From Leisingera caerulea DSM 24564 (GTDB lineage: Bacteria; Pseudomonadota; Alphaproteobacteria; Rhodobacterales; Rhodobacteraceae): a DNA stretch of 64,000 bases. The stretch is taken from assembly GCF_000473325.1 (NCBI RefSeq), contig NZ_KI421513.1, positions 2,117,217 through 2,181,216 of the forward strand. The letters run 5' to 3'. Below the pieces are notes generated by a model. The model worked only from the letters and a program-made list of their open reading frames with translations. It was not told the origin of the DNA and did no database searches. Both the position numbers and the translations under genes were made by a program. Below are positions 1-64,000 of the stretch, piece after piece (position 1 is the stretch's first letter; each line of letters opens with the position of its first letter).

Positions 1-1516
1 GCGACACGGTCAGTGTGCCGTCCGGGTTCACCTCGTGGATCGTGCCAGTCCCCGTGGCGGCAATCCCGTCATCGGCACCGATCTCTATCAGTGCAAGAAG
101 GTTATCCGCGCCCCGGGCAACCGTGAAAGCGATCCCGGAATCTTCGGCCAGATGATCAAGCGGCACATCTGCCCGCACTGGGAAAACGGAGGTCATTGCC
201 GGCCAGTCGAGGCTGTCGAGGGGGCCGTGCTTGATCGTCGCCAGCCGGGTTTCGTGGTCCAGCGTGACAAGCCTGCCAGCGCCGTGCGCGGGCTCTTCGT
301 CTGTTGGCGCCATGCGCATTAGACCGGCGCTGAGCGCGCTTTCGCTGTCAATCAGGAACTGCGCCGACGCGACGACTTCCTCACCCGGCGCGAGCCCTTG
401 TACGATTTCAGTCCGGCCGCCCTCACCGAAACTGTCGCGCAGGCCGGATGTAACCAGCCGCGGTTTGAAGGTTCCTTCACCGGTCTTCAGAATCACGCGC
501 TCGGCCGAACCGGTCCGGATGACCGCCTCGGACGGCACGGTCAGCGCTGTTCGTGTCCGGGACGGAACAAGACTGACGGTTCCAAACATGTTGGGCCGCA
601 AAAGCCCCGCAGAGTTGTCGAACTTTAGCCGAACCGGCAGCGTGCGGGTTTTGGGGTCGAGTTCGGGATAGATATAATCGATTTCGCCTTCGAACGTGCG
701 CCCGGCCAGATGCTCGAAGCGGGCGACCGCGCGCATGTCTTCGCTGAGCCGCGCGATGTCCCGCTCGAATACGTCAACGATCAGCCAGACAGTTTTCAAG
801 TCGCTAAGTGAAACTGCAAGCGTTCCCGGCTGAAGGTACATGCCATCGGCAGCCGAAAGCGAGATCACGACGCCGTCTTGCGGAGCTTCGATCCTGATAG
901 TCCGTGCAAGCTCGCCGCTAGCTTCGATCTCCGCAATCTGAGCCTCCGACATGCCGTGGCTAAGAAGCTTGTTCCGGGCGGCGTCGAGGATCCTGGCGTC
1001 TCCGGCCTTGACCGCGCGGACCAAATCTCCGGTCGCCGCGCTGATCACTGGCGAGAACATCTCGAACAGGACATCGCCTTTGAGCACGCGATCGCCGATG
1101 GCTCGGGTTTTTAGTTTCTCAATCCACCCGTCTGCACGGGTATGGACATGGCTCGTGCGATGCTCGTCGTACCGCACGAAGCCGACGGTCTCTATCCTCG
1201 ACGATATGTCCGACATCCGTGAAACAGCGGTGCGTACACCGATTGCGTTGACCTCGGCCGGTGAGAGCGACACTTCAGCGGGATCACCTGCGGGCTCATG
1301 GCCGGCATAGACAGGGATCAGGTCCATGCCCATCGGCGATTTCCCGGGCTCGTCGCGCCGGTAGTTCGGATCCATCGGAGCAACCCAGTACAGGATCTCC
1401 GGGTCGCCCGAGGTCGGGCTTTCAGTGAGGTTGAGATATGTCCGTTCCAGAAGAACCCCGCCCACCGTTCCTGCGGCAAGGGCAAGGATGCTGAGCGCTG
1501 TGTAACGTCCGCGCAT
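1..1516 (-). CDS. CusB-type RND efflux periplasmic adaptor (partial)
   Basis: Periplasmic membrane-fusion subunit that would link an inner-membrane RND pump to an outer-membrane channel to export Cu(I)/Ag(I)-type metals. The frame runs off the left edge without a stop; about 505 residues are visible. The start is an ATG 5 bases after GGAGG. Residues 1-25 form a signal/anchor segment. Residues 42-70 are a heavy-metal-binding domain (YWVAPMDP...GMDLIPVY), followed by HlyD-type barrel-sandwich and beta-barrel regions. The last visible residues (HEVNPDGTLTVS) look like the beginning of a fused CusF-like metallochaperone domain. It follows a small His/Cys-rich gene on the same strand. The pump gene should lie just outside the window. 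Family is confident; exact metal is inferred. Confidence 0.85.
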   Translation of the reverse strand, partial: MRGRYTALSILALAAGTVGGVLLERTYLNLTESPTSGDPEILYWVAPMDPNYRRDEPGKSPMGMDLIPVYAGHEPAGDPAEVSLSPAEVNAIGVRTAVSRMSDISSRIETVGFVRYDEHRTSHVHTRADGWIEKLKTRAIGDRVLKGDVLFEMFSPVISAATGDLVRAVKAGDARILDAARNKLLSHGMSEAQIAEIEASGELARTIRIEAPQDGVVISLSAADGMYLQPGTLAVSLSDLKTVWLIVDVFERDIARLSEDMRAVARFEHLAGRTFEGEIDYIYPELDPKTRTLPVRLKFDNSAGLLRPNMFGTVSLVPSRTRTALTVPSEAVIRTGSAERVILKTGEGTFKPRLVTSGLRDSFGEGGRTEIVQGLAPGEEVVASAQFLIDSESALSAGLMRMAPTDEEPAHGAGRLVTLDHETRLATIKHGPLDSLDWPAMTSVFPVRADVPLDHLAEDSGIAFTVARGADNLLALIEIGADDGIAATGTGTIHEVNPDGTLTVS

Positions 1517-1556
1517 GATATCCTCCAGGCTGATCTTCCCGAAGCAGCCTACATAG

Positions 1557-1609
1557 TTGACAAATTACCGGCGCGTCTCATGAGCTCCGCCGGAAGCGAA
1601 ATTTGTCAA
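1557..1609. promoter_or_regulatory. Nested inverted repeat between metal-resistance genes
   Basis: Perfect 10-base arms (TTGACAAATT at 1557-1566, its complement at 1600-1609) enclose a second pair (CCGGCG at 1568-1573, CGCCGG at 1588-1593). The repeat overlaps the stop codon of the small upstream gene and sits about 40 bases before the CusB start. It could be an operator, a processing or attenuator hairpin, or a small palindromic unit. There is no U-run to mark it as a classical terminator. Confidence 0.55.
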
Positions 1610-2010
1610 ACGTGCTTTGGAGGCCGGACCGGCGGCGGTGTTTCCAGGTGAACACCGAAATTACCCGCACCAGCTTTCAGGTGGAGCGAGGAGGCTGTCT
1701 GGGCTGCAGACGGGATGGCCGCGGACGGCAAGTCGGAGCTGAAGCATGAGCTGCCGATGCAACGGGAAGAAACCTGATCGTTTGCACAGCATGCAAGGTC
1801 AAGACTTTGCGATGGAGCCGCCAGGTGCAGGGAATGACCGGACCCGGAATGTGATGAGGGACTGGCTTCTTCCGCGAGGCTTTCCTGGTGCGGCATGTGC
1901 ATGGCCATCGCTGACGTAAAATTCGCCGCAAAGGAGAAAGCCAGTGCGACGAGAATGATGGTCACGCGCCGTGCCAGACATATCAAGAATCTTCTGCCCA
2001 CTGTCTGCAT
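1606..2010 (-). CDS. Small exported His/Cys-rich protein, metal-resistance leader
   Basis: A 134-residue protein of unknown function. It has a basic N-terminus and one hydrophobic segment (about residues 10-35, ending in an AMA-type cleavage site). A Met/His-rich stretch (MAMHMPHQ) and Cys motifs (LACCAND, SRCIGSSCF) follow, then a Pro-rich tail (PPPVRPPKHV). The arrangement suggests an exported metal-interacting protein. It is immediately upstream of the CusB-type adaptor on the same strand, with only a hairpin between, so the two are probably co-transcribed. It is similar in style, though not clearly in sequence, to the leader gene of the nos operon at 12208. Function is inferred from context only. 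Confidence 0.55.
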   Translation of the reverse strand: MQTVGRRFLICLARRVTIILVALAFSFAANFTSAMAMHMPHQESLAEEASPSSHSGSGHSLHLAAPSQSLDLACCANDQVSSRCIGSSCFSSDLPSAAIPSAAQTASSLHLKAGAGNFGVHLETPPPVRPPKHV

Positions 2011-2710
2011 ATAGCTGCGCTTTGTCTGGTTGCCAAGCTGTCCCGCTAAGGATCCTGTCTCCCAGAGTGCCGACCGCTGTCACAAACCGAGCGGCAGTTC
2101 ACTTCGCGCTCTTCCAATGGGATGTGTTTCGTGAGTTGGAGCTGCTGGGGAACCTGGCGTGAGTTAGAGTGAGAAGAGGCCGCGCAAGGAACGTACCGGG
2201 AAGCTCGGTCAGATTTTGGAAGCTGGGCGTCGAGGCAAGAGTCCTTTCATTGTTACGAACAAAGCATCGGGTGCCCGCTTTTAGGATTTCGGTTTGCGCG
2301 ATCCGTGATTTTCTATGCCTTTTGGGTTTGCCGTCGTTTCGTGCTGAGACTACGTGGCCTTAACGATGTGTGGGTGGAACGGGGTGTAATCTCCTCGTAT
2401 GGATCTATCCGCTCGTGGTACAGGTGTTTCGGGTTTGATTTCGCTCTGTGGACACTCTCGGTGCATGCTGGAGCTGCGCAAACACCTCGCGGCTGCGACG
2501 ACCATGTTTCCGCTCTCCTTCGAACCAGATCGGGCCAAAACTCGCCAGTTTGTACGCCGCCCGCAGCAAGGCCATGGATTCGCTGCCCTGGCAGGCTTTC
2601 GCACCGCTGCTTTCTCCCCCATGACCTGTTGCGCGTTGATGCGGCTCCAAGTATTGCGCTGGTTCAGCCACCGTTCACAACGTGGCACTGTCTACTTCCC
2701 ATTCCGCTTT
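2011..2710. other. Gene-poor strip with mobile-element debris
   Basis: No intact gene is supported here. The only recognisable content is the transposase relic at 2290-2445. The remaining open frames overlap on both strands and show no domain or ribosome-binding signal. Confidence 0.5.
2290..2445 (+). mobile_element. IS6-family transposase N-terminal relic
   Basis: The translation in this frame (VIFYAFWVCRRFVLRLRGL, then NDVWVERGVISSYGSIRSW, then YRCFGFDFAL) follows the N-terminal pattern of IS6/IS26-family transposases. In that pattern a run of the type avwlYfRFtLSlRDVeelLaERGi is followed by svSYeTiRrWvlkFGp. Similarity stops after about 50 residues. The DDE catalytic domain is absent and no terminal repeats are visible. 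It is a fragment, not a mobile unit. Confidence 0.5.
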
Positions 2711-3124
2711 TCAGAGTTCCGCTTCGGTCTGGGTTTCGCAGAAAACCCGAAAGTGCTCTTCATCGTCCCAATCGTCTGCAACAAATTGCACCAACGAGCT
2801 CAGGTTGTCGGGATCCTGCACTGCGTCCAAGAGTATCTCAAAAGCTTCAGGGCTCTCGGCGGCATTGTAACGGGTCAAATAATGCTGGTCATTTTCGGCA
2901 ATGTCTGAAGAAATCGAGACACCCCAGTTCACCTCCATATCACCATCGCTGTCTGCTTGTACGATTTTATCGACAAACAGGAACTGGGTGGACAGCCTGG
3001 CGATGGCAGATTCACGGCTACCGCACTCCCATACGTATTCAGAGAGTGCTTCCTCGCAGACCAGGTGGAGAAGATTTTCCGCGCGCATGATGCGGACAAG
3101 GTTTTCGTTCATCTGGTGGTTCAC
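2711..3124 (-). CDS. Acidic hypothetical protein
   Basis: I do not recognise this 137-residue protein. It is soluble and strongly acidic, with no signal peptide or membrane segment. An N-terminal half (LVRIMRAENLLHLVCEEAL) looks helical and an acidic tail ends in ETQTEAEL. The GTG start at 3124 has AGGA six bases upstream. An ATG four codons inside (3112) with AAAGG upstream is an alternative. It stands alone in a strip of element debris near a tRNA gene, which fits a cargo or orphan gene of an integrated element. Coding character is plausible but rests on frame length and start signals. Confidence 0.5.
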   Translation of the reverse strand: MNHQMNENLVRIMRAENLLHLVCEEALSEYVWECGSRESAIARLSTQFLFVDKIVQADSDGDMEVNWGVSISSDIAENDQHYLTRYNAAESPEAFEILLDAVQDPDNLSSLVQFVADDWDDEEHFRVFCETQTEAEL

Positions 3125-4365
3125 CTTTCATCCTGAATTTAGACTTGGGAGTAATGTGGGCGATGAGGTCGAAAATCCAAAGAGGCATTTGTCAGTTCTC
3201 CACAAGTCACGGGAGACATGAACCGCAGCCCCCGTTAACCTTCGAGGATCCCGCGCCGAGACCTGCTGCTGTTGCGGCAAGACCAGGGCAGGCTGCCTTT
3301 CAAGCCGGCCATTGCCCCCAGATGGCGCTTTCCCTTCTGTTCAACACAGGCATCAGGGCTCGATTAGCATGCAGGTTCCGTTACATCTTTGAAAACATTT
3401 GGTGATTGTCTTTATTTCATTGGCCGCCATACACCGAGGAGCTTGAAAATGCGATGTTCCTACCGCAGGCGGGGGCAGTGGCTCTGAAAAAAGTCATTTA
3501 AAATCAACGATGTAACGGTGTTACGCTGAGCGTTACACGCCTGTTACGGGGTTAAGTTATTGAAAATACTGGAAGTTTGTATGTATGTCTATGTATGTAA
3601 CAAATAAATAGTTATATATATAAAGAGAGAAAGAGATATCCTGCCGGAGAGAGTAAGAGGTATACACTCTCCCCCGCCGTTACAGGCGTTACGGCGTTAC
3701 GCTTTGTCTAAGCCATTGAAATTATTGAGGCGGTCCGTAACGCTCCAGCTCGATAAACATGAACGTAACCCCTGATATGTAACGCGGGGGTAGCTTCCCG
3801 CTGTACCGTGGCGACCAAATCACCGCCCTTCATGCACAGAGGGGATTGCGGATGTTTCCCAAGACGACGGAAGGCAGTTCTTCTGTCATCCGTACCAAGC
3901 GCACACTGCTGCAGACGCGGCATTCCCGGGTCGCCTTCCCGGAAGCGGAGGCCCGGTGAGGCGGTACAGCATACTTTGATGCTGTCGGCTGCAATGGCGT
4001 CAGCGAAGCGCAATAGGCGTGCATTACATGGTCCAGGCGCAAGTACCTATCTGCCGAAGCGCTTGCAGCGATGGCCTGCGGTTTCCACTATCGCCAGGGG
4101 ATAGTCTTTCGTCTCCATGTGCGGCCTTTGGAATGCGGTTTGGTGATTTGGCGACTCTCATTGCGACCGGAGCAGGGGAGGGAATCAAATTTAGATCGAT
4201 TGCCGTGAACATTGCGCGAACACGGCTGCACGGATTTTGCACGTGAATCACGTGCAGTTCCGCAAAGGTTCCCTGAAAACCGGGGAAACTCCCTGTTTTG
4301 CTGGCGCGGAAAAAAATTGAAAAAACGCCTTGTTTCTCTGGGTTGCGGCACATATACGGGTCAGC
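3125..4365. other. Long non-coding strip, AT-rich with repeated GTTAC words
   Basis: About 1.2 kb without a supportable gene. The central part (about 3400-3660) is far richer in A+T than its surroundings and includes TATATATATAAA. GTTAC/GTAAC words cluster on both sides of it (see 3512-3783). Short frames on the minus strand (3708-4042) show no domain and may be debris of an element inserted beside the tRNA gene. Confidence 0.5.
3512..3783. repeat. Cluster of GTTAC/GTAAC words (iteron-like)
   Basis: Eleven copies of GTTAC or its complement start at 3512, 3520, 3532, 3543, 3597, 3679, 3688, 3696, 3737, 3765 and 3779. Runs of three have spacings of 11-12 and 8-9 bases, often extended to CGTTACG. 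The copies flank an AT-rich core. This is the look of an iteron-type replication or protein-binding region, probably left by a plasmid- or phage-like element. No replication gene remains nearby, so function is inferred. Confidence 0.45.
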
Positions 4366-4455
4366 GGAGACGTGGCCGAGTGGTCGAAGGCGCTCCCCTG
4401 CTAAGGGAGTAGGCGGGAAACCGTCTCGTGGGTTCGAATCCCATCGTCTCCGCCA
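4366..4455 (+). tRNA. tRNA-Ser(GCT)
   Basis: A 90-base cloverleaf of class II. The 5' acceptor strand GGAGACG pairs with CGTCTCC, the discriminator is G and the CCA is encoded. The anticodon is GCT in the loop CTGCTAA, reading AGC/AGU serine codons. A long variable arm typical of tRNA-Ser is present, and the T-loop is GGTTCGAATCC. It borders the element-like strip to its left, and Ser tRNA genes are common integration sites, but no second copy of its 3' end was seen here. Confidence 0.97.
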
Positions 4456-4584
4456 TTTTCCTGAATTTTCAAGTGGCTGAAGAGTAACGCGACCAGGCGT
4501 CAGCGGCCGGTTGCGTCCGGGGATGCAGCTGAAAGCCCCTTGCACAGCGGTAGCCGCGCGCGGCGGAAGGCCTTGGTCCAGCCC

Positions 4585-4610
4585 CCGTCAGACGGTCACC
4601 CCTCTGACGG
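4585..4610 (-). terminator. Stem-loop downstream of the arginine operon
   Basis: Perfect 8-base arms (CCGTCAGA and TCTGACGG) around a 10-base loop, 30 bases past the stop of the last gene of the leftward arginine operon. There is no U-run, so this may be a transcript 3'-end hairpin rather than a strong intrinsic terminator. Confidence 0.4.
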
Positions 4611-4639
4611 AAGAAATACCCGGCCTGCCGCGGCGGGGC

Positions 4640-5422
4640 TCAGAAGCGCAGGGACAGGCAGGACATGCCGCCGTCCAGCTTAGCGCAGTCGGTATTGTCG
4701 ATCTCGACGATCTCAAAACCCGCGTTATCCAGCATCTCTGCGGTTCGGGGAAAGCCCGCGGCCATCAGAACCAGATTGTTGAAGCGGATGGCGTTGGCGG
4801 CAGCTTCCTCACCCTCAGCCACATGCAGAACCCGGTAGCCTTCAAAACAGCCGGAGGCGTCCAGGCGCTTGGTGGACAGGATCGTCTCCGCATCCATCAG
4901 CGAGCAGTCGGTCTTGAAGTGCAGCACGCCTTCCGGGGTGAAAACCTCGCGCAGGGCATAGCCCCATTCGGAGGCGATCTCGGCCAGTTCGGCAACGCCT
5001 GCGGCGTCGGTGCGGTCGGAGCGGCCGACCAGGATCTCCCTGCCGGTCACCAGGATGTCGCCGCCTTCGATGTGGCCGGGACCGGTGATCGCGCGGACAT
5101 CGTCGTAACAGACACGGAGGGTGGGGGCCATTTCTGCCACTTCGCCCAGGCGGGAAGGCGCGCCGGGGCGCATCAGGATTGCGCCCTGGGGCAGGCAAAG
5201 GGCTGTGTCCTCGACAAACTGGGCGTCCGGGTAGGCTTCCAGGGGATCCAGTTCGATCACTTCGGCACCGGTGCTCCGCAGGGCGGCAACATATGCTGCG
5301 TGGGCCTTCAGCATCGATTCCAAGTCCGGGTTGCCAATATCCTCGGCGCGCAGGCCCTGCGCGATTGTGGAGGCAGGGCGGCGGGTGATGGCACGGGTGA
5401 ACTCAAAGGCGGGGTTTCGCAT
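4640..5422 (-). CDS. Dimethylarginine dimethylaminohydrolase (DDAH) family
   Basis: A 260-residue member of the guanidine-modifying superfamily, predicted to hydrolyse N-omega-methylated arginine to citrulline plus methylamine. The length matches bacterial DDAH. The substrate-binding motif DAQFVEDTAL is at 66-75. The catalytic set known for the family is visible as Glu119 (GHIEGGD), His168 (LHFKTD) and Cys255 (GGMSCLS). I took the ATG preceded by AGGAG at 7 bases; a longer frame upstream has no such signal and would run into the neighbouring gene. It is the last gene of a tight operon with a 2-ketoarginine decarboxylase and an arginine transaminase. It may therefore feed methylated arginine into the pathway or act on a related guanidino compound. 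Confidence 0.85.
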   Translation of the reverse strand: MRNPAFEFTRAITRRPASTIAQGLRAEDIGNPDLESMLKAHAAYVAALRSTGAEVIELDPLEAYPDAQFVEDTALCLPQGAILMRPGAPSRLGEVAEMAPTLRVCYDDVRAITGPGHIEGGDILVTGREILVGRSDRTDAAGVAELAEIASEWGYALREVFTPEGVLHFKTDCSLMDAETILSTKRLDASGCFEGYRVLHVAEGEEAAANAIRFNNLVLMAAGFPRTAEMLDNAGFEIVEIDNTDCAKLDGGMSCLSLRF

Positions 5423-5426
5423 GGGG

Positions 5427-7031
5427 TTACTCCTGGCGCGGACCGGATCCGGTGATTTCGATTTCAACAATTGAAGGGGTGCCGCGGCTGCTGGCTTCGC
5501 GGACGGCGCCGGCAACTGCCTGCGGCTCCCTCGGGACACGGGTGTAAGGGATGCCGAAGGAGGCGGCAGCGGGGCCGAACTCCGGCGGCGTGGGGTCGCA
5601 GCCAATCACGGGCACGTTCACGGCATCCATCGAAGTGGCGATTTCGCCATAGCCGCGGTTATTCCAAAGGACGAAGGTGACCGGCAGCTTTTCGTCCACG
5701 GCGGCCATGATCTCTGGCAGGGAGAACTGCGCGCCACCGTCGCCGGCAATGCAGATGACTTGCGCAGAGGGATCGGCAATCGAGGCGCCAATGGCCGCGG
5801 GGATGCCGTAGCCAAGCGCGCCGTATCCAGTGGCGGCGTTGAACCAGCCGCCGGGGCGGTCGTGGTCGTAGTAGAGGTTGCCGGCATAGACCGGTTGGGT
5901 GGAATCGCCGATCATCAGCGCGCCGGGCACTGCGTTGCGCATGGCGTTCAGCATCTCGACCTGGGCCCGGTACTCCGGGCCGATCTCTTCCAGGGCTGCG
6001 GTGCGGGTGTGTGCTGCGCGCACGGCGCCCTGGCTTCGCTTCGGCAGTGCAGGCAGAGCGCCGAGCAGGGCGGTTGCGGCCTCATCGGCGCAAGCGTTAA
6101 TTGCGATCTCCGTTGCGTGGCGGGCCAGCTGGTCCGCGCATATGTCAATCCGGATCAGCCCGGCCATCCGGGCCATACCGCCGGTGGCATACATGTCGTA
6201 ATCGGTTGGCCCCAGTTCAGTTCCCAATGCCAAGACGCAATCGGCGTCTTCAATCAGCGCGCGGACGGTCTGCAGGCTGGGGCTGGCCGGGACAGTTAGC
6301 GGGTGGCCGTGCATCAGGCCGCGGGCGTTGACTGTCTGCACGACGGGTGCGTCCAGATGCTCAGCCAGGGCCTGGAGGTTTGCGCCGGAACGCTTGGCGC
6401 CGCCGCCGGCCAGGATCACTACCTTGGCTGCTGCAGAGAGCCGGGTTGCGGCCTCGGAAATCTCGCCGGGGTCCAGCTGCGGCTGGGCAGCGGCTGGATC
6501 CCGCGGGCCAGCCTGCGCCGCTGTGCCGGCCACGTCCAGCGGGATCTGGATATGGGCGGGGCCGGGGCGGCCTGCGGAGAACGGGGCAAAGGCGCGGTCC
6601 AATGCGGATTCCAGGTCCTCGGGCCGGGCGACGTGTTCGGAGGCCAGCGCGACCGTTTTCGCCAGCGCATGCTGATCCGGCAGCTCATGCAGGTGGCCGT
6701 GCCCCTGTCCTAAGGTGCCGCTGGCGTTGACTCCGGAAACCACCAGCATCGGCACCGAGTCCGCGCGGGCCTGGGCCATAGGGGTGAGCGTGTTGGTGAG
6801 GCCGGGGCCAGTGATGACAAAGGCGACGCCAGGCTGGCCGGACACCCGGGCATAGCCGTCGGCCATAAAGCCCGCGCCTTGTTCATGGCGCGGGGTGACA
6901 TGTCGGATGCCGGACCCAGCCAGGCCGCGGTAAAGCTCAACCGTATGAACGCCCGGGATGCCGAACACGCAGGTGACACCGCGCGCCTGCAGCCCCGCGA
7001 CCAGAGCTTCGCCAACTGTTGCCTTGGTCAT
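5427..7031 (-). CDS. aruI: Thiamine-diphosphate 2-ketoarginine decarboxylase (AruI-like)
   Basis: A 534-residue acetolactate-synthase-fold enzyme. It is predicted to decarboxylate 5-guanidino-2-oxopentanoate (2-ketoarginine) to 4-guanidinobutyraldehyde in the arginine transaminase pathway. The N-terminal PYR domain has the catalytic Glu in RHEQGAGFMADGYAR. The C-terminal PP domain has the ThDP/Mg motif GDGGAQFSLPE...NNRGYGE. Its start overlaps the stop of the transaminase gene by ATGA, and the DDAH gene follows within 5 bases, so translation is coupled. The substrate call rests on pairing with the aminotransferase. Other ThDP decarboxylases of this family share the fold, so sequence alone does not exclude another 2-oxoacid. 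Confidence 0.7.
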   Translation of the reverse strand: MTKATVGEALVAGLQARGVTCVFGIPGVHTVELYRGLAGSGIRHVTPRHEQGAGFMADGYARVSGQPGVAFVITGPGLTNTLTPMAQARADSVPMLVVSGVNASGTLGQGHGHLHELPDQHALAKTVALASEHVARPEDLESALDRAFAPFSAGRPGPAHIQIPLDVAGTAAQAGPRDPAAAQPQLDPGEISEAATRLSAAAKVVILAGGGAKRSGANLQALAEHLDAPVVQTVNARGLMHGHPLTVPASPSLQTVRALIEDADCVLALGTELGPTDYDMYATGGMARMAGLIRIDICADQLARHATEIAINACADEAATALLGALPALPKRSQGAVRAAHTRTAALEEIGPEYRAQVEMLNAMRNAVPGALMIGDSTQPVYAGNLYYDHDRPGGWFNAATGYGALGYGIPAAIGASIADPSAQVICIAGDGGAQFSLPEIMAAVDEKLPVTFVLWNNRGYGEIATSMDAVNVPVIGCDPTPPEFGPAAASFGIPYTRVPREPQAVAGAVREASSRGTPSIVEIEITGSGPRQE

Positions 7032-8212
7032 GCGACGCTCCTGGACTTGCGGTTTGCATGGGCCACTATCCGATCGAGAGCGGTGGCAAAGCTTTCGTCA
7101 TCAATCGTCAGGGCAACACGCACCCAGTGCTTGAGACTTTCGCCGAAGGCGGAACCGGGCATCACGGCAACGCCGCTGTCGAGCAGGTCCCAGGCGTAGG
7201 CGTCGCCGTCCATGCCGGTGGCGGAAACGTCGACCAGGGCGAACATGCCGGCTTCGGGGCGGTGCACACGCAGGCCGGTTTCGCCATGCAGCCTCTGGAC
7301 CAGAAGGGCTGCGCGGGAAGCAAAGCGGGACGTCATGCCAGGGGCAACGGAGGAACCTTTCCGCACGGCCTTTTCGGTCATGTCGGCAATGAAAGGCTGG
7401 TTGCCGAACAGCATCGTTTCGGACACTGGCAGCAAGGCGGTGCAGAAGTCCGCAGGCCCAACGGCCCAGCCGCTGCGGAACCCTGGCGCGGCGTGGGATT
7501 TGGAAATCGAGGAGACCGCGATCACCCGATCCGCCAGTGCCGGATCGGAGAGGGGGGAGACGAACTCCGCCCTCTCGAACACCAGATGCTCATAGACTTC
7601 ATCGGAGATGATCCAAAGGTCATGCTGCACCGCCAGCTCACCGATTTCGCGCAGATCCTGAGCGGTCAGGATGGCGCCGGTCGGGTTGTGCGGAGTGGTC
7701 AGAAGGATGGCGCGGCTGCGCGGGGTGATGCGGGCAGCCAGGTCGCTGGCCTGCATCCGGAAGCCGGCTTCGGGCCGCAATGGCACCGGCACCATCTCCG
7801 CGCCGGAGGCACGGATCACGCCCTCGTAGGTGGCATACATCGGGTCGCCTGCCAGCACTTCGGTGCCGGGTTCGGCAACGCCCTGCAGCACTGCGTAAAG
7901 CGCGGTCTGGGTGCCAGGGAAGCACAGGATGTTTTCCGGCCCGAACTTCCGTCCGCGGCTGGTGCTGTAGGCGTCCGCCAGGGCCGCCCGCAGATGCGCC
8001 TCGCCGCGTCCGTCGGAATAACCGGTACGGCCCGCGTGCATCGCCTGCGCCGCCGCCTCAAGCAGTTCCGGCGGCGTGGGCACATCCGGCTCGCCGATGG
8101 TCATCTCCACAAGATCGGCACCGGCCGCGGCCATCTGCCGTGCTTTCAGGTGCACTTCCCATTTTCCGCCGCCAAGTCCGGCCAGCCGTTCGGTGATTGC
8201 TGTCAGCCTCAT
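7028..8212 (-). CDS. aruH: Class I/II aminotransferase, arginine:pyruvate (AruH-like)
   Basis: A 394-residue PLP enzyme of fold type I. It is predicted to transfer the alpha-amino group of arginine to pyruvate, giving 2-ketoarginine for the next gene product. The PLP lysine is Lys238 (SSISKSHA). Asn176 (PHNPTG), Asp204/Tyr207 (SDEVYEH) and Arg246 are the usual cofactor and carboxylate contacts. The ATG at 8212 overlaps the TetR stop by ATGA. A frame extending further upstream would run back into the TetR gene and is rejected. Substrate is inferred from the downstream ketoacid decarboxylase and the divergent basic-amino-acid importer. Confidence 0.7.
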   Translation of the reverse strand: MRLTAITERLAGLGGGKWEVHLKARQMAAAGADLVEMTIGEPDVPTPPELLEAAAQAMHAGRTGYSDGRGEAHLRAALADAYSTSRGRKFGPENILCFPGTQTALYAVLQGVAEPGTEVLAGDPMYATYEGVIRASGAEMVPVPLRPEAGFRMQASDLAARITPRSRAILLTTPHNPTGAILTAQDLREIGELAVQHDLWIISDEVYEHLVFERAEFVSPLSDPALADRVIAVSSISKSHAAPGFRSGWAVGPADFCTALLPVSETMLFGNQPFIADMTEKAVRKGSSVAPGMTSRFASRAALLVQRLHGETGLRVHRPEAGMFALVDVSATGMDGDAYAWDLLDSGVAVMPGSAFGESLKHWVRVALTIDDESFATALDRIVAHANRKSRSVA

Positions 8213-8856
8213 GCGGTTTCCGCCTCCTGCTCCAAATTCAAACCTGTAATCGCGGCAACGGAGTGCAGTCCGATCTCTGCCAGCTCCCCCGGCGCAAAGG
8301 CGTCCGGAAGGGCGCCGCCCTCCAGCCACAGCCCGTCGATCACCGCGTTGCAGGCAATCGCCAGCTGCCGCAGACGGGTGTCGCCGGCGGGGCGGCCGGC
8401 TTCCTGCAGTGCGGCTGCGATCAGCCCCTCCAGGAAGTCGCGGAAATAGCCATAAGTGCGTTCGTGGGTGGCCTTCATCTGCTCATCCTGCTGCACCTTG
8501 TTGAGAAAGCTTGCCCAAAGCGCGATGGACCGCGGGTCCACCACCGGCGGCGTCAGCGAGGCGTTCACAAAGGCAGTGAGCCGTTCCGACGCCGTGCCGT
8601 CTGCCCCCGCCGCGGGGGCAAAGGTCTGGTCGGTCATGGCGGTCATATGATGCTCATAGGCGGCGATGATCAGCTCTTCCTTGGAGCTGAAATAATGCCG
8701 GATCAGCCCTTGGGTCACGTCGGCCCGCTCGGCAATGCCCCGCACCGTGGCCCCGCGCACGCCGTTTTCCGCCACCAGTTCCAGCGTGGCGAGAATCAGC
8801 GCCTCCTTCCGGGCCTCGGCGGATTCGCGTTTGAATTTGCGGCGATCGTCGCTCAC
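8209..8856 (-). CDS. TetR/BetI-type transcriptional regulator
   Basis: A 215-residue regulator. The N-terminal helix-turn-helix spans about residues 18-62 (ATVRGIAERADVTQGLIRHYF) and the C-terminal ligand domain resembles BetI-type TetR proteins. It is the first gene of the leftward arginine operon and is translationally coupled to the transaminase. The importer operon starts on the other side of a 96-base intergenic region. Autoregulation and control of both directions through the palindrome at 8885-8904 is likely. The ligand is unknown; arginine or a ketoacid intermediate would fit the context. Confidence 0.85.
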   Translation of the reverse strand: MSDDRRKFKRESAEARKEALILATLELVAENGVRGATVRGIAERADVTQGLIRHYFSSKEELIIAAYEHHMTAMTDQTFAPAAGADGTASERLTAFVNASLTPPVVDPRSIALWASFLNKVQQDEQMKATHERTYGYFRDFLEGLIAAALQEAGRPAGDTRLRQLAIACNAVIDGLWLEGGALPDAFAPGELAEIGLHSVAAITGLNLEQEAETA

Positions 8857-8884
8857 CTCAGCTCCTGTTTTTGCCTGGCGGAGA

Positions 8885-8904
8885 AATTATACACTTGCAT
8901 AATT
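8885..8904. promoter_or_regulatory. Candidate TetR operator overlapping a leftward -10 box
   Basis: AATTAT and ATAATT form a perfect inverted repeat with an 8-base spacer, in the divergent region between the TetR gene and the importer. Read leftwards it contains a perfect TATAAT, about 30 bases before the TetR start, so a bound dimer would block that promoter. No good -35 box was found at 17 bases. Confidence 0.5.
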
Positions 8905-8952
8905 ACTGGACTCGCGGCTTACTGCAATCGGAAATTTCAAGGTGACACAACA

Positions 8953-9750
8953 ATGGACACAGCCACTGCCGCCGCATCCGTTCCGGAGACCAACACACGC
9001 CGCGAGGCAATCCGTGTGGAGGACCTGCACAAGTCCTTTGGCCATCTGGAGGTGCTCAAGGGTGTGGATCTGACCGCGCGGCAGGGGGATGTGGTGGCGA
9101 TCATCGGCGGCTCGGGATCCGGCAAGTCGACCATGCTGCGGTGCATCAACTTTCTGGAGACGCCAAGCTCCGGCAAGATCGTGATCGGCGGCGAGGAAGT
9201 GGCGATGCGGGCTGATGGCAGCCCGGCCAATCAGAGACAGATCGAAAAGATCCGGACCAAGCTGGCGATGGTGTTCCAGCAGTTCAACCTGTGGACACAC
9301 CGCACCCTGCTGGAAAACGTGATCGAGGTGCCGGTGCATGTTCTGAAGGTGCCCAAGGCGCAAGCAATTGAGCGCGCGCGCGAATTGCTGGAGCGGGTCG
9401 GGCTTGGCGGCAAGGAGGACACTTTCCCCGCGTATCTGTCTGGCGGCCAGCAGCAGCGGGCGGCGATTGCCCGGGCGCTGGCGGTGGATCCGTCGGCGAT
9501 GCTGTTTGACGAGCCGACCTCAGCGCTGGACCCGGAACTGGTGGGCGAAGTGCTGACGGTGATCCGCGATCTGGCCGCTGAAGGGCGCACCATGCTGCTG
9601 GTCACCCACGAGATGAAATTCGCGCGCGAAGTCGCGAACCACGTTGTTTACCTTTACCAAGGACGCATCGAAGAGCAGGGGCCGCCTGCCGAGGTCTTTG
9701 GCAATCCGCAATCAGACCGGCTGAAGCAATTCCTGAGCTCAGTCGCCTGA
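8953..9750 (+). CDS. Amino-acid ABC importer ATP-binding protein (HisP/ArtP-like)
   Basis: A 265-residue cytoplasmic ATPase that would energise a polar or basic amino-acid importer. Walker A is GGSGSGKST at 52-60, the signature is LSGGQQQR and Walker B is AMLFDEPTSALD, followed by the switch histidine in LLVTHEM. The start at 8953 was chosen over a longer open frame because that extension runs through the oppositely oriented TetR gene. It heads a rightward operon with a binding protein and two permeases, 40 bases upstream of the binding-protein gene. Confidence 0.92.
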   Translation: MDTATAAASVPETNTRREAIRVEDLHKSFGHLEVLKGVDLTARQGDVVAIIGGSGSGKSTMLRCINFLETPSSGKIVIGGEEVAMRADGSPANQRQIEKIRTKLAMVFQQFNLWTHRTLLENVIEVPVHVLKVPKAQAIERARELLERVGLGGKEDTFPAYLSGGQQQRAAIARALAVDPSAMLFDEPTSALDPELVGEVLTVIRDLAAEGRTMLLVTHEMKFAREVANHVVYLYQGRIEEQGPPAEVFGNPQSDRLKQFLSSVA

Positions 9751-9790
9751 TCCACTATCACCAAAACAAAAAACCAACTGGGAGAAGAAG

Positions 9791-10555
9791 ATGAAACTGA
9801 AAGCATTGCTTGCCGCCGGTGTTGCAGCTGCCGCGCTGACTGCCGGTGCCGCCGCCGCGGAACAGGTCAAGATCGGCATCGCGGCTGAGCCGTATCCGCC
9901 GTTTGCCTCGCTCGACAGCTCCGGCAACTGGGTCGGCTGGGAGGTCGAGGTGATCGGTGCCGTGTGTGCCGCTGCCGAACTGGACTGTGTGATCACCCCG
10001 GTTGCCTGGGACGGCATCATCCCGTCGCTGACCGGCCAGCAGATCGACGCCATCATGGCCTCCATGTCGATCACCGAGGAACGGCAGAAGACCATTGATT
10101 TCTCGGATCCTTATTACAACACGCCTGCCGTGATCGTGGCGGACAAGTCGATGGATATCGAACCTACGCCGGAATCGCTGGCGGGCAAGATCGTGGGCAT
10201 CCAGGCCTCGACCATCCACCAGGCCTACGCGCAGGAATACTTCAAGGAGGCGGAGCTGAAGGTCTATCAGACCCAGGATGAGGCCAATCAGGACCTGTTT
10301 GCGGGCCGCATTGACGCGACCCAGGCGGACAGCATCGCAATGGCGGATTTCGTGGGCTCCGACACCGGCAGCTGCTGTGAGATCAAGGGCGCGGTGGCGG
10401 ATGACCCGGCGATTCTGGGCCGCGGCGTCGGTGCCGGCGTGCGCAAGGGCGACGACGAGCTGCGCGAAGCGCTGAACAAGGGCATCGCGGCGATCCTGGC
10501 CGACGGCACTCACGAGAAGATCACTGCCAAATACTTCACCACCAGCATCTACTAA
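9791..10555 (+). CDS. Periplasmic amino-acid-binding protein (family 3)
   Basis: A 254-residue exported binding protein. It has a signal peptide (residues 1-23, ending AAAAE) and a family 3 solute-binding fold (IGIAAEPYPPF near the N-terminus, QQIDAIMASMSITEERQKTI in the hinge region). The fold and length are those of the lysine/arginine/ornithine and histidine group. AGGAG-type Shine-Dalgarno bases (GGGAGAAG) precede the ATG. Arginine is the likeliest ligand because the divergent operon degrades arginine; this is an inference. Confidence 0.9.
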   Translation: MKLKALLAAGVAAAALTAGAAAAEQVKIGIAAEPYPPFASLDSSGNWVGWEVEVIGAVCAAAELDCVITPVAWDGIIPSLTGQQIDAIMASMSITEERQKTIDFSDPYYNTPAVIVADKSMDIEPTPESLAGKIVGIQASTIHQAYAQEYFKEAELKVYQTQDEANQDLFAGRIDATQADSIAMADFVGSDTGSCCEIKGAVADDPAILGRGVGAGVRKGDDELREALNKGIAAILADGTHEKITAKYFTTSIY

Positions 10556-10564
10556 GGCGCTGAC

Positions 10565-11311
10565 GTGACCGGACTGCTTGAATTACTGGGCCTTGGCGCC
10601 AGCGCGGAGTTGCTGTCGCTGTCAGGCTGGGGGGGCAACCTGCTGCGCGGGCTTGCCAACTCCCTGCAGATCGCTTTCGGCGCCTTTGGGCTGGGGCTGG
10701 TGATCGGGCTGTTCGGGGCCTATGGCAAACTCTACGGCGGGAAGGTCACGCGTGACCTTCTCGCCATTTACACCACGGTGATCCGGGCGGTGCCGGAACT
10801 GGTGCTGATCCTGATCCTCTATTACGTGGGCAGCGATATCATCAACAAAATCTCCGAAGGCTTGGGCGGCGGCCGGGTTGAGATCAACGGCGTAGCGGCC
10901 GGCATCTGGGTCTTAGGCGTGGTGCAGGGGGCCTATGCCACCGAAGTGCTGCGCGGCGCCATCAAGGCGGTGCCGGTGGGGCAGATCGAGGCGGCGAAGT
11001 CCTATGGCATGCCGGCCTTCATGACCATGCGGCGGGTGACGATCCCGGCGATGATGAGCTTTGCGGTGCCGGGGCTGGCAAACCTGTGGCTGATCGCCAC
11101 CAAGGACACCGCGCTGCTGGCCGTGGTCGGCTTCAACGAACTGACGCTGGAAACCCGCCAGGCGGCCAGCAGCACGCGGGCCTATTTCACCTTCTTCCTG
11201 GCGGCCGGGTTCCTGTACCTGATGGTGACGCTGTGCTCCGGCGCGGTCTTTGCCCGTGTCGAAAAATGGGCGCGGCGCGGCCAGCCCTCGCTGAAGGGGG
11301 GCACCCGATGA
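10565..11311 (+). CDS. Amino-acid ABC permease 1 (HisQ-like)
   Basis: A 248-residue inner-membrane permease with about five hydrophobic segments. The ABC-contact loop of the family is present (IEAAKSYGMPAFMTMRRVTIP). It starts with GTG nine bases after the binding-protein stop, and its stop overlaps the next permease start (ATGA at 11308-11311). It pairs with the second permease to form a heterodimeric membrane channel. Confidence 0.9.
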   Translation: MTGLLELLGLGASAELLSLSGWGGNLLRGLANSLQIAFGAFGLGLVIGLFGAYGKLYGGKVTRDLLAIYTTVIRAVPELVLILILYYVGSDIINKISEGLGGGRVEINGVAAGIWVLGVVQGAYATEVLRGAIKAVPVGQIEAAKSYGMPAFMTMRRVTIPAMMSFAVPGLANLWLIATKDTALLAVVGFNELTLETRQAASSTRAYFTFFLAAGFLYLMVTLCSGAVFARVEKWARRGQPSLKGGTR

Positions 11312-12069
11312 TCAGCCTTAAGGAACTGATGCAGCCGCACCGCATCGTGATGATGCTGGTCTTCGCGGGCATCGTGATCTGGTGCGCCTTCGCGCTGCGC
11401 TGGGACTGGATCCCGAAATACACGCCGCTGGCGCTGGAGGGGCTGTGGACGACGATCTGGATCCTCGTGGTCTCCACTTTCCTCGGCTTCCTCTTGGCGG
11501 TGCCGCTTGGATTGGCGCAGGCCGTCGGTCCCTGGTATCTGTCGATCCCTGCGCGCACCTTCTGCACCATCATCCGCGGCACACCGCTCCTGTTGCAGAT
11601 CTGGCTGCTCTACTACGGGCTGGGGTCGCTGTTTCCGCAGTTTCCCTGGATCCGCTCGTCCGAGCTGTGGCCTTACCTGCGCCAGGCCTGGCCCTATGCG
11701 GTGCTGGCGCTGACGCTGTCTTATGCGGGCTATGAAGGCGAGGTGATGCGGGGCGCGTTTTCCGGTGTGGCCAAGGGTCAGCTGGAGGCGGCCAAGTCCT
11801 TCGGCATGCCGCGCTTCACCATGTTCCGCCGCATCTGGTTGCCGCAGGCGGTGCGCAATGTCCTGCCGACCCTGGGCGGTGAGACCATCCTGCAGCTGAA
11901 GGCAACGCCGCTGGTGGCGACTATCACGGTGATGGAAATCTATGCCGTGTCGTCGCGCGTGCGGTCCGATACATTCATTGTCTATGAGCCGCTGTTGCTG
12001 CTGGCGCTGGTCTATATGGCGATTGCCGGAGTGATCGCGCTGGCTTTCCGGCGGTTTGAGAAAGGCTGA
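11308..12069 (+). CDS. Amino-acid ABC permease 2 (HisM-like)
   Basis: A 253-residue inner-membrane permease with the coupling loop LEAAKSFGMPRFTMFRRIWLP and several hydrophobic helices. The ATG at 11308 overlaps the stop of the first permease, so the pair is translationally coupled. An open frame extends about 220 bases further upstream but lies inside the first permease gene in another frame and is rejected. Last gene of the importer operon. Confidence 0.9.
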   Translation: MISLKELMQPHRIVMMLVFAGIVIWCAFALRWDWIPKYTPLALEGLWTTIWILVVSTFLGFLLAVPLGLAQAVGPWYLSIPARTFCTIIRGTPLLLQIWLLYYGLGSLFPQFPWIRSSELWPYLRQAWPYAVLALTLSYAGYEGEVMRGAFSGVAKGQLEAAKSFGMPRFTMFRRIWLPQAVRNVLPTLGGETILQLKATPLVATITVMEIYAVSSRVRSDTFIVYEPLLLLALVYMAIAGVIALAFRRFEKG

Positions 12070-12131
12070 GCAGACGGGCGCTTAGGCCATTTTGCGGTGA
12101 ATTGACGAATGTTCGGGAATTTCAGGTTTAT

Positions 12132-12145
12132 CTGACATACATCAA
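12132..12145. promoter_or_regulatory. FNR/NnrR-type box upstream of the nos operon
   Basis: CTGACATACATCAA differs little from the Crp/FNR-family palindrome TTGAC-N4-ATCAA. It lies 63 bases before the start of the nos leader gene. Oxygen- or nitric-oxide-responsive activation by FnrL or an NnrR/DNR-type protein is the expected control of nos operons. Confidence 0.55.
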
Positions 12146-12207
12146 ATAACGGCCCTGCGGTTCCCCGTAGTGTCAGCGGCAAATGCAGCAAGAGAATCTT
12201 GTAACAG

Positions 12208-12672
12208 ATGCCGCGCACCCTTTTCATATCCACTGCTTGCCGCGCCGGGCTGTTCCGGCGGCTGGCGGGGATGTGCGCGGCATTCATGCTGGTGCTGCAG
12301 GTGGCCTTTCCCGGTGCGGGGCAGGCCGCGGCTGGCGGCGAGTGGATCGAAATCTGCGGCGAGTTCGGCGTGGTGGAGATGCAGGTCGCCGGCGATGACA
12401 GCGAAGACACGCAGGACTGCCCGAAATGCAGCACCTGCGCCCTGTGTGCGGCTGAAAACGGGACCGGGCCGGTAAGCCATCAGCCTTCCGGCATCACCCG
12501 GGCGGCGGACACCACCGTGCTGCTGCCTGCCGGGGCCGCAGCGCAGCCAAATCCGGCGCAATACTGGCATGACGGCCGCGGACCTCCGCTGGCTAACAAA
12601 ATAGAACCCGAACGCGCCCTGGGCGCGTCCATGGCAGCCACTCAAAATAAAGGAGAGGCGCCTTGGTCCTGA
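12208..12672 (+). CDS. DUF2946-like exported leader protein of the nos operon
   Basis: A 154-residue protein with a hydrophobic segment (about residues 15-40, cleavage near AGQAAAG). It has a metal-site-like CPKCSTCALCA motif after WIEICGEFGVVEM. The pattern of a signal segment, an ICG start and a CPxC cluster is that of DUF2946-type proteins found beside copper genes. Its 3' end overlaps the nosR start by 10 bases, so expression is coupled to nosR. A role in copper supply to N2O reductase is plausible but inferred. The Shine-Dalgarno is weak. Confidence 0.6.
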   Translation: MPRTLFISTACRAGLFRRLAGMCAAFMLVLQVAFPGAGQAAAGGEWIEICGEFGVVEMQVAGDDSEDTQDCPKCSTCALCAAENGTGPVSHQPSGITRAADTTVLLPAGAAAQPNPAQYWHDGRGPPLANKIEPERALGASMAATQNKGEAPWS

Positions 12673-14852
12673 CACGCGCCTTGCGGGGCTGGCTAGCGGC
12701 CCTCGTGATAACCATCGCCGCGCTTGTCGCTGCGGCGGCTGAGGCGGACAGCCTCGATTCCTTCCTGACAGAACTGACACCCGCCGATCTGGTGCCCGGC
12801 GCCGACGGTTTTGGCCCGGTGCGCAGCGATGTGCCGGTGGCGCCGGTACTGAAGGCGGGCGAGACAGTTGCCTATGCCTTTCTGACCTCCGATTTCGTCG
12901 GCACAACCGGCTACAGCGGCAAGCCGATCCATGTGGTGGCGGCAATTGATACCGATGCGGTGCTGACGGGCGTGAAGCTGGTCAAGCACTCCGAACCGAT
13001 CGTGCTGATCGGCATTCCGAACTCCAAGATGGTCAAGCTGACCGAAAGCTATGCCGGGCTGGACCTGAAGGCCGAAGCAGCGGCAGGCGGCGATGCCCAT
13101 GATCTCGACATCATTTCCGGCGCGACAGTGACCATCATGGTGATCGACGACAGCCTTGTGCGCGCCGGCATCAAGGTGGCGCGTGCGCTGGGCCTGGGGG
13201 GCTTGTCGCCGGTGCAGCCGGATGGGCCCAAGCGCGAGGTCGACATGGCTCGCGAGGAGGTCGCGGACTGGACCACGCTGGCGGGCGATGGCTCTGTGCG
13301 GCGGATGACGCTGGACGTCGGCCAGATCAACGCGGCCTTTGAGGCCACCGGCGACCAGCGCGCGATCCGGCGGCGGGAGCGCGGCGCGCCGGACGACACC
13401 TTCATCGACATGCATATGGCCCTGGTATCCGTTCCCTCCATCGGCAAGTCGCTGCTGGGCGAGGCGGAATACCAGAACCTCACGTCCTGGCTGAAGGAGG
13501 GCGAGCACGCCATTCTGGTACTCGGGCGCGGCAGTTACAGCTTCAAGGGCTCTGGCTACGTGCGCGGCGGGATTTTCGACCGGGTCCAGCTGATCCAGGG
13601 CGATGCCTCGGTGCGCTTCTTTGACCGCCAGCACAAACGGCTGGGGGCGCTGTCCACAGCGGACAGCCCCAGCTTTGCAGAGCTGGACCTGTTCAAGATC
13701 CCGGCGGATGCGGAGTTTGATCCAGCTGAACCGTTCCGCCTGCAGCTCTTGGTGCAGCGCTCCGTGGGCGCGCTGGAACGGGCGTTCCTGACCTTCGATC
13801 TGGGCTACAAGCTGCCGGAACAGTATCTGCTGCCCGCCGCGCCTGCGCCCAAGGTGGTGGAGGATGACACCAGCGAGGCCGCCGCCAAGGCCGCCCTGTG
13901 GCAGCGGATCTGGAAAGACCGCACCGTCGAGATCGGTGTTCTTGCCGTGATGCTGCTGGTGCTGACTGGGGTGTTCTTCTTCCAGTTCCAGGCGACTGTG
14001 AACGCGCGCACTTTCTACTGGTTCCGGATCGGATATCTGACCGTCACCCTGGTGTTCTTGGGCTGGTACGCCAATGCGCAGCTCAGCGTGGTGAACCTGA
14101 TGGCGCTGGCCGGGTCTTTGCGCAGCGGCTTTTCCTGGGACGCGTTCCTGCTGGACCCGCTGGTCTTCATTCAGTGGTTTGCGGTTGCTGCTGCGCTCTT
14201 GTTCTGGGGCCGCGGCGCCTATTGCGGCTGGCTGTGCCCGTTCGGCGCGCTGCAGGAGCTGACCAACAAGATCGCCCGCGCCTTCAAGGTGCCGCAGATC
14301 ACCCTGCCGTGGGGCCTGCATGAGCGCCTGTGGCCTGCAAAATACATGATCTTCCTCGGTTTGTTCGCTGTATCGATGGTGTCGATCCCGCTGGCCGAAA
14401 CCTATGCCGAGGTGGAGCCGTTCAAGACCGCAATCATCCTGAAATTCGTGCGCGACTGGCCGTTTGTGGTCTTTGCCGTGGCGCTCTTGCTGGCCGGGCT
14501 GTTCATCGAACGGTTCTACTGCCGCTACATGTGCCCGCTGGGCGCGGCGCTGGCAATCCCGGCGCGGGTGCGGATGTTCGACTGGCTGAAGCGCTATCAT
14601 GAGTGCGGCCACCCCTGCCAGACCTGTGCCAACGAGTGCCCCGTTCAGGCGATCCACCCGACGGGTGAGATCAACCCGAACGAATGTGTGAACTGCCTGC
14701 ATTGCCAGGTTCTCTATCAATCCGAAGCCAAATGCCCGGTTGTGATCAAACAGCTGAAACGCCGGGCCAAGACCGGCAGACCCGCACCGGACGTTGCTCT
14801 GGGCCGGCCGCCTGCCAATCACCCCAACGCGAACAGGATCAAAGTTTCCTGA
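12663..14852 (+). CDS. nosR: NosR, FMN/Fe-S membrane protein for N2O reduction
   Basis: A 729-residue polytopic flavoprotein needed for nos expression and electron delivery to NosZ. The signal peptide is at residues 1-28. A periplasmic FMN-binding domain carries the covalent-FMN threonine motif DIISGATVT. Several membrane helices follow, with CysXXXCys pairs [10 protein letters not shown] and [13 protein letters not shown]-terminal two-cluster ferredoxin domain has CQTCANECP and CVNCLHCQ. It starts with TTG after AAGGAGAGG, inside the end of the leader gene; no ATG is available. Length and domain order are standard for NosR. Confidence 0.95.
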
Positions 14853-14863
14853 AGGAGGACACC

Positions 14864-16771
14864 ATGTCTGAAGACCTGAAAAATAAACTGCCCGTCACCC
14901 GCCGCGGCCTCTTGGGGGCCACCGCCTCCGGTGCCGTGCTGGCGGCCACCGGCGCCGGCTCGGCCCTGCTGGGCGCCAAGCCTGCACAGGCTGCGGGCGT
15001 CAACCTGGAGCCGGGCGAGCTGGACGAATACTACGGCTTCTGGTCCTCGGGTCAGACCGGCGAGCTGCGCATTCTGGGCGTGCCGTCCATGCGTGAGCTG
15101 ATGCGGATCCCGGTGTTCAACCGCTGTTCCGCCACCGGCTGGGGCCAGACCAACGAATCCAAAAAGATCCTGACCGAAGGACTGTTGCCGGAGACCAAGG
15201 AATTCTTGGCCGCCAACGGCAAGGAAACCTATGACAACGGCGACCTGCACCACCCGCATATGTCCTTCACCGACGGCACCTACGACGGCCGCTACCTGTT
15301 TATGAACGACAAGGCCAACACCCGCGTCGCCCGGGTGCGCTGCGATGTGATGAAATGCGACAAGATCATCGAGATCCCCAACGCCAAGGACATCCACGGG
15401 CTGCGGCCGCAGAAATTCCCGCGCACCGGCTATGTCTTTGCCAACGGCGAGCACGAGGCACCGCTGGTGAACGACGGCCAGATCCTGGATGATCCGTCGC
15501 AATACGTGAACATCTTCTCCGCCGTCGACGGCGACACCATGGAAGTTGCCTGGCAGGTGATCGTCTCGGGCAACCTGGACAACACCGACTGCGACTATCA
15601 GGGCAAATACGCCTACTCGACCTCCTACAACTCGGAAATGGGCATGACCCTGGCCGAAATGACCGAGAACGAGCTGGACCACGTGGTTGTCTTCAACATC
15701 GCAGCCATTGAAGCGGCCATCGAGGCTGGCGAATATCAGGAGCTGAACGGTGCCAAGGTGGTGGACGGCCGCAAGGGCGCGCCGGGCAAGCTGACCCGTT
15801 ACATCCCGATCCCGAACTCGCCGCACGGCATCAACACCGCGCCGGACAAGAAGCACGTCTGCGTCAACGGCAAGCTGTCGCCGACCGTTTCGGTCATCGA
15901 CGTCGAGAAGCTGGACGCGCTGTTTGACGCCGATGCCGACCCGCGCTCGGCCATCGTGGCGGAACCGCAGCTGGGCCTTGGCCCGCTTCACACCGCCTTT
16001 GACAACCGCGGCTATGCCTACACCACCCTGTTCCTGGACAGCCAAGTGGTGAAGTGGGACATCGCCAAGGCCATCGAAGCCTACGCGGGTGCCGATGTGG
16101 ACCCGATCATGGACAAGGTCGACGTGCAGTACCAGCCGGGCCACAACTCCACCTCCATGGGCGAAACCGCTGAGGCGGACGGCAAGTGGCTGATCTCGAT
16201 GAACAAGTTCTCCAAGGACCGGTTCCTGAACGTGGGGCCCCTGAAGCCCGAAAACGAGCAGCTGATCGACATTTCCGGCGACAAGATGAAGGTGGTGCAC
16301 GACGGCCCGACCTTTGCTGAGCCGCATGACTCGATCATCGTCCACCGCTCCAAGGTCAACCCGGCCAGCATCTGGGACCGCAACGACCCGATGTGGGAGG
16401 ATGCGCGCAAGCAGGCTGAGGCGGATGGCGTCGATCTGGACGACTATCAGGACACCATTATCCGTGACGGAGACAAGGTGCGGGTCTACATGTCCAGCCA
16501 GGCGCCGAACTTCAGCCTTGAGAAGTTCACGGTGAAGCAGGGCGACGAGGTCACTGTCTATGTCACCAACCTGGATGATATCGACGACCTGACCCACGGC
16601 TTCTGCCTGTCGAATTTCGGCATCGCAATGGAAGTCGGGCCGCAGGCCACCGCCTCTGTCACCTTCAAGGCGGAGCGTCCGGGTGTGCACTGGTACTACT
16701 GCCAGTGGTTCTGCCACGCGCTGCACATGGAAATGCGCGGCCGGATGCTGGTCGAGCCGCGGAGCGCGTAA
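14864..16771 (+). CDS. nosZ: Nitrous-oxide reductase, clade I
   Basis: A 635-residue periplasmic copper enzyme reducing N2O to N2. A Tat signal (TRRGLLGA, cleavage near AQAAG) marks clade I. The CuZ domain is a seven-bladed propeller with the His motif DLHHPHMSF. The C-terminal cupredoxin domain binds CuA through His in THGFCL, then Cys613, Trp615, Cys617, His621 and Met624 ([12 protein letters not shown]). The ATG lies 6 bases after AAGGAGG; an upstream extension lies inside nosR in another frame and is rejected. All copper ligands I looked for are present, so it should be functional. Confidence 0.97.
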
Positions 16772-16773
16772 CA

Positions 16774-18057
16774 ATGAAATGGCTCCTGCCCATATCGCTG
16801 GTTGCGGCCCTTTCCGGCCTGGCGTCCGCGGGTTTGACACCCGCCTGGTCGGCGGAATGGGAGGTGCCCAACCGGGCAGGAGCCATCGCTGAAACACTGG
16901 CGCAGGCGGCGGATGGCGACACCCTCCGCCTCGCCCCCGGTGAATACGCCGGAACTTTGGTGCTGGACCGGCCTGTCACTCTGGACGGGCAGGGCCACGC
17001 CACCTTGGACGGGCAGGGCAAGGGGTCGGTGATTACCGTGACCGGCCCCGGCGTGACCGTGCAAAACCTGACTGTCGTCGGCTCTGGTTCCTCGCATCAG
17101 GAGATCGACAGCGGCATCAAGCTGACCAAAACCGCAAAGGCGCCGCAGATCCTCAACAATGTGCTGCTGGGCAATCTCTATGGCGTGGATATTCATGGGG
17201 CGAAGGACAGCCTGGTGCAGGGCAACCGGATCGAGGGGCGCCTGGACCGGCACATGAACGCCCGCGGCAACGGCGTATACGTCTGGAACGCGCCGGGCGC
17301 GGTGGTGGACGGCAATGATATCCGCTTTGGCCGCGACGGGATCTTTGTGAACAGCTCCAAGAAGAACGCCTTTACCAACAACACCTTCCGCGACCTGCGG
17401 TTTGCCGTGCATTACATGTACGCCAACAACTCCGAGGTCTCAGGCAATGTCTCGATCGGCAATCACTTGGGCTATGCCGTGATGTTCTCCAAGCGGGTCA
17501 AGGTGACCGGAAATGTCTCTTTGAACGACCGCGACCACGGGGTGATGCTGAACTACGCCAACCAAAGCGTGATCCGCGGCAACTATGTGAAGGGCGCCAA
17601 GGACAAATGCACCTTCCTCTATAACGCGCACAAAAACGATTTCTCCGGCAACTGGTTCGAGGGCTGCGGTATCGGCATCCACTTCACCGCGGGCAGCGAC
17701 GGCAACCGGATGGTCGGGAACGCCTTTGTCGGCAACCGGCATCAGGTGAAATTCGTCTCCACTAAATGGGTGGAATGGAGCGAGGAGGGCCAGGGCAACT
17801 ACTGGTCCGATTTCGCAGGTTTTGATGTGGACGGGGACGGCATCGCCGATGCGCCCTACCGTCCGAACGACAGCATGGACCACGTGCTGTGGACCCAGCC
17901 CGCGGCAAAACTGCTGATGGGATCGCCCGCGGTGCAGCTGGTGCGCTGGTCGCAATCGGCGTTTCCGGCGCTCTTGCCCGGCGGGGTGATCGACAGCCAC
18001 CCGCTGATGCGTCCGGAGCGGCCCGATGCGGCCAGAAAGGTTGAACAGGATGGATAA
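16774..18057 (+). CDS. nosD: NosD, periplasmic copper-centre maturation protein
   Basis: A 427-residue exported beta-helix (CASH/parallel beta-helix) protein, needed with the NosFY transporter to build the CuZ centre. It has a signal peptide (residues 1-27, ending WSAE) and repeated right-handed helix turns rich in GN, with motifs such as NGVYVWNAPGAVVDGND. The ATG follows the nosZ stop by 2 bases. Its stop lies 8 bases inside nosF, showing coupling. Confidence 0.93.
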   Translation: MKWLLPISLVAALSGLASAGLTPAWSAEWEVPNRAGAIAETLAQAADGDTLRLAPGEYAGTLVLDRPVTLDGQGHATLDGQGKGSVITVTGPGVTVQNLTVVGSGSSHQEIDSGIKLTKTAKAPQILNNVLLGNLYGVDIHGAKDSLVQGNRIEGRLDRHMNARGNGVYVWNAPGAVVDGNDIRFGRDGIFVNSSKKNAFTNNTFRDLRFAVHYMYANNSEVSGNVSIGNHLGYAVMFSKRVKVTGNVSLNDRDHGVMLNYANQSVIRGNYVKGAKDKCTFLYNAHKNDFSGNWFEGCGIGIHFTAGSDGNRMVGNAFVGNRHQVKFVSTKWVEWSEEGQGNYWSDFAGFDVDGDGIADAPYRPNDSMDHVLWTQPAAKLLMGSPAVQLVRWSQSAFPALLPGGVIDSHPLMRPERPDAARKVEQDG

Positions 18058-18946
18058 CTCTCCGCTGCAGATCCGCGCGCTGGACAAGTTCCGCGGCAAG
18101 ACCCAGGTGCTGCATGGCATCGACCTGGACATCGCGCCGGGCGAGCGGCTGGCGCTCTTGGGCCACAACGGCGCGGGCAAGTCGACACTGATCAAGGCGG
18201 TGCTGGGCCTGATCCGGCATGAGGGCGGCAGCATCCAGATTTGCGGTGCGGCCCCCGGCAGTGCTGCGGCGCGGGCCGCGACCGCCTTTCTTCCCGAAGC
18301 AGTTAGCTTCCACCCGGCGCTGACCGGACATGAGCAGCTGTCGCTGTTTGCCCGCCTGGCCGGCGAACGCGCGGACATTGACGGCCTGTTGGAACGGGTT
18401 GGCCTGGGCGAGGCGATGCACCGCCGTATCGGTGCCTATTCCAAGGGGATGCGGCAGCGGCTGGGCCTGGCGCAGGTGCTGCTGGGCCGCCCGAAGCTGG
18501 CACTGCTGGATGAACCCACCAGCGGCCTGGACCCGATCTCGCGCCAGGACCTCTATGCCATCATCAATGAGCTGGCTGAGCAGGGCGCGGCAGTGCTGAT
18601 CGCCTCCCACGCGCTGACTGAAGTGGAGGCCCGCACCGACCGTATCGCCATCCTGCGCAAGGGGGGGAAGGTGGCGGACGACACGCTTGCGGGCCTGTCG
18701 GCGCAGGCCGGGCTGCCGGTCAAACTGCGGGTGCAGGCCAGCGGTGCGCACGCCGACCGGATTGCAACAGAGACCGGCGGGCGGCGGATCAATGGCGCCT
18801 CGGTCGAAATCCTGTGCTCGCCTCAGGACAAGATGGCCGAACTGCGCAAGATCGCCGCCATGGGGGACGCCGTGGCCGATATCGACATGGTGCCGCCTCG
18901 GCTGGAAGACCTCTATCGCCATTACTCCGGGGAGGACCGCAAATGA
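18050..18946 (+). CDS. nosF: NosF, ABC transporter ATPase for N2O reductase maturation
   Basis: A 298-residue cytoplasmic ATPase partner of NosY. Walker A is GHNGAGKST, the signature region is YSKGMRQRLGLAQ, Walker B is LALLDEPTSGLD and the switch is ASHAL. It couples ATP hydrolysis to delivery of a sulfur or copper species for the CuZ site, as known for the NosDFY complex. It begins inside the end of nosD and ends with an ATGA overlap with nosY. Confidence 0.94.
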   Translation: MDNSPLQIRALDKFRGKTQVLHGIDLDIAPGERLALLGHNGAGKSTLIKAVLGLIRHEGGSIQICGAAPGSAAARAATAFLPEAVSFHPALTGHEQLSLFARLAGERADIDGLLERVGLGEAMHRRIGAYSKGMRQRLGLAQVLLGRPKLALLDEPTSGLDPISRQDLYAIINELAEQGAAVLIASHALTEVEARTDRIAILRKGGKVADDTLAGLSAQAGLPVKLRVQASGAHADRIATETGGRRINGASVEILCSPQDKMAELRKIAAMGDAVADIDMVPPRLEDLYRHYSGEDRK

Positions 18947-19764
18947 GACGTGCCTTTGCCATTGCCCGTTCCGAGATGCTGATCCTGCGGCGCAACCGCT
19001 GGCTGTTCATGGCCACGCTGATCATGCTGGCCTTTGCGCTGGCGCTGTCCTTTGCCGGATCGGCGCCGACGGGAACGCTGGGGGTGGATATGCTGACGGT
19101 CTCCGTGGCTTCGATGACCACGCTGTCGGTTTACCTCGCGCCGCTTTTGGCGCTGATGATGGGGTTTGATGCGGTGGCAGGCGACCGCGACCGCGGCAGC
19201 CTCGCCCTGCTGCTGGCCTATCCCGCGGGGCGGGCTGAGATCCTCTTGGGCAAGCTGATGGCGCATCTGGCGGCCTTAGCTGTCGCCATGTGCATTGGAT
19301 TTGGCGCTGCCGGGGCGGTTGCCGCATGGTTCGGCGGTGCGGGGGCGGAGAGCCTGATGGCATTGGGGCGGCTGGTGCTGACCTCGATCCTGCTGGGTGC
19401 GGTGTTCCTGGTGCTGGGCTATGCGCTGTCGGCGCTCAGCAGCGGGGCCACGGCTGCAGCCGGCCTGTCTGCGGGCGTGTGGCTGATGTTTGTGGTGCTT
19501 TACGACCTGGGTCTGCTGGGCGCGGTGGTGATGGACAGCGGCGGGGTCTTCACCCAGAAGATCTTCCCTTGGGTGATGGTCGCCAACCCGGCAGATGCGT
19601 TCCGGCTGTGGAATGTGGCGGCCTCGGAAAGCGTCGCCTTGTCCAGCGGCATGGCGGGCGCTGCCGGCGCCTTGCCCGGCTGGGCCGCACCGCTGTCGCT
19701 GCTGCTGTGGCCCGCGCTGGGCTTCCTGATGGCCTGGGCCGCGTTCCGGAGGGTGGAGCCATGA
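18943..19764 (+). CDS. nosY: NosY, ABC transporter permease for N2O reductase maturation
   Basis: A 273-residue inner-membrane protein with six predicted helices, partner of NosF. The motif GFDAVAGDRDRGSLALLLAY is typical of ABC-2 permeases of this group. It overlaps both nosF and nosL by ATGA, so the FYL block is one coupled unit. Length is normal for NosY. Confidence 0.93.
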   Translation: MRRAFAIARSEMLILRRNRWLFMATLIMLAFALALSFAGSAPTGTLGVDMLTVSVASMTTLSVYLAPLLALMMGFDAVAGDRDRGSLALLLAYPAGRAEILLGKLMAHLAALAVAMCIGFGAAGAVAAWFGGAGAESLMALGRLVLTSILLGAVFLVLGYALSALSSGATAAAGLSAGVWLMFVVLYDLGLLGAVVMDSGGVFTQKIFPWVMVANPADAFRLWNVAASESVALSSGMAGAAGALPGWAAPLSLLLWPALGFLMAWAAFRRVEP

Positions 19765-20279
19765 AACGCCTGATCCTTGCCGCTGCCCTGGTCCTTGCTG
19801 CCTGTCAGGAGGAAGAGGCCAAGGCGCCGCCCGCGCCGGTGGAACTGACCGCGACGGCGCTGAGCTATTTCTGCCAGATGAATGTTGCCGAACATGGCGG
19901 ACCCAAGGGGCAAATTCATCTGGACGGCTTCCCGGCACCGCTGTTCTTTGCCCAGGTGCGTGATCTGGCCGCCTATATGAAAAGCCCGGAGCGGGATGCA
20001 GAGATCACCGCTGTATATGTCAGCGACATGGGCGCCGCGGCTAGCTGGGCCCAGCCCGGCACCCGTAACTGGATTGATGCCAGAGAGGCGCATTTTGTGG
20101 TCGGCTCTAACGTGGCGGGCGGTATGGGCGCGCCGGAGGTTGTGCCGTTTGCCTCCGCCGACGAGGCGGCGCGGTTTGCTGACCGCTACGGCGGATCCGT
20201 CGCCGGGTTTGAGGCCATACCCGACGACGCGGTCCTGGGACCGGTCGACCTGGATCAGCAGCTGGAAACACCTTCCTGA
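19761..20279 (+). CDS. nosL: NosL, copper-binding lipoprotein chaperone
   Basis: A 172-residue outer-membrane-facing lipoprotein. The lipobox is LVLAAC, with lipidation at Cys15. The Cu(I) site is CQMNVAEHGG. NosL is known to supply copper to apo-NosZ with NosDFY. It is the last gene of this operon; the next gene is convergent and unrelated, so the frequently following nosX (an ApbE-type FMN transferase) is missing. Confidence 0.92.
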   Translation: MKRLILAAALVLAACQEEEAKAPPAPVELTATALSYFCQMNVAEHGGPKGQIHLDGFPAPLFFAQVRDLAAYMKSPERDAEITAVYVSDMGAAASWAQPGTRNWIDAREAHFVVGSNVAGGMGAPEVVPFASADEAARFADRYGGSVAGFEAIPDDAVLGPVDLDQQLETPS

Positions 20280-20307
20280 GAGCCAAGCAGCCCCGCGCCG
20301 GGCAGCT

Positions 20308-21585
20308 TCAGACCGCTACCGGGTGCAGTCTCATCTCCGCGGCAATCGCGTGGCCTTCCATGCCCTCCATCCGGCTGATACGGGCGGTGCGCTGCGCCAG
20401 TTCGTGCGACGCTTCTGAATTGCAGCGCTGCCAGGTGACTGTCTTGGTGAACTTATGCACCGAAAGCCCGCCAGTATAGCGCGCAGCGCCGCTGGTGGGC
20501 AGCACGTGGTTGGGGCCGGAAGTCTTGTCACCGAAGGACACAGTCGTCTCCTTGCCTAGAAACAGCGAGCCGTAGGCGGTGAGCCGGTTCAGCCACCAGT
20601 CGAGGTCTTCCGCTTGCACCTGCAGGTGCTCCGGTGCGTAGCGGTCGGCCACTTGCGCGGCCTCCTCGCGGCTGCCGCACAGAACCACCTCGGCGCGCTC
20701 GTGCCAGGCGCGGTGGGCGGCGGAGAGGTTGGGCTCCGGCAGTTGGTCTATCAGCGCCTGAGCGCGGGCCATGACGCCTTTGGCCAGCGCCTCATCGGTG
20801 GCGACCAGCCAGACCGGGCTGTCCGCACCGTGTTCGGCCTGGCTGACCAGGTCCCAGGCAACGGTTTCCACATCGGCGGTGCGGTCGGCGATCACCAGGG
20901 AATCGGTAGGGCCTGCAAACATGTCGATGCCGACTTCGCCGAACAGCATCCGTTTGGCTTCCGCCACATAAGAGTTGCCGGGGCCGACCAGGATGTCCGC
21001 GGGTTCAGCTCCGAACAGGCCCTGGGCCATGGCGGCAATGCCCTGCACTCCGCCCAGGTTCAGGATCAGGTCGGCACCGCACAGGTCCATGGCATAGATG
21101 ATGGCGTCAGGAATGCCGCTGCCGGGGCGCGGAGGCGAGACCGCGGTGATATGCGGCACACCGGCAACCTTGGCGGTGGTGATCGTCATCAGCGCACTGG
21201 CGATATGGCTGTAGCGCCCGCCCGGCACATAGCAGCCTGCGCTGGAAACCGGGATTTGCTTCTGGCCCGCGATCAGGCCGGGGATCACCTCCACCTCGCA
21301 CTCACCCATGGTGGCCTTCTGCGCCTCGGCAAAGCGCCGGATGTTGGCATGGGCGAACTGAATATCTTCCTTGGTCTGCTGCGAAACGCGGTTGCAGGCC
21401 GCGCGGCGCTGGGCCTCTGTCACCACGATCGGGCCGGTCCAGCCATCCAGCTTTTGCGCATACCGGCGCACGGCGTCTTCGCCTTCGCGCTGGATATTGG
21501 CGAGCATCACGGCGACGGTGTCGCGGATATCGCTGTTCTCGGCGGCCGGGCGCGGCTGGGCCTGTTTCAGATAGGTGATTGCCAT
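20308..21585 (-). CDS. HpsN-like zinc NAD dehydrogenase (histidinol dehydrogenase family)
   Basis: A 425-residue HisD-superfamily enzyme. The four zinc ligands of HisD correspond to Gln249, His252 (SQAEHGAD), Asp353 (FGDKTSGPNH) and His412 (GHAIAA). The catalytic Glu-His pair is 319-320 (YAPEHL). There is no histidine gene nearby. It lies next to a LysR gene and a sulfonate-type importer, so sulfopropanediol 3-dehydrogenase (HpsN), which oxidises 2,3-dihydroxypropane-1-sulfonate to sulfolactate, is the best fit. The other hps genes are not in the window. I took the ATG 8 bases after AAGGA; the longer frame has no signal. Substrate call is moderate. Confidence 0.7.
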   Translation of the reverse strand: MAITYLKQAQPRPAAENSDIRDTVAVMLANIQREGEDAVRRYAQKLDGWTGPIVVTEAQRRAACNRVSQQTKEDIQFAHANIRRFAEAQKATMGECEVEVIPGLIAGQKQIPVSSAGCYVPGGRYSHIASALMTITTAKVAGVPHITAVSPPRPGSGIPDAIIYAMDLCGADLILNLGGVQGIAAMAQGLFGAEPADILVGPGNSYVAEAKRMLFGEVGIDMFAGPTDSLVIADRTADVETVAWDLVSQAEHGADSPVWLVATDEALAKGVMARAQALIDQLPEPNLSAAHRAWHERAEVVLCGSREEAAQVADRYAPEHLQVQAEDLDWWLNRLTAYGSLFLGKETTVSFGDKTSGPNHVLPTSGAARYTGGLSVHKFTKTVTWQRCNSEASHELAQRTARISRMEGMEGHAIAAEMRLHPVAV

Positions 21586-21690
21586 GATCCATGTTCCTTG
21601 AAGGGCCGCCGGGTGTGCGGGTAAGCGCACGGCGCGGTTTGCGCTTTAAACAGCGCCCAAGGCCCCGAACGGTCAAGCCGGGGCCAACTG

Positions 21691-21720
21691 GTTTCGAGAA
21701 ACACGAATGTTTGTTTCGAA
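21691..21720. promoter_or_regulatory. GTTTC/GAAAC inverted repeats before the HpsN-like gene
   Basis: GTTTC-GA-GAAAC (21691-21702) is a perfect small palindrome, followed by TGTTTGTTTCGAA, which is an imperfect complement of TTCGAGAAACA. It lies between the LysR gene and the HpsN-like gene. The same GTTTC/GAAAC half-sites occur in the LysR/importer divergent region (22732-22751), suggesting a shared LysR operator. Confidence 0.4.
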
Positions 21721-21733
21721 TTGCGCTCTGCCT

Positions 21734-22705
21734 TTACGGGTCTTTCGCGGGCAGCGTCCGGAACTCCTCGGCCAGCCAGGGGAAGCGTGCACTGATCGGG
21801 TCAGTGAAATGGTGGCACAGGGACTTTTGCAGCGCCTCGTGGATCAATTGCGAGGTGGCTGCCGGATAGACGTTTGTTGTGAACAGCGACACCGTGCGGG
21901 CAAAGCTCTTGCCCGGAAACCGAACCACCTTCACCTTGTCGTGGAAGCGCTGGGCGCGGTGGTAGCTGGCTGCGGTGGTCACGGTCCAGCCGCTGCTTTC
22001 GGCAACGAGGCCGATGATCGACTGGTTGCATTCCAGCTCAAACCGGTTTGGCAGCGAGATTTTAAGCCGGGTCAGCTGGGTTTCGATCTGTTTGCCGATG
22101 GTGTGGTCGCGGGAATAGCGCAGGAAGGGCAGCGGCGCTTCCGGCTTGGTCAGTTCCTCAATGCTGCCGGTGTACCCGGCCGGCACCACCAGAATGAACG
22201 GATCGCGCATCAAGGGGTACTCGATCAGATCCGGCAGCAGCCCGGCCGGGCGGGTGGCAACACCGGCATCCAGTTTCTGCTCCTGCAGTTTTGCGATGAT
22301 CTCATGGCTGGGCCGGGTGTAGTGGCGGAAATTGCAGCGGGGCAGGGCGGTGGACAGGAACTGGAACAGCTCCGGGCCGACTTCATTGTCGAAATCATCC
22401 AGCAGCGCCATCCGCAGATCGGTGGCGTGCTGCCAGCTGCCGGAACGGATTTCCGCCTCGCCGCGCTTCAGTGTCATCAGCCCTTCATAGACATAGCGGG
22501 CAAAGACCACCCCGGCCGGGGTCAGCCCCATCGGGCGGCGGGTGTGATCCACCAGATCAACACCCAGCGCGCTTTCCAGGCTGCGCAGATGGTTTGAAAC
22601 GGTGCTGATCGACAGGCCGGTTTCCGCAGCGACTTTTTGTATTGATCCGGACTTTGAAATAAGCTGGAACACTTCCAGCCACCTCAGGCTCAGGGATTTC
22701 TGCAC
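21734..22705 (-). CDS. LysR-family transcriptional regulator
   Basis: A 323-residue regulator. The winged helix-turn-helix is at about residues 7-66 (GSIQKVAAETGLSISTVSNHL), followed by a LysR substrate-binding domain. It is upstream of, and on the same strand as, the HpsN-like gene and divergent from the sulfonate-type importer, so it probably controls both. I chose the GTG at 22705 because AGGAGG lies 8 bases upstream. The GTG at 22714 would put that signal immediately against the start codon. Confidence 0.88.
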   Translation of the reverse strand: MQKSLSLRWLEVFQLISKSGSIQKVAAETGLSISTVSNHLRSLESALGVDLVDHTRRPMGLTPAGVVFARYVYEGLMTLKRGEAEIRSGSWQHATDLRMALLDDFDNEVGPELFQFLSTALPRCNFRHYTRPSHEIIAKLQEQKLDAGVATRPAGLLPDLIEYPLMRDPFILVVPAGYTGSIEELTKPEAPLPFLRYSRDHTIGKQIETQLTRLKISLPNRFELECNQSIIGLVAESSGWTVTTAASYHRAQRFHDKVKVVRFPGKSFARTVSLFTTNVYPAATSQLIHEALQKSLCHHFTDPISARFPWLAEEFRTLPAKDP

Positions 22706-22731
22706 AGGCTGCACCTCCTGTTCACCAATGT

Positions 22732-22751
22732 GTTTCCGTTAAAAACGAAAC
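22732..22751. promoter_or_regulatory. Candidate LysR site in divergent promoter
   Basis: GTTTC (22732-22736) and GAAAC (22747-22751) form an inverted repeat with a 10-base, T/A-rich spacer, between the LysR gene and the importer. The arms repeat the half-sites seen before the HpsN-like gene. Confidence 0.4.
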
Positions 22752-22885
22752 TAAGTTTTACTTTGGGCGGAAAAGCAACTTTATTCTACTGTGTATTTTC
22801 TTCCCGGATATGGTTTGCCGTGCAAAAATATATGTCCGAGGCCCGCATTGAACGGACCCGGAATTCCACTGGGAGGAGATCCAAC

Positions 22886-23881
22886 ATGATTAAAAAGTAT
22901 CTGCTGACGACTGCTTATGCCGGTATCGCGGCCCTGTCTGCCTCGCAAGCCTCTGCCTTGGATGAGATCACCGTCGCCTATTTCCTTGAATGGCCGATGC
23001 CCTTCCAGTTTGCCAAGGCCAATGGCACCTATGAGGAGGAGATGGGCGTCAAGATCAATTGGGTGTCCTTCGATACCGGCACCGCGATGTCGGCTGCGAT
23101 GGCCTCTGGCGACGTGCAGATTGCCGTGAGCCAGGGCGTGCCGCCGTTTGTGGTGGCAACTTCTGCCGGGCAGGATCTCCAGGCGGTGGATGTGGCGGTG
23201 AGCTATTCGGACAACGATAATTGCGTGGTGGCCGAGGCGCTGGAGATTGACAAGGACAGCGCCGGCGAGCTGAACGGCAAGAAAGTCGGTGTCCCGATCG
23301 GCACCGCGGCGCATTACGGCTTCCTGTCGCAGATGGCGCATTTCGGGGTCGACGTCGGCTCAATGGAGATCGTCGATATGGCACCTGCTGACGGCGCGGC
23401 GGCCTTTGCCCAGGGCAACCTGGACATGGTGTGCGGCTGGGGCGGCGCGCTGCGGCGGATGGTGGAGCATGGCAACGTGCTTCTGACCGGTGCGGAGAAG
23501 GAAGAGCTGGGCATCCTGGTGTTCGACGTGACCAGCGCACCCGCGGAGTTCGCCGAGTCGGAAGGCGAGCTGCTGAGCAAGTTCCTGAAGGTGACCGCAG
23601 ATGCCAACGCCATGTGGAACTCCGGTGACAAGAAAGACGAGATGCTGCCGGTGATTGCCAAAGACGCCGGTATGGATCTTGCGGATGCCGAGGCCACCAT
23701 CGCCACCTTCACCTTCCCGTCAGCAGAAGAGCAGCTGTCGGAGAAGTGGCTGGGCGGCGGCGCGCAGACATTCATGAAAGGCGTGGCAGACATTTTTGTG
23801 AATGCGGGCAGCATCGAGGCGGCGCTGGATTCCTATGAGGGCGCCGTCAACAGCGCTCCGCTGGAAGCCGCGCAGAACTGA
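22886..23881 (+). CDS. TauA-like periplasmic sulfonate/nitrate-type binding protein
   Basis: A 331-residue exported binding protein of the NMT1/TauA class. It has a signal peptide (1-25, ending ASALD). ITVAYFLEWPMPFQFAK opens the mature fold, and a typical ligand lobe motif GVPIGTAAHYGFLSQ follows. GGGAGGAG precedes the ATG by 8 bases. It leads an operon with an ATPase and a permease, separated from them by a hairpin. Ligand unknown; taurine, another C2/C3 sulfonate or a similar anion would fit the HpsN-like and LysR neighbours. Confidence 0.85.
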   Translation: MIKKYLLTTAYAGIAALSASQASALDEITVAYFLEWPMPFQFAKANGTYEEEMGVKINWVSFDTGTAMSAAMASGDVQIAVSQGVPPFVVATSAGQDLQAVDVAVSYSDNDNCVVAEALEIDKDSAGELNGKKVGVPIGTAAHYGFLSQMAHFGVDVGSMEIVDMAPADGAAAFAQGNLDMVCGWGGALRRMVEHGNVLLTGAEKEELGILVFDVTSAPAEFAESEGELLSKFLKVTADANAMWNSGDKKDEMLPVIAKDAGMDLADAEATIATFTFPSAEEQLSEKWLGGGAQTFMKGVADIFVNAGSIEAALDSYEGAVNSAPLEAAQN

Positions 23882-23904
23882 CCCGCAGCGGTCTGAAGAT
23901 GTCG

Positions 23905-23928
23905 AACGGCCCGGTTTTCGGGCCGTTT
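23905..23928 (+). terminator. Intercistronic hairpin after the TauA-like gene
   Basis: Arms AACGGCCCG and CGGGCCGTT (9 base pairs) with a 5-base loop end in TTT. It sits between the binding-protein gene and its ATPase gene and would cut or protect the transcript so that more binding protein than transporter is made. Confidence 0.7.
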
Positions 23929-23981
23929 GCATCCGGGGTTGCAGGGCGGATGCCGCAAGGCCCTAACAGGAAGGGGAGAAG

Positions 23982-24788
23982 ATGTCGGGACTGGACATCA
24001 AAAATGTCTCCATGCGTTTTGACCTGCCCAACGGCAGTTCGGTCCAGGCGCTGAAAGACGTTTCATTGAATTTGCAGGCAGGAGAGCTGCTGTCGGTGCT
24101 GGGTCCGTCGGGATGCGGCAAGACCACGCTGCTGAATATCCTGGCGGGCTTTCTGGCCCCAACGGAGGGGGTGGTGGAGCTGAACGGCCACGTGGTGACC
24201 GGGCCGGACGCGGAACGCGGCATGGTGTTCCAGAGGGGCGCGCTGTTTGAATGGATGAATGTGCGCGACAATGTGGAATTCGGCCCCCGGATGAAGGGCA
24301 TGGGCAGGGCGGAGCGGGAAAAGATCTCCGACCACCTGCTGGAAATCGTCGGCTTGCAGGACTTCAAGGAAAAGGCGGTTTACGAGCTGTCCGGCGGCAT
24401 GCAGCAGCGGGTGGCGCTGGCCCGCTGCCTGGCGAATGAGCCGGACGTGATCCTGATGGATGAGCCGCTGGGCGCGCTGGACGCGCTGACGCGGGAAAAG
24501 ATGCAAGGTTTGGTGCTGAAGCTGTGGAAGGAGACCGGCAAGACCATCATCCTGATCACCCACTCGGTTGAGGAGGCGCTGCTGCTGGGCGAACGGCTGA
24601 TCGTGATGGCGCCGCGCCCGGGCCGTATCCACCGCGAGTACCAGCTGCCTTTTGCCGAGCGCGGGGTGAATGCCGATCTGCGCGACGTCAAGAAATCCGA
24701 AGGCTTTGCCGAGACCCGCGATGAGATCCTTTCGATGATCTGGGAGATGGAAGAGGAGATCATGGGCCGGACGGAGCAAGTGGCATGA
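23982..24788 (+). CDS. TauB-like ABC transporter ATPase
   Basis: A 268-residue cytoplasmic ATPase of the taurine/nitrate/sulfonate class. Walker A is GPSGCGKTT, the signature is LSGGMQQRVALAR, Walker B is VILMDEPLGALD and the switch is LITHSVEEA. AAGGGGAG precedes the ATG. Its stop overlaps the permease start by ATGA, so the two are made together. Confidence 0.92.
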   Translation: MSGLDIKNVSMRFDLPNGSSVQALKDVSLNLQAGELLSVLGPSGCGKTTLLNILAGFLAPTEGVVELNGHVVTGPDAERGMVFQRGALFEWMNVRDNVEFGPRMKGMGRAEREKISDHLLEIVGLQDFKEKAVYELSGGMQQRVALARCLANEPDVILMDEPLGALDALTREKMQGLVLKLWKETGKTIILITHSVEEALLLGERLIVMAPRPGRIHREYQLPFAERGVNADLRDVKKSEGFAETRDEILSMIWEMEEEIMGRTEQVA

Positions 24789-26050
24789 CGGTTCTGCTGT
24801 TCTACGTTGCGTTGTTCGCCGGCGCCTTCTTCCTGGTGAAATTCATTCGCAAGGGCATGCAGTCGCGGCATGATTTTACCAGCCTCAAGACCGTGACCTT
24901 CGGCGATGAAAGCGCTGTGAGCCCGGACCGGGCGGCGTCGATCATCTCGGTGCTGGTGATCTTTGTGATCTGGGCGGCCTTCACCGGCTCCAAGCTGTTT
25001 CCGCTTCATGTGCCAGGGCCGTTTACCGGCGAAACCACCTTTACCTATACGCTGGAAAACACCGAGGGCAGCACCGATGACGCGGAAGTTGCTGTCCGGG
25101 TGGCCGGGTTCGGCGAGGCAAGCCCCAAGTTCGAGGTGGACCCTGGCAACGGCTTTGCCAAAAACGATGCGCTGGCGGCGCAGGCCGGGCGGTCCACGAC
25201 TCTGATCTTCGACCGCAATGATGAGGCCAAACGCAAGGAGGGCGCCAAGGTGGTCGCCATCAATGGCGAGCCGATCGGGCCTGGCACGGCTGTCGACACC
25301 GGCGATGGCACGGTGACGCTGACCGGCAAGGGCGCAATCAGCTTTACCCCCAGCGCCGGAATGCAGATGAACCCGATCTGGCTGCCGGCACCGGAAACGG
25401 TGGTGGCGCGGTTCTTTGAAATCGCATCCGAAGGATATCAGAACTTCTCGCTGTGGCAGCACCTGGGCTGGTCTCTGGCACGGGTGATTGCCGGGTTCGT
25501 TGCCGGCGCGATTGTCGGCATTCCGCTGGGCTATGCCATGGGCCTGTCCGGGTGGTTCCGCGGCTGGTTCGACCCGATTGTGGAATTCATGCGCCCGGTG
25601 CCGCCGCTGGCGCTGATCCCGCTGGTGATCATCTGGTTCGGCATCTGGGAAACCGGCAAGATCGTCCTGCTGTTCCTCGCCGCACTTTGGATCATGACGA
25701 TTGCGGCGCGGGCCGGGGTGTCCGGCGTGAACATCTCAAAAATCCACGCGGCCTATTCGCTGGGGGCGTCCAAGTGGCAGATCATGCGCCATGTGATCGT
25801 GCCGAACTCGCTGCCGGAGATTTTTACCGGTGCGCGGGTCGCCATGGGCGTCTGCTGGGGCACGGTTGTGGCCGCCGAACTGGTTGCGGCGCAGAAGGGC
25901 GCAGGGATGATGATCATCGCCGCGTCCAAGTTCCAGCTGACCGATATCGTGATCATGGGCATCGTGCTGATTGGCATCATCGGCTATGGCATCGACATCC
26001 TGATGCGCAAGGCGGAGAGCTGGCTGGTGCCGTGGAAAGGCCGCAGCTGA
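24785..26050 (+). CDS. TauC-like ABC permease with inserted periplasmic domain
   Basis: A 421-residue inner-membrane permease, about 150 residues longer than usual TauC proteins. An extra N-terminal helix (about 4-20) is followed by the expected first helix (50-68). A roughly 125-residue polar, beta-rich insertion (71-195, including GDGTVTLTGKGAISFTPS) precedes the normal loop WLPAPETVVARFF and the permease core with the coupling motif AAYSLGASKWQIMRHVIVP. The insertion should face the periplasm, where it could contact the binding protein or ligand. Coupled to the ATPase gene by ATGA. Confidence 0.88.
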   Translation: MTVLLFYVALFAGAFFLVKFIRKGMQSRHDFTSLKTVTFGDESAVSPDRAASIISVLVIFVIWAAFTGSKLFPLHVPGPFTGETTFTYTLENTEGSTDDAEVAVRVAGFGEASPKFEVDPGNGFAKNDALAAQAGRSTTLIFDRNDEAKRKEGAKVVAINGEPIGPGTAVDTGDGTVTLTGKGAISFTPSAGMQMNPIWLPAPETVVARFFEIASEGYQNFSLWQHLGWSLARVIAGFVAGAIVGIPLGYAMGLSGWFRGWFDPIVEFMRPVPPLALIPLVIIWFGIWETGKIVLLFLAALWIMTIAARAGVSGVNISKIHAAYSLGASKWQIMRHVIVPNSLPEIFTGARVAMGVCWGTVVAAELVAAQKGAGMMIIAASKFQLTDIVIMGIVLIGIIGYGIDILMRKAESWLVPWKGRS

Positions 26051-26074
26051 TCGCAAGCTGAAAACCGCAACGCA

Positions 26075-26102
26075 AACGCCCGGGCATTTCCCCGGGCGTT
26101 TT
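26075..26102. terminator. Bidirectional intrinsic terminator
   Basis: Arms AACGCCCGGG and CCCGGGCGTT (10 base pairs) around a 6-base loop, with TTTT after and AAA before. It lies between the convergent importer operon and the dehydrogenase gene and can serve both strands. Confidence 0.9.
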
Positions 26103-26118
26103 GCACTTCAGGACGGGT

Positions 26119-28554
26119 TCAGCCGCGAATGCGCTCAAACTCCGGGTCGTATGGAGACGGCGCGATGACGGTGGCAGGCACAAGATCACCGCAAAGGTCG
26201 AGCTGCATCGTGCTGCCTTCCACCGCAAGTTCCGGTTTCACAAAAGCATACGCCAGGTTCAGTCCCGTCCGGTGCCCCCAGTCGCCGGAGGTCACGGTGC
26301 CCACAACCTGATTCCCCTGCATCAGCGACGCGCCGCCATGTGCCGGGGCGCGGGTGGCATCCACTTGCAGCGTGACCAGTTTCTTGCGGACGCCTTCGGA
26401 TTGGCGTTTCAGCAGGGCTTTGCGGCCGATGAAATCGTCTTTCTCCAGCTTCACGAACCGGTGCAGCCCGGTCTCGAACGGGTCGAACTCGGTGATCAGG
26501 TCGGCTTTCCAATGCAGGAAGCCCTTCTCCATCCGCATGGACTCGACCGCTCGGGCGCCAAAGAGTTTGAGGCCGTGCTCTTCGCCAGCCTTCCGCAGCG
26601 CCAGATAGGCGGCGTAGAGCGAGGCGTTGGGGACGTGGATTTCATAGGCCAGTTCGCCCGAAAAACTGACGCCCAACACGGTGGCAGGGGCAAAGCCTAT
26701 GAAGCATTCACGCACCGACAGCCACGGGAAGGCCTCCCGCGACCAGTCGCCCCGGGCGCAGGCTGAAAGCACATCCCGTGCCCGGGTGCCGGCCAAGACC
26801 AGGATGGTCTGGTCATTGGTGAGGGAGCGGATCTGCACGTCCTCGCCGGGCCGGATGTGCTGGCTTAGCCAGTCCATGTCATGAGATTCACTGGCGGCGG
26901 CGGAACCGTACCAGATACGTTCGGGGCCTCTGTCAGAGGCAGGCAGGTTAGCGACTGTGGCCTCGCCCTTGACCATGCCATGGCGGTTCAACAAGTAGCC
27001 AAGCCCGACGCGGCCCGTCCGTTTGGTGACACTGCCGCAGAACATGCGGTCCAGGAATGCATGGCGGCCGGTTCCGGTGATCTCGAACCGGTTAAAGCCG
27101 TTGACCTCGGCCAGGCCAGCGTTCTCTTGCACGGTCTTCACCTCGGCGGCCACCACGCCGAAAGCCTCGTCAAAGTTGAAGGTGAGCGCGGCGTGAAAGT
27201 CAGGCGAGGGCTTGAAGTAATCTACCCGCTCCCAGCCGTTCACCACGGTGAACTCGGCGCCCTCGGCGGCCAGCACCGGCGTCAGCGGTGTGGTTTTAGC
27301 CGGGCGGCCCGCCGGACGATGCTCATGCGGGAAGTGGAAGCGGAATTCGTTCTGATAGTCCTCAATTGCCTTGAGCGCAGTCAATTCCACATTGGCATGG
27401 CCCGTAAAGCGGCGAGGATCGAGACACCAGGTGTCATAACACGCCTCGCCATGCACAATCATCTGCGCCAGCAGCCAGCCATGCCCGCCGCCTTCGCCTA
27501 GGCCCGCACGCAATCCGATGGCGCAGAAGGCGTTGCGTTTGCCGGGGATCGGGCCAATCAGCGGCGCACCGTCGATGGTGTAAGTGATCGGGCCGTTGAC
27601 GATGGTGCGTATGCCCGTCTCGCGAAGGGCAGGCATCCGTTCAAATGCGCCCTCCAGCACGTCCATCACCCGGTCCAGATCATCGGGGCACAGGGCATTC
27701 ACGAAGTTCGGGTCGATTCCGTCCATGCCCCAGGTCTTGCAACCCTGCTCGTAGAATCCGATCAGCAGGCCGTTCTTTTCCTGCCGGCAATAATAGTCCG
27801 AGATCGGGCAGCGGATCAGCGGCATCCGGTGGCCTGCCTCTTTGATGGCGGGGATGTCCTCGGTCAGAAAATACTGATGCTCCATCGAGGCGACCGGGTG
27901 ATGCACCCCCATCATTGCACCGACCTCGTTCACCCGGTATCCGCAGGCATTGACGACGATATCGCAGTCGATATCACCGTGTTCCGTGTGCACGGTCCAG
28001 GTATCGTCCTTGTGCTGGGTAAGCGCGGTCACTGGCGTGTTGCGGTAAATCTCGGCGCCGGCCTTACGGGCCCGCCGGGTCAGGGCCTGGCACAACTGCG
28101 CCGGGTCGATGTCACCATCCAGCGGATCCCAAAGGCCGCCTGCCAGGTTGCAGGTGGAGATCAGCGGGTGGCGGCGGCCGCATTCCTCGGCGCTGATGAT
28201 CTCGAAATGCACATCCATGCCGCGCGCCATCGAGGCGAAATGCCGGTACCCCTGCATCTGCGCCTCGGTATTGGCGAGCCTTATGCCGCCGTCGCCGTGG
28301 TGGTAGTTGATCGGATAATCCGGGTCCCCGGCCAGCTCCTTATAAAGGTTGATCGAGTGGGATTTGAGCCCGATCATGGTCTGGTTCGTGCCGAAGTTCG
28401 TCACCTGCGCTGCCGAATGCCAGGTGGTGCCGCTGGTCAGCTCGTCACGTTCGATCAGGACAACGTCGCTCCAGCCTTCCACGGTGAGGTGGTACAGAGT
28501 GGAGCAGCCGGCAATGCCGCCGCCGATCACCACAACCTTGGTGCGCGATTTCAT
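26119..28554 (-). CDS. FAD dehydrogenase of the dimethylglycine/sarcosine type
   Basis: An 811-residue enzyme that would oxidatively demethylate an N-methylated glycine or a related amine and pass the one-carbon unit to tetrahydrofolate. N-terminal DAO fold with the FAD motif GGGIAGCS (11-18). His46 in SGTTWHSAAQ matches the covalent FAD-attachment position of dimethylglycine dehydrogenase. A middle FAD-oxidoreductase domain and a C-terminal GcvT-like folate domain with its barrel tail follow. I used the ATG at 28554; the longer frame adds 13 unsupported residues. Divergent from a polyamine-type importer and about 7 kb from a complete glycine cleavage system, which would consume the glycine product. 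Exact substrate not determinable here. Confidence 0.85.
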   Translation of the reverse strand: MKSRTKVVVIGGGIAGCSTLYHLTVEGWSDVVLIERDELTSGTTWHSAAQVTNFGTNQTMIGLKSHSINLYKELAGDPDYPINYHHGDGGIRLANTEAQMQGYRHFASMARGMDVHFEIISAEECGRRHPLISTCNLAGGLWDPLDGDIDPAQLCQALTRRARKAGAEIYRNTPVTALTQHKDDTWTVHTEHGDIDCDIVVNACGYRVNEVGAMMGVHHPVASMEHQYFLTEDIPAIKEAGHRMPLIRCPISDYYCRQEKNGLLIGFYEQGCKTWGMDGIDPNFVNALCPDDLDRVMDVLEGAFERMPALRETGIRTIVNGPITYTIDGAPLIGPIPGKRNAFCAIGLRAGLGEGGGHGWLLAQMIVHGEACYDTWCLDPRRFTGHANVELTALKAIEDYQNEFRFHFPHEHRPAGRPAKTTPLTPVLAAEGAEFTVVNGWERVDYFKPSPDFHAALTFNFDEAFGVVAAEVKTVQENAGLAEVNGFNRFEITGTGRHAFLDRMFCGSVTKRTGRVGLGYLLNRHGMVKGEATVANLPASDRGPERIWYGSAAASESHDMDWLSQHIRPGEDVQIRSLTNDQTILVLAGTRARDVLSACARGDWSREAFPWLSVRECFIGFAPATVLGVSFSGELAYEIHVPNASLYAAYLALRKAGEEHGLKLFGARAVESMRMEKGFLHWKADLITEFDPFETGLHRFVKLEKDDFIGRKALLKRQSEGVRKKLVTLQVDATRAPAHGGASLMQGNQVVGTVTSGDWGHRTGLNLAYAFVKPELAVEGSTMQLDLCGDLVPATVIAPSPYDPEFERIRG

Positions 28555-29242
28555 AACGATGAGCCTCCGGGTAGGTCTGAACCGACTAAGCACCCGGAAG
28601 CAAGCGGCGGCAATGCGGCCGGCTGTTTTTCGCAGAAATTCGAAAGCGTGCTTGCAGGAACTCAGAATGACCAGCTTGCGATTGCCAACCGAAGGCCGCG
28701 GCAGGCACTGCGGTTAGGGTATTTGCCGCATAAGGCCATGAAACGGCAGAGCCTTAAGTCAAAAAAGGCGCACCCAGGGCACAGGCGGCCGGCCGCGGAA
28801 ATATTGCGGGCTGAAACTTTCTTACGGGCTGAGATTTGGTCTTGCGGACCGTCAGCCTTGCGCCCCCGATACCAAGCGGGGCGTAACGGACCGCTGTTCC
28901 AAGGCGGCGCTGAGGCACACCGGATGGACCGCAACAGGCAGCAGAAGCGCGACGCCGCCGGGGCGAGGGGAAATCGCGCCGGTCCTGAGGAAATACATGC
29001 CCGTTGACGGCTCGGCCCGGGCAAACGCACACTGCCGGGCAACGGTGGAGCATATATCCTATGGAAATGTCGCAGATGGCCGCAAATTGTGCTGAAACTG
29101 GCGTCATGCCGAGGAGGTTGACCGGCAATCTGGCCTTATCATTTTTCCAAACTGTATCTGTCGGAGCTATGCAAGCCTCCGCAAGGTTTCACCGTTCAAA
29201 AAAGAAAATAATGAACACAAGTCCAAAGGGAGAATTGATCAA
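28555..29242. other. Divergent intergenic region, dehydrogenase and importer
   Basis: About 690 bases with no supportable gene; overlapping short frames on both strands lack start signals and domains. It must contain both divergent promoters. I found no convincing palindrome. The part next to the importer (29140-29230) is A/T-rich and is the likeliest promoter position. Confidence 0.5.
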
Positions 29243-30367
29243 ATGACTGTAAAGGCGAAAGTTTCGCGGCGCGGGCTGCTGCAGGGGGCGGGGGCTGCGG
29301 CTTTGGCGGCGCCGCTTTATTCGAAAAGCGCGCTGGCGTCTTCGGGGGAAGTGAACATCCTGATGTGGTCGGACTACCTGCCGCCGGAATTCATTTCCGG
29401 CTTTGAGGCCAAGACCGGCATCAAGGTGAACTACACCGGCATCGGGTCGAACGAGGAAATCATCAACAAGATGAAGGCCACCAAGGGCCAGGGCTTTGAC
29501 ATCGTCAGCCCGACCAACAACCGCTCGCTGCAGTGGGGGCCGCTGGAGCTGCTGAAGCCCTTCGACATGAGCAAGGTGAACATTGATGCGGTGAACCCGG
29601 CGATGGCCAAGATCGGCACCGATGCCTGGAACTTCGGCGGCCAGGGCGTGCATTGGCTGCCGCATATCTGGGGCACCGAGGGCATCGCCTACCGCACCGA
29701 CAAATGGCTGCCCGCGGGCGATGCGCCGTCCTACGGCGACGTCTGGAGCGAGGAGAACGCGGGCAAGACCATGGGCCGGGCGCATTCGATGATGCTGGGC
29801 GCAGGCCTTTACATGGAAGCCTCGGGCGAGATGGAGCCTGGCTCGATCTGGGCGGCTTATGACGACGAGGAGACCATGCGCAAGGTCTGGGGCCAGGTCA
29901 CCGACTGGTGCGTGGCGCGCAAGGACCGGATCAAGCTGATCTGGAACGATGCCGACACCCAGAAGAACGGCCTCCTGAACGAGGGCGTGGTGGTCGGGCA
30001 GACCTGGGACGGCCCGCCGCTGGCGCTGAAATCCGCAGGCGAGCCGGTGCATTACCAGGCGCCGGTCGAGGGCGCGATGGCCTGGGTCGACGGCATGTCG
30101 ATGCCGGTGGGGGCGCAGAACGAGGAGCAGGTCTATGCCTTCATCGACTATGCCTACCAGCAGGAGCCCGCAGGCAAGGCGATCGACAGCCACGGCTACA
30201 ACTCGCCGGTGCTGGGCGCCGACAGCTTCTCCGGCGATGTCTACAAGAAGAACTTCGCCGAGGCCTATCCGGGCGACAGCCTGGCCAATCTGAACCCCTG
30301 GCCGGCCGAGGCGCCCTGGTACGCCGACGTGCGCACCGAGTTCGTCAACAAGTTCAAGAGCGCCTGA
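29243..30367 (+). CDS. Tat-exported polyamine-type binding protein (PotD/SBP-8 like)
   Basis: A 374-residue periplasmic binding protein. The Tat motif SRRGLLQG is at residues 9-16, followed by an Ala-rich segment ending ALASSG. Mature fold begins VNILMWSDYLPPEFISGFE, as in spermidine/putrescine binding proteins. GGGAG precedes the ATG. First gene of a four-gene importer operon divergent from the dimethylglycine-dehydrogenase-type gene, so a methylated amine may be the ligand; polyamines are the default for the family. Confidence 0.85.
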   Translation: MTVKAKVSRRGLLQGAGAAALAAPLYSKSALASSGEVNILMWSDYLPPEFISGFEAKTGIKVNYTGIGSNEEIINKMKATKGQGFDIVSPTNNRSLQWGPLELLKPFDMSKVNIDAVNPAMAKIGTDAWNFGGQGVHWLPHIWGTEGIAYRTDKWLPAGDAPSYGDVWSEENAGKTMGRAHSMMLGAGLYMEASGEMEPGSIWAAYDDEETMRKVWGQVTDWCVARKDRIKLIWNDADTQKNGLLNEGVVVGQTWDGPPLALKSAGEPVHYQAPVEGAMAWVDGMSMPVGAQNEEQVYAFIDYAYQQEPAGKAIDSHGYNSPVLGADSFSGDVYKKNFAEAYPGDSLANLNPWPAEAPWYADVRTEFVNKFKSA

Positions 30368-30387
30368 CGCCCGGGCGCGCGATCACA

Positions 30388-30417
30388 CCGGCCCCCGAAC
30401 GGCGTCCCGGGGGCCGG
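30388..30417 (+). terminator. Intercistronic hairpin after the binding-protein gene
   Basis: Perfect 9-base arms (CCGGCCCCC and GGGGGCCGG) with a 12-base loop, 21 bases past the binding-protein stop. No U-run follows, so transcript stabilisation or partial termination is more likely than full stop. Confidence 0.6.
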
Positions 30418-30526
30418 CAGCGCGCCGGTGCGGCGCAGTAACATACCACCATGAAATGGGGAGGCAGGCCTGGCGGGGCCGGTGGCAGGCCACCGGACTG
30501 GCAGCTGCACCCTGGGGAGAAGCCAA

Positions 30527-31639
30527 ATGAGTGCTGGGGTCGGCGTTGATCTCGAGAACCTGTGGATCCGCTTCGGCGACTTTGTTGCCGTGCGCGATGC
30601 CAATGTGACCATCAACGGGGGGGATTTCTTCTCCTTCCTGGGGCCGTCGGGCTGCGGCAAGACAACCATCCTGCGCGCGGTCTCGGGGTTTCTGGAGCCC
30701 AGCGACGGCCGCGTCCTGATCGGCGGCAGCAACATGAAGGGGATCGGGCCGAACAAGCGCCCGACGGCGCTGATCTTCCAGAACCTGGCGCTGTTCCCGC
30801 TGATGAAGGTCTGGGAGAACATCACCTTTTCGATGGAAATCAAGGGCGCCTCGGCCCGCGAGCGCCGCAAGCGCGCCGATGAGCTTTTGGACATGATCGC
30901 GCTGCCCGGCCAGGGCGGCAAGCTGCCCTCGGAACTGTCGGGCGGCCAGCGCCAGCGGGTGGCGATTGCGCGCGCCCTGTGTGCAGAACCCGATGTCCTG
31001 CTCCTGGACGAGCCGCTGTCAGCCTTGGACCTGAAGCTGCGCCAGCACATGCGCACCGAGCTGCGCGAGATCCAGCAGCGGGTCGGCATCACCTTCATCT
31101 ACATCACCCACGACCAGGGGGAGGCGCTGACCATGTCCGACAACATCGCGGTGATGAAGGCGGGCGTGATCGACCAGATCGGTGACGGCAAGACCATCTA
31201 CAATGACCCCGCCACCGCCTTTGCCGCGTCTTTTGTGGGCGAAAACAACGTCTTCCGCGGCAGGATCAAGCGGGTGATGGGCGATGAGGCGCTGATCGCC
31301 ACCAACCGCTCCGGCGAGCTGGTGGCGCGCATTTCCAGTGCCAACCAGGGCAGGATGAAAGAGGGCGACGAGGCGATGATGTTCATCCGCCCGGAGGCCT
31401 TTGCGCTGGCGCCGCAGGGGGCCAGCGGCGATCACTTCGTCACCGCCCGCGTCAACCACGAGGAGTTCGAGGGCAATGCCTTCAACATCTTCATGGAAGG
31501 CGACGGCGGCAAGGAGCTGAAGGTCTCGATCCCCAACCTGGGCCAGTCGTTCGACGATCACACCGGCCAGAACATCACCCTGGAATACGAGACGAAAAAC
31601 GCCGTCATCGTGCCTGCGGGCGAGCTGGCCGCGGAATGA
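30527..31639 (+). CDS. PotA-like ABC transporter ATPase
   Basis: A 370-residue ATPase. The N-terminal nucleotide-binding domain has Walker A GPSGCGKTT, signature LSGGQRQRVAIARAL, Walker B VLLLDEPLSALD and switch YITHDQGEA. A C-terminal TOBE/OB regulatory region covers about 285-365. The ATG at 30527 follows GGGGAGAAG; a longer frame upstream is unsupported. Energises the polyamine-type importer with the two permeases that follow. Confidence 0.92.
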   Translation: MSAGVGVDLENLWIRFGDFVAVRDANVTINGGDFFSFLGPSGCGKTTILRAVSGFLEPSDGRVLIGGSNMKGIGPNKRPTALIFQNLALFPLMKVWENITFSMEIKGASARERRKRADELLDMIALPGQGGKLPSELSGGQRQRVAIARALCAEPDVLLLDEPLSALDLKLRQHMRTELREIQQRVGITFIYITHDQGEALTMSDNIAVMKAGVIDQIGDGKTIYNDPATAFAASFVGENNVFRGRIKRVMGDEALIATNRSGELVARISSANQGRMKEGDEAMMFIRPEAFALAPQGASGDHFVTARVNHEEFEGNAFNIFMEGDGGKELKVSIPNLGQSFDDHTGQNITLEYETKNAVIVPAGELAAE

Positions 31640-31652
31640 GGAGGCCCGGATC

Positions 31653-32573
31653 ATGCCAAGCTTCCTGAGGGAGTTCTTCAAACGCAACGGCACCGGCATG
31701 GGCAGCCTGATGCTGGGGCTGGTCCTGTTCTGGACCATCGGCCTCATCATCCTGCCGCAGCTGTCGATGCTCGACTTTTCCTTCCGCCCCAACCTGCCGC
31801 CGCCGGAAATCGGCGGGCCCAGGGACGTCTACACGCTGGAGAATTACAAATACCTGATCTACGGCCCCGAGGGCGGCAGCCAGGACTATAACGCGGTCGA
31901 CCTCAAGGTGTTCTTCCGCACCCTGGTGGCGGCGGTCTGCGTTACAATCTTCAACCTGATCCTGTGCTACCCGATCGCCTATTACCTGGCCCAGACCAAG
32001 GGCAATCACATCCGCATCTTCGCGCTGATGCTGATCATCCCCTACTGGATCAACGAGATCCTGCGCGCCTTTGCCCTGCGGATCATCTTCGGCGAGACCG
32101 GGGTTCTGAACAACGCCCTGGTCGGCCTGGGGATTTTCGACACGCCCTTCGACTTCATCCGCAATGACATCGCGCTCTATGCGGGTCTGGGCTACGCCTA
32201 CATCCTCTTGATGATCTTCCCGATCTACAATGTGATCGAGAGCCTGGACCGCAACCAGATCGAGGCAGCGCGGGACATGGGCGCCAGCTGGACCAAGATC
32301 CACCGCAGGGTGGTCATCCCCTATGCCAAGCCGGGCATCAGCTCGGGCTGCACCATGGTGTTCATGCTGTCGGCGGGCGCGCTGGCGGCGCCGCAGATCC
32401 TGGGCGGGCCGTCCAGCTTGTGGTTCACCCAGCTGATCTATCAGCAGTTCAACGACAACTCCGACTGGCCGCAGGGCGCAGCCTATGCGGTGGTGCTGCT
32501 GGTCACCTGTATCCTGCTGGTGCTGGCCGTCATGCGGCTCTTTAAGGTGAACATGGGGGATATCGGCAAATGA
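31653..32573 (+). CDS. PotB-like ABC permease
   Basis: A 306-residue inner-membrane permease with about six helices. The coupling loop is IEAARDMGASWTKIHRRVVIPY. AGGAGG lies 9 bases before the ATG. Its stop overlaps the second permease start (ATGA at 32570). Confidence 0.92.
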   Translation: MPSFLREFFKRNGTGMGSLMLGLVLFWTIGLIILPQLSMLDFSFRPNLPPPEIGGPRDVYTLENYKYLIYGPEGGSQDYNAVDLKVFFRTLVAAVCVTIFNLILCYPIAYYLAQTKGNHIRIFALMLIIPYWINEILRAFALRIIFGETGVLNNALVGLGIFDTPFDFIRNDIALYAGLGYAYILLMIFPIYNVIESLDRNQIEAARDMGASWTKIHRRVVIPYAKPGISSGCTMVFMLSAGALAAPQILGGPSSLWFTQLIYQQFNDNSDWPQGAAYAVVLLVTCILLVLAVMRLFKVNMGDIGK

Positions 32574-33874
32574 AGTCCTTCTCCTTTATGCGCCTGAGCC
32601 TGTGGGTCTATCTGGCGATCTTCTTTGCCTATCTCTTGGGCCCGCTGGTGATCATGTCGGCCACCGCCTTCAACTCGCCGTCGTTCCCGCGGATGACGCC
32701 CTGGGAATGCCTGACCTTCGAGTGGTTCGCGGCGCTGTTCCGCGACGAGCGGATCCTGAACGGCATCTGGAACTCGATCCTGGTGGGGGCGGGCACGGTG
32801 GTCCTGTCGGTGGCGATGGGGCTGGCGGGCGCCTTGATGCTGACCCAGATCTGGCCCAAGCTCAGGGCGACCTATTACACCATCATCATCGCGCCGATCC
32901 TCATTCCCGGCGTGGTGCTGGGGATCTCGACCCTGGTGTTCTGGGACCGGATCAACCGGATGCTGGGGCTGGGGGCGGACAGCTGGCTGTCGAACGGTCT
33001 GTTCCTGACCATCATCGGCCAGTCCACCTTCATCGCCAGCTACTGCATGCTGGTGCTGGTGGCACGGCTGCAGCGCTATGACACCGCGCTGACCGAGGCG
33101 GCGCTGGATCTGGGCGCGACCCACGCCCAGGCCTTCCGCAAGGTGCTCTTGCCGTTCATGCGGCCCGCCATTGCCTCGGCCGCGGTGCTGGCGTTCCTGG
33201 CGAGCTTCGAGAACTACAACACCACCACCTTCACCTTCGGCGAATACCCGACGCTGACCATCGAGCTGGCGCAGAAGGTGCGCTATGGCATCACCCCCGC
33301 GATCTCGGCGCTGGCCTTCATCATCGTGGTGCTGACGGTGATTGCAGCATTGGCCAATGAGGCCTCGATCCGCCGCAAGGAGCTGGTCGCGGCGGCGCGC
33401 CAGAAGGCCACGGTGGAGGAGCTGGAAAGCGGCAGGCTGCGGCTGCCCGGCTTCCTCAGCTCCAACGCCGCGGCGGTGGCGCTGGTGGTTGTGGCCTGCG
33501 CCACGGTGGCGGTGGTCGGCACCGCATCGGTCTACAGCCCGGCGCAATGCATCGCCGATGTGCAGGAGCAGAAGCGGCTGGAGACCGAACAGCGCATCCA
33601 GGAGCTGCGCCGCCAGCGCGAGCTGCGCCGCCAGGAGCAGCTGGAGCAGCAGGGCGGCAGCCCCGCCCCGGCCCCAAGCGCGCCCGCAACCGGCGGCAGC
33701 TCCGGCTTCGGCGGCGTCTTCGCCCCCGGCAACCTGTCCGGCGGCAGCGAAGATGGCGCAGAGGCGGAGCAGGACCCGCAGGACAGCGGCGCGGGCAGCA
33801 GCTCCGGCTTCGGCGGCGCCTTCGCCCCCGGCAACCTGTCCGGCGGCAGCGATGACAGCAGCTCAGGCAACTGA
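32570..33874 (+). CDS. PotC-like ABC permease with long C-terminal tail
   Basis: A 434-residue protein. Residues 1-265 are a normal PotC permease with the coupling loop EAALDLGATHAQAFRKVLLP. The remaining 170 residues are not part of the family: an extra hydrophobic helix (about 300-320), a charged Glu/Gln/Arg-rich coiled coil (about 330-360), and a Gly/Ser-rich tail. The tail holds two nearly identical 17-residue units (377-393 and 411-427, SSGFGG-FAPGNLSGGS). The tail has no intervening stop and is followed by a strong terminator. This makes read-through from a lost stop unlikely, but a fusion with a formerly separate small gene is possible. Confidence 0.88.
   Translation: MKSFSFMRLSLWVYLAIFFAYLLGPLVIMSATAFNSPSFPRMTPWECLTFEWFAALFRDERILNGIWNSILVGAGTVVLSVAMGLAGALMLTQIWPKLRATYYTIIIAPILIPGVVLGISTLVFWDRINRMLGLGADSWLSNGLFLTIIGQSTFIASYCMLVLVARLQRYDTALTEAALDLGATHAQAFRKVLLPFMRPAIASAAVLAFLASFENYNTTTFTFGEYPTLTIELAQKVRYGITPAISALAFIIVVLTVIAALANEASIRRKELVAAARQKATVEELESGRLRLPGFLSSNAAAVALVVVACATVAVVGTASVYSPAQCIADVQEQKRLETEQRIQELRRQRELRRQEQLEQQGGSPAPAPSAPATGGSSGFGGVFAPGNLSGGSEDGAEAEQDPQDSGAGSSSGFGGAFAPGNLSGGSDDSSSGN
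33698..33852 (+). repeat. Two 53-base direct repeats inside the PotC-like tail
   Basis: Copies at 33698-33750 and 33800-33852 differ at one base (T/C) and are spaced by 102 bases, an exact multiple of three. They encode the duplicated Gly/Ser-rich unit. Near identity at the DNA level points to a recent duplication or recombination-prone repeat. Confidence 0.9.
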
Positions 33875-33891
33875 AACCGGAAATAAAACAG

Positions 33892-33918
33892 AAAAGGCGG
33901 CCGAAGGGCCGCCTTTTT
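33892..33918. terminator. Bidirectional intrinsic terminator
   Basis: Arms AAAAGGCGGCC and GGCCGCCTTTT (11 base pairs) with a 4-base GAAG loop and a T-run. It separates the importer operon from the convergent regulator gene. Confidence 0.92.
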
Positions 33919-33939
33919 CATGACTGGGACCGGGTGCTT

Positions 33940-34944
33940 TCAGGCCAGAGACCCTGCCGGATGGCGGTCTGCGTAATACTGTTTGCGAAAAGCCTGCGGA
34001 CTGGTCTTGTACTCGCGCTTGAACCATTCCGTCAGGCTGCTGCGGGAGCCGAAGCCGGTGGCGGCGACTATTTCGGCCAGCGGCAGGGTGGTGTGCAGCA
34101 GCAATTGGCGGGCCTTTTCGATGCGCAGCTTGCGGTAGGCGGCCAGCGGGCTGGTGCGGGCCTTTTGCTGGAAGCGGCGCTCCAGCTTGCGGGGCGAAAC
34201 GCCGGCCTGCTGGGCAATGTCGCGGATCAAAAGCGGCTCTTCGAGGTTCTGCTGCATCAGGTCGAGGATCTTGACGATCAGCGCATCGCCGCCTGCGGTC
34301 TGGCGCAACTGCAGCGAGACCTTGGACTGTTCCGACACAGGCCCGAAGGCAAGGCCGAGGTAATCGCAGACCGCATCAGCGATGAACGGCCCGCGGTCGG
34401 CGCGCAGGAAGCCTGCCAATACGCGCAAGGCAGCAAAGCTGCTGACGGCGGTGCTGATGCGGCCTGAATTCGTAATCAGAGTGCCAGCCGGGGCGCAAGC
34501 CAGCTGCTCTTCCTCTGCGGCGGCGGCAAAGTTTGAATGCACGGCGCTTTCAACCGGTGCATTTATCCCGGTTTCGGGCAGCAGAAAAATGGCGCTGCCG
34601 GCAAAGAGGCTGCGCTGTGCCTGGCGGCAGATCCGCTGCAGGCTGGCCTTTTCGCCGGAGTTGAGCGGCCAGCGGCTGGTAATGCCGCCGAGGAAAATCA
34701 CCGTTTGCGGCTTCCATCCGGGGGGAACTGCGCGCATCTGCGAGCTGAGGTTGCGCACGGCGGTGCGGTAGCCGCTGTCGGGGAACAGATCATTGGCGGC
34801 GCGGAAAACTTCGCAGATCATCTGGGCCGCGGCAGGGGGCTCTGACTGCGGCAGAATGATTTCGACGTCGTGGAGGCGGGCCTGCGCCACGTTGTCAGCG
34901 GAGCGCCGGGACGCTGGCACGGTCAGCGGTTCGAGACGGGACAT
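33940..34944 (-). CDS. GlxA/GbdR-type AraC-family regulator
   Basis: A 334-residue regulator. The N-terminal class I amidotransferase-like domain (about 25-190) appears to lack an active-site Cys motif, as is usual for sensor versions. The C-terminal double helix-turn-helix is AraC type (LLIRDIAQQAGVSPRKLERRF, then LAEIVAATGFGSRSSLTEWF). The ATG at 34944 has AGGAG 6 bases upstream; the ATG just before is too close to that signal. It follows gcvP on the same strand and converges with the importer. Members such as GbdR control betaine and dimethylglycine catabolism, which would fit the surrounding genes. Confidence 0.8.
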   Translation of the reverse strand: MSRLEPLTVPASRRSADNVAQARLHDVEIILPQSEPPAAAQMICEVFRAANDLFPDSGYRTAVRNLSSQMRAVPPGWKPQTVIFLGGITSRWPLNSGEKASLQRICRQAQRSLFAGSAIFLLPETGINAPVESAVHSNFAAAAEEEQLACAPAGTLITNSGRISTAVSSFAALRVLAGFLRADRGPFIADAVCDYLGLAFGPVSEQSKVSLQLRQTAGGDALIVKILDLMQQNLEEPLLIRDIAQQAGVSPRKLERRFQQKARTSPLAAYRKLRIEKARQLLLHTTLPLAEIVAATGFGSRSSLTEWFKREYKTSPQAFRKQYYADRHPAGSLA

Positions 34945-35041
34945 CATTCTCTCCTCTGAGCGGTCATGCGGGGGTGCAGCGCTGGGGGGGGCTGCGGGGG
35001 TGCCCCGCCGGGCAGGCCGGCGGGGCGGGAGGCCTGACGGA

Positions 35042-37900
<2,859 letters not shown>

Positions 37901-37940
37901 TTAAAGCGCTCCTGTATGAAGGTCACGCCCGGCCGGAAGC

Positions 37941-37980
37941 GCAGGAGCCTCCGGCGGGGATATTTTTAGCCAGATGAAAA
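37941..37980. repeat. Rhodobacteraceae-type intergenic repeat
   Basis: A GC-rich GGAGCCTCCGGCGGGGATA motif is followed by a run of T and a CAGATGAAAA end, between gcvH and gcvP. I recall this motif as recurrent in intergenic regions of Rhodobacteraceae genomes; only one copy is present here. It may affect transcript ends. Identification is from memory, not from comparison. Confidence 0.45.
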
Positions 37981-38018
37981 GCGGATCCGGGCGGGTTGCG
38001 GCGGGTCCGCCAGGGGCC

Positions 38019-38384
38019 TCAGCCGATCAGGGCCTTGTAGCCGTCCAGATCCATCAGATCGTCCAGCTGGGAGGCGTCGGAGATCTTGATCTTGTAGATC
38101 CAGGCATCACCTTCCGGGCTTTCGTTCAGCGCGGCGGGGTTGTCGGCCAGGGTTTCGTTCACCTCGATCACTTCGCCGTCCAGCGGCGCGTAGATTTCCG
38201 ACGCGGCCTTTACCGACTCGATGACGCCGATCTCGCCGCCTTTTTCGAACTCGTCGCCGGCTTCGCGCTGCTCGACAAAGACAACTTCGCCCAGCTGGTC
38301 GGCGGCGTGCTTGGTAATGCCCAGAGTTGCAGTGTCGCCTTCAACGGTGATCCACTCGTGGTCTTCGGAATAATAGGTGGCCAT
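38019..38384 (-). CDS. gcvH: Glycine cleavage H-protein
   Basis: A 121-residue lipoyl carrier that shuttles the aminomethyl group between GcvP, GcvT and the dihydrolipoyl dehydrogenase. The lipoylated lysine is Lys59 in GVIESVKAASEIYAP. AGGAGA lies 6 bases before the ATG. 21 bases after gcvT, so co-transcribed. Lipoylation could be served by the lipA gene upstream in the same cluster. Confidence 0.97.
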   Translation of the reverse strand: MATYYSEDHEWITVEGDTATLGITKHAADQLGEVVFVEQREAGDEFEKGGEIGVIESVKAASEIYAPLDGEVIEVNETLADNPAALNESPEGDAWIYKIKISDASQLDDLMDLDGYKALIG

Positions 38385-38405
38385 GTTGACTCTCCTGATG
38401 ATGTC

Positions 38406-39503
38406 TTAGCGTTTGTAGTTCTGAGTGACGAAAGGCAGGGCGACGATCTCAGCCGGTTGCGCCTTGCCGCGGATGATGAGGTTCACCTTGGTTCCCGGCG
38501 CGGCATGGTCGGCCGCAACATAGCCCATGGCGACCGGGCCGCCGACGGTGGGGCCGAAGCTGCCCGAGGTGATGGTGCCGAGAGTATCGCCGCCTTCGCT
38601 TTGAACTTCCACACCCTGACGGGCGGGGGCGCGGCCTTCGGGTTTGATGCCGAGCAGTTTCTTGGACGGGCCCTCGGCCAGTTCCTTCTGGATGCGGGCG
38701 GCACCGGGGAAGCCGCCTTCTTCCTTGCGGCGCTTCTGGATGGCCCAGGAGAGCGACGCCTCGATCGGCGAGGTCGACTGGTCGATGTCGTTGCCATAGA
38801 GGCAAAGGCCGGCCTCCAGGCGCAGGCTGTCGCGGGCGCCGAGGCCTGCCGGTTCGCAATCGTCATGGGCCAGGAACAGTTTGGAAATGCGGATGGCATC
38901 GGCTTCCGGGATCGAGATTTCGTAGCCGTCCTCGCCGGTGTAGCCCAGGCGCGAGATGCGGCACTCGGCGCCGTCAATGTCTGCCACGGTGGTTTCCATG
39001 AACTTCAGGTCACGGGCGGCGGGGCAAAGTCCGCCCACCACGTCCTCGGCCTTGGGGCCCTGCACGGCAACCAGCGCGCGGTCGAAGATCTCAGTCACTT
39101 CGACGCCGTCCAGGTTGGCCTGCATGTGCGGGATGTCCTGGTGGCGCAGCGCGGCATTCACCACGACAAAGTAGTGGTCGCCGGCGTTGGAGACGATCAG
39201 GTCGTCCATGATGCCGCCGTCTTCGTTGGTGAAGAAGCCGTAGCGGGCCTTGCCCTCTTTCAGGGAGGCATAGGCCTGCGGGCAAAGCGTTTCGAGCTTC
39301 TCGCCCACATTGTCGCCGCGCAGGATCACCTGGCCCATGTGGGAGACGTCAAACAGCGCGGCCTTTTCGCGGCACTGCTTGTGCTCGCCCATGATGCCCA
39401 TGGGGTACTGGACCGGCATTTCCCAGCCGGCGAAGTCGACCATCTTGCCGCCAAGCTCGACGTGCAGGTCATAAAGCGGGGTGCGTTTGGGTGCGTCGGT
39501 CAT
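38406..39503 (-). CDS. gcvT: Aminomethyltransferase (T-protein)
   Basis: A 365-residue enzyme moving the methylene group from aminomethyl-GcvH to tetrahydrofolate and releasing ammonia. The GcvT fold begins with TPLYDLHVELGGKMVDFAGWEMP, followed by the folate-binding core with MDDLIVSNAGDHYFVVVN and a C-terminal barrel. AAAGG lies about 9 bases before the ATG. First of the T-H-P block and separated from the symporter gene by a strong hairpin. Confidence 0.95.
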   Translation of the reverse strand: MTDAPKRTPLYDLHVELGGKMVDFAGWEMPVQYPMGIMGEHKQCREKAALFDVSHMGQVILRGDNVGEKLETLCPQAYASLKEGKARYGFFTNEDGGIMDDLIVSNAGDHYFVVVNAALRHQDIPHMQANLDGVEVTEIFDRALVAVQGPKAEDVVGGLCPAARDLKFMETTVADIDGAECRISRLGYTGEDGYEISIPEADAIRISKLFLAHDDCEPAGLGARDSLRLEAGLCLYGNDIDQSTSPIEASLSWAIQKRRKEEGGFPGAARIQKELAEGPSKKLLGIKPEGRAPARQGVEVQSEGGDTLGTITSGSFGPTVGGPVAMGYVAADHAAPGTKVNLIIRGKAQPAEIVALPFVTQNYKR

Positions 39504-39540
39504 CCTGTGCAGCCTTTGAATTTTTATGGTTTCGGGGTGG

Positions 39541-39565
39541 GGGAGGGCGCAGGGCGCGCCCTCCC
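39541..39565. terminator. Strong hairpin between symporter and gcvT
   Basis: Perfect 10-base arms (GGGAGGGCGC and GCGCCCTCCC) with a 5-base loop in the 69-base gap. No U-run on either strand, so it may be an mRNA processing or stability element dividing the operon. No glycine riboswitch fits in this gap. Confidence 0.6.
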
Positions 39566-39572
39566 GGAGGGA

Positions 39573-40943
39573 TTACTCGGCAGCGTGGCCGGCTTCTTCC
39601 GATTTGCCGCCGGTGGCGAAGAACTCTTTCGTCACCTTGAAGACGATCGGGCTCAGCAGCGCCAGGGCAACCAAGTTCGGGATGGCCATCATCGCGTTCA
39701 GCGTGTCAGCCAGCAGCCAAATGAAGCCCAGGTCGGCAGTTGCGCCAAAGTAGATCGCGATGATCCACAGGATGCGGTAAGGCAGCATCACCTTCACACC
39801 GAACAGGAACTCCATGCACTTCTCGCCATAATAGGACCAACCGAGGATGGTGGTGAAGGCAAAGATCGACAGTGCGATGGCGATCAGGTAGCCGCCGATG
39901 CCCGGAAGCGAGGTTTCGAACGCCAGCGAGGTGAGCGCCGCACCGGATTCACCTGAGGTCCAGGCGCCGGACGCGATGATCGCCAGTCCGGTGATAGAGC
40001 ACACGATGATCGTGTCGATGAAGGTGCCCAGCATGGCGATCAGGCCCTGGTTGACCGGGCCTTTGGTCTCAGCCGCTGCGTGGGCGATCGGGGCAGACCC
40101 CAGGCCTGCTTCGTTGGAGAACACGCCGCGGGCCACGCCAAAGCGGATCGCTGCCCAGACTGCCGCACCGGCAAAGCCGCCTTCGGCTGCGGACGGCGTG
40201 AAAGCATAAGTGAAGACCATGCCGAAGGCGGTGCCGATTGCATCTGCGTTGATGACCAGCACGATCAGGCCGGCGATGATGTAGCTGACCGCCATGAACG
40301 GAACCAGCGCGCCGGCCACAGCGCCGATGCGGGTGATGCCGCCCAGGATCACAGCGCCGGTCAGAACCATCAGCACGATGCCGGTGATGGAGGTGCTGAA
40401 GCCGAAGTTGGCTTCCAGAACCTGCGCCACGCCGTTGGCCTGCACGCCGTTGCCGATCCCGAAGGCCGCGATGGAGCCGAACACGGCAAAGGCGACGCCC
40501 AGCCAGGCCCATTTCGCGCCAAGGCCGTTCTTGATGTAGTACATCGGGCCGCCGACATAGTTGCCCTCTTCATCCTGTTCGCGGAATTTCACGGCGCAGA
40601 CGGCTTCGGAGTATTTGGTGGCCATGCCGACCAGCGCAGTCATCCACATCCAGAACAGCGCGCCCGGGCCGCCGAGGAACACGGCGGTGGCGACGCCTGC
40701 GATGTTGCCGGTGCCGATGGTGGCCGACAGGGCGGTCATCAGCGCGTTGAACGGGGTGATCTGGCCTTCGCCGGTGCCTTCACGGCCCTGGAACATCAGG
40801 CCAAAACCCATGCCCAGTTTCCGGATCGGCATGAACTTCAGGCCAACCTGAAGGAAGAAGCCGACGCCGAGAATGAGGACCAGCATCATCGGCCCCCAAA
40901 CCACGCCGTTTACGGCTCCTACGATTGAATTTAACGCTTCCAT
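39573..40943 (-). CDS. Sodium:alanine/glycine symporter (AGCS family)
   Basis: A 456-residue inner-membrane carrier with about ten helices, importing alanine or glycine with a cation. Family signatures are visible: FNALMTALSATIGTGNIAGV near the N-terminus and the conserved FSNEAGLGSAPIAHAAAE. GGGAGGAG lies 4 bases before the ATG. It lies between lipA and gcvT on the same strand, so it can supply glycine to the cleavage system. Confidence 0.93.
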   Translation of the reverse strand: MEALNSIVGAVNGVVWGPMMLVLILGVGFFLQVGLKFMPIRKLGMGFGLMFQGREGTGEGQITPFNALMTALSATIGTGNIAGVATAVFLGGPGALFWMWMTALVGMATKYSEAVCAVKFREQDEEGNYVGGPMYYIKNGLGAKWAWLGVAFAVFGSIAAFGIGNGVQANGVAQVLEANFGFSTSITGIVLMVLTGAVILGGITRIGAVAGALVPFMAVSYIIAGLIVLVINADAIGTAFGMVFTYAFTPSAAEGGFAGAAVWAAIRFGVARGVFSNEAGLGSAPIAHAAAETKGPVNQGLIAMLGTFIDTIIVCSITGLAIIASGAWTSGESGAALTSLAFETSLPGIGGYLIAIALSIFAFTTILGWSYYGEKCMEFLFGVKVMLPYRILWIIAIYFGATADLGFIWLLADTLNAMMAIPNLVALALLSPIVFKVTKEFFATGGKSEEAGHAAE

Positions 40944-40968
40944 GGGTCTCCTCCCGCTTGCGTTAAGG

Positions 40969-41913
40969 TTAAATGCCCTTTGCCAAAGCCATCTGACGGG
41001 CCTCTTTCAGGGCGGCAAAATCTTCATCCGCGTGGAACGATGAACGGGTCAGCGGTGTCGCCGACACGTGCAAGAAGCCCTTGGCGCGGGCGATCTGTTC
41101 CAGCTGCGCAAATTCTTCCGGCGACCAGAAGCGGTCGATCGGGTGATGTTTGGGGGTGGGCTGCAGGTACTGGCCCACGGTCAGGAAATCGACCTGAGCG
41201 GCGCGCAGGTCATCCATCACCTGGCGCACATCATCCAAGGTTTCGCCCAGGCCGACCATGATGCCGGACTTGGTGAACAGCTGGGGGTTGGCGCGCTTGG
41301 CATCATCCAGCAGCCGCAACGAAGTATAGTAGCGCGCGCCGGGACGCACACGCGGATAGAGGCGCGGCACGGTTTCCAGGTTGTGGTTGAACACATCCGG
41401 TGCGGCCTCGAACACCGCCTGCGCGGCTTCGCCCTTGCCCAGGAAGTCCGGGGTCAGCACCTCGATGGTGGTGCCGGGGTTCTGGTGGCGGGTGGCGCGG
41501 ATGGTCTGGGCGATGTGTTCAGCGCCGCCGTCCTCCAGATCATCCCGGTCAACGGAGGTGATCACCACATGGCGCAGGCCCAGCTTCTTGACCGCCGCCG
41601 CAACCCGGCCCGGCTCAAATGCGTCCAGCGTGTCCGGCTTGCCCGTGGTCACGTTGCAGAAGGAACAGCCGCGGGTGCAGACCTCGCCCATGATCATCAT
41701 GGTGGCGTGGCGCTTGGACCAGCATTCGCCGATGTTGGGGCAGGCGGCCTCTTCGCAAACGGTGGCCAGATCATGCTCCCGCATCAGCTTGCGGGTCTCG
41801 TAATACTCCGCGCTTTCGATCTTCTTTTTGCGGATCCATTTCGGTTTGCGCGGGATGGCGCTGTCGGCCTTGTGGGCCTTTTCCGGATGGCGGGGGCGCA
41901 GCTGGATTGTCAT
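40969..41913 (-). CDS. lipA: Lipoyl synthase
   Basis: A 314-residue radical-SAM enzyme inserting two sulfurs into octanoylated carrier proteins such as GcvH. The auxiliary cluster Cys are 53, 58 and 64 ([12 protein letters not shown]) and the radical-SAM Cys are 79, 83 and 86 (CTRGCSFC). Length is standard. It starts 18 bases after the lpdA stop and precedes the symporter by 25 bases, suggesting one transcript. Confidence 0.96.
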
Positions 41914-41931
41914 CTGACAATTTTCTCCCGT

Positions 41932-43314
41932 TCAGGCGTGAATGGCGCGGCCAAGCGCGTCGAGGCAGGCTTCTTTCACCGCTTCGCCCATCGCCGGGTG
42001 CGCGTGGCAGGTGCGGGCGACATCCTCGACCGTGGCGCCCTTGGTCATCGCCAGCACCAGCTCGGCAATCAGGTCGCCGCCATGCGCGCCGCAAATATGG
42101 GCACCGAGGATCTTGCCGCCGGGTGTTGCCAGCACCTTCACCGCGCCGTCGGTTTCACCGGTGGAGCGGGCGCGGGAGTTGGCCATGAAGGCGAATTTTC
42201 CCGTGATGTAGTCGGTGCCTGCCTCTTTCAGCGCTTCCTCGGTCTGGCCGACGGAGGCAACCTCGGGGTCGGTGTAAACCACGCCCGGCACGGTGTTGTA
42301 ATCCACATGGCCGTGCTGGCCTGCCAGCATCTCGACACAGGCGACGCCGTCTTCCTCTGCTTTGTGCGCCAGCATCGGCCCAGGCACACAGTCGCCGATG
42401 GCAAAGATGCCCGGAACGGAGGTAGAGAAGCGCTCGTCCACCTCAATGAAGCCCCTTGGGTTGATGGAAACGCCCAAGTCTTCCAGGCCCAGCCCGCGGG
42501 TTACCGGGCGGCGGCCGATGGCGACCAGCACCTTGTCTGCTTCAAGCTGCTCTTCCTTGTCCTTGCCGACGCGGTCCAGCGTCAGGGTCAGGCCGTTTTC
42601 GCCCTTTTCGACGGTCTTCAGCGCGCGGCCCAGCTGGAACTTCAGCCCGCGCTTGCTCAGCGCCCGCTGGGACAGCTTGGCGATCTCGCCGTCGATGCCG
42701 GGCAGGATACGGTCGAGGTATTCCACAACCGTGACCTTGGAACCAAGGCGTGACCAGACCTGACCGAGTTCAAGCCCAATCACGCCGGCGCCGATCACCA
42801 CCAGATGCTCCGGCGCGGCGTCCAGCGCCAGTGCTCCGGTGCTGCTCAGCACATCCACCTCGTCGATTTCCACGCCGGGGAGGGCGGCGGGTTCCGATCC
42901 GGTGGCGATGAGGATGTTTTTTGCAGTGTAGCTATCGTCTCCCACCTTGACCTGGCCAGGCGCCGGAATGCTGGCCCAGCCTTCGATGTGGTCGACACCG
43001 TTCTTCTTGAACAGAAACGCGATGCCCTTGGTCAGGTCGCCGACGATTTTGTCCTTGCGCGCCATCAGCGCACCCAGGTCCAGGCTGGCGCCCTCGACGG
43101 CGATGCCATGTGCGGACAGATGGGACAGCTCGGCATATTTGGCGGAGGAGGTCAGCAGCGCCTTGGAAGGGATGCAGCCGACGTTGAGGCAGGTGCCGCC
43201 CAGCGCGCCGCGGCCTTCGACGCAGGCCACCTTCATGCCCAGCTGCGCCGCGCGGATTGCTGCGACATAACCGCCCGGCCCAGCCCCGATCACGATCAGA
43301 TCATATGCGCTCAT
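41932..43314 (-). CDS. lpdA: Dihydrolipoyl dehydrogenase (L-protein)
   Basis: A 460-residue flavoenzyme reoxidising dihydrolipoyl-GcvH with NAD. The FAD motif is IGAGPGGYVAA (9-19), the redox disulfide is Cys42/Cys47 (GGTCLNVGCIPSK), the NAD motif is VIGAGVIGLELG and the active-site His-Glu is in HAHPAMGE. GGAGGAG lies 7 bases before the ATG. First gene of the leftward glycine-cleavage cluster; divergent from an XRE-cupin regulator. It could also serve 2-oxoacid dehydrogenases, but the linkage here is to gcv genes. Confidence 0.95.
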   Translation of the reverse strand: MSAYDLIVIGAGPGGYVAAIRAAQLGMKVACVEGRGALGGTCLNVGCIPSKALLTSSAKYAELSHLSAHGIAVEGASLDLGALMARKDKIVGDLTKGIAFLFKKNGVDHIEGWASIPAPGQVKVGDDSYTAKNILIATGSEPAALPGVEIDEVDVLSSTGALALDAAPEHLVVIGAGVIGLELGQVWSRLGSKVTVVEYLDRILPGIDGEIAKLSQRALSKRGLKFQLGRALKTVEKGENGLTLTLDRVGKDKEEQLEADKVLVAIGRRPVTRGLGLEDLGVSINPRGFIEVDERFSTSVPGIFAIGDCVPGPMLAHKAEEDGVACVEMLAGQHGHVDYNTVPGVVYTDPEVASVGQTEEALKEAGTDYITGKFAFMANSRARSTGETDGAVKVLATPGGKILGAHICGAHGGDLIAELVLAMTKGATVEDVARTCHAHPAMGEAVKEACLDALGRAIHA

Positions 43315-43382
43315 TTGGTTTCTCCTCCGAATAACGGTTCAGGACCGGCACGTATGCTGCCGTATACGACGTCTCGTCTCCT

Positions 43383-43430
43383 ATAGGAAACTTTTTCCCT
43401 TTTGCAAACTAAAAGTGCTGATAGGGAAAT
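43383..43430. promoter_or_regulatory. Divergent operator region with AGGAAA/AGGGAAA repeats
   Basis: ATAGGAAA (43383-43390) is followed by its inverted form TTTCCC and then by a direct repeat ATAGGGAAA (43421-43429). TTTTGCAAA lies between. These repeats sit in the 173-base divergent region between lpdA and the XRE-cupin gene and are candidate binding sites for it. Confidence 0.45.
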
Positions 43431-43487
43431 TTTGACCCGCGAATACATCAAAGCTAAGCTGCTTCCGGAACAGGAGAATTCGCAGAA

Positions 43488-44102
43488 ATGGAACCAATTC
43501 CCTCAGAAGAAACAGGACTGGGCCCCGAGGCCATGGAGGCTCCGGACGGGGAAGTCTTGGGGAAAATGATTCGCGACGCCCGCAAGGAGAAGGGGCTGAC
43601 GCTGGAGGAAGCGGCCAAGGCAGCGGCCATCGGGCGCTCGACTTTGTCGAAGATCGAGAACAACCAGACCCGTCCCAGTTTCGAGATCATCCGCCGCCTG
43701 ATGCAGACGCTGGAGCTGGAGACGCCGCAGCTGTTCGTGCAGTCCGGTCAAAGCGGCGTTACCGGGCGGCGGGACTTCACCCGCACCGGCGAGGGCGAGC
43801 ACAAGGAAACCACGACCTACGACCACGAGCTGCTGTGCAGCGAGCTGACCAGCAAGCGCATGGTGCCCTATATCAGCACCATCAAGGCCCGCGATGTCAC
43901 CGAATTCGACAATTGGGTGCGCCACCAGGGCGAAGAGTTCATGTTTGTGCTGAGCGGCGAGGTGATCCTCTATACTGAGCATTACCGGCCGCTGCGCATG
44001 GGGCCGGGCGACTCGGTCTATTACGACAGCGGCATGGGCCATGGCTGCGTGTCGGTCAGCGCGGATGACGCCAAGGTGCTTTGGGTCTCGCTGGAAGTGT
44101 GA
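43488..44102 (+). CDS. XRE-family regulator with C-terminal cupin sensor
   Basis: A 204-residue regulator. The N-terminal helix-turn-helix spans about 23-80 (LTLEEAAKAAAIGRSTLSKIE) and the C-terminal cupin_2 domain about 125-200 (HQGEEFMFVLSGEVILYTEH...GPGDSVYYDSGMGHG). The cupin probably senses a small metabolite. Divergent from lpdA, so control of the lipoate/glycine-cleavage genes and of itself is the simplest inference. AGGAG lies before the ATG. Confidence 0.88.
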   Translation: MEPIPSEETGLGPEAMEAPDGEVLGKMIRDARKEKGLTLEEAAKAAAIGRSTLSKIENNQTRPSFEIIRRLMQTLELETPQLFVQSGQSGVTGRRDFTRTGEGEHKETTTYDHELLCSELTSKRMVPYISTIKARDVTEFDNWVRHQGEEFMFVLSGEVILYTEHYRPLRMGPGDSVYYDSGMGHGCVSVSADDAKVLWVSLEV

Positions 44103-44203
44103 CGGGGATGCTGCCCGGCGGGCCGCAGACCCGGACTGCCGGTTAAGCCGCTTTTCCGGGCCGTCAGCTTGGCATACACCTGCTGGAAAGGAGGCGCGCT
44201 GCC

Positions 44204-44872
44204 ATGAAACTGGACCCTGTTGATATCTCGAAAACGGCCTCGGCTTCGGCAGCGGTGTTCGAGGCCCTGCGCCAGGCCATCATCGAGGGGCGGCTGGCGG
44301 AGGGGGAGCCGCTCCGCCAGGATGAGATAGCCCGCCGCTTCAAGACCAGCAGGCTGCCCGTGCGCGAGGCAATCAACCGTCTGGAGGAGCACGGGCTGGT
44401 CCGGACCCAGCGCTTCAAGGGTGCGGTGGTGGCCGGACTGTCGGCGGATGAAGCCGCCGAGATCTTTGACTTCCGCGCGCTGCTTGAGCCGGAAATCATC
44501 CGCGATGCAGTGCCGCGTATGCCGCCAGAGCTGCTGGCACAGGCCCGCGCTGACTTTGCGGCTTTTGACGCCTCGAAAAATCCGATGGAATGGGGGGTGC
44601 TGAACCGCGCCTTCCATGACGGGCTGTACAGTGCCAGCAAGCTGACCTTTTTCCGCGAGGCGGCCAGCGGCGCAATGGACCGGATCGACCGCTATATCCG
44701 GGCGCAGCTGGTGATGAGCAACGGCATGGAACGCGCTGGCCGGGAGCATCTTGCCATCCTGGAGGCCTGCGAAGCGGGCGATGCCCGGCGGGCCTCGGAC
44801 CTGACCAGAGCGCATATTCTGGAAGCCAAAGCATCCTTGCTGGCGCATTTCCCGGTGCTTTCGGGGGCCTGA
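44204..44872 (+). CDS. GntR-family regulator, FCD type
   Basis: A 222-residue regulator with an N-terminal winged helix (about 14-75, DEIARRFKTSRLPVREAINRL) and an all-helical FCD ligand domain with the family metal-site pattern (FRALLEPEII, NRAFHDGLY, REHLAILEA). AAAGGAGG lies 10 bases upstream of the ATG. It stands alone, about 100 bases after the XRE gene on the same strand. Target genes unknown. Confidence 0.88.
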   Translation: MKLDPVDISKTASASAAVFEALRQAIIEGRLAEGEPLRQDEIARRFKTSRLPVREAINRLEEHGLVRTQRFKGAVVAGLSADEAAEIFDFRALLEPEIIRDAVPRMPPELLAQARADFAAFDASKNPMEWGVLNRAFHDGLYSASKLTFFREAASGAMDRIDRYIRAQLVMSNGMERAGREHLAILEACEAGDARRASDLTRAHILEAKASLLAHFPVLSGA

Positions 44873-45357
44873 CAGCCGCAGGAGACCGCTATGCCGGCAT
44901 AAGTCCCAAGCTTCCGGCCATACTGTCCATGCTCCCAAGCGCCGGCTGGCGAGCGTGATGATCAGCAGCTCTGGCCTCCTGGCGGATGGGGGGGCGGCCA
45001 GGGCTGCGCGATAAGCAGCATGCGCCCGCCCGGCCGGCGCGGGGCACCCGCCGCGTGAAGGCCTGCTGCCGGGCCTGGCCGCCGGTATTGCCCCGGACAA
45101 TGCAGCCAAAAACCGTGATATCCGCGGCGCCCGCCGCAGTTCCCGCGAGGCCCGGCCAAATGCCGGGAAAGGCGCGGGGCCGCCGAAGCTGCAGCAACCG
45201 GGGTTTCTTGCCGTTACTTCATTCCGGAACAGGGCGGCTGCTGGCTGCAAACCGTTTTAAATAACGCAGCGGTGGCGGGTTTGACCGCCTTGACGGGGGC
45301 AGGGCGCGCCGGGCTTGGTCCCTCCGGCAGACCGGCAGCGGCACAACAAGGGCGCTG
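44873..45357. other. Intergenic region, nothing recognised
   Basis: About 485 GC-rich bases between the convergent GntR and kinase genes. Short overlapping frames on both strands lack ribosome-binding signals and domains; no clear terminator was seen. Confidence 0.5.
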
Positions 45358-46449
45358 TCAGGCCGGCTTCTGCATCTGGTTTTTTTCAAGGCAGACCAGA
45401 AACCGGATCGTCGTGCCGGTCTCCGCGTGCGGATCGCACCAGATTGTCCCGTTATGACGCTTGGCGATTTTGGCGCAGGTTGCCAGTCCAAGACCGGTGC
45501 CAGGCTGGTCGCTGCCGCGCTGCAGCCGCTTGAAGGGCTCAAATATCTTCTCCCGGTACTCCGGCGGAACGCCAATCCCGTTATCCGCCACAGAGATCAT
45601 CACGCCGGCGCCCGCGGGTTCGGCGGTCACGGAGATTTCGGGTGTTATGCCGCCGCTGTACTTGATGGCGTTGCCGATCAGGTTTTGCAGCAACTGCACG
45701 ATGTCCGGCGGGAAACACGAGACGCTCAACCCGCCGGGCTGCCATTCGATCCGGGCGCCGGATGCCGCAAGATCCTGCGCCATAACAGCGCGCAGGCTGT
45801 CGAACAGGCTCTCGACAGTGACATATTCCGCGGTGCCATTGCTGTGCGGGTTGATATGGCTTGCCAGCCGTTCAATCAGCTCGGAGGTCTTGCGGACCGA
45901 CTTTTTCATCAGCTCCAGCTGCCGTGCCACCTCGTCAAATTCCCCGTCTTGGTAATCCTCCTGAATCTGGTCGCTGAGAAACTTGATGGCCCTGAGCGGC
46001 GCCCGCATGTCATGCACCAGCACATCGGAAAACAGCCGCAGCTCATTCTGCTGCTCCTGGATTCTCCAGCGCATTTCCGCGACCTTCAACCCGTTGGCAA
46101 CCATCCGCTGGAGAGCCTCGGCAGTAATGGCGGATTTGGGAATGTAATCGCTGGCGCCTGCCAGAATGACACTCTTGGCGATTTCCTCGTCGCCTTGGCC
46201 GGTGGTCATAAACAGAACTGCCCGCGGCCAGGTTGCCGTCAGCTGCGCGATAAGGTCCAGCCCGGTGCCGTCCGGCAGAAGGTAGTCCAGAATGATCACG
46301 TCAACCGGCAGACCGGCTTGAGACAAGGCGCCTTTGCCGCTGTCCGCCTCGAAGACCTTGGCATCCGGGTGCGATTGCAGCAGCAGCCTGCGCACGAGCT
46401 TCCGGTCACCAGCGTCGTCGTCAATGATCAGGATGTTGAGAACCGTCAT
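45358..46449 (-). CDS. Receiver-histidine kinase hybrid (REC-HK)
   Basis: A 363-residue cytoplasmic kinase with an N-terminal receiver domain (acidic DDD at 10-12, phospho-acceptor Asp55, Lys105). A short linker leads to a HisKA domain with His146 (VHDMRAPLRAIKF). The ATPase domain has intact N (NLIGNAIKY), G1 (DNGIGVP), F and G2 (GTGLGLA) boxes. No membrane segment. I used the ATG at 46449, with AAAGG upstream, which lies 29 bases inside the preceding receiver gene. This is the only catalytically complete kinase in the four-gene cluster. Confidence 0.9.
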   Translation of the reverse strand: MTVLNILIIDDDAGDRKLVRRLLLQSHPDAKVFEADSGKGALSQAGLPVDVIILDYLLPDGTGLDLIAQLTATWPRAVLFMTTGQGDEEIAKSVILAGASDYIPKSAITAEALQRMVANGLKVAEMRWRIQEQQNELRLFSDVLVHDMRAPLRAIKFLSDQIQEDYQDGEFDEVARQLELMKKSVRKTSELIERLASHINPHSNGTAEYVTVESLFDSLRAVMAQDLAASGARIEWQPGGLSVSCFPPDIVQLLQNLIGNAIKYSGGITPEISVTAEPAGAGVMISVADNGIGVPPEYREKIFEPFKRLQRGSDQPGTGLGLATCAKIAKRHNGTIWCDPHAETGTTIRFLVCLEKNQMQKPA

Positions 46450-46915
46450 CGGACACCTTTCTGATGTGAACTTCGGGCAGTTCAACGATGCGCCAGTAAT
46501 GGTCGAGCGTCGCCATCAGGTCGACAAACATGTCTCCGGCATTGGACTTGAGAATGTAGCCGGCCACATTGTTGGCATAGGCCGCAGAGATGTCCCTTTC
46601 GTCCTCAGATGTTGTCAGCACGATAAACAGGATCTTGCGCAGCACAGGATCGGCGCGGATCTCCTCCAGCAGTTCAATGCCGTTTTTCCGGGGCATGTTG
46701 ATATCGCTCAGCACCACGAAGCTGGGCGGCGGCACCTGGCTCATTTCGCCGCGCAGGAAGGCCAAAGCCTCGACACCGTCGGTGAACCGCTGAATCGGAT
46801 TGGCGATCTTGGCCCGGCTGAAAGCGCGGCGCAGGGCCTTGGCATCGCCGTCATCATCCTCGACAAGAACGATATTAAGGGCAGGGCGGCCTGCGGGGGG
46901 ACTGTTGAGTGTCAT
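46421..46915 (-). CDS. Single-domain response regulator (Rcp1-like)
   Basis: A 164-residue receiver domain without output domain, resembling the Rcp1 type that partners phytochrome-like or sensory kinases. Acidic pocket EDDD at 19-22, phospho-acceptor Asp71 (LSDINMP), Thr101 and Lys123. Its start overlaps the stop of the degenerate kinase gene by ATGA. It may relay phosphate between the kinases and the other receivers in the operon. Confidence 0.9.
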   Translation of the reverse strand: MTLNSPPAGRPALNIVLVEDDDGDAKALRRAFSRAKIANPIQRFTDGVEALAFLRGEMSQVPPPSFVVLSDINMPRKNGIELLEEIRADPVLRKILFIVLTTSEDERDISAAYANNVAGYILKSNAGDMFVDLMATLDHYWRIVELPEVHIRKVSDDGSQHPDH

Positions 46916-48201
46916 GCTGGGGTCTCCTTGCTCAGGGCCTCCTGCGGCCAGGTGCAGCGAAAACAGCTCCCGCTGGCAGCGGACCGCTGGGCTGCGGTTC
47001 GGCCGACGGCCGCCATCACGCGTTTCTTTCTCAAGGCCCGCCCTCTGCCGCGGCCTTCAACGTGTTCCTCCGGTTTAAGTTCTTGGAGGATTTTTGAGCT
47101 TTTGGTGCGGTGCTGCTTTGCAAGTGCGGGGGGATCGCCGCACACTGAAAATTGGCCGATGGACTCTCCCGCGTTGACACCGATCCAGACAGTGCCTTTT
47201 GCTTGGTCCCGGTGCCGGATGCCGGTTGTCATCTGGTTCAGCAGACCCGCCTTTAGCGGAAGCCTGGGCAAAGGCAGCCCTCTGTTGCGGCGGGAAGACT
47301 GCACTATCCTTCCAATCCGGCCATGCTGCAGCACCGGGCTTCCTGCCTGCCCTTCCGCCCTGTCCGCGGTGACCTCAGGCGCGCGCGTCCGGCGGGTGCG
47401 CAAATGAGGCAACAATTCTTCCAGCAGCCAGTTCGAAGCGTTTTGAATGCTCCGCAAGGCGGCTTTCGCACTGTGACAGGCGAAACAGGCAGGCTGCTCC
47501 AGATTTTCCTTGGACCTCCGGAGCGGTATGGCCAAGGGCGGCATCCGGTCTTCAGCCAAATTGCACTCGGTTATAACCTTGATAGCGCATGGAAAAAAAT
47601 CATCACGCCAAGGGCGGGCCTGGCTGGCGGCAATTTCGGGCGGCATCTTTGACCGCTGCTTCGTGCCGCCGAGACAGGCATCGCCCGCGTCTCTGAGGCG
47701 ATGCAGAATATTCTCCGGCGCGTTCAAAGGCAGCAGTTCCGGATCGCTATGACACAAGTGCGTGGCCGCCCTAACGCTTCCGGCCGGGTCTGGTGGCAGG
47801 CCCCGGGTATTCACCCGCCAGGCGTCCTGCAAGCTGCCGCCACTCATCAGAAAGCGCAGCCGGGTACCGGAGGCCCCTTTGGTGATGGGGCTGGCAGACA
47901 TCTGGTCCTGTTTCGTTTGCGATTGTTCCACGGCCAGGCCGACCGGATCCAGCTGATTGCCGCTGATGCAGCAGCGCTTGACGCCGGCGATTGCAGGGCG
48001 GGAGCCAAAGGCGTTCAGGTCCGTTTCCAGATCAGCAAAATCCCCGCCAACATAGCAGGCGCGGATTTGGTTATTCGTGGCGAGTTGCTGAGTTACCTGT
48101 TTCCCAATACGCTGTTTTGCGTTCAAGCAGCCGGCAGTGAAGATCAGCGGCAGAGAAACCCCTATGACGCAGACGACAGTTAAGGCAGCTTTGGTCTTCA
48201 T
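46912..48201 (-). pseudogene. Degenerate sensor histidine kinase (open frame, motifs lost)
   Basis: A 429-residue open frame. The N-terminus has one hydrophobic segment (4-24) and a polar sensor-like part. The middle is compositionally odd. From about 230 it can be aligned by eye to a histidine kinase. The H-box is recognisable as FACHSAKAALRSIQN, keeping His243, and NASNWLLEELLPHL follows the expected dimerisation helix. The N-box is missing around 325-335. The G1 box reads CGDPPAL instead of DxGxGI, and the G2 box reads GRGRGRAL instead of GxGxGLAL. The ending ASGSCFRCTWPQEAL is typical again. ATP binding looks impossible. Its stop overlaps the next receiver gene (ATGA), so it still sits in the operon. 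It may be a pseudogene or a non-catalytic pseudokinase. Confidence 0.7.
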
Positions 48202-48300
48202 TCATTTGCGCTCCGCAAGCGGTTTGAGGTTCTCTGCCCCTGGATGGGCAGGCATCTGCCCAGGGCGGCAGGAAGAACTGCTGCCCGCAGTGGCAGGCCG

Positions 48301-49032
48301 TTATTGCAGCAAATTGGGTGAAGCTTTGGCGGTAAACTCCCGGGTGTCTTCGATCACGCTGTCCAAGTCGTCCATGAACACAACAAGATCCTTGCAGCTG
48401 CGTTCCAGCATCGAGACATCCGACAGAACGGCGGGGGGCACGCCGCCATCCTGACGCGCCTGCGACTTGATCACCCGCACCCCCGCGAGCGTCCTCCTCA
48501 GAAGCAGCCGAAGATCGGGCCCGCAGCCGACGATGAACCGCTGGAAGATCCGTTTCAGCTCCTTTTCTGAGGCCCGAGCGCTGGACAATTGGCCATAAAG
48601 CGCCCGCCGCTCCAGCGCTGAGGCGATGGATTTCATCAGGGAATCCGTCGTCAGCTCATCCTTGACGATGTAATCCGCGCAGCCCCGGCGCATGGCCTCG
48701 ACGGCGATATGATAATTTGTCGCGCTGGTCAGCATTATAGGAACCGCCTGAACTTGATCTTCATGAGTCACCAGCTGCTTCAACGCATCCAGCCCAGTGT
48801 CCATGCCCAGGTTGTGATCGAGGAACACCAGATCGAACTGCTCCGTGTCCAGCTGCTGGCGCATTTCATCCAGGTTTGCTGCTTCGTGGAATTCAGCCGT
48901 CATCCCGGCTTTGCGGCACAGCTTGTTCAGGCGCAGCCTGTCAACCTCATCATCATCAACGGAGAGGATGTTCAGATTGACAGCCTGCAGAACCGGCGGG
49001 GCGCCCTTGTTGGGGAACTGATTATTTCTCAT
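48301..49032 (-). CDS. Response regulator with helical output region
   Basis: A 243-residue protein. The N-terminal receiver domain (about 20-145) has acidic DDD at 26-28, phospho-acceptor Asp72 (LDHNLGMDTG) and Lys in YIVKDEL. The C-terminal 90 residues are predicted helical with no DNA-binding motif that I recognise, so a phosphotransfer or protein-binding role is possible. It is first in the leftward two-component cluster, 99 bases before the degenerate kinase. Confidence 0.85.
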   Translation of the reverse strand: MRNNQFPNKGAPPVLQAVNLNILSVDDDEVDRLRLNKLCRKAGMTAEFHEAANLDEMRQQLDTEQFDLVFLDHNLGMDTGLDALKQLVTHEDQVQAVPIMLTSATNYHIAVEAMRRGCADYIVKDELTTDSLMKSIASALERRALYGQLSSARASEKELKRIFQRFIVGCGPDLRLLLRRTLAGVRVIKSQARQDGGVPPAVLSDVSMLERSCKDLVVFMDDLDSVIEDTREFTAKASPNLLQ

Positions 49033-49697
49033 CCTGATACCTTTTAAAACTGCGCTGCACCCGGATCGGTTGCCTGGGCGTTCACTCTAAGCGGCATTGT
49101 AGCCGCTCAATTTCACGTATGGGTTTATTATCTTGAGGCATTTGATTAAGGAAATCTGAGCTCCGGCCAGCGTTGCTGGGATTTTACGTTAAGGATACGT
49201 TGGGCAACTTCTATTTGCGGCACCCTTGCGTTTCAGGGTGCAGGACAGTCAGCCAAGGACGCTTGGAGCAGAAAATTTATTGAAAATTCTTGGCAGTAAG
49301 ACCCGTCCGGCCCGCTCTGACGGGGCCGGATGCCAATCACTTATGGACATACGCGGAAAGGGCGCCGCGCCACGCTGGAGTTTCTTTGGCCTAAAGCTGT
49401 TGCCGCATCGCACAGCGGCAGCGGCCGGAACTCCCGCTGCGGAGGCTAAGCGATCCCTTGCGGTGGTCTCCGGTCCGCGCCCCGCCGGAGGCGTAGCGGC
49501 GCGGTATGGCTGAACGGTTTGCAAGTCTCATAGGGACAGCAGAAAGGCTGCAGTATAAGGTCCGCCGCGCCAGCCCTGCCATCCCTTGCTGCAGAGAGTC
49601 CTGTTGATATCCGCTGCCGGAACGGCGTCTCGGCCGCAGGTTTAAGCGCCACCGCTCCAGACTTGCCAGTGAAAGGCGGGCTGTGCGCCCGCTTAGA
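49033..49697. other. Intergenic region upstream of the signalling cluster
   Basis: About 665 bases without a supportable gene. It must hold the promoter of the leftward signalling operon; AGCGGC/GCCGCT arms at 49090-49107 form a small palindrome there. The right half is GC-rich with only overlapping short frames. Confidence 0.5.
49676..49692 (-). terminator. Stem-loop after the chemoreceptor gene
   Basis: GCGGGC and GCCCGC arms with a 5-base loop, a few bases past the chemoreceptor stop, followed by CTTTC on the minus strand. Likely a modest intrinsic terminator. Confidence 0.45.
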
Positions 49698-52064
49698 TCA
49701 GAAGTCCTCCCATTTGCTTGCCCCGCCGGTGCCTGTTGCCGCGGGCCTTGCTGCGGCCCCATCCGCAGGCAAGCCAGGCTCATCCTTCCAGAAATCATCC
49801 GGCGCCTCAGTGCCGTGCGCACTGGGCTTCGGTATCACCTGGTGGTCCGGGCGGGGTGCTTGCTGCGCGTCAATCGTGAAATGGGACACGAGTTCAGCCA
49901 GTTTGCTGGAATCGGTGTGCAGCATGTGGCCGGCCGCGGTGGCCTCTTCGACCATGGCCGCGTTCTGCTGGGTCACCTGGTCAAGCTGGGTGACGCCGGT
50001 GTTGATCTCCGCCAGCCCGGTCGACTGCTCGGCTGCGCCCTCGGCAATGCCGGACACCAGCTGCGAGATATGGGTGACCCGTTCGACGATGCTTTGCAGC
50101 GCCTCACCGGCCTTGCCGACCAGATCCACGCCGCGCTCCACCTGTTTGGAGCTGTCGCTGATCAGGGTCTTGATCTCCATCGCCGCGTCCGAGGAGCGCT
50201 GCGCCAGGGCCCGCACCTCGCTGGCAACCACGGCAAAGCCCTTGCCGGCCTCGCCTGCCCGCGCCGCCTCGACGCCTGCGTTCAGCGCCAGCAGGTTGGT
50301 CTGGAAGGCAATGTCGTCGATCACCGAGATGATCTGGCTGATGTGGTTCGAGCTCTGCTCGATCTCGGTCATGGCAGCGACGGCATTCCCGACCACGGAG
50401 CCGCTGGATTCGGCTTCGGCGCGCGCTTCCTCCATCGTCGCCTCAACGCTGCGGGCGCCTTCGGCGGCGGATTTCACCGACGCGGTCAGCTCATCCAGTG
50501 CCGCCGCGGTCTCCTCCAGCGTGGCGGCCTGGCTCTCGGTGCGGTGGGAGAGGTCATCGGAGGCCTGGCTGATCTCCTCGGCCCCGTTGCGGATACTGCC
50601 GGCCGCCACGATCACTTGCTGCACTGTCTCCTTCAGGGTTTCCAGTGTCAGATTGTAGTCATGGCGCAACTGCTCATGATCCTTCGGGAAGGCCTGGGTG
50701 ATCGGCTGTGAGAAATCCCCGGCGGACAGCCGCACCAGGCCGGCGCTCAGGCTTTCGACCACGAACTGCTGCTGCTGCTGCAGCTCGTTGCGGCGTTCTT
50801 CGGCAAGGCGTGCCTGTTTCAGGTCGGCCTGCATCGACACCAGTGTCTTGCCGATCTTGCCGATTTCGTCGTTGCGTGCAGCGGCGTCGATGCTGGTGTC
50901 AAGATCGCCCGCGGCGACCGCCTCCATGTGCCTGCAGATTTTGTCGACCGGGCGGGTGATCGACCGCGCGAACAGCCAGCCAAGGAAGGAGACAGCCGCA
51001 GCACAGGACAGCGAGATCAGCAGCATGATCTGGCGCTGGCGGACCGCGGGCGCCAGAATTTCCTCCCGGTCCAGCTCCGCAACGATCGCCCAGTTCAGGT
51101 CGCGGAAGGTAAAGGGCGCGGTGACGGCGGCAACCGTGCTGCCATCCGGCTTCTGGACGGCCGGGTGGAACGAGACATCCTGTGCGTCCCCGGCAGCCGG
51201 TGCGCTGCCCGTAGTGGCGCTGCTGGAAAAGGCAGCCTCGATGTAAGGCAGGCCCGGCAGCTCTTCCAGCACGCTGTGCCGGCCTTCGAGGCGCGACTGG
51301 GTGCGGGCCCTGAAGTCGCCGCCGATCAGGTAAACATCCAGAGTCTTCAGCTCGCCGCCGAAATTGGTGGTGATCAGGGCGATCTCGTCGATGGCCACCT
51401 GCAGGGCAAACACCCCTGCAAACCGGCCTGCGTTATCCACGATCCGGGTCGCCGCAAAACCTGCCGGGGCGCCTGCACTGGGTTCATAGTCTTCGATATC
51501 AGAGAAATAGACCCGTCCGGCTTCGCCTGCTTCGGCCATCCGGAACGCCTTGGCCAAGCCTGTTTCGCGATACGGGCCAGAGACCATGTTAGTGGCATAG
51601 TCGCTTTCCTTGGTGACCGAAAAGACCACATCCCCTGCCGGGTTGATCAGGAAGATGTCATAAAAGCCCATCCGCTCCATCACCTTCTGGAAGGCGGGAT
51701 GGTTGCGTTCGAAGTGAAGATCATAAGGCGATGCGGCGGACGCAAACATCGACAGGTTTTGAACCTCGGCCTGGCCTGCACCGTCCCTGGTGGACCAGGT
51801 TGCGGTCAGATCCTTCATCGCGTCGGCGGTTGAGGGGACCGAGGCAATCGTCAGGATGGCCGCTTCAATCCCTTCGAAGTAGGATTGCAGCGCCAGCTCC
51901 CGGTCCTGCACCAGCGACTGCATGAAAACTTCGCTGTTGTGGAGCACCCCGCGCCGGAAGTTGCTGGTGCTGACGGCAATCAGGACGGCGGTCAGGACCA
52001 GCGCAGTGCTGACGATCAGCAGCGGCAGCTTGTGGGCGAGCTTCATGGATCTCAGAATTTTCAA
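49698..52064 (-). CDS. Methyl-accepting chemotaxis protein
   Basis: A 788-residue inner-membrane chemoreceptor. Helix 1 is at about 12-32, followed by a periplasmic double-Cache-like sensor (about 35-340), helix 2 at about 345-368, a HAMP region and a second HAMP-like stretch. A long cytoplasmic signalling coiled coil has the hairpin tip [36 protein letters not shown]. The C-terminus is WEDF, resembling CheR/CheB docking tails. The start at 52064 is a TTG with GGAGG 5 bases upstream; an ATG 18 bases inside has only a weak signal. No che genes adjoin. Ligand unknown. Confidence 0.93.
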
Positions 52065-52671
52065 TTTGACCTCCAGCGGAGAGGCATCCCGCGGGCGCCG
52101 CCGCCGTCAGATGCCAGTGATGCAATTTGTCTCAGTTTCAATGCCAGATAGATTTTTTATCGGTTAATGCGCCTGCTGTTTTACGATAGGGTTTTGATAT
52201 TTTCTCTTCGCCTTTCGATTGAATCCGGCCAGTACACTGCAGTCTGGTGCCTTACAGCGCCTGACAAAGGATGGTCTGGACGGCCGGGGCTTTAACGATT
52301 GCGGCGGCGCCGGTCACAGCATCGCAGAGCCTTCTTGCCCGCTTCCGCCGCGCCGCGAAGCTGCAAATGGTTAACGATTCCGGCGGCGCGAATCGTTTCC
52401 GCAGGGGCAGCGCGGTGTCCGAAACCCGGCTTGGCGGCAGAAGATTTCCCTGCGTTTGCGGGGAGTTCTTTGATTTCCGCCGGTGATGACCGGGTTTTTC
52501 TGGCAATGCGAAGGCGTTTTTTGCCATGGTTAAGCATCAATAACCGGGGGGTTAGGGAATTGTTAACGCTGCCGCAATCTGTCCATGAATTCGTCTCTTC
52601 ATGGCTTTTTTGGGCCTCATTCCAGCCGCACGCCTGAATGACGATGCGTTTATGGGAAGCTGGAGTGGGTT
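52065..52671. other. Divergent intergenic region, no gene seen
   Basis: About 600 bases between the chemoreceptor and protease genes, containing both promoters. Short frames on both strands have no support. The first 140 bases are relatively AT-rich, as expected for the chemoreceptor promoter. Confidence 0.5.
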
Positions 52672-53385
52672 ATGAGACTGTTAATTGCTGCAATAGCGGC
52701 ATGCCTGGCCTTGGGCATGCCCGCCGGTGCGGCTGCGAGTGACGCGCAGCCAAGCGCCACATCCATTGAAGGGTGGGAGGCCGTCGGACGGCTGAACATT
52801 GCCAACGGAAACATCTGCACCGGTGCGCTGGTGGCACCGGATCTGGTGCTGACGGCCGCGCATTGCCTGTTCGATCCGCGCACCGGGGCGCAGGTTGCCC
52901 CGGCGTCGATCTGGTTCGAAGCCGGGTTGTCGGGGCGGCAGGCTGTGGCCCTGCGGCAGGTGGCTAAGGCGGTGGTGCATCCGCAGTACCGCTACCGGCC
53001 TGCGGGCGCGCATCAAATCGGCAGCGATCTGGCGGTGCTCAAGCTGGACCGGCCGATCAGCCGCAGCCAGATCCAGCCGCTGGCAATGTCGCAGGATGCG
53101 GAGCGGGGCGATATTCTGCGGGTTCTGTCCTATACTCGCAGGCATGCAACCCGGCCGGGGCTGGAACCGTCCTGCAGCGTGCTGGCGCGGCAAAGCCGGA
53201 CCCTGGTGTTGTCCTGCCTGGTGGATTTCGGCGCTTCGGGGGCTCCGGTGCTGGAGATGCGCCCGGGCCTGCCGCCGCGGCTGGTTTCGGTGATCTCAGC
53301 CAAGGCGGCGATGGGCAAGCGCCGGGTTTCAATCGGCACGGCGCTGGATGCATCGCTGCGTGAGCTGATGCGGCGCGCGGGGTAG
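52672..53385 (+). CDS. Exported trypsin-like serine protease
   Basis: A 237-residue chymotrypsin-fold protein with a signal peptide (1-22, ending GAAAS). The triad is visible: His64 (LTAAHC), Asp119 (SDLAVLKL) and Ser189 in FGASGAPV. The serine motif differs from the standard GDSGGP, and the canonical Ile-Val-Gly-Gly activation site is absent. The four Cys pattern (49, 65, 168, 182) would allow disulfides. It stands alone, convergent with the secretion operon, separated by a large hairpin. Confidence 0.82.
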   Translation: MRLLIAAIAACLALGMPAGAAASDAQPSATSIEGWEAVGRLNIANGNICTGALVAPDLVLTAAHCLFDPRTGAQVAPASIWFEAGLSGRQAVALRQVAKAVVHPQYRYRPAGAHQIGSDLAVLKLDRPISRSQIQPLAMSQDAERGDILRVLSYTRRHATRPGLEPSCSVLARQSRTLVLSCLVDFGASGAPVLEMRPGLPPRLVSVISAKAAMGKRRVSIGTALDASLRELMRRAG

Positions 53386-53398
53386 GAGCAGCCGCCGT

Positions 53399-53441
53399 AT
53401 ACCGCGACGCCTGCTGCCTTTAAGGCAGCCGCATGCGGTAT
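53399..53441. terminator. Stacked hairpin between convergent genes
   Basis: Outer arms ATACCGC/GCGGTAT and inner arms GCTGCCTT/AAGGCAGC make a long stem-loop between the protease gene and the HlyD-type gene, reaching the latter's stop codon. No long U-run; likely a bidirectional transcript end. Confidence 0.6.
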
Positions 53442-54613
53442 CAGGGTTCGCGCAGGGCTTCGCGGGATTTGTAGAGCGGCTTCAGCAGGTACTGCAGCAC
53501 GGTTTTGGCGCCGGTCTGCAGCTCTGCGGCGGCCCGCATGCCCGGCCGGATCTCGATGGACTGCTGGCGTTCGGTGAAGCCGGATTTGTCGACCCGCACC
53601 GTCACCCGGTAATAGGGCTCGGCGCGCGGGTTGCGCTCATCTTCGAATGTATCGGCGGACACGAAATCCACCTTGCCGCGCAGCGAGCCGTAGATGGTGT
53701 AGTCATAGGCCGACAGCTTGATCGTGGCGTCCTGGCCCGGCTGTACGCTGGCGATGTCTTCGGGCCTTACCCGCGCCTCGACAAACAGCTCCTCGCCTAG
53801 CGGGATAATTTCCAGGATCTCCTCGCCGGGACGGATCACGCCGCCGATGGTGGTCACTGCCAGGCTGTTGACGATCCCGGCCATGGGGGAGGTGATAATG
53901 GTGCGGTTCAGCTGGTCCACCGCCAGCCGCTGCTCCTGGCGCAGGGTGGTGAGGTCGCGCAGCGTCTGCGAGTATTCCTCAGCCTGCTCCAGTTCTGCCT
54001 GAGTGCCGATCTCGTTGTATTTGGCGCGGGCATCGGTGGCGGCCTTGCGGGCCTTGTTCACCTCGATCAGCGCGACGATCTTCTGCTTGTAGAGCTGCTC
54101 CATATTGGCAAGCTCGGCGTTCAGCTGATCCATGATCTGCCGGGCACTGTCGCGGCGGCTGGTGAAGTCGGTCTGCCGGGCGGTCAGCAGGCCGCGTTCC
54201 GAGGCAAGAATGCCGGGCGAGCGCTGCGCCAGCATCTCCGGCACCGTGAATTCAAAGGCGCCTTTCATCTGCGCTTCGAGCCGGTGGCGCTTGATCTCCA
54301 GGGCGTCGATCTGGTTTTGCAGCTCATCAGCGGCGGCGCGGAACTTGGTGTCCTGCAGCTTGGCCAGCACCTGGCCGGCGCTGACGATATCGCCTTGGCG
54401 CACATGCAGCTCTGCCAGAATGCCGCCCTCCAGGTTCTGCACGATCTGCGCGCGGGAGGAGGAAACCACCTGGCCCTCGCCGCGCACGATCTCGTCGATG
54501 GAGGCGAATGCCGCCCAGATCAGGAAAGTAAGCACGGCGGCAAGCGCCAGATAGATGATGCGGCTGGCGCTGCGCGGCGTCTCTGCAGTGCCGTAGGGAT
54601 CGTGCAGGGCCAT
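53441..54613 (-). CDS. HlyD-family type I secretion adaptor (LapC-like)
   Basis: A 390-residue membrane-fusion protein joining the inner-membrane ABC exporter to the TolC-like channel. It has an N-terminal cytoplasmic tail, one helix (about 20-38), a long periplasmic coiled coil (about 95-230) and a beta-barrel C-terminus. The HlyD motif is near the end (SIEIRPGMRAAAELQTGAKT). I chose the ATG at 54613, with GAAGG 9 bases upstream; a GTG two codons earlier overlaps the ABC gene stop. Third gene of the leftward secretion operon. Confidence 0.93.
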   Translation of the reverse strand: MALHDPYGTAETPRSASRIIYLALAAVLTFLIWAAFASIDEIVRGEGQVVSSSRAQIVQNLEGGILAELHVRQGDIVSAGQVLAKLQDTKFRAAADELQNQIDALEIKRHRLEAQMKGAFEFTVPEMLAQRSPGILASERGLLTARQTDFTSRRDSARQIMDQLNAELANMEQLYKQKIVALIEVNKARKAATDARAKYNEIGTQAELEQAEEYSQTLRDLTTLRQEQRLAVDQLNRTIITSPMAGIVNSLAVTTIGGVIRPGEEILEIIPLGEELFVEARVRPEDIASVQPGQDATIKLSAYDYTIYGSLRGKVDFVSADTFEDERNPRAEPYYRVTVRVDKSGFTERQQSIEIRPGMRAAAELQTGAKTVLQYLLKPLYKSREALREP

Positions 54614-54615
54614 GG

Positions 54616-56952
54616 TCACTTGCCTTCGCCAGCGGCCAGATGGGCCAGGACCTGATCGCGCGGGCCGTCCACAACCATCCGGCCGGATTGCAGGATCAGG
54701 GTGCGGTTGGTCAGCGACAGGATCGGCATCCGGTGGGTGGCGATCACTGCGGTGCGGCCTTCCAGCCAGTTCTCCAGGCGGCTCACCAATGTGCGCTCCA
54801 GCGTCTGGTCCAGCGCTGCGGTCGGTTCATCCAGCAGGACAACTGAAGGGTTTTGCAACCACAGCCGCGCCCAGCCGATCGACTGGCGCTGTCCTATGGA
54901 CAGGCCGTGACCGCCGTCGCTGATCTCCAGATCCAGGCCCTTATGGTGGTTGCGCACATGGGCGCCGAGGCCTGCAAACTCCAGCGCCTCCATCAACCGG
55001 TCGTCGTCGCGCTCCAGCTGGTTGAGGTTCAGGTTGTCGCGCAGGGAGCCGGCAAACAGCCGCACGTCCTGGCTGAGATAGCCGATGTTTGCGCGCAGGT
55101 CGCGCGGGTCGATCTGGGCCATGTCGGTGCCGTCAAGCAGGATGCGGCCCCGGTCAGGGGCGTAAAGGCCCGACAGCAGTTTGAGCAGGGTCGACTTGCC
55201 GGAACCATTGACGCCCAGCACCGCAACCCGCTGGCCCGGCGTGACGGCCACGGCCTGCACATCCAGCGTCGGCGCTGCATCGTCCTCGTAACGGAACATA
55301 ATCTCGCGCAGCTCGAACCGGCCTTCAATCGTCTGGCGGCGCAGGTAGGTGCGTTCCTTTTCCTTCTCCTGCGGGGCCTGGGCGATGGCATCCAGACCTT
55401 CCAGCGCGGCCTTGACGTTGCTCCAGCGCGCCAGGGTGGCCGCGAACTGCGTCAGCGGCGCCAGCGTCCGGCTGGTCAGGATGCCGGTGGCGATGATGGT
55501 GCCGACGGTGAATTCACCGGCAAAGACCAGCAGTGTGCCCAGCACCACGGCGGTGATATAGGTCGCCTGCTGCACCCCTTGCGACCAGTAGGTGAGGGCA
55601 CTGGACAGCTTGCGCTGCTCCGTTGCGGAATGGGAGGACAGCGTGTTCAGTTCATCCCACAGCCGAAGCACCCGGTCCTCGCCGCGCTGGGTCTTCACGG
55701 TGTCCAGCTCGGTCACAACCTCATGCAGCAACCGCCCCGCCTTGGCGTTCGCGCCTTGGGTCTGACGGGTATAGGCGATCATCTTTTTCTGCATGAAGTA
55801 GGCAGGCAGCAGCATCAGAATGCCGCCGGCAATGATCACCCAGACCACAGGCCCGGCGATTGAGGCGACCAGCAGCAGGAACACCGCGATAAAGGGAATG
55901 TCCGCAAGCGTCGAGATGGTGGAGGAGGTGAAGAACTCCCGCACCGAGCCGAAGTCCCGCATCGCGGCAAACAGGCCGGAGGGCGGCAGCGGCTTCTTGT
56001 CGGAGCGCATGCCGATCAGGCGGCGCATCAGGTTGTGCTGCACCGACAGCTCGATCTGGCGGCCGGCCGCGTCGGTCAGCCGGGCGCGGGCCAGCTTCAG
56101 CATCGCCTCCAGCGCAATCGCGAGGAAGGCGCCGACAGCCAGCACCCACAGCGTGGCGTGCGACTGATGCGGCACCACCCGGTCATAGACCTGCAAAGAG
56201 AACAGCGCGACCGAGACCGCCAGGATATTGGCGACCAGCGACCCCAGCATGATCTCGCCCACCTGGCGGCGGTATTTGGGGAACTCGCTCCAGAACCAAT
56301 GGCCCGGGTCGATCTGCGGCGTGTGCTTGGCCGCCATCTGGCTGATCGAGGGGCGGGCCGACAGCACGGTGCCGGTGAAAAAGGGGCTGAACTCCGCCAG
56401 CGGCACTTCGGTGCGGTTGTCCGGGCAGGAGGTGTCATAGATCGTCAGCACATCGTCTGCCTGGTCCAGCACCAGCACGCATTGGCCGCCGGACATGATC
56501 GCCAGCGCAGGCCATAGAGCAGGTGCAAGGCTTTGTTCTTCCAGCACCTTGGGCTGCAGCCCGGCGGATTGCAGCGCCTTGGCCAGCGTGTGCAGCGACA
56601 GATCGCCCGGCGTTTCCTTCCACAGGAAGGCGGCGACGTCGCTGACCGGCACTTCGCTGCCCTTCAGTGCAGCAAGGGTGGCGATCAGGCTGGCGCGGTG
56701 CTGGATGCGGGCGGCGGCGCCCTCCAGCAGCGAGCCCACTTCAGGCGGAGCGTCCTGCGGCTGAGGCTTGGGCCGGTTGTCCGTGCGCGGCTTAAGCTGC
56801 GCCTTGGGGCCGGGCGCCGGGGCAGGGGTGTTGGCAGGCTGCATCCCGCCGTGCGGCGCGGCCTGCGGGCTGGACACGGGCACCGCCCGCAGCACCGGCT
56901 TTTTGCCGGAGGCGGGCAGGGGACGCGGGGGCTTTTGTGTCGTGTCGGTCAA
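54616..56952 (-). CDS. Type I secretion ABC exporter (LapB-like)
   Basis: A 778-residue exporter. Residues 1-70 are an unusual Pro-rich leader. About 75-205 is a C39-like domain in which I see no catalytic Cys at the expected place, as in adhesin exporters. A six-helix membrane domain and an ATPase follow, with Walker A GVNGSGKST, signature LSIGQRQ and Walker B VVLLDEPTAALD. It exports a large adhesin in one step; the Ig-repeat protein upstream in the cluster is the obvious substrate. Start overlaps the TolC-like gene stop (ATGA). Confidence 0.93.
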   Translation of the reverse strand: MTDTTQKPPRPLPASGKKPVLRAVPVSSPQAAPHGGMQPANTPAPAPGPKAQLKPRTDNRPKPQPQDAPPEVGSLLEGAAARIQHRASLIATLAALKGSEVPVSDVAAFLWKETPGDLSLHTLAKALQSAGLQPKVLEEQSLAPALWPALAIMSGGQCVLVLDQADDVLTIYDTSCPDNRTEVPLAEFSPFFTGTVLSARPSISQMAAKHTPQIDPGHWFWSEFPKYRRQVGEIMLGSLVANILAVSVALFSLQVYDRVVPHQSHATLWVLAVGAFLAIALEAMLKLARARLTDAAGRQIELSVQHNLMRRLIGMRSDKKPLPPSGLFAAMRDFGSVREFFTSSTISTLADIPFIAVFLLLVASIAGPVVWVIIAGGILMLLPAYFMQKKMIAYTRQTQGANAKAGRLLHEVVTELDTVKTQRGEDRVLRLWDELNTLSSHSATEQRKLSSALTYWSQGVQQATYITAVVLGTLLVFAGEFTVGTIIATGILTSRTLAPLTQFAATLARWSNVKAALEGLDAIAQAPQEKEKERTYLRRQTIEGRFELREIMFRYEDDAAPTLDVQAVAVTPGQRVAVLGVNGSGKSTLLKLLSGLYAPDRGRILLDGTDMAQIDPRDLRANIGYLSQDVRLFAGSLRDNLNLNQLERDDDRLMEALEFAGLGAHVRNHHKGLDLEISDGGHGLSIGQRQSIGWARLWLQNPSVVLLDEPTAALDQTLERTLVSRLENWLEGRTAVIATHRMPILSLTNRTLILQSGRMVVDGPRDQVLAHLAAGEGK

Positions 56953-58241
56953 ATCTTGTCCCCATCGGCCAAAAGGCCCAGGTCGCGCGCCAGTTGCAGC
57001 TGGATCAGCACCACCTCGTATTTCGCGTCGATGAATGCCTGCTCGCGGCGCACCAGCTCCTCATAGACCTGGATCACTTCCATCACCGGGCGCTGCCCCG
57101 CTTCGAACTGCTTTTGGAACAGCTCATAAGTCTCGCGGCTGCGGCGCACCAGGGCCGCGGTCTCAGCCTCCTGGCGGCGGTAGGAGGCGATCTGCTGAAT
57201 CTGGCGGCTGTAGGTGCGGCGGGCGGCCTCCTCCGCTTCGCCCACCTGGCGGGTAGCGGCTTCCTTGGAGGCTTCCAATGCCTGAATGGCGGCAGGGGTG
57301 CCCAGTCCCAGGGGCTGGCCGACGCCCAGGGTCAGCCCGGCGCCGGAGCCGTCGGTGGTCACGTTGCCCGCAGCGGAGATCTGCGGCAGCAGGCCGGCGC
57401 GGCCGGATTTGGCCTGCGCAATGGCGCGGTCCGCTTCGGCGCCAGCCTTGAGCACCGAGAGGAACTGCACCTGCTCCGGCGGTGTCCGGATGTCCAGATG
57501 CGCCGGCGTTTGCGGGAAGCTCTGGCCGGTCATCGCGTGCAGCTCCGCGCGCGCAGTGGCGGCGGCATCCCGGGCGGTGGCCGTAGCGGTGCGGATGCCG
57601 CTGATCTTGCTGTCCACCACATTAATGTCGGCACGGTCCGACACGCCGCCGTCCACACGGCCCTGCACGATCCGGCGGAAGTCCTGCATCCGGCGCAGCG
57701 CCCGGTTTCCATAGGCGGCTTTCTCGTCACCGCGCAGGGCGGCGGCATACAGTCCAACGGCGGTCTCAACCCGGCTGTTCATGTCTTCAGACAGGTTGAC
57801 CGCGGCAACCTCGACATCAGCGGCGGCAAACGCCCGTTCGGCCTTGCGTCGGCCGTTGTCGAACAGCACTTGTTCGATCAGCAGCCCCGCCACCAGATCG
57901 CCCAGCTCAGTCAGGCTGACCGAGGGCCCAAGCGTCGGCAGCCAGTTCTTGGACGCCGCTTCGGCCCGCAGCTTGGCGCTGATCAGCTCAGCCTCGGCGG
58001 CGCGGGAGGAAGCGGCGATGGCAGCGGCGGCAACCTGGCCGTAGGCGCTGTCCTCGGCCAGCAGCGACCGCCGGTCCATCAGCTGCCGGATTACCTCCGA
58101 GGACGCTTCGCCGGATTGCGCGAAGTTGCTTCGCGGCGCATCGCCGGCCGCGGCTTCCGGGCCGCCGGACAGCGGTGACTGTGCGCATGCCGACAGGCTG
58201 CACATCACTGCGATGGCGCAAAGAAAGCGTCCCGGTTGCAT
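56949..58241 (-). CDS. TolC-like outer-membrane channel lipoprotein
   Basis: A 430-residue outer-membrane efflux protein with a lipobox (CSLSAC, lipidation at Cys19). Two repeats of long alpha-hairpins give the periplasmic tunnel. It completes the type I secretion system with the ABC and HlyD-type proteins, and its stop overlaps the ABC start by ATGA. It begins 72 bases after the adhesin gene, with a hairpin between. Confidence 0.9.
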   Translation of the reverse strand: MQPGRFLCAIAVMCSLSACAQSPLSGGPEAAAGDAPRSNFAQSGEASSEVIRQLMDRRSLLAEDSAYGQVAAAAIAASSRAAEAELISAKLRAEAASKNWLPTLGPSVSLTELGDLVAGLLIEQVLFDNGRRKAERAFAAADVEVAAVNLSEDMNSRVETAVGLYAAALRGDEKAAYGNRALRRMQDFRRIVQGRVDGGVSDRADINVVDSKISGIRTATATARDAAATARAELHAMTGQSFPQTPAHLDIRTPPEQVQFLSVLKAGAEADRAIAQAKSGRAGLLPQISAAGNVTTDGSGAGLTLGVGQPLGLGTPAAIQALEASKEAATRQVGEAEEAARRTYSRQIQQIASYRRQEAETAALVRRSRETYELFQKQFEAGQRPVMEVIQVYEELVRREQAFIDAKYEVVLIQLQLARDLGLLADGDKI

Positions 58242-58281
58242 TCTGCCCTTTGCCCTTATGTCTAAGGCTTTTGTTGTGTTG

Positions 58282-58307
58282 GGCCCGGCTGAAAGTCCCC
58301 CCGGGCC
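58282..58307. terminator. Hairpin between adhesin and secretion genes
   Basis: GGCCCGG and CCGGGCC arms (7 base pairs) with a 12-base loop in the 72-base gap. It may let the adhesin be transcribed in excess over its exporter. No U-run on the minus strand. Confidence 0.5.
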
Positions 58308-58313
58308 GGCCGT

Positions 58314-60842
58314 TCAGATCACGGTGTTGACGTCTTCGTCGACGATCAGCGTGGTGCCGTCATCGCCAATGGTGTAGACGTTGTAGGCTTCGCCATCGAT
58401 GGTTTCGGTGCCTGTTGCCGCAGCTCCGGTGATGGTGAGCGTGTCATCAGAGCCGCCATGCACAATCACCGTATCGGAGTTGCCGGACAGCGCGTTGATG
58501 TCCGCTTCGGTCAGGGTCAGGTCGACGCCATCGGCATGCACCAGGTTCAGTTCGTCGATGTTGAACTGCGACAGGCCTGCGTGGTCCAGAGCGGTTGCGC
58601 CCGCGCCGTCCTCAAGCACCACCATCGTGCCGGAGCTGTTGCCCGCATCATCGACCCGGTTGACCACCAGATGCGAGCCATCCGGCACATCCGCGTCGAA
58701 GCTGAACAAGGTCCGGCCGCCGGTCAGGTCGGTCTCGGTGCCGGTGATATCGGCAACGCCGCCGCCGCTTGTCAGCTCATGCGCGGTGTCGCCGGTTTCG
58801 AAATCATCGCTGAAGAAGCCGCTGACACCGGCGCCGGTGCTGATGACGTCGCCGACATTCGGAGCGTCATATTCTGTGTCGATGCCAAAGGTTTCGGTCA
58901 GGGTTTGGGTGTTGCCCGCCGCATCGGTCGCGGTGATCTCTGCGGTGGCGGTGGCGGTGGTGTCGCCGTCGGGCAGGTCATCGGCGTCAAATGCGGCGCT
59001 CCAGTTGCCATCGGCATCCACAGTTGCAGCCCGGGTTACGCCGCCGATGGTCACCTCAACGCTGGATCCCGCCTCGACCGTGCCGGTCATGGTCAGGCCC
59101 GCTGCGCGCTCCGCGACATTCAGCACATCGTCATCGGTCTGGCTGCTGTCTGCGGTGAACGGCGTTACCTCGGTGTCGATGGTCAGCGTGTCGCTGATTT
59201 CCGAGGTGTTGCCTGCGGCGTCGGTGGCTGTGACGGTGATGTCCGCCTCATAGCTGCCCTGGGCAATGTCGGAGGCGGCAAAATCCACACTCCAGTTGCC
59301 GCCGGCATCAACCGTCGCGGTTTCGGTGGCGCTGCCCAGCTGCACGACGACGGTCGAGCCCGGCTCCACGGTACCGGTGAGCGTCACCCCGTCGCTATGC
59401 TCGGTGTTGTTGACGACGTTGTCGCCTTCGATGCTGCCGGATTCCAGGGTCAGCGGGTCGACCAGCGTGTCCACGCGCAGGCCGGCGGTCGCGGTTGCTG
59501 TATTGCCGGCCGCGTCGGTCGAAGTCACGCTGACGGTGGTGTCATATTCGCCGGCAGGCAGCGAGCCTGCTTCGAATTCGGCGGCCCAGTTGCCGTCCGC
59601 GTCCACCGTGGCGCTGCGGGTGACACCTTCCACGGTGACACTGACCGAGGCGCCCGGTTCGCCGGTGCCGGTCAGGGTCAGGGCAGACGCCGCCTCGGAG
59701 CCGTTGACCAGATCGTCGCCGCCGGCCTGGCCGGGATCAATCTCCACCGCGGTTGTGGTATCGACGCGGATCGTGCCGGTCACGCTGCCGGTGTTGCCGA
59801 AGCTGTCGGTCGCCGTGACGGTGACCTCTGAATCATATTCGCCCGCGGCGATCTCAGATGCGGCGAAATCCGCGCTCCAGGTGCCGTCCTCCGTTGCGAT
59901 GACGGTGCGGGTGACGCCCTGGAATGTCACGTCGACTGTGGCGCCGGCTTCGGCGGTGCCTGTCAGGGTGACGCCATCGGCGGCTTCCGCAGCGTTGATC
60001 ATGTCATCGCCGCCGGCCTGGCCGTCATCAAGGGTGACTTCGGCAACGGTGTCGATCACTACGGTGGGGCCGTCCAGGTCGAATTCGTTGCCATCCGGGT
60101 CAACCACATGAACAGTTGACTCGTAATTGCCGTCCTCCGGCAGGTCATCGACCGGGAAGGTGACGCCCCAGTTGCCGTCCTCATCGACAGTTGTCGTCTG
60201 GGTCGAGGTTCCGACGGTCACTGTCACCTCAGACCCCGGCGCCCCGGTGCCGGTGATCTCAACCGGTGTGGTGGTCGAGCCAGAAACGGGGAAGGTGGCG
60301 TCCGGGTCGTTCACCGTGGGCACGATGCTTCCCGTTTCGCCGCCGCCATCTCCGCCGCCGCCGGCGATAACCGCGGCGCCGACAACACCCGCCGCGGCCC
60401 CTGCGGCCCCCAGACCGCCGAACAGCGGTGCGGCCAGCGGCGCGACCACAGGCTCGATCCGGTCGACGTCCAGAAAGACCATCTCGTCGTAAGCGCTCCA
60501 CTTGCCAGCCAGGTCGAGCGGCTCATAAGTGGCAAACAGCATGCCGCTGGACTTGTCCTCCAGCACCACTTCGGTGAACTGGCCTTCGGAGCTGAGGAAC
60601 AGGTTTTTGCCGCCAGTGGTGTCAAAGGCGTAATAGTTTTCCAGCACCAGTTCCTGGCCGTTTGCCAGAGTGATGTGCAGGTCGCTGCCGCGGCGGGCAT
60701 AGCTTTCTACATCAGCCGGGCTGAGGTTCAGGGAAATATCCTTGGCCGGTGCAGCGTCAATGCGCGCCGGATTGCCTTCGGAGAAGTTTCCATGCTGTGT
60801 CGTGCCCGCCATGTTGCGGGTAATAAATGCAACCGTGCTCAT
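58314..60842 (-). CDS. BapA-like Ig-repeat adhesin, type I secretion substrate
   Basis: An 842-residue surface protein. The N-terminal BapA-prefix-like region (about 1-140) is followed by a small hydrophobic/Gly-rich linker (about 145-180, GLGAAGAAAGVVGAAVIAGGGGDGGG). About five bacterial Ig-like repeats of 95-100 residues come next, each with TLTGT-EAGATV, DGNWSA and a TDAAGNT-VDT end. The C-terminal region carries the likely type I signal (VYTIGDDGTTLIVDEDVNTVI, no cleavable signal peptide at the N-terminus). Strongly acidic, few Lys. The ATG at 60842 is followed by the domain start; the 52-residue longer frame is unsupported. First gene of the secretion cluster, so biofilm or surface attachment is the likely role. 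Confidence 0.85.
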   Translation of the reverse strand: MSTVAFITRNMAGTTQHGNFSEGNPARIDAAPAKDISLNLSPADVESYARRGSDLHITLANGQELVLENYYAFDTTGGKNLFLSSEGQFTEVVLEDKSSGMLFATYEPLDLAGKWSAYDEMVFLDVDRIEPVVAPLAAPLFGGLGAAGAAAGVVGAAVIAGGGGDGGGETGSIVPTVNDPDATFPVSGSTTTPVEITGTGAPGSEVTVTVGTSTQTTTVDEDGNWGVTFPVDDLPEDGNYESTVHVVDPDGNEFDLDGPTVVIDTVAEVTLDDGQAGGDDMINAAEAADGVTLTGTAEAGATVDVTFQGVTRTVIATEDGTWSADFAASEIAAGEYDSEVTVTATDSFGNTGSVTGTIRVDTTTAVEIDPGQAGGDDLVNGSEAASALTLTGTGEPGASVSVTVEGVTRSATVDADGNWAAEFEAGSLPAGEYDTTVSVTSTDAAGNTATATAGLRVDTLVDPLTLESGSIEGDNVVNNTEHSDGVTLTGTVEPGSTVVVQLGSATETATVDAGGNWSVDFAASDIAQGSYEADITVTATDAAGNTSEISDTLTIDTEVTPFTADSSQTDDDVLNVAERAAGLTMTGTVEAGSSVEVTIGGVTRAATVDADGNWSAAFDADDLPDGDTTATATAEITATDAAGNTQTLTETFGIDTEYDAPNVGDVISTGAGVSGFFSDDFETGDTAHELTSGGGVADITGTETDLTGGRTLFSFDADVPDGSHLVVNRVDDAGNSSGTMVVLEDGAGATALDHAGLSQFNIDELNLVHADGVDLTLTEADINALSGNSDTVIVHGGSDDTLTITGAAATGTETIDGEAYNVYTIGDDGTTLIVDEDVNTVI

Positions 60843-61564
60843 TGTTTTACCGCTCAATCTGTACGCTGTGGCGCCATGAATAAGGCGCGCGCTGCGTGGT
60901 TCCGTTGCCTGTAGTTTTGCCCTTCGGCCGTCTTTTGCGGCCATTTTGAGGCCATACTGAGACGATTTTTTGTGGCCTGTCCAGTATGTAGGCTCCAAAG
61001 CTGCGGCAAAAATAGCGGTAACCGTGTCCTGGCTGCCGCAGAATTTCTAAGGTTTTTCACCGGGCCGGGGCGGCAGGAGGGTCCTGCTGCCCCGGCAGAC
61101 CCGGCTGCGGCAGGCCCTGAAATACAGGTCAAATGCTCCTTGATCCGCATTAGGGGCGATCAGCAGCTGAGGTGATCTCCAAATAGGAGAAGCACACCCG
61201 GAACACCTTGAAATGCCGCGTTGCAGAAGGGGCGGCAGCAAGGGGTGTTCGCTACTATGTGAAGAAAATTTCCCGCAAAAGATTCTGGCAATTAATTAAA
61301 AGTACACCACTTTCAGATAGGAAGAAGTTCGTAATTGGTGTAAGCTCGAGAGTAAGTCAAGACGACGCCGACAGCCCTGGTAACCGGGCGCAGGCCGCCG
61401 CCAAGAGCGGCCAGCCGGACGTATAACGCCAGCAGCGGCGCCGAGCAGAAATCAGAACTCAACACTGACGCGGACACCTATGCCCACGTGCTGGGCACCC
61501 TCTGTCCGCGTGCGAAGGAACGCCAGGAGGAACGGCGCCAGTTAACCAGGAGGCTTGATCCACG
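60843..61564. other. Divergent intergenic region of adhesin and prkA
   Basis: About 720 bases containing both promoters. Frames present (for example 61208-61426) have no ribosome-binding signal or domain. The section 61255-61350 is AT-rich and is the likeliest prkA promoter position. Two CCAGGAGG words occur at about 61524 and 61547; the second serves as prkA ribosome-binding site. Confidence 0.5.
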
Positions 61565-63499
61565 ATGAAAGACATTGCCGAACTTTTTGCAGAGCAGTAC
61601 GGCGAAACGCGCGAGCAGGAAATGCCGCTGCAGGACTATTTGAATGCCTGCCGCGACGATCCAAGCCTGTACGCGAACGTCGCCGAGAGGATGCTGAGGG
61701 CAATTGGCGAAGAGGAGCTGGTAGACACGTCCAAGGACGCGCGGCTCGGGCCGATCTTTCAGAACCGAACGATCAAGCGGTACAGCGCCTTCCACGATTT
61801 CTATGGCATGGAAGACACCATTGAGCGGATTGTCGGCTATTTCCGCCACGCCGCGCAGGGTCTGGAGGAGCGCAAGCAGATTCTCTACCTGCTGGGACCG
61901 GTCGGCGGCGGCAAGTCCTCGCTGGCGGAACGCCTGAAGCGCCTGATGGAAGACCAGCCGATCTATGTGCTGAAGGCGGGCAACCAGATCTCGCCGATTT
62001 TCGAAAGCCCCCTGGGCCTGTTTGATCCGGTCCGCATGGGAAAGGTGCTGGAAGAGGAATACGGCATTGCCCAGCACCGGCTGCCGGGGCTGATGTCGCC
62101 TTGGGCGGTGCAGCGTCTGGATGAATTCGATGGTGATATCAACAAGTTCTCGGTCGTGCGCCTGCATCCTTCGCGGCTGCGCCGGATCTGTGTCGCCAAG
62201 GTGGAGCCGGGTGATGAAAACAACCAGGATATCTCGACCCTGGTCGGCAAGGTCGACATCCGCCAGCTGGAGCATTTCAGCCAGGATAACCCGGATGCCT
62301 ACAGCTTCTCCGGCGGCCTGAACCGGGCGACCCAGGGCATCCTGGAATTCGTCGAGATGTTCAAGGCGCCGATCAAGATGCTGCACCCGCTGCTTACGGC
62401 GACCCAGGAAGGCAACTACATGGGCACCGAAAGCTTCGGTGCGATCCCGTTCAGCGGCCTGATCCTGGCGCATTCCAACGAAAGCGAATGGCAGTCCTTC
62501 AAGAACAACAAGAACAACGAGGCCTTCATCGACCGGGTGTCGATCGTCAAGGTGCCTTATTGCCTGCGGGTTTCGGATGAGACGTCGATCTATGAAAAGC
62601 TGATTGAAAACAGTGAGCTGCGCAATGCCCCCTGTGCGCCGGAGACGCTGAAGATCCTCAGCCGCTTCTCGGTGCTGACCCGTCTGAAGCCGCATGAGAA
62701 CTCGAACCTCTACTCCAAGATGCGGGTCTATGACGGCGAAAGCCTGAAGGACACCGACCCCAAGGCCAAGACGGTCCAGGAATACCAGGACCGGGCCGGC
62801 GTCGACGAGGGCATGAACGGCATCTCGACCCGCTTTGCCTTCAAGGTGCTGTCCACCACCTTCAACTTCGACACCAACGAGGTGGCGGCGGACCCGGTGC
62901 ACCTGATGTATGTGCTGGAGCAGATGATCAAGCGCGAGCAGTTTCCGCAGGAGACGGAACAGAAGTATCTTGAGTTCATCAAGACAGAGCTGGCGCCCAG
63001 GTACGAGGAGTTCATCGGCAACGAGATCCAGAAGGCGTACCTCGAAAGCTATACCGAATACGGCCAGAACGTCTTTGACCGCTACATCGCCTATGCCGAT
63101 GCTTGGATCGAGGAGCAGGATTACAAGGATCCGGATACCGGCCAGCTCTATAACCGCGAGGTGCTGGATGCGGAGCTTAGCAAGATCGAAAAGCCGGTTG
63201 GCATCGCCAACCCCAAGGACTTCCGCAACGAGGTCGTGAAATTCGCCCTGCGCCACCGTGCCAACACCGGGTCCAATCCGGCCTGGAACTCCTATGAGAA
63301 GCTGCGCGACGTGATCGAGAAGCACATGTTCAGCCAGGTCGAGGAACTGCTGCCGGTGATCTCCTTCGGGTCCAAGAAGGACAGCAAGACCGAAAGCAAG
63401 CATCAGGAGTTCGTCGAGCGGATGCGCGGCCACGGCTATACCGACCGGCAGGTGCGGCGCCTGGTCGAGTGGTACATGCGCGTCAACAAGGCGGGCTAA
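61565..63499 (+). CDS. prkA: PrkA/YeaG serine protein kinase
   Basis: A 644-residue AAA-type protein kinase of the stress/starvation-linked YeaG group. The N-terminal AAA domain has Walker A GPVGGGKSS and the C-terminal part a PrkA kinase domain. AGGAGG lies 11 bases before the ATG. It is followed after 18 bases by the yeaH homologue; in many bacteria a spoVR/ycgB gene completes the trio and would lie beyond this window. Length is normal. A long antisense open frame is a codon-bias shadow. Confidence 0.95.
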   Translation: MKDIAELFAEQYGETREQEMPLQDYLNACRDDPSLYANVAERMLRAIGEEELVDTSKDARLGPIFQNRTIKRYSAFHDFYGMEDTIERIVGYFRHAAQGLEERKQILYLLGPVGGGKSSLAERLKRLMEDQPIYVLKAGNQISPIFESPLGLFDPVRMGKVLEEEYGIAQHRLPGLMSPWAVQRLDEFDGDINKFSVVRLHPSRLRRICVAKVEPGDENNQDISTLVGKVDIRQLEHFSQDNPDAYSFSGGLNRATQGILEFVEMFKAPIKMLHPLLTATQEGNYMGTESFGAIPFSGLILAHSNESEWQSFKNNKNNEAFIDRVSIVKVPYCLRVSDETSIYEKLIENSELRNAPCAPETLKILSRFSVLTRLKPHENSNLYSKMRVYDGESLKDTDPKAKTVQEYQDRAGVDEGMNGISTRFAFKVLSTTFNFDTNEVAADPVHLMYVLEQMIKREQFPQETEQKYLEFIKTELAPRYEEFIGNEIQKAYLESYTEYGQNVFDRYIAYADAWIEEQDYKDPDTGQLYNREVLDAELSKIEKPVGIANPKDFRNEVVKFALRHRANTGSNPAWNSYEKLRDVIEKHMFSQVEELLPVISFGSKKDSKTESKHQEFVERMRGHGYTDRQVRRLVEWYMRVNKAG

Positions 63500-63517
63500 A
63501 GAGGAGCGCTGTGCAAC

Positions 63518-64000
63518 ATGCATCATTTCATCGACAGGCGCGCCAATCCGAAGGGCAAGAGCCTCGGGAACCGCCAGCGGTTCCTGCGGCGGGCCCGGGA
63601 GAATATTAAGGAGCGCGTCGACCAGTCGGTCCGGGGGAAATCAATCCAAAGCGGAAGCGGTGTCCCGGACGAAGGCGAAAAGGTCACCATCCCGACACGG
63701 GGGCTGAAGGAGCCGCGGTTCTTTCATTCCTCCAAGGGCGGGCTGCGCCGCCATGTTCTGCCCGGCAACAAGGATTTTGTTGTCGGCGACACTATCAAGC
63801 GCCCGCAGGGCGGTGCCGGGGAGGGCGGCCGCAAGGCTTCAGAGGACGGTGACGGCGAGGACGAGTTTTCCTTCACTCTGACTCAGGAAGAATATCTGGA
63901 AATCCTGTTCGACGGGCTGGAACTGCCGGATCTGGTGGAAAAGGCCACGGTGGAGACTGAGACGATCGGCACCCGCCGAGCCGGCCTGACAACTGCCGGA
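63518..64000 (+). CDS. YeaH/YhbH-family protein (DUF444, partial)
   Basis: The first 161 residues of a DUF444 protein, cut by the window end. It starts MHHFIDRRANPKGKSLGNRQ, with the family segment RFLRRARENIKERVDQSV and IPTRGLKEPRFFHSSKGG. GAGGAG lies about 11 bases upstream of the ATG. It is co-transcribed with prkA. Its biochemical role is not established; it is linked to the PrkA stress module by genome context. Confidence 0.9.
   Translation, partial: MHHFIDRRANPKGKSLGNRQRFLRRARENIKERVDQSVRGKSIQSGSGVPDEGEKVTIPTRGLKEPRFFHSSKGGLRRHVLPGNKDFVVGDTIKRPQGGAGEGGRKASEDGDGEDEFSFTLTQEEYLEILFDGLELPDLVEKATVETETIGTRRAGLTTAG

Follow-up and report, generated by a model that had tools for sequence, protein, structure and literature searches.

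A histidine-kinase remnant in a Leisingera caerulea operon: a proposed case of selection on the open frame rather than on the protein

In the window, that is, the whole stretch of 64,000 nucleotides of Leisingera caerulea DSM 24564 that was analysed (contig NZ_KI421513.1, positions 2,117,217 to 2,181,216), a four-gene operon of the order RR1 - HK - REC - REC-HK carries, in the place of its histidine kinase (HK), an open reading frame that, judged by alignment, is the wreck of a membrane sensor kinase of about 753 aa. The amino acids of this remnant drift and its frame is kept; the simplest cause of this combination is that the receiver and REC-HK genes need translation through it. In our estimate there is about an even chance that selection keeps the open frame and not the protein, translation of the receiver and of REC-HK being dependent on the remnant. 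The original prediction, made from this DNA, had offered two readings, decay that has so far produced no stop or a selected pseudokinase; the evidence assembled here points to a third one outside both, namely selection acting on the frame. The features concerned are the following.

48301..49032, minus strand: RR1, upstream response regulator, 243 aa
46912..48201, minus strand: degenerate histidine-kinase remnant, open for 429 codons, ATG start, TGA stop
46421..46915, minus strand: REC, single-domain receiver of 164 aa, the downstream gene
45358..46485, minus strand: REC-HK, a REC-HisKA-HATPase protein, 375 aa as listed from TTG
48203..48205, minus strand: upstream ATG at the ancestral start position, out of frame after a 2-nt length change
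47800..48201, minus strand: N-terminal block, residues 1-134, with TM1 and the start of the sensor domain (alignment, hydropathy), 49% amino-acid identity to G019
47683..47790, minus strand: scrap of the sensor domain, residues 138-173, aligned to G019 residues about 238-279
47305..47670, minus strand: PAS-end and DHp block, residues 178-299, with about 189 codons missing ahead of it (TM2, the HAMP-like linker and the greater part of PAS)
47473..47475, minus strand: codon of His243, aligned with the invariant H-box His
46915..47304, minus strand: CA (ATPase) block, residues 300-429, with the second Asn of the N-box changed to Thr, G1 lost and the G2 glycines kept
46924..46929, minus strand: AAGGAG, a Shine-Dalgarno-like motif (read from the sequence, its role putative) ahead of the receiver and within the last codons of the remnant
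46912..46915, minus strand: ATGA overlap of the remnant's stop TGA and the receiver's start ATG

Here and below, G000 denotes the genome of the window and all other G numbers the compared genomes. At the 5' end of the remnant (48196-48205) two ATGs overlap (ATGAATGAAG); going by its position, the upstream one is the ancestral start, and the downstream one, 4 nt past this old and now out-of-frame start, is in frame. TM1 is retained, with a maximum 19-residue hydropathy of 2.30; residues 20-25 read IFTAGC (48127-48144), where G019 has Tyr in the place of the Cys, a somewhat lipobox-like string whose likeness we take to be probably due to chance. For REC-HK, whose HisKA match falls slightly below the Pfam cut-off, inspection makes the ATG at 46449 a likelier start than the listed TTG. 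The operon is adjoined by a methyl-accepting chemotaxis-like protein (49698-52064; assigned by inspection), and a similar stretch stands beside the operon of G471, with 50% identity over the C-terminal part of that protein. Outside the window, at G000:C7:1984461-1986036, the same genome holds a paralogous kinase with an open frame of 527 codons and an adjoining receiver gene; kinase-receiver pairs of this kind are present in many congeners.

Among 21 genomes of the genus, G019 is the sole one whose match extends past the kinase core. Its counterpart is an open frame of 784 codons (753 aa from the likely start), to which the window protein aligns in three pieces; it matches the Pfam families HATPase_c, PAS and HisKA and, below the cut-off, a bacterial sensor domain, whereas the window protein matches no Pfam family at E<=1. 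Compared with G019, the remnant is short of a net 324 codons, a loss absent from the original prediction; parts of the sensor domain, TM2, the HAMP-like linker, most of the PAS domain and 27 codons between DHp and CA are missing. A scan of genome contigs for an orthologue found none, the matches being two loci at 24-25% identity. The mean AlphaFold pLDDT is 41 for the window protein and 77 for the G019 kinase, on nearly the same shallow alignment (11 sequences) and as a prediction only.

A working HisKA-type kinase has a phospho-accepting His in its H-box, together with an N-box, a G1 box and a G2 box as catalytic boxes. His243 is kept, as predicted, and falls in an alignment of 11 sequences on the invariant H-box His, within a segment that has gone from SHDLKAPLR to CHSAKAALR. 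The N-box, which had been described as deleted, is in fact present in mutated form, LLNLIANGIKHH in G019 having become LLNQMTTGIRHR in the remnant with Thr for the second Asn. Of the G1 and G2 boxes, both described as destroyed, the former is indeed lost (CDDGPGIA in G019, CGDPPALA in the remnant), and the latter keeps its glycines as G385 and G387 (GSGMGLA in G019, GRGRGRA in the remnant). Set against a functional HisKA-type kinase, the remnant has the H-box His and the G2 glycines and lacks the N-box Asn, the DxGxG of G1 and recognition by domain models, and the description of the kinase as degenerate stands. The same holds for the uninterrupted 429-codon frame on the minus strand (46912-48201), which begins with ATG, and for its ATGA overlap with the next receiver gene, TGA over ATG. 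Such an overlap of stop and start, as in a coupled operon gene, is seen in G000, G019 and G005, and the ATGA is also found at the HK stop of the intact kinases of G462 and G456 as it is in that of G019.

At the level of amino acids, the constraint on the window copy is slight or absent. The kinases of G000 and G019 differ at 36%, 35% and 48% of codon positions 1, 2 and 3, respectively; for RR1, REC and REC-HK, the same pair of genomes differs at 6-12% of positions 1-2 and at 33-37% of position 3. At conserved nucleotides, defined as identical in G019 and all aligned outgroup HKs (7-9 of 9), G000 has changed 34 of 103, 54 of 156 and 2 of 6 at codon positions 1, 2 and 3 (33%, 35% and 2 of 6); at outgroup-identical sites, G019 has changed 6 of 109, 13 of 169 and 1 of 7. 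Decay has not proceeded evenly; of the conserved nucleotides, 59 of 137 have changed in the DHp block, the highest share, and 7 of 30 in the first 87 codons, the lowest. At 54% amino-acid identity to G019, these 87 residues are also the large block that has diverged least, the later pair of large blocks standing at 35% and 38%.

An eleven-sequence branch model with wider bounds converged on an omega of 0.78 for the G000 branch (lnL -11946.33). Omega fixed at 1 (lnL -11946.50, a difference of 0.17) is not rejected, nor is 0.5 (0.85 worse); 0.3 is rejected (4.96 worse), and a single omega throughout (lnL -11970.84) costs 24.5. The same eleven sequences under tight branch bounds gave 0.82 for G000, and three-taxon fits, with the outgroup branch at its bound, gave 0.48-0.54, with a 2 lnL difference from omega 1 of 2.6-4.8. 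A pairwise fit, averaging over the constrained G019 branch, gave 0.36-0.37, and the background omega of 0.02-0.05 is rough because background dS is saturated. Of 102 invariant residues, 52 are kept, compared with 41 (sd 5) in the neutral simulation (P 0.016; 0.029 given no stop). The conserved-site, eleven-sequence omega, invariant-residue and stop-expectation analyses worked on 386 of the remnant's residues, after removal of 43 that lay in short aligned runs; the three-taxon and pairwise fits and the neutral simulation of stops used 414, with 15 dropped.

These data show the G000 kinase evolving close to neutrally in its amino-acid sequence. As in a classical pseudogene, omega 1 fits, although 0.5 does so as well; the strong purifying selection on the degenerate form that would mark a conserved pseudokinase is not seen, and the omega of 0.78 together with the likeness of positions 1 and 2 argues against one. 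Between the two readings of the original prediction, dN/dS thus favours decay over the pseudokinase. Since omega 0.5 fits, the three-taxon values lie at 0.48-0.54 and invariant residues are kept in excess, weak or past protein constraint is possible; it may have acted early on the G000 branch or may be a weak present one.

The frame behaves differently from the residues it encodes. There is no stop in its 429 codons, the other five frames having 5-19, and none of 2000 first-order Markov sequences was free of stops. When the G019 codons are evolved neutrally until 31% of positions 1-2 have changed, 7.3 stops arise on average and the P of none is 0.001, the no-stop P being 0.05 at 10% change and 0.24 at 5% change; from the changed residues (229 of 386), 8.1 stops are expected if all changes fell on the G000 branch (P 0.0003) and 4.1 if half of them did (P 0.02), all these P values for G000 being too small because the frame was picked, in the original prediction, for being open. 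Homologous blocks of at least 50 nt are all in phase 0 with G019 under six scoring schemes. Out-of-phase islands of up to 22 nt are also present and may be noise, and two of the six schemes contain a pair of compensating 2-nt changes near residues 197-204. The stops and frameshifts of a classical pseudogene are thus not found: there are no stops, the long blocks are in phase 0, and there is a single 2-nt change at the start.

Openness arising by chance from composition was considered and set aside, as the Markov sequences, the neutral simulations and the stop counts all oppose it, although for G000 taken alone, which was selected as open, chance may still account for it. A sequencing error is unlikely, given that the divergence is spread across the gene and that G005 is in a similar state.

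Two long remnants are present in the data, those of G000 and G005. The remnant of G005 is free of stops for 242 codons, from ATGAAACTGAAG (a start word common to G019) to a TGA overlapping the receiver ATG, its other frames having 2-10 stops; under a Markov model of its own composition, this openness has a P of 0.002, and this remnant was not selected for openness. Its codons 1-112 align without gaps and in frame to HK residues 1-112 (score 91, the maximum of 100 shuffles being 50). Global alignments of its middle part scatter across all three phases with no confident alignment, and an in-frame deletion is therefore not demonstrated for G005. A hydropathy scan of the G005 remnant found no hydrophobic segment, and no kinase core is recognisable in it, so that a protein role is hard to picture. 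The last 12 codons are alike in G000 and G005 (WPQEALSKETPA and RPQEALTKDTAA, respectively) and contain the Shine-Dalgarno-like motif of the receiver. In G002 and G003, the 5' end is kept as frames of 55 and 54 codons that begin at the same start as the G005 remnant and stop 37 and 36 nt ahead of the receiver ATG. The view that the frame has been kept open and coupled is well served by these data, inasmuch as an open frame here is improbable as a chance outcome and is seen again in the one further long remnant found, the coupling itself being putative and read from the overlap.

Of the 21 genomes of the genus, 17 have RR1 and 18 have REC-HK; G007, G009 and G020 gave no match to the operon genes, and G008, whose contig begins inside REC-HK, was left out of the gap counts, which cover 17 genomes. 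From the RR1 match to the match of the next gene, the distance is about 2367 nt in G019 with its intact kinase, 1388 nt in G000, 800 nt in G005, and 270 and 266 nt in G002 and G003 with their short remnants. In the other 12 of the 17 operon-bearing genomes, no HK frame is recognisable and the gap is 83-239 nt (239 in G010, 234 in G014, 83-118 in nine others and 99 in G004). HK and REC are both absent from G004 (L085), where RR1 and REC-HK remain; REC-HK is retained in all 17. In G010 and G014 (L070, L071), close relatives of G000, one forward frame is open across the whole RR1-REC spacer of 239 or 234 nt, which may be an N-terminal extension of the receiver or chance.

In the sister genus, RR1 has a match in 8 of 18 genomes searched, with a full-length kinase adjoining in six of the eight (G454 and G458 included); the other two, G328 and G460 (L090, L100), have lost HK and REC and kept RR1 and REC-HK. 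With REC absent, the distance to their REC-HK match is 386 and 371 nt, which speaks against a sharp gap limit. In the genus of G330, three of four genomes searched have RR1, and all three have all four operon genes. A survey of the family found an RR1 match in 10 of 394 genomes, all inspected at the locus except G356; besides G000, G328 and G330, all four genes are present in G335, G189, G251 and G392, and no kinase of this type occurs downstream of RR1 in G180 and G253 within the stretch examined. The search for an intact orthologue called for by the original prediction thus found one in G019, with intact HKs standing in the corresponding place of the operon in other genera, and the kinase is therefore, from this distribution, most likely ancestral. 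Two trees of flanking genes (365 codons, 17 genomes; G011, G013, G004, G008 and G328 left out) place G005, G002 and G003 outside the group formed by G019, the G000 clade and the rest (support 79 and 77), so that the decays of G000 and G005 look independent. The placement of G019 inside its group has a support of 36 and 66 in the two trees; the kinase was therefore lost or reduced on two branches or more of the genus, one of the trees requiring three.

Under selection on the frame, ribosomes loading at the old kinase start would travel on to the ATGA, where termination followed by reinitiation would lead to translation of the receiver and then of REC-HK; their passage would also shield the transcript from Rho, and reinitiation, Rho shielding or both may be at work. 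Stops and frameshifts would be purged and in-frame deletions tolerated, and the gene would shrink in frame until the untranslated gap was short enough to dispense with the remnant. The gap of at most 239 nt in members of the genus without a kinase frame fits such selection, a pattern noticed post hoc; as a counterpoint to coupling, the receiver has a Shine-Dalgarno-like motif of its own. The stricter claim, that a dead gene is held open purely as a track for ribosomes, with selection acting on length modulo three and on freedom from stops and leaving the amino acids aside, and with in-frame deletions as the only exit until the untranslated gap is short, is a tentative one to which we give somewhat less than an even chance. 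In that case, the series of 753, 429, 242, 55/54 and 0 codons within one genus would show the path of in-frame shrinking.

Other readings of the same data have to be weighed against selection on the frame. Plain decay of a dispensable kinase, the frame being still unbroken by luck and G005 a second such coincidence, agrees with an omega of 1 that is not rejected, with conserved sites changed alike at positions 1 and 2, with a GC content at codon position 2 of 0.52 against 0.39 in G019, with the 12 of 17 genomes of the genus that have no recognisable kinase frame and with the low mean pLDDT (41 against 77 for G019). It nonetheless fits the frame poorly, as no stop is present where 4-8 are expected, the long blocks have kept their phase, and G005 holds a separately decayed remnant that is open too and shares both start and end, and we regard it as rather unlikely.

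It is improbable that the remnant is a selected pseudokinase, its protein acting as a His-phosphate acceptor or dimer partner for REC-HK: the branch omega is 0.78 with 0.3 rejected, the DHp block is the most changed of all, which is the opposite of what a dimer or acceptor role needs, and the kinase core is lost in G005 and the whole frame in 12 of 17 genomes, yet REC-HK persists in 17 of 17. On the other side stand the retention of His243, of several DHp residues and of the G2 glycines, the 52 invariant residues kept where 41 are expected, the fit of omega 0.5 and the bacterial precedents described in PMC9491836. Equally doubtful is the idea that a short N-terminal membrane peptide is being preserved, with the remaining frame as baggage read to the stop; while the retained TM1 and the low divergence of the first 87 residues would suit it, G005 keeps its frame without any hydrophobic segment, and the idea would give no reason why the other 300 codons have stayed open.

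Should selection on the frame alone prove real, an operon can contain dead genes that pass for intact ones, so that an open frame says little about whether the protein works, and such remnants would be annotated as kinases or as hypothetical proteins. Gene loss from operons would then also follow a measurable rule, each change in length being a multiple of three until the gap becomes tolerable. Pseudogenes, translational coupling and pseudokinases are each already known. Among the papers that literature searches on the theme turned up, judged by title and opening of the abstract, none was recognised as a description of frame-only selection in an operon pseudogene, which is weak evidence of absence.

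Several known systems resemble the remnant in part. The intact HKs (753 aa in G019; G454, G458 and others in the sister genus) occupy the same place in the operon and share in-frame homology with it over several blocks; they keep the sensor, TM2, PAS, DHp and CA together with all catalytic boxes, whereas from the window copy a net 324 codons are missing, as are G1 and the second Asn of the N-box. In operons, translation of neighbouring genes can be coupled through an overlapping stop and start such as ATGA; the remnant shares the ATGA, but coupling here would start from a gene without a working protein. Ordinary bacterial pseudogenes, such as those of Mycobacterium leprae described in passages of PMC2753549, show the same near-neutral amino-acid change and loss of domains; according to those passages, 67% of the transcribed pseudogenes with stops hold at least five, though 25 held none. 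The window remnant, by contrast, has no stop in 429 codons. The histidine pseudokinases ChrS-Ala245fs and DivL, as PMC9491836 describes them, are kinase-like proteins whose CA domain is broken or can be dispensed with and which stand next to a working system, as is the case here; they act as proteins, whereas the amino-acid constraint on the window remnant is weak or gone.
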